A stretch of DNA of 7,782 nt from an uncultured Chlorobiota bacterium (GTDB lineage: Bacteria > Bacteroidota > Kapaibacteriia > OLB7), in contig CAMLOB010000162.1 of assembly GCA_946481475.1 (NCBI GenBank), positions 1 to 7,782 of the forward strand. The letters run 5' to 3'. A program made the position numbers and the translations under genes. Positions within the stretch are counted from its first letter, which is position 1. Each line of letters opens with the position of its first letter. The notes below the pieces were generated by a model that ran no database searches, was not told where the DNA came from, and saw only the letters and a list, made by a program, of their open reading frames with translations. This document shows positions 1-7,782 of this stretch, piece after piece.

Positions 1-1617
1 GATGCTGTAGATCGTCTCCCCGTCCTCCACACGGGTTGTGAAGCCGATCAGCGTCTCTTCCTTTTTACCGGTGAACTTCCAGGCGTTCTCCAGCAGGTTC
101 TCTATTGCCACCCGCAGAAGGCGATAGTCGCCGTATGCGATCACTCCCTCCTCGATATCAAAACGGGCGTTCCGTCCCGGTTCCTTCTCTCGAAGCTTCT
201 CGGCAATATCCCCCACCATTTCCGACAGGTCGATCCGTTGCCGGGTCAGTTTCCAGCGCGTCACCCGCGAGAGCATCAGCAGCGCGTCAATCAACTGCCC
301 CATCCGGGTGGCCCCGTCGCGAATCCGATGCAGGTAATCTTTCCCCGTCTCGTCGAACCGGTCGCCGTAATCCTCAAGCAGGAACTTGCTGAACCCGTCG
401 ATGCCCCGCAGCGGCGCACGCAAATCGTGCGAGACCGAATAGGCGAAGGCTTCCAGTTCCTCGTTCAAACCCTGAAGTCTGGCGGTTCGTTCCCGCACCC
501 GTTGTTCCAGCTGGTCGTTCAGTTGGGCGAAATCTTCCTGCGATTTTTTCAATTGCAGGGTGGCCTCTTCAAGTCGCTCGTATGCCTTGACCTGCGAGAA
601 GGTGATGAAAAAGATGCCGAGACTGAAGAGCGTACCGACAAGTGCCAGAAAGGGGATGACCCGGCGCTCGGAGACCTGATCGAATTCCGGTCGGCTGAGG
701 AATTCGAGCGTCCAGGTATTGTCGGCCAGGGTCATGGTCGTCGTGGCGGTTAACCTCGGTGTGGAGTTGTCGTTGCCCCGTTCGTTCCAGACCGATCGGT
801 GCATCAACGCAGTGGAATCGGTCGTTTCGCCGTCGTAGATGTTGAAATCCACCTGGGGCGACCCGAGTCCGTCGACGATCTGTCCGAGCAGATCATCGAT
901 GCGGAACGGACTGTAGAAAAATCCTCTGATCTTTTCTCTCCGTTCCTGCACCGTCGGCGGAATAGTCCCGCCGGCATAGACCGGTTCATAGATCAGAAAT
1001 CCGGCCTGTACGCGTCCCCTTACTTCCTGTTGTAGCCGGACCTTTCCGGTCATCACTCCCCGGCCGCTGTCGCGGGCTGCAGTCATCGCGTTGTGCCGTT
1101 CGGTTTCGGCATACATGTCATAGCCGACCGCCGCGCGGTTTCGTTCGTTCAACGGTTCCAGATAGATGATCGGATAGCGTTCGTCGTGCGGGGTCTCGGG
1201 AAAGACGTGAAAGTCATCTCTGCCGGCCTGACGCATAGCCTGCACCAGGGAGTCGACCCGGAACAAGGGTGTCCGCCGTGCGTAGCCGATCCCCTGAATG
1301 CCGGGAAACTGCCGTTCAAGTTGCTGTCCTTTATAGAAGGACAGAAATTCGTCCGGCGAGACGATCCGATCGGAGACGAACAGACCGGCCCCTGCCCGAA
1401 GCAATCCCCTGTACATTTCGATCCGCGTCCGGATCGCCGTCTTCACACGCTCGGTCTCATCGTAAAACCGGGCTTCATCATTCTCGGAGATCGACCGGTA
1501 CATCACGAAGCAGACTGCTGCGGTGAAGATCAGAGCGATCACAAAAATGATATACGGCATCCACGGGCGGGGAGGACGAAGTGACTGCAGCGGATTTCGT
1601 ACGGGTCGTTTGCTCAT
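1..1617 (-). CDS. CHASE-domain membrane sensor histidine kinase (3' end outside window)
   Basis: This is a membrane sensor kinase, read from an ATG at 1617; 539 codons are open to the window edge with no stop. Seen: a short basic N-terminus, a transmembrane helix at about residues 20-38, and an extracytoplasmic region of about 280 residues with CHASE hallmarks (PGIQGIGYARR at 105-115, RYPIIYLEPLNERNRAAVGY from 147). A second transmembrane helix follows at about 320-340, then a coiled-coil linker, a HisKA H-box SHDLRAPLR with phospho-acceptor His397, and the N-box NLLENAWKF (Asn507, Asn511). The remaining ATP-binding G-boxes lie beyond position 1. Known: CHASE domains bind small ligands outside the membrane, such as cytokinins in plant receptors; most bacterial ligands are unknown. 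An AGGA lies 11 bases before the ATG. It follows the hybrid kinase by 71 bp on the same strand. The partner regulator is not visible. The kinase class and CHASE call are firm; the ligand is not. Confidence 0.93.
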   Translation of the reverse strand, partial: MSKRPVRNPLQSLRPPRPWMPYIIFVIALIFTAAVCFVMYRSISENDEARFYDETERVKTAIRTRIEMYRGLLRAGAGLFVSDRIVSPDEFLSFYKGQQLERQFPGIQGIGYARRTPLFRVDSLVQAMRQAGRDDFHVFPETPHDERYPIIYLEPLNERNRAAVGYDMYAETERHNAMTAARDSGRGVMTGKVRLQQEVRGRVQAGFLIYEPVYAGGTIPPTVQERREKIRGFFYSPFRIDDLLGQIVDGLGSPQVDFNIYDGETTDSTALMHRSVWNERGNDNSTPRLTATTTMTLADNTWTLEFLSRPEFDQVSERRVIPFLALVGTLFSLGIFFITFSQVKAYERLEEATLQLKKSQEDFAQLNDQLEQRVRERTARLQGLNEELEAFAYSVSHDLRAPLRGIDGFSKFLLEDYGDRFDETGKDYLHRIRDGATRMGQLIDALLMLSRVTRWKLTRQRIDLSEMVGDIAEKLREKEPGRNARFDIEEGVIAYGDYRLLRVAIENLLENAWKFTGKKEETLIGFTTRVEDGETIYSI

Positions 1618-1633
1618 ACTCTGGATATTCCTG

Positions 1634-1650
1634 CCGGATTATCTATCCGG
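1634..1650. repeat. Small hairpin upstream of the CHASE kinase start
   Basis: A perfect 6-bp inverted repeat, CCGGAT and ATCCGG, flanks a 5-base loop in the 71-bp gap between the hybrid kinase and the CHASE kinase. On the minus-strand transcript it ends just before the AGGA ribosome-binding sequence of the CHASE kinase. No T-run follows it on either strand, so it does not look like an intrinsic terminator. It might affect translation initiation or RNA stability. A stem this short can arise by chance. Confidence 0.35.
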
Positions 1651-1688
1651 ATTGTGTCGTCGTGCCGACCGGCGATGACGAATGTTCT

Positions 1689-4619
1689 TCACGATGATGG
1701 GAGGCTGAAGATAAACCGGGCACCGTGACCCGGTCTGCTTTCGCCCCGAATTGTGCCGCCGTGCCTGTTGACGATGCGGCGTACCGTTGCCAGACCGATT
1801 CCCGTCCCCTTGAACTCCTCCTGGGAGTGGAGGCGGATGAATGGCTGGAAAAGATTTCCGGCATGCGACTGATCGAAGCCGGTTCCGTTGTCCTCCACCA
1901 CAAACTCAACCCTGTCGCCGGTGATCTCCCGGCGGAATGAGATCGCCGCATTCGGGGTGTGCCGACTGAACTTCCAGGCGTTCCCCAACAGATTCTCCAG
2001 CAAGACGCGCAGAAGGTGCGGGTCGCCGACCGTCGTCATCCCCTGCTCGATCGTGACATCGACGGTTCGTGCCGGATCATTCTCCCGAAGGGTCTCAACC
2101 ACGCTCTGTGCCAGAGCGCTCAGATCGATCTCCCGCCGATGCAGATCGGTTCGGGTCAGTCTCGAAAGATCAAGCAGTGCGCTGATCAGTTCCTCCATCT
2201 GAGCCACGTTCCGCGTGATCCGTTGCAGGTAGGCTTTCCCTTCTTCCCGGAGATCCTCCTCGCAATCTTCACCAAGAGCGTGAGCAAACCCGTTGATTGC
2301 CCGAAGCGGAGCCCGAAGATCGTGGGAGACGGCGTAGGAGAACGCCTCCAGCTCCTGATTGATGGCCTGCAGTTCCTGTGTCCGTTGCTCCACCCGCTCT
2401 TCCAGTCCCATATTCAGATCCCGTATCTCCTCCTCGGCTCTCTTCTGATCGGTCAGATCGAGAACGAAGAAGAGTTGTTTCCCTTCATCACCTTCGATGG
2501 CCGCCGCACCGACCATGACCGAGACCGGTGTGCCGTCCTTCCGGATGTAGCGTTTCTCGAACGGAGGGACCGAACCCTTGTCGCGCAACATCGTTACGGC
2601 CCGTTCGGTGGCGTTGTGGTCGACTTCCGGCGTGATATCCCAGAAGCCGATCCCCTTCCCCTGCAGGTCCTCCGGCGCATATCCGATGATCTCCAGAAAC
2701 CGGTCGTTTGCCTCAACGATCCATCCATCGGTTGTTGAGACTCCCATCCCGATGATTCCCGATTGCCAGAGTCTGTCGAAGAGCGATCTGCTTGCCTGAA
2801 GCTGTCGGATGGTCTGTTGCAGATCCTGATTCCTCCGGTTCAGTTCCTGCGCCATTTCGGCCAGGTCGTGCGACTGACTGAGGAGGACATCCTTGAGGTA
2901 GCTCCGTGCCTTGCTCGACTCTACCAGCAGTGCGATTCTCGTCATCAGTTCTTCCAGGACAAACGGTTTCTCGATATAGTCCTGTGCCCCTTCCCGCAGC
3001 AGTTCGATCCGCATTTTCTCCTCGCCACGAGCGCTCAGGATCAGGACCGGAATATCTTTCCATTCCTCTTCCTTCCGTATCCTCTCCACCAGTTCCTTCC
3101 CGTTCATGACCGGCATCATGACGTCGGTGATAACCAGATCAGGATGGGTTTTTCGCAGGACTTCAAGAGCTTCCTGACCATTTTGTACGTGGAGGACATG
3201 GTACTGCTCGCCGAGCGCTTCGCTGAGATACTGCGACATGTCCGGATTGTCTTCCACCAGAAGAATCGAAGGGCGACTCGGTTCTCCCCCCGGCAGGGGA
3301 GATGTGGGGATCGTCTTTGCCTTGTCGGAGGGGATCAGCGGCAGGGAGACTTCTTCGATCACTCTGATCTCCTTTGCGGTCGTTTCCGGCTGCCGGTCTA
3401 TTCGCTCCTCAGGCAGGAAGATGCGAAAGAGGGCTCCTCCTTCCGGAGCATCATCCACGGTGATCGTCCCGCCGTGCAGTTCGATCATCTCGCGGGCGAT
3501 CGCCAGCCCCAGGCCGGTCCCGGCTCTGTTTGTCGCAGTTGAAATGTTCCCCTGCTCGTACCGTTCAAACAGCCGCTCCCGATCTTCCGGTTTCACCCCC
3601 GGTCCGCTGTCGGCCACCTCCAGAAGAACGCCCGGCCCTGTTGACCGCAGAGAGATACGAACGTTCCCTCCCGCAGGAGTGAACTTCAGCCCGTTCGACA
3701 GAAGGTTCATCAGCGCGCGCTGCATCTTCTCCTGATCGATCATCACGATCAGCGGATCTTCGGCTTCCACCTGAAGACGGATGCCGGTCGTCTGTGCCAG
3801 CGTTTCCAGATTGGCCCCGATCAGACGAATTATTCCGGCCAGATCGACCGGTTCGGTCCGGAGCTCCATCCGGTCGGCCTCCAGCTTCGAGAGATCGAGC
3901 AGGTCGTTGACCTGATTGCGGAGCGACAGGGCATTCTGCAGCACACCCTGCAGGCGTTCCCGTTCCTTCTCATCGGTGATGCCGTTGTTCAGCATCCGTT
4001 CGATCGGACTGATGATAAGCGTAAGGGGAGTCCGGAGGTCATGGCTGACGTTGGCGAAGAAGCGGGTCTTGATGCTGTCCAGGTTCCGGATCTTTTCGTA
4101 GAGTTCCTGCAGTTCCGCGTTCCGCAGTTCCAGTTCCCGTCGTCGTTCTTCGGCAAGCCGCGCCTGGCGGGTCATGTTGATAATACGTGGGACCAATGGA
4201 GGGAGGGCGATTGCCGTGTAGACCGATGCCAGAGCCGTGATCCCCTTGACGCTCCCCGACATCCAGTAGACCGGTTCCCACAACGTCCAGACCTCCATGA
4301 AGTGCGTACCGCCGCAGGCGATGATAAAGATGCCGAAGGCCAGGATCATCCAGCCGTAGGGGATGGCGTCCCGGATGTTATACAGGAGATAGATCAGCGC
4401 CACCGATATGGCCACGTAGGAGAGACCGATCAGCATATCCGATCCGGCGTGCAGCCATACAAGTTCCGGTCGCCACAGATAACAATGACCGTGCGGCATG
4501 AATCCCCCGGTCTGAAGCAGGGGAGTCAGCAGAAGAGGGATCGCCACGATCAGCAGAATCGTTCCGAAGAGACCAAGGAGAATGGTCCGCCATCGTGTTC
4601 GTGAGGATTGTGTCGTCAT
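1689..4619 (-). CDS. Hybrid sensor kinase with ETR1-like ethylene-binding domain (TM-HK-REC-PAS-HK)
   Basis: This 976-residue inner-membrane hybrid kinase starts at ATG 4619 (MTTQSS) and ends at TGA. Seen, in order: an N-terminal hydrophobic helix at about 13-35; an ethylene-receptor-like three-helix domain at about 50-147; and a linker. Kinase core 1 has His193 in SHDLRTPL, an N-box with Asn305/Asn309, and GTGLGLAI. A receiver (about 453-568) has acidic Glu456/Asp457, phospho-acceptor Asp499 in ITDVMMP and Lys551. A PAS domain (about 610-722) and coiled coil lead to kinase core 2, with His766 in SHDLRAPL, Asn876/Asn880, DNGTGFD and GTGIGLAT. Asp61, Tyr68, Cys102 and His106 (in CGGTH) align with ETR1 Asp25, Tyr32, Cys65 and His69; Cys65 and His69 hold the Cu(I) that binds ethylene. 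The ETR1 Pro36 position is Ser72. Both kinase cores look intact, which suggests an internal phosphorelay. The Shine-Dalgarno sequence is poor. It lies between two other kinases on the same strand. Kinase and domain order are firm; ethylene sensing is inferred from homology. Confidence 0.95.
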   Translation of the reverse strand: MTTQSSRTRWRTILLGLFGTILLIVAIPLLLTPLLQTGGFMPHGHCYLWRPELVWLHAGSDMLIGLSYVAISVALIYLLYNIRDAIPYGWMILAFGIFIIACGGTHFMEVWTLWEPVYWMSGSVKGITALASVYTAIALPPLVPRIINMTRQARLAEERRRELELRNAELQELYEKIRNLDSIKTRFFANVSHDLRTPLTLIISPIERMLNNGITDEKERERLQGVLQNALSLRNQVNDLLDLSKLEADRMELRTEPVDLAGIIRLIGANLETLAQTTGIRLQVEAEDPLIVMIDQEKMQRALMNLLSNGLKFTPAGGNVRISLRSTGPGVLLEVADSGPGVKPEDRERLFERYEQGNISTATNRAGTGLGLAIAREMIELHGGTITVDDAPEGGALFRIFLPEERIDRQPETTAKEIRVIEEVSLPLIPSDKAKTIPTSPLPGGEPSRPSILLVEDNPDMSQYLSEALGEQYHVLHVQNGQEALEVLRKTHPDLVITDVMMPVMNGKELVERIRKEEEWKDIPVLILSARGEEKMRIELLREGAQDYIEKPFVLEELMTRIALLVESSKARSYLKDVLLSQSHDLAEMAQELNRRNQDLQQTIRQLQASRSLFDRLWQSGIIGMGVSTTDGWIVEANDRFLEIIGYAPEDLQGKGIGFWDITPEVDHNATERAVTMLRDKGSVPPFEKRYIRKDGTPVSVMVGAAAIEGDEGKQLFFVLDLTDQKRAEEEIRDLNMGLEERVEQRTQELQAINQELEAFSYAVSHDLRAPLRAINGFAHALGEDCEEDLREEGKAYLQRITRNVAQMEELISALLDLSRLTRTDLHRREIDLSALAQSVVETLRENDPARTVDVTIEQGMTTVGDPHLLRVLLENLLGNAWKFSRHTPNAAISFRREITGDRVEFVVEDNGTGFDQSHAGNLFQPFIRLHSQEEFKGTGIGLATVRRIVNRHGGTIRGESRPGHGARFIFSLPSS

Positions 4620-4747
4620 GGTCCGGATAAATGCCGAAATGTTGGTCGGGAATAAATAAGACAGCCTCTACGATCCGGCGGCCGGCCGTGCCGCAGATGC
4701 GGTGGTTCTCGATTTCAGCCTTGCAGTACGTGCGAAGTGTGCGCTCG

Positions 4748-4823
4748 CTCCGCAAAAGGAAAGTAACATACGAAAAGCGGAGATCAACGGCAGCGGGGTG
4801 GTGCTGATGCATACCAACTCCGC
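4748..4823 (-). promoter_or_regulatory. Three-part GCGGAG/CTCCGC inverted repeat after the PAS kinase gene
   Basis: In the 206-bp gap between the PAS kinase and the hybrid kinase, the minus-strand transcript would read GCGGAG (4823-4818), CTCCGC (4782-4777) followed at once by TTTT, then GCGGAG again (4753-4748). The middle copy can pair with either flank, so the two stems exclude each other. The first stem, just after the PAS-kinase stop codon, is followed by a short T-run and resembles a weak terminator. The second would be its alternative. Each stem is only 6 bp and the loops are long (35 and 23 bases). Any role as terminator or attenuator is inference. Confidence 0.3.
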
Positions 4824-4825
4824 AC

Positions 4826-6106
4826 TTACGAGACGGGAATCCGGAAGCTGAACGTGGCCCCCTTCCCGGGAGAACCCTCTGCCTCGACCGATCCGCCGTG
4901 GCGGCGTATGATCCTGTCGACCGTTGCCAGTCCGATGCCGTGTCCGGTAAATTGATCGGAGGAGACAAGCCGCTGAAACGGTTTGAAGAGGAGTTCTTTT
5001 TCGGCGTTATCGAAACCGATCCCGTTGTCGTTCACGGTCACTGAAAGGGAACCGTCTTCTTTACAGCCCGTGATGTGAATCTCCGCCTGATCGGTCTTCT
5101 GCGTAAATTTCCAGGCATTCTGCAGCAGGTTCTCCAGGACGATGGCGATCATTCGTCGGTCGCACCGGGCCGTCAATTCGCCGGTAAGGCTCACGTTGAT
5201 ATTCCGGCTCGGATGTTCCGAGCGCAACTGCTCAAGGATCGTCGAGGCGATCTCCCGCAGATCCACTTCCTCAAGGTGCAATTCCTCCCGCGACATGCCG
5301 GCAAGTTCCACAAGGGCGTCGATCAGTTTGCTGCTGTTGGCGATAATGGTCTGAATACGCCGGATGTATCCTTGTCCCTCATCTCCCAGGTCTTTGCCGA
5401 AATCTTCAAGCAGAATACTGACGTAGCCGCTGATCGAACGGAAAGGCGTGCGGAGATCGTGCGAAACGGTATAGGAGAACGACTCGAGTTCCTCGAACGC
5501 CAACTGCAGATCCCGTGTACGGGCGGCTACCCGTTCTTCCAGTTCCTGATTCAGACTGCGGACACGGGTTTCGCTGCGGCGCAGTTCTTCCCGCATCTGA
5601 TAGGATTCGGTGATGTTGACGTGGGTAATGACCGCTCCGCCGTGATCGAATCGCAGAGGGGAGATCGTCACCATGAACCATCGCTTTTCGTTCGGTGCGT
5701 GGCAGGGATATTCCTTCGTATAGCGATCGATTTCCCTGTTGATGACCTGGCGCAATCCTTCGGCGATCTCTCCTGCGGCCTCCACATTGTGAATGTCGAA
5801 GGCCCGGCGGCAGATCTCCAGATAGTTCGTTCCCAGACCGTGCGTCGTCTCTTCATGCGCGTTCCGGTAGTTGTTCTCCTCGGCAAATTCGCGCCAGGCT
5901 GCGTTGACCGCCACAATCCTCCCCTCGGAATCGACGACGCAGACGTTCTCCGCAAGCGAGTCGAGTACGTCCTGCGCCGACACGGCCGGTGGCGGATATT
6001 GATAGGGGTCGGTAGCGGGTTCTCTCTGTTGCGACTCCTCTTGTTGTGGCTCCTCGAAATTCGATGTCTCTTCTGTCATTGGTCGGATCCGGTCATTTCT
6101 CGGCAT
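4826..6106 (-). CDS. Soluble PAS-domain sensor histidine kinase
   Basis: This is a 426-residue cytoplasmic sensor kinase with no hydrophobic segment long enough to span a membrane. Seen: a Glu/Gln-rich, probably disordered N-terminus (about 11-35); a PAS domain (about 44-168) with VVDSEGRIVAVN, a GTNYLEICR motif and a PAC-like end at THVNITE; and a heptad-rich coiled-coil linker (about 168-205). The HisKA H-box is SHDLRTPFR with His216, and the ATP-binding domain has NLLQNAWKF (Asn326, Asn330), NDNGIGFD and GHGIGLATV. It ends at TAA, IPVS being the last residues. The module matches the C-terminal modules of the two downstream kinases, so they look like paralogues. ATG 6106 is taken as start; an internal ATG at 6079 (MTEETSN) is an alternative, since neither has a strong Shine-Dalgarno sequence and both lie before the PAS domain. 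The gap to moaC upstream is 171 bp, so it probably has its own promoter. The signal and the partner regulator are unknown. Confidence 0.93.
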   Translation of the reverse strand: MPRNDRIRPMTEETSNFEEPQQEESQQREPATDPYQYPPPAVSAQDVLDSLAENVCVVDSEGRIVAVNAAWREFAEENNYRNAHEETTHGLGTNYLEICRRAFDIHNVEAAGEIAEGLRQVINREIDRYTKEYPCHAPNEKRWFMVTISPLRFDHGGAVITHVNITESYQMREELRRSETRVRSLNQELEERVAARTRDLQLAFEELESFSYTVSHDLRTPFRSISGYVSILLEDFGKDLGDEGQGYIRRIQTIIANSSKLIDALVELAGMSREELHLEEVDLREIASTILEQLRSEHPSRNINVSLTGELTARCDRRMIAIVLENLLQNAWKFTQKTDQAEIHITGCKEDGSLSVTVNDNGIGFDNAEKELLFKPFQRLVSSDQFTGHGIGLATVDRIIRRHGGSVEAEGSPGKGATFSFRIPVS

Positions 6107-6277
6107 ACTCGTTCTCTGTCTTCGGCTCTCTCCGGTTCCCGGTCGGTTCCGTTGGCTCCAGATTCAGACAACGGTCGCAGCGGTCAGGCATGGATGCCGG
6201 AGAGGACGTCTAATAAAGTTCGACTGCCGTTCAACATTCGGAGTATGAGGGAAGTTCCCGCAGAGAGGTCCCTTTCT
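6107..6277. other. 171-bp intergenic region between moaC and the PAS kinase
   Basis: This gap lies downstream of moaC and upstream of the PAS kinase, both on the minus strand. It should hold any promoter for the kinase genes. AT-richer patches occur around 6212-6240, for example TTTATTAGA and TTGAAC on the minus strand, but no -35/-10 pair has convincing spacing. A short palindrome GGGAAGTTCCC lies at 6249-6259, 5-bp arms around one base, and could be an operator or chance. No terminator with a T-run is seen after moaC. Confidence 0.3.
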
Positions 6278-6754
6278 TTACGTCCGACGATAATCGCCCG
6301 ATGCACCCCCTTCTTTTGACAGAAGCCGTATCTCCCGGATCACAATCCCCTTGTCGATCCCTTTGCACATATCATAGATCGTCAGTGCAGCCACCGAAGC
6401 GGCGGTCAGGGCCTCCATCTCCACCCCGGTCCGGGCGGCGATGCCGACCGAGGTGAGAATTCGGATGCTGCTCTCTTCTTCGTTCAGTTCAAAATCAACC
6501 GAAACGCCGGAAAGGGGGAGGGGATGACACAGAGGAATGAGAAGACCGGTCTGTTTTGCCGCCGAGATTCCTGCGATCCGCGCAACGGCAAGGGCGTCCC
6601 CCTTCTTCAGCATCCCCCGCTGCAGAGCGGCGAACGCTTCCTTCGAAAGTTCGATCCGGGCCTCGGCGGTTGCCCGGCGTTCGGTAACTTCCTTCCCCGA
6701 TACGTCGACCATGCGGGCGTTCCCCCGGTCGTCCAGATGTGTTAGCTCGGCCAT
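6278..6754 (-). CDS. moaC: Cyclic pyranopterin monophosphate synthase MoaC
   Basis: MoaC acts in the cytosol at the second stage of the first molybdenum cofactor step. It converts the 3',8-cyclo-GTP product of MoaA into cyclic pyranopterin monophosphate. The 158-residue product from ATG 6754 (MAELTHLDD) has the usual MoaC length. With this start the known catalytic residues fall exactly at the E. coli numbers: Lys51, His77 in PLCHPLPL, Glu112 and Glu114 in GVEMEALTA, and Asp128 and Lys131 in YDMCKG. It ends with a GGASGDYRR tail, the usual KSGGKSGD-like C-terminus. The frame stays open upstream to an ATG at 6877, but that would add 41 residues with no family match and overlap crcB, so it is rejected. 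A purine-rich stretch (GAACGGAACGGAC) precedes the chosen ATG. No other moa or moe genes are in the window. It diverges from crcB across 36 bp. Confidence 0.97.
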   Translation of the reverse strand: MAELTHLDDRGNARMVDVSGKEVTERRATAEARIELSKEAFAALQRGMLKKGDALAVARIAGISAAKQTGLLIPLCHPLPLSGVSVDFELNEEESSIRILTSVGIAARTGVEMEALTAASVAALTIYDMCKGIDKGIVIREIRLLSKEGGASGDYRRT

Positions 6755-6790
6755 GTCCGTTCCGTTCAATAATCTGACTGATATCTGCTG
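6755..6790. promoter_or_regulatory. Short divergent intergenic region moaC / crcB
   Basis: Only 36 bp separate the moaC and crcB start codons on opposite strands. Promoters for both must overlap here or reach into the opposite gene's 5' end. An AT-rich patch (TTCAATAATCT, about 6765-6775) is a possible -10 area, but no matching -35 could be assigned with confidence. The gap is too short for a fluoride riboswitch ahead of crcB, and no such motif is seen. Confidence 0.35.
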
Positions 6791-7147
6791 ATGTTTGCGA
6801 ACTTTCTGCTGGTTGCCCTCGGCTCGGCCGTCGGTGGGGGACTGCGCTACGGAATTGCCCTGATTTCCCGTCCTCATCCGTTCCCTTACTGGACATTTGC
6901 CGTCAACGTTGCCGGAAGTCTGTTGATCGGATTCCTTGCCGGCTCGATACCCTCGGCCTCCGAAAAGATACGGTTGCTTCTGATTACCGGGTTCTGCGGC
7001 GGCTTCACCACCTTCTCGGCCTTCTCGCTGGAAACGCTGGAGTTGCTTCAGGGAAATTCCCTCGGCTGGGGACTGGCAAACGTCGGTCTCAGTCTCGTCT
7101 GCGCAATCGGCGGATGCTGGATCGGGTATCTGGTGGCGGTGCGATAG
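6791..7147 (+). CDS. crcB: Fluoride-specific ion channel CrcB/Fluc
   Basis: CrcB (Fluc) is a small inner-membrane channel that lets toxic fluoride leave the cytoplasm; it works as a dual-topology dimer. The 118-residue product has the normal family length and four hydrophobic segments (about 3-25, 33-53, 60-84 and 92-116). Family motifs are present: GSAVGGGLRYG (11-21), the FAVNVAGSLLIGF segment with conserved Asn39, and GFCGGFTTFSAFSLE (67-81), which carries Phe75 and Phe78 of the pore and the turn that holds the central sodium ion. ATG 6791 gives the standard N-terminus, although no clear Shine-Dalgarno sequence precedes it. It is the only confident plus-strand gene here, divergent from moaC and convergent with the transketolase gene. 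No fluoride riboswitch is visible, so fluoride-dependent control is not supported by the sequence. Confidence 0.95.
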   Translation: MFANFLLVALGSAVGGGLRYGIALISRPHPFPYWTFAVNVAGSLLIGFLAGSIPSASEKIRLLLITGFCGGFTTFSAFSLETLELLQGNSLGWGLANVGLSLVCAIGGCWIGYLVAVR

Positions 7148-7167
7148 GGAGGCGTGCGGGGAAAGTT

Positions 7168-7244
7168 CTTGCGGTCTTTGCCCTTTGCGTCTTTGCGTGA
7201 TTCTTCAGGTTTCACGCAAAGGACGCAAAGAGCAAAGGCGCAAG
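7168..7244. repeat. Large imperfect palindrome of CGCAAAG-type units between convergent genes
   Basis: Two arms of 33 bases (7168-7200 and 7212-7244) are reverse complements apart from two mismatches and two single-base bulges, around an 11-base loop. Each arm also holds shorter tandem units of the form GCAAAG (or CTTTGC). It sits in the 109-bp gap between the stop codons of crcB and the transketolase gene, where a two-way transcription end is expected. No T-run follows either arm, so it is not a textbook intrinsic terminator. Similar CGCAAAG/CTTTGCG palindromes are dispersed in several bacterial genomes, so it may be one copy of an interspersed family (REP- or MITE-like). Copy number elsewhere cannot be seen here. 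Confidence 0.8.
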
Positions 7245-7256
7245 GAAAGACAGAGT

Positions 7257-7782
7257 CTATTCTACAGGTTCGAGACTGTTGGACGGAACTCCTTCAGGAG
7301 GATAGTTCGCCTCGGCCTTCTGCAGTTCTTCCAGCGGATACTTCTCCAGCGGCTTCGGATAATTCTCCGGTCCCTCTCCCTCCTCGCCGACCTGCGTGAT
7401 GCTCTGGATTCCGGTCAGTTCCGACTTCTTTCTCTTCAGCACTTTCCGGACCGATTTGACGATAAACTCGCTGGTCAGTCCGAAGACCTCCATCAGATGA
7501 TCCGGATCGCCCGATCCGCCGAAGGTGTCGGTGACGCCGACAAACTCCATCGGAACCGGAGCGTTCTTGACGATTGCCTGAGCGACGGCCGATCCCATCC
7601 CTCCCAGGATCTGGTGCTCTTCAGCGGTTACGACCGCACCACACTCCCGCGCTGCGGTCACCACCGTCTCCACATCCAGCGGCTTGATCGTGTGCAGGTT
7701 GATGACCCGGGCCTCGATTCCCTCCTTTGCCAGTTCCTGTGCGGCGGCGAGGGCTTCCCAGACCATCGGACCGCAGGCAATG
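7257..7782 (-). CDS. Transketolase C-terminal subunit, partial (5' end outside window)
   Basis: The visible 174 codons are the C-terminal part of a transketolase, most like the C-terminal subunit of split transketolases; the start lies beyond 7782. Transketolase moves two-carbon units between sugar phosphates in the pentose phosphate pathway, using thiamine diphosphate. Seen: IACGPMVWEAL at the window edge, ARVINLHTIKPLD, VVTAEEHQILGGMGSAVA, and FVGVTDTFGGSGDPDHLME, which together match the transketolase C-terminal domain. The family fold ends near the helix IVKSVRKVL. About 50 more residues follow, rich in Glu, Pro and Tyr (for example ENYPKPLEKYPLEELQKAEA), ending at TAG; this tail is not part of the usual domain. 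The N-terminal thiamine-binding subunit should lie to the right of the window if the gene is split. A full-length transketolase or a DXP-synthase-like enzyme is less likely but not excluded. Confidence 0.88.
   Translation of the reverse strand, partial: IACGPMVWEALAAAQELAKEGIEARVINLHTIKPLDVETVVTAARECGAVVTAEEHQILGGMGSAVAQAIVKNAPVPMEFVGVTDTFGGSGDPDHLMEVFGLTSEFIVKSVRKVLKRKKSELTGIQSITQVGEEGEGPENYPKPLEKYPLEELQKAEANYPPEGVPSNSLEPVE

Follow-up and report, generated by a model that had tools for sequence, protein, structure and literature searches.

The 976-residue hybrid histidine kinase encoded in the window (the whole stretch of DNA analysed here, 7,782 nucleotides of contig CAMLOB010000162.1 from an uncultured Chlorobiota bacterium) begins with a membrane sensor domain that, judged by its sequence, is a member of the ETR1_N family and lies outside the branch that holds ETR1. 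At the position of ETR1 Pro36 the domain has Ser72, and this serine is the marker of a sister clade and no private quirk of the window's protein. The kind of domain is already known; the branch-wide replacement of the proline is the noteworthy part. The best explanation, which we hold with moderate confidence, is that the protein is a Cu(I) sensor kinase of this serine-type clade with an altered ligand. The domain is probably a Cu(I)-dependent sensor of a small ligand, and a physiological ligand other than ethylene, or ethylene bound with altered affinity, appears more likely than ethylene binding in the style of ETR1.

The sensor domain and its host kinase

The kinase gene occupies positions 1689 to 4619 on the minus strand, as defined by the open reading frame and Pfam. 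The domain order found by Pfam is ETR1_N sensor, HisKA/HATPase, REC, PAS and HisKA/HATPase, with two HisKA and two HATPase domains in all. A motif scan located H-boxes at residues 192 and 765, N-boxes at residues 305 and 876, two G-boxes and a receiver motif, DVMMP, at residue 499; the protein thus has the HisKA, HATPase and receiver domains of a hybrid histidine kinase together with the corresponding H-, N-, G-box and receiver motifs. A colinear relative of 971 residues (P0009) has the identical domain order and is 48% identical over 938 aligned residues; like the window's kinase, it has serine at position 72.

The ETR1_N profile (PF25487) matches residues 52 to 148 of the kinase (positions 4176 to 4466, minus strand) with an E value of 2.8e-34 and a score of 117.7 bits against a cut-off of 27, a resemblance far beyond chance. 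The initial annotation had recognized an ETR1-type domain here from the letters of the sequence, and the profile search bears this out, no unrelated sensor family being returned. The translated open reading frame and the alignment likewise place the key residues exactly where they had been described, namely, Asp61 (4437 to 4439), Tyr68 (4416 to 4418), Cys102 (4314 to 4316), and His106 (4302 to 4304), all on the minus strand and corresponding to ETR1 Asp25, Tyr32, Cys65, and His69, with the motif CGGTH spanning residues 102 to 106. Cys102 and His106, the presumed Cu(I) ligands of the second sensor helix, are both present in the window's domain and are kept in 189 and 190, respectively, of 192 aligned domains. 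The serine proposed at the Pro36 position is also confirmed (Ser72, positions 4404 to 4406, minus strand). The claim of ETR1-like spacing holds in part: the distance from Asp to Tyr is 7 residues, equal to that in ETR1 (D25, Y32), whereas from Asp to Cys the window's kinase, at 41 residues, has one residue inserted relative to the 40 of ETR1. Of the seven ETR1 residues required for ethylene binding, six have their counterparts in the window's domain (residues 61, 68, 71, 99, 102, and 106), and the remaining position, 72, is serine.

Residues 1 to 158 were used as a query, and 417 of 2263 candidates were homologues at E ≤ 1e-3. Position counts were made on the best 120 of these 417 proteins, the window's own included; among them Asp61, Tyr68, Ile71, Cys102, and His106 are invariant, and position 72 is Ser in 113, Ala in 7 and Pro in none. 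An AlphaFold model built from a 61-domain alignment (mean pLDDT of 93) contains helices at residues 7 to 34, 43 to 47, 51 to 82, 89 to 112, and 118 to 157. The last three are the three predicted membrane helices by which Pfam describes ETR1_N, and the final one continues toward the kinase, ending at residue 157 ahead of the first H-box at 192. The model also predicts an extra N-terminal helix at residues 7 to 34 (positions 4518 to 4601, minus strand). Searches of the PDB for a solved relative gave chance-level matches by sequence (E values of 2 and 0.15) and a best E value of 2.7 by fold with Foldseek.

A serine-type branch of the ETR1_N family

A genome scan seeded with an alignment of the window's type yielded 80 loci, in which position 72 is Ser in 72, Ala in 5, Thr in 2, and Pro in 1. 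The family was then sampled more widely by Pfam-family searches in the two genome sets behind the seeded loci (9 and 10 genomes) and in six phylum samples. The resulting 212 loci gave 206 domain rows covering at least 60 profile positions, of which 190 are nonidentical; together with the window's domain and ETR1 they form a set of 192 domains. Since part of the collection was seeded with the Ser type, this type is overrepresented in the set, where position 72 is Pro in 87 domains, Ser in 80, Ala in 14, and another residue in 11.

The tree of the 192 domains shows one split with a support of 0.993. The side with the window's domain holds 90 domains (Ser 77, Ala 7, Thr 3, and Cys, Pro, and Phe 1 each), and the side with ETR1 holds 102 (Pro 86, Ala 7, Ser 3, Val 3, Leu 2, and Gly 1). 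The two sides also differ in the distance from Asp to Cys, which is 41 residues in 85 of 90 domains on the window's side versus 4 of 102 on the ETR1 side, where 94 of 102 have a distance of 40. Other frequent differences in the Ser clade are Val or Leu at position 69 for Phe or Tyr, Ala70 for Ser, Ala94 for Leu or Met, Ala131 for Val or Ile, and Pro140. The putative copper ligands are retained in the window's clade (Cys in 89/90, His in 90/90), and Asp61, Tyr68, Ile71, Cys102, and His106 are near-invariant across loci of many phyla.

Residue 72 is not the sole basis of the split. The same partition was still the best one after removal of columns 72 and 82 (77 of 80 Ser-type and 1 of 87 Pro-type domains on one side), with a support of 0.65 to 0.84; with columns 66 to 83 removed, the support was 0.96; and with all marker columns removed, the split weakened to 63/80 Ser-type and 0/87 Pro-type domains and a support of 0.29. 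In 200 shuffles of the labels, the best partition reached 104/167 versus 163 observed. Parsimony requires 10 changes to distribute Pro versus everything else on the tree, so single replacements at position 72 also occur. The residue had been described as a trait of one protein; its identity was correct, but it instead marks a sister clade in which several other positions differ as well. No published description of this clade was found in the available text of the literature searched, and an earlier notice is possible.

The clade also tends toward a particular architecture. H-box distances were counted with a fixed motif in the 190 locus-derived rows minus 23 with fewer than 250 further in-frame residues. 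On the Ser side, 47 of 75 sequences have their first H-box no more than 60 residues after the domain, versus 3 of 92 on the other side, and no H-box occurs in the available stretch in 18 of 75 and 58 of 92, respectively; short loci are frequent on the Pro side, where distant H-boxes are under-counted and near ones are unaffected. Members of the Ser clade thus often appear to couple the sensor straight to the kinase.

Ahead of the first sensor helix, the window's protein has the short helix HGHCY (residues 43 to 47, positions 4479 to 4493, minus strand; alignment and model). HGxC at this place is conserved in ETR1_N domains of both branches, with H43 in 175/192 and C46 in 179/192 aligned domains. 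HGHC was considered as a special mark of the Ser clade and rejected, as it is equally common on the Pro side (H in 91/102, C in 98/102). A lone cysteine there in cyanobacteria may replace the disulphide cysteines of plant receptors, according to the accessible part of one report (PMC6682694). The motif bears on the idea that the protein reads copper status, with Cu(I) occupancy as the signal, no gas involved and HGHC aiding copper capture. Both sides of the split retain the copper ligands despite the changes at and around residue 72, and H43 and C46 occur without exception in the best 120 of the 417 homologues, as such a sensor would have it; however, the equal frequency of HGxC on the Pro side means that it marks no new role, and the P-type ATPase motif DKTGT appears in only two open reading frames of the 212 loci, one of them with CPx, in a search confined to these motifs and among flanks that are often short. 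We regard a copper-status sensor as quite improbable.

Distribution and genomic setting

Domains from the six phylum samples were classified by the distance from Asp to Cys, with phylum names taken from the record title of each sample center and a few rows being partial. A distance of 41 was found in 3/93 domains from Cyanobacteria, 2/18 from Bacteroidota, 2/2 from Chloroflexota, 6/11 from Acidobacteriota, 3/26 from Pseudomonadota, and 4/11 from Verrucomicrobiota, that is, in 20 of 161 overall, at most 6 of which come from sample-center genomes that were chosen for having such a domain. By this measure, the clade is a widespread minority. Classification in Cyanobacteria covered 93 of 108 listed matches, without the 15 lowest-ranking ones, which are weak or partial. 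Five of its seven Ser-type domains have a distance of 40, which indicates that Ser72 also arises outside the spacing-41 clade and that the two marks are separable; the Cys/His pair has no aligned counterpart in 9 of the 93, indicating that the copper site can be lost within the ETR1_N family. Among 10 cyanobacterial genomes selected for a Ser-type copy, 6 yielded copies of both types, Ser and Pro. Pro-type and non-Pro-type copies occur together in 9 of 44 cyanobacterial genomes, and ETR1_N matches number up to nine in some cyanobacterial genomes (G593).

Within the lineage of the window the domain appears to be rare. Genome G137 gave the best match to the window's MoaC in its phylum sample (73% identity), and the class that it would share with the window is assigned from this one gene. 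ETR1_N was found in 4 of the 197 genomes of that class, 3 of them above the cut-off; residue 72 is Pro in two of these domains (L095 and L218) and Thr in the third (L108), and the weak fourth match (L219) was not recovered by the profile used in the analysis. With so few ETR1_N domains in the class, and Pro or Thr at position 72 in the three recovered, the window's gene looks sporadic and was possibly acquired into its lineage.

The hybrid kinase gene is the middle one of three successive kinase genes on the minus strand of the window. A PAS histidine kinase (positions 4826 to 6106, Pfam) lies 206 nucleotides upstream, and a CHASE-domain histidine kinase (positions 1 to 1617, PF03924 with an E value of 2.9e-57), cut by the edge of the window, lies 71 nucleotides downstream. 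The window further encodes MoaC, CrcB, and a transketolase-like protein represented by its C-terminal part. Among the best 120 of 7704 MoaC matches, the top ones with an organism name belong to a Chlorobi bacterium (73% identity), a Bacteroidetes bacterium (69%), and Candidatus Kapaibacterium or Kapabacteria (67 to 68%), so that this one gene suggests kinship with Kapabacteria or Chlorobi-like bacteria. Compared by sequence, the CHASE domain matches the solved CHASE kinases 6k62 (E value of 5.4e-18) and 3t4j (E value of 3.1e-5), the latter being plant Histidine kinase 4, which we take to be the cytokinin receptor AHK4. Rfam gave zero matches in the window at gathering thresholds; promoter-like sites number 5 versus 2.3 (standard deviation of 1.5) in shuffled sequences, and terminator-like sites number 4 versus 7.0.

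Related kinase modules are found at positions 1689 to 2420, 4826 to 5554, and 1 to 525, all on the minus strand. At its C-terminal kinase module the hybrid kinase shares 46% identity with the corresponding module of the PAS kinase, and over the 161 residues of the CHASE kinase included in the comparison the identity is 52%; these values suggest that one output module has been duplicated behind three different sensor inputs. The PAS domain and these neighboring kinases with related modules offer alternative inputs and would suit a structural remnant, that is, an ETR1_N domain that just anchors and dimerizes the kinase. Such a role is highly improbable in our judgment, as the near-invariance of the five residues named above across many phyla would be unexpected for an anchor. 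Beyond the sensor kinase of altered ligand that we favor, it may tentatively be suggested that the Ser branch forms a separate family of Cu(I) sensors, found across many phyla, whose small ligand would not be ethylene, and that the window adds a three-gene PAS/ETR1-like/CHASE array feeding one type of kinase module, in which sensors resembling ethylene and cytokinin receptors would stand side by side.

A phmmer search with the window's CHASE domain found no CHASE beside ETR1_N in the open reading frames of the 212 loci, 63 of which are longer than 8 kb and 129 about 3 kb; since the flanks are short in most of them, the search establishes the pairing neither as conserved nor as unique. Among the recurrent flank genes of the 80 seeded loci, judged by eye from representatives, response-regulator-like genes occur at 30 loci and PAS or sensor-kinase-like genes at 26, followed by a group at 5 loci that looks like an ABC transporter ATPase. 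A conserved operon hinting at the ligand was sought and rejected, as the flanks of the 80 loci point to none.

The candidate ligand and comparison with known receptors

In ETR1, C65 and H69 are linked with copper, and I35, P36, I62, C65, and H69 are named as essential for ethylene binding in the available text of one report (PMC6586836); the substitutions Y32A, F61A, I62A, C65Y, and H69A diminish binding according to another (PMC8879215, seen in part), and tomato Never ripe, in which ethylene perception is impaired, is a Pro36Leu change (PMC7285140, likewise in part). The three-helix membrane domain of the window's kinase most likely holds Cu(I) through Cys102 and His106, as conservation and the ETR1 precedent imply. 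Near the copper a small ligand would bind, for which a gas or an alkene is the best candidate. Compared with proven ethylene receptors, the putative pocket would be altered by Ser72 for Pro, Ala70 for Ser, Val69 for Phe or Tyr, and Ala94 and Ala131 for larger residues. Ligand binding would move the third helix, which is joined to the first kinase without a GAF or PAS domain between them, and the shift would alter autophosphorylation of that kinase; the phosphate may then pass to REC, which, together with the PAS input, would set the second kinase. The binding of ethylene or another small copper ligand put forward in the initial annotation is thus plausible as regards copper and a small ligand, the ETR1_N domain being genuine and its Cys/His pair kept; ethylene itself is a possible ligand.

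A true ethylene receptor would tolerate Ser72 in its background and bind ethylene at Cu(I) as ETR1 does. The equivalents of ETR1 D25, Y32, I35, F61, I62, C65, H69, and K91 are all kept in the window's domain, and the pocket could be rebuilt by compensatory substitutions within the clade. Nevertheless, the standing of Pro36 among the essential residues, the Never ripe phenotype of its replacement, and the retention of all seven binding residues in the bacterial receptors described (PMC11819568 and PMC6682694, in their available text) weigh against this reading, which we consider rather unlikely. In our tree, the window's domain lies opposite ETR1, the only known proven receptor included. Bacterial ethylene receptors are predicted from the ETR1_N domain, and part of this annotation may be wrong if the copper ligands persist throughout a branch in which a residue that plants need for ethylene binding has been replaced. 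The Ser branch, whose ligand we favor as altered, would be a natural experiment on how a protein Cu(I)-olefin site selects its ligand, a type of site for which the PDB searches above gave no solved structure, and genomes with both types permit a direct paired comparison.

Among the closest known systems are AzoEtr1 and SynEtr1, which, like the window's protein, are bacterial histidine kinases bearing an ETR1_N-type domain. Ethylene binding has been measured for the domains of both, produced as GST fusions in Pichia pastoris, and in cells of Geitlerinema and Synechocystis, and the seven residues required in ETR1 are kept in AzoEtr1, SynEtr1, and two Geitlerinema proteins, as far as the accessible portions of the two reports go (PMC11819568; PMC6682694). 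One such gene is described in Azospirillum brasilense Sp7 (PMC11819568), and the SynEtr1 gene is the only one predicted in Synechocystis (PMC6682694); with a single gene in each, the published tests, in the text available, seem not to cover the Ser branch. AzoEtr1 D35, C75, and H79 match ETR1 D25, C65, and H69 (PMC11819568, in part) and correspond to D61, C102, and H106 in the window's kinase; the distance from Asp to Cys, taken from the residue numbers, is 40 in AzoEtr1 versus 41 in the window's kinase. Compared by residues reported in the available text, AzoEtr1 and SynEtr1 keep the seven binding residues, whereas the window's protein has Ser72. With ETR1 itself, the window's domain shares, besides the kept positions listed above, the equivalents of T94, S98, and P110; it differs in having Ser72 where ETR1 has Pro36, an Asp-to-Cys distance longer by one residue, an extra N-terminal helix in the model, and no GAF domain before the kinase.
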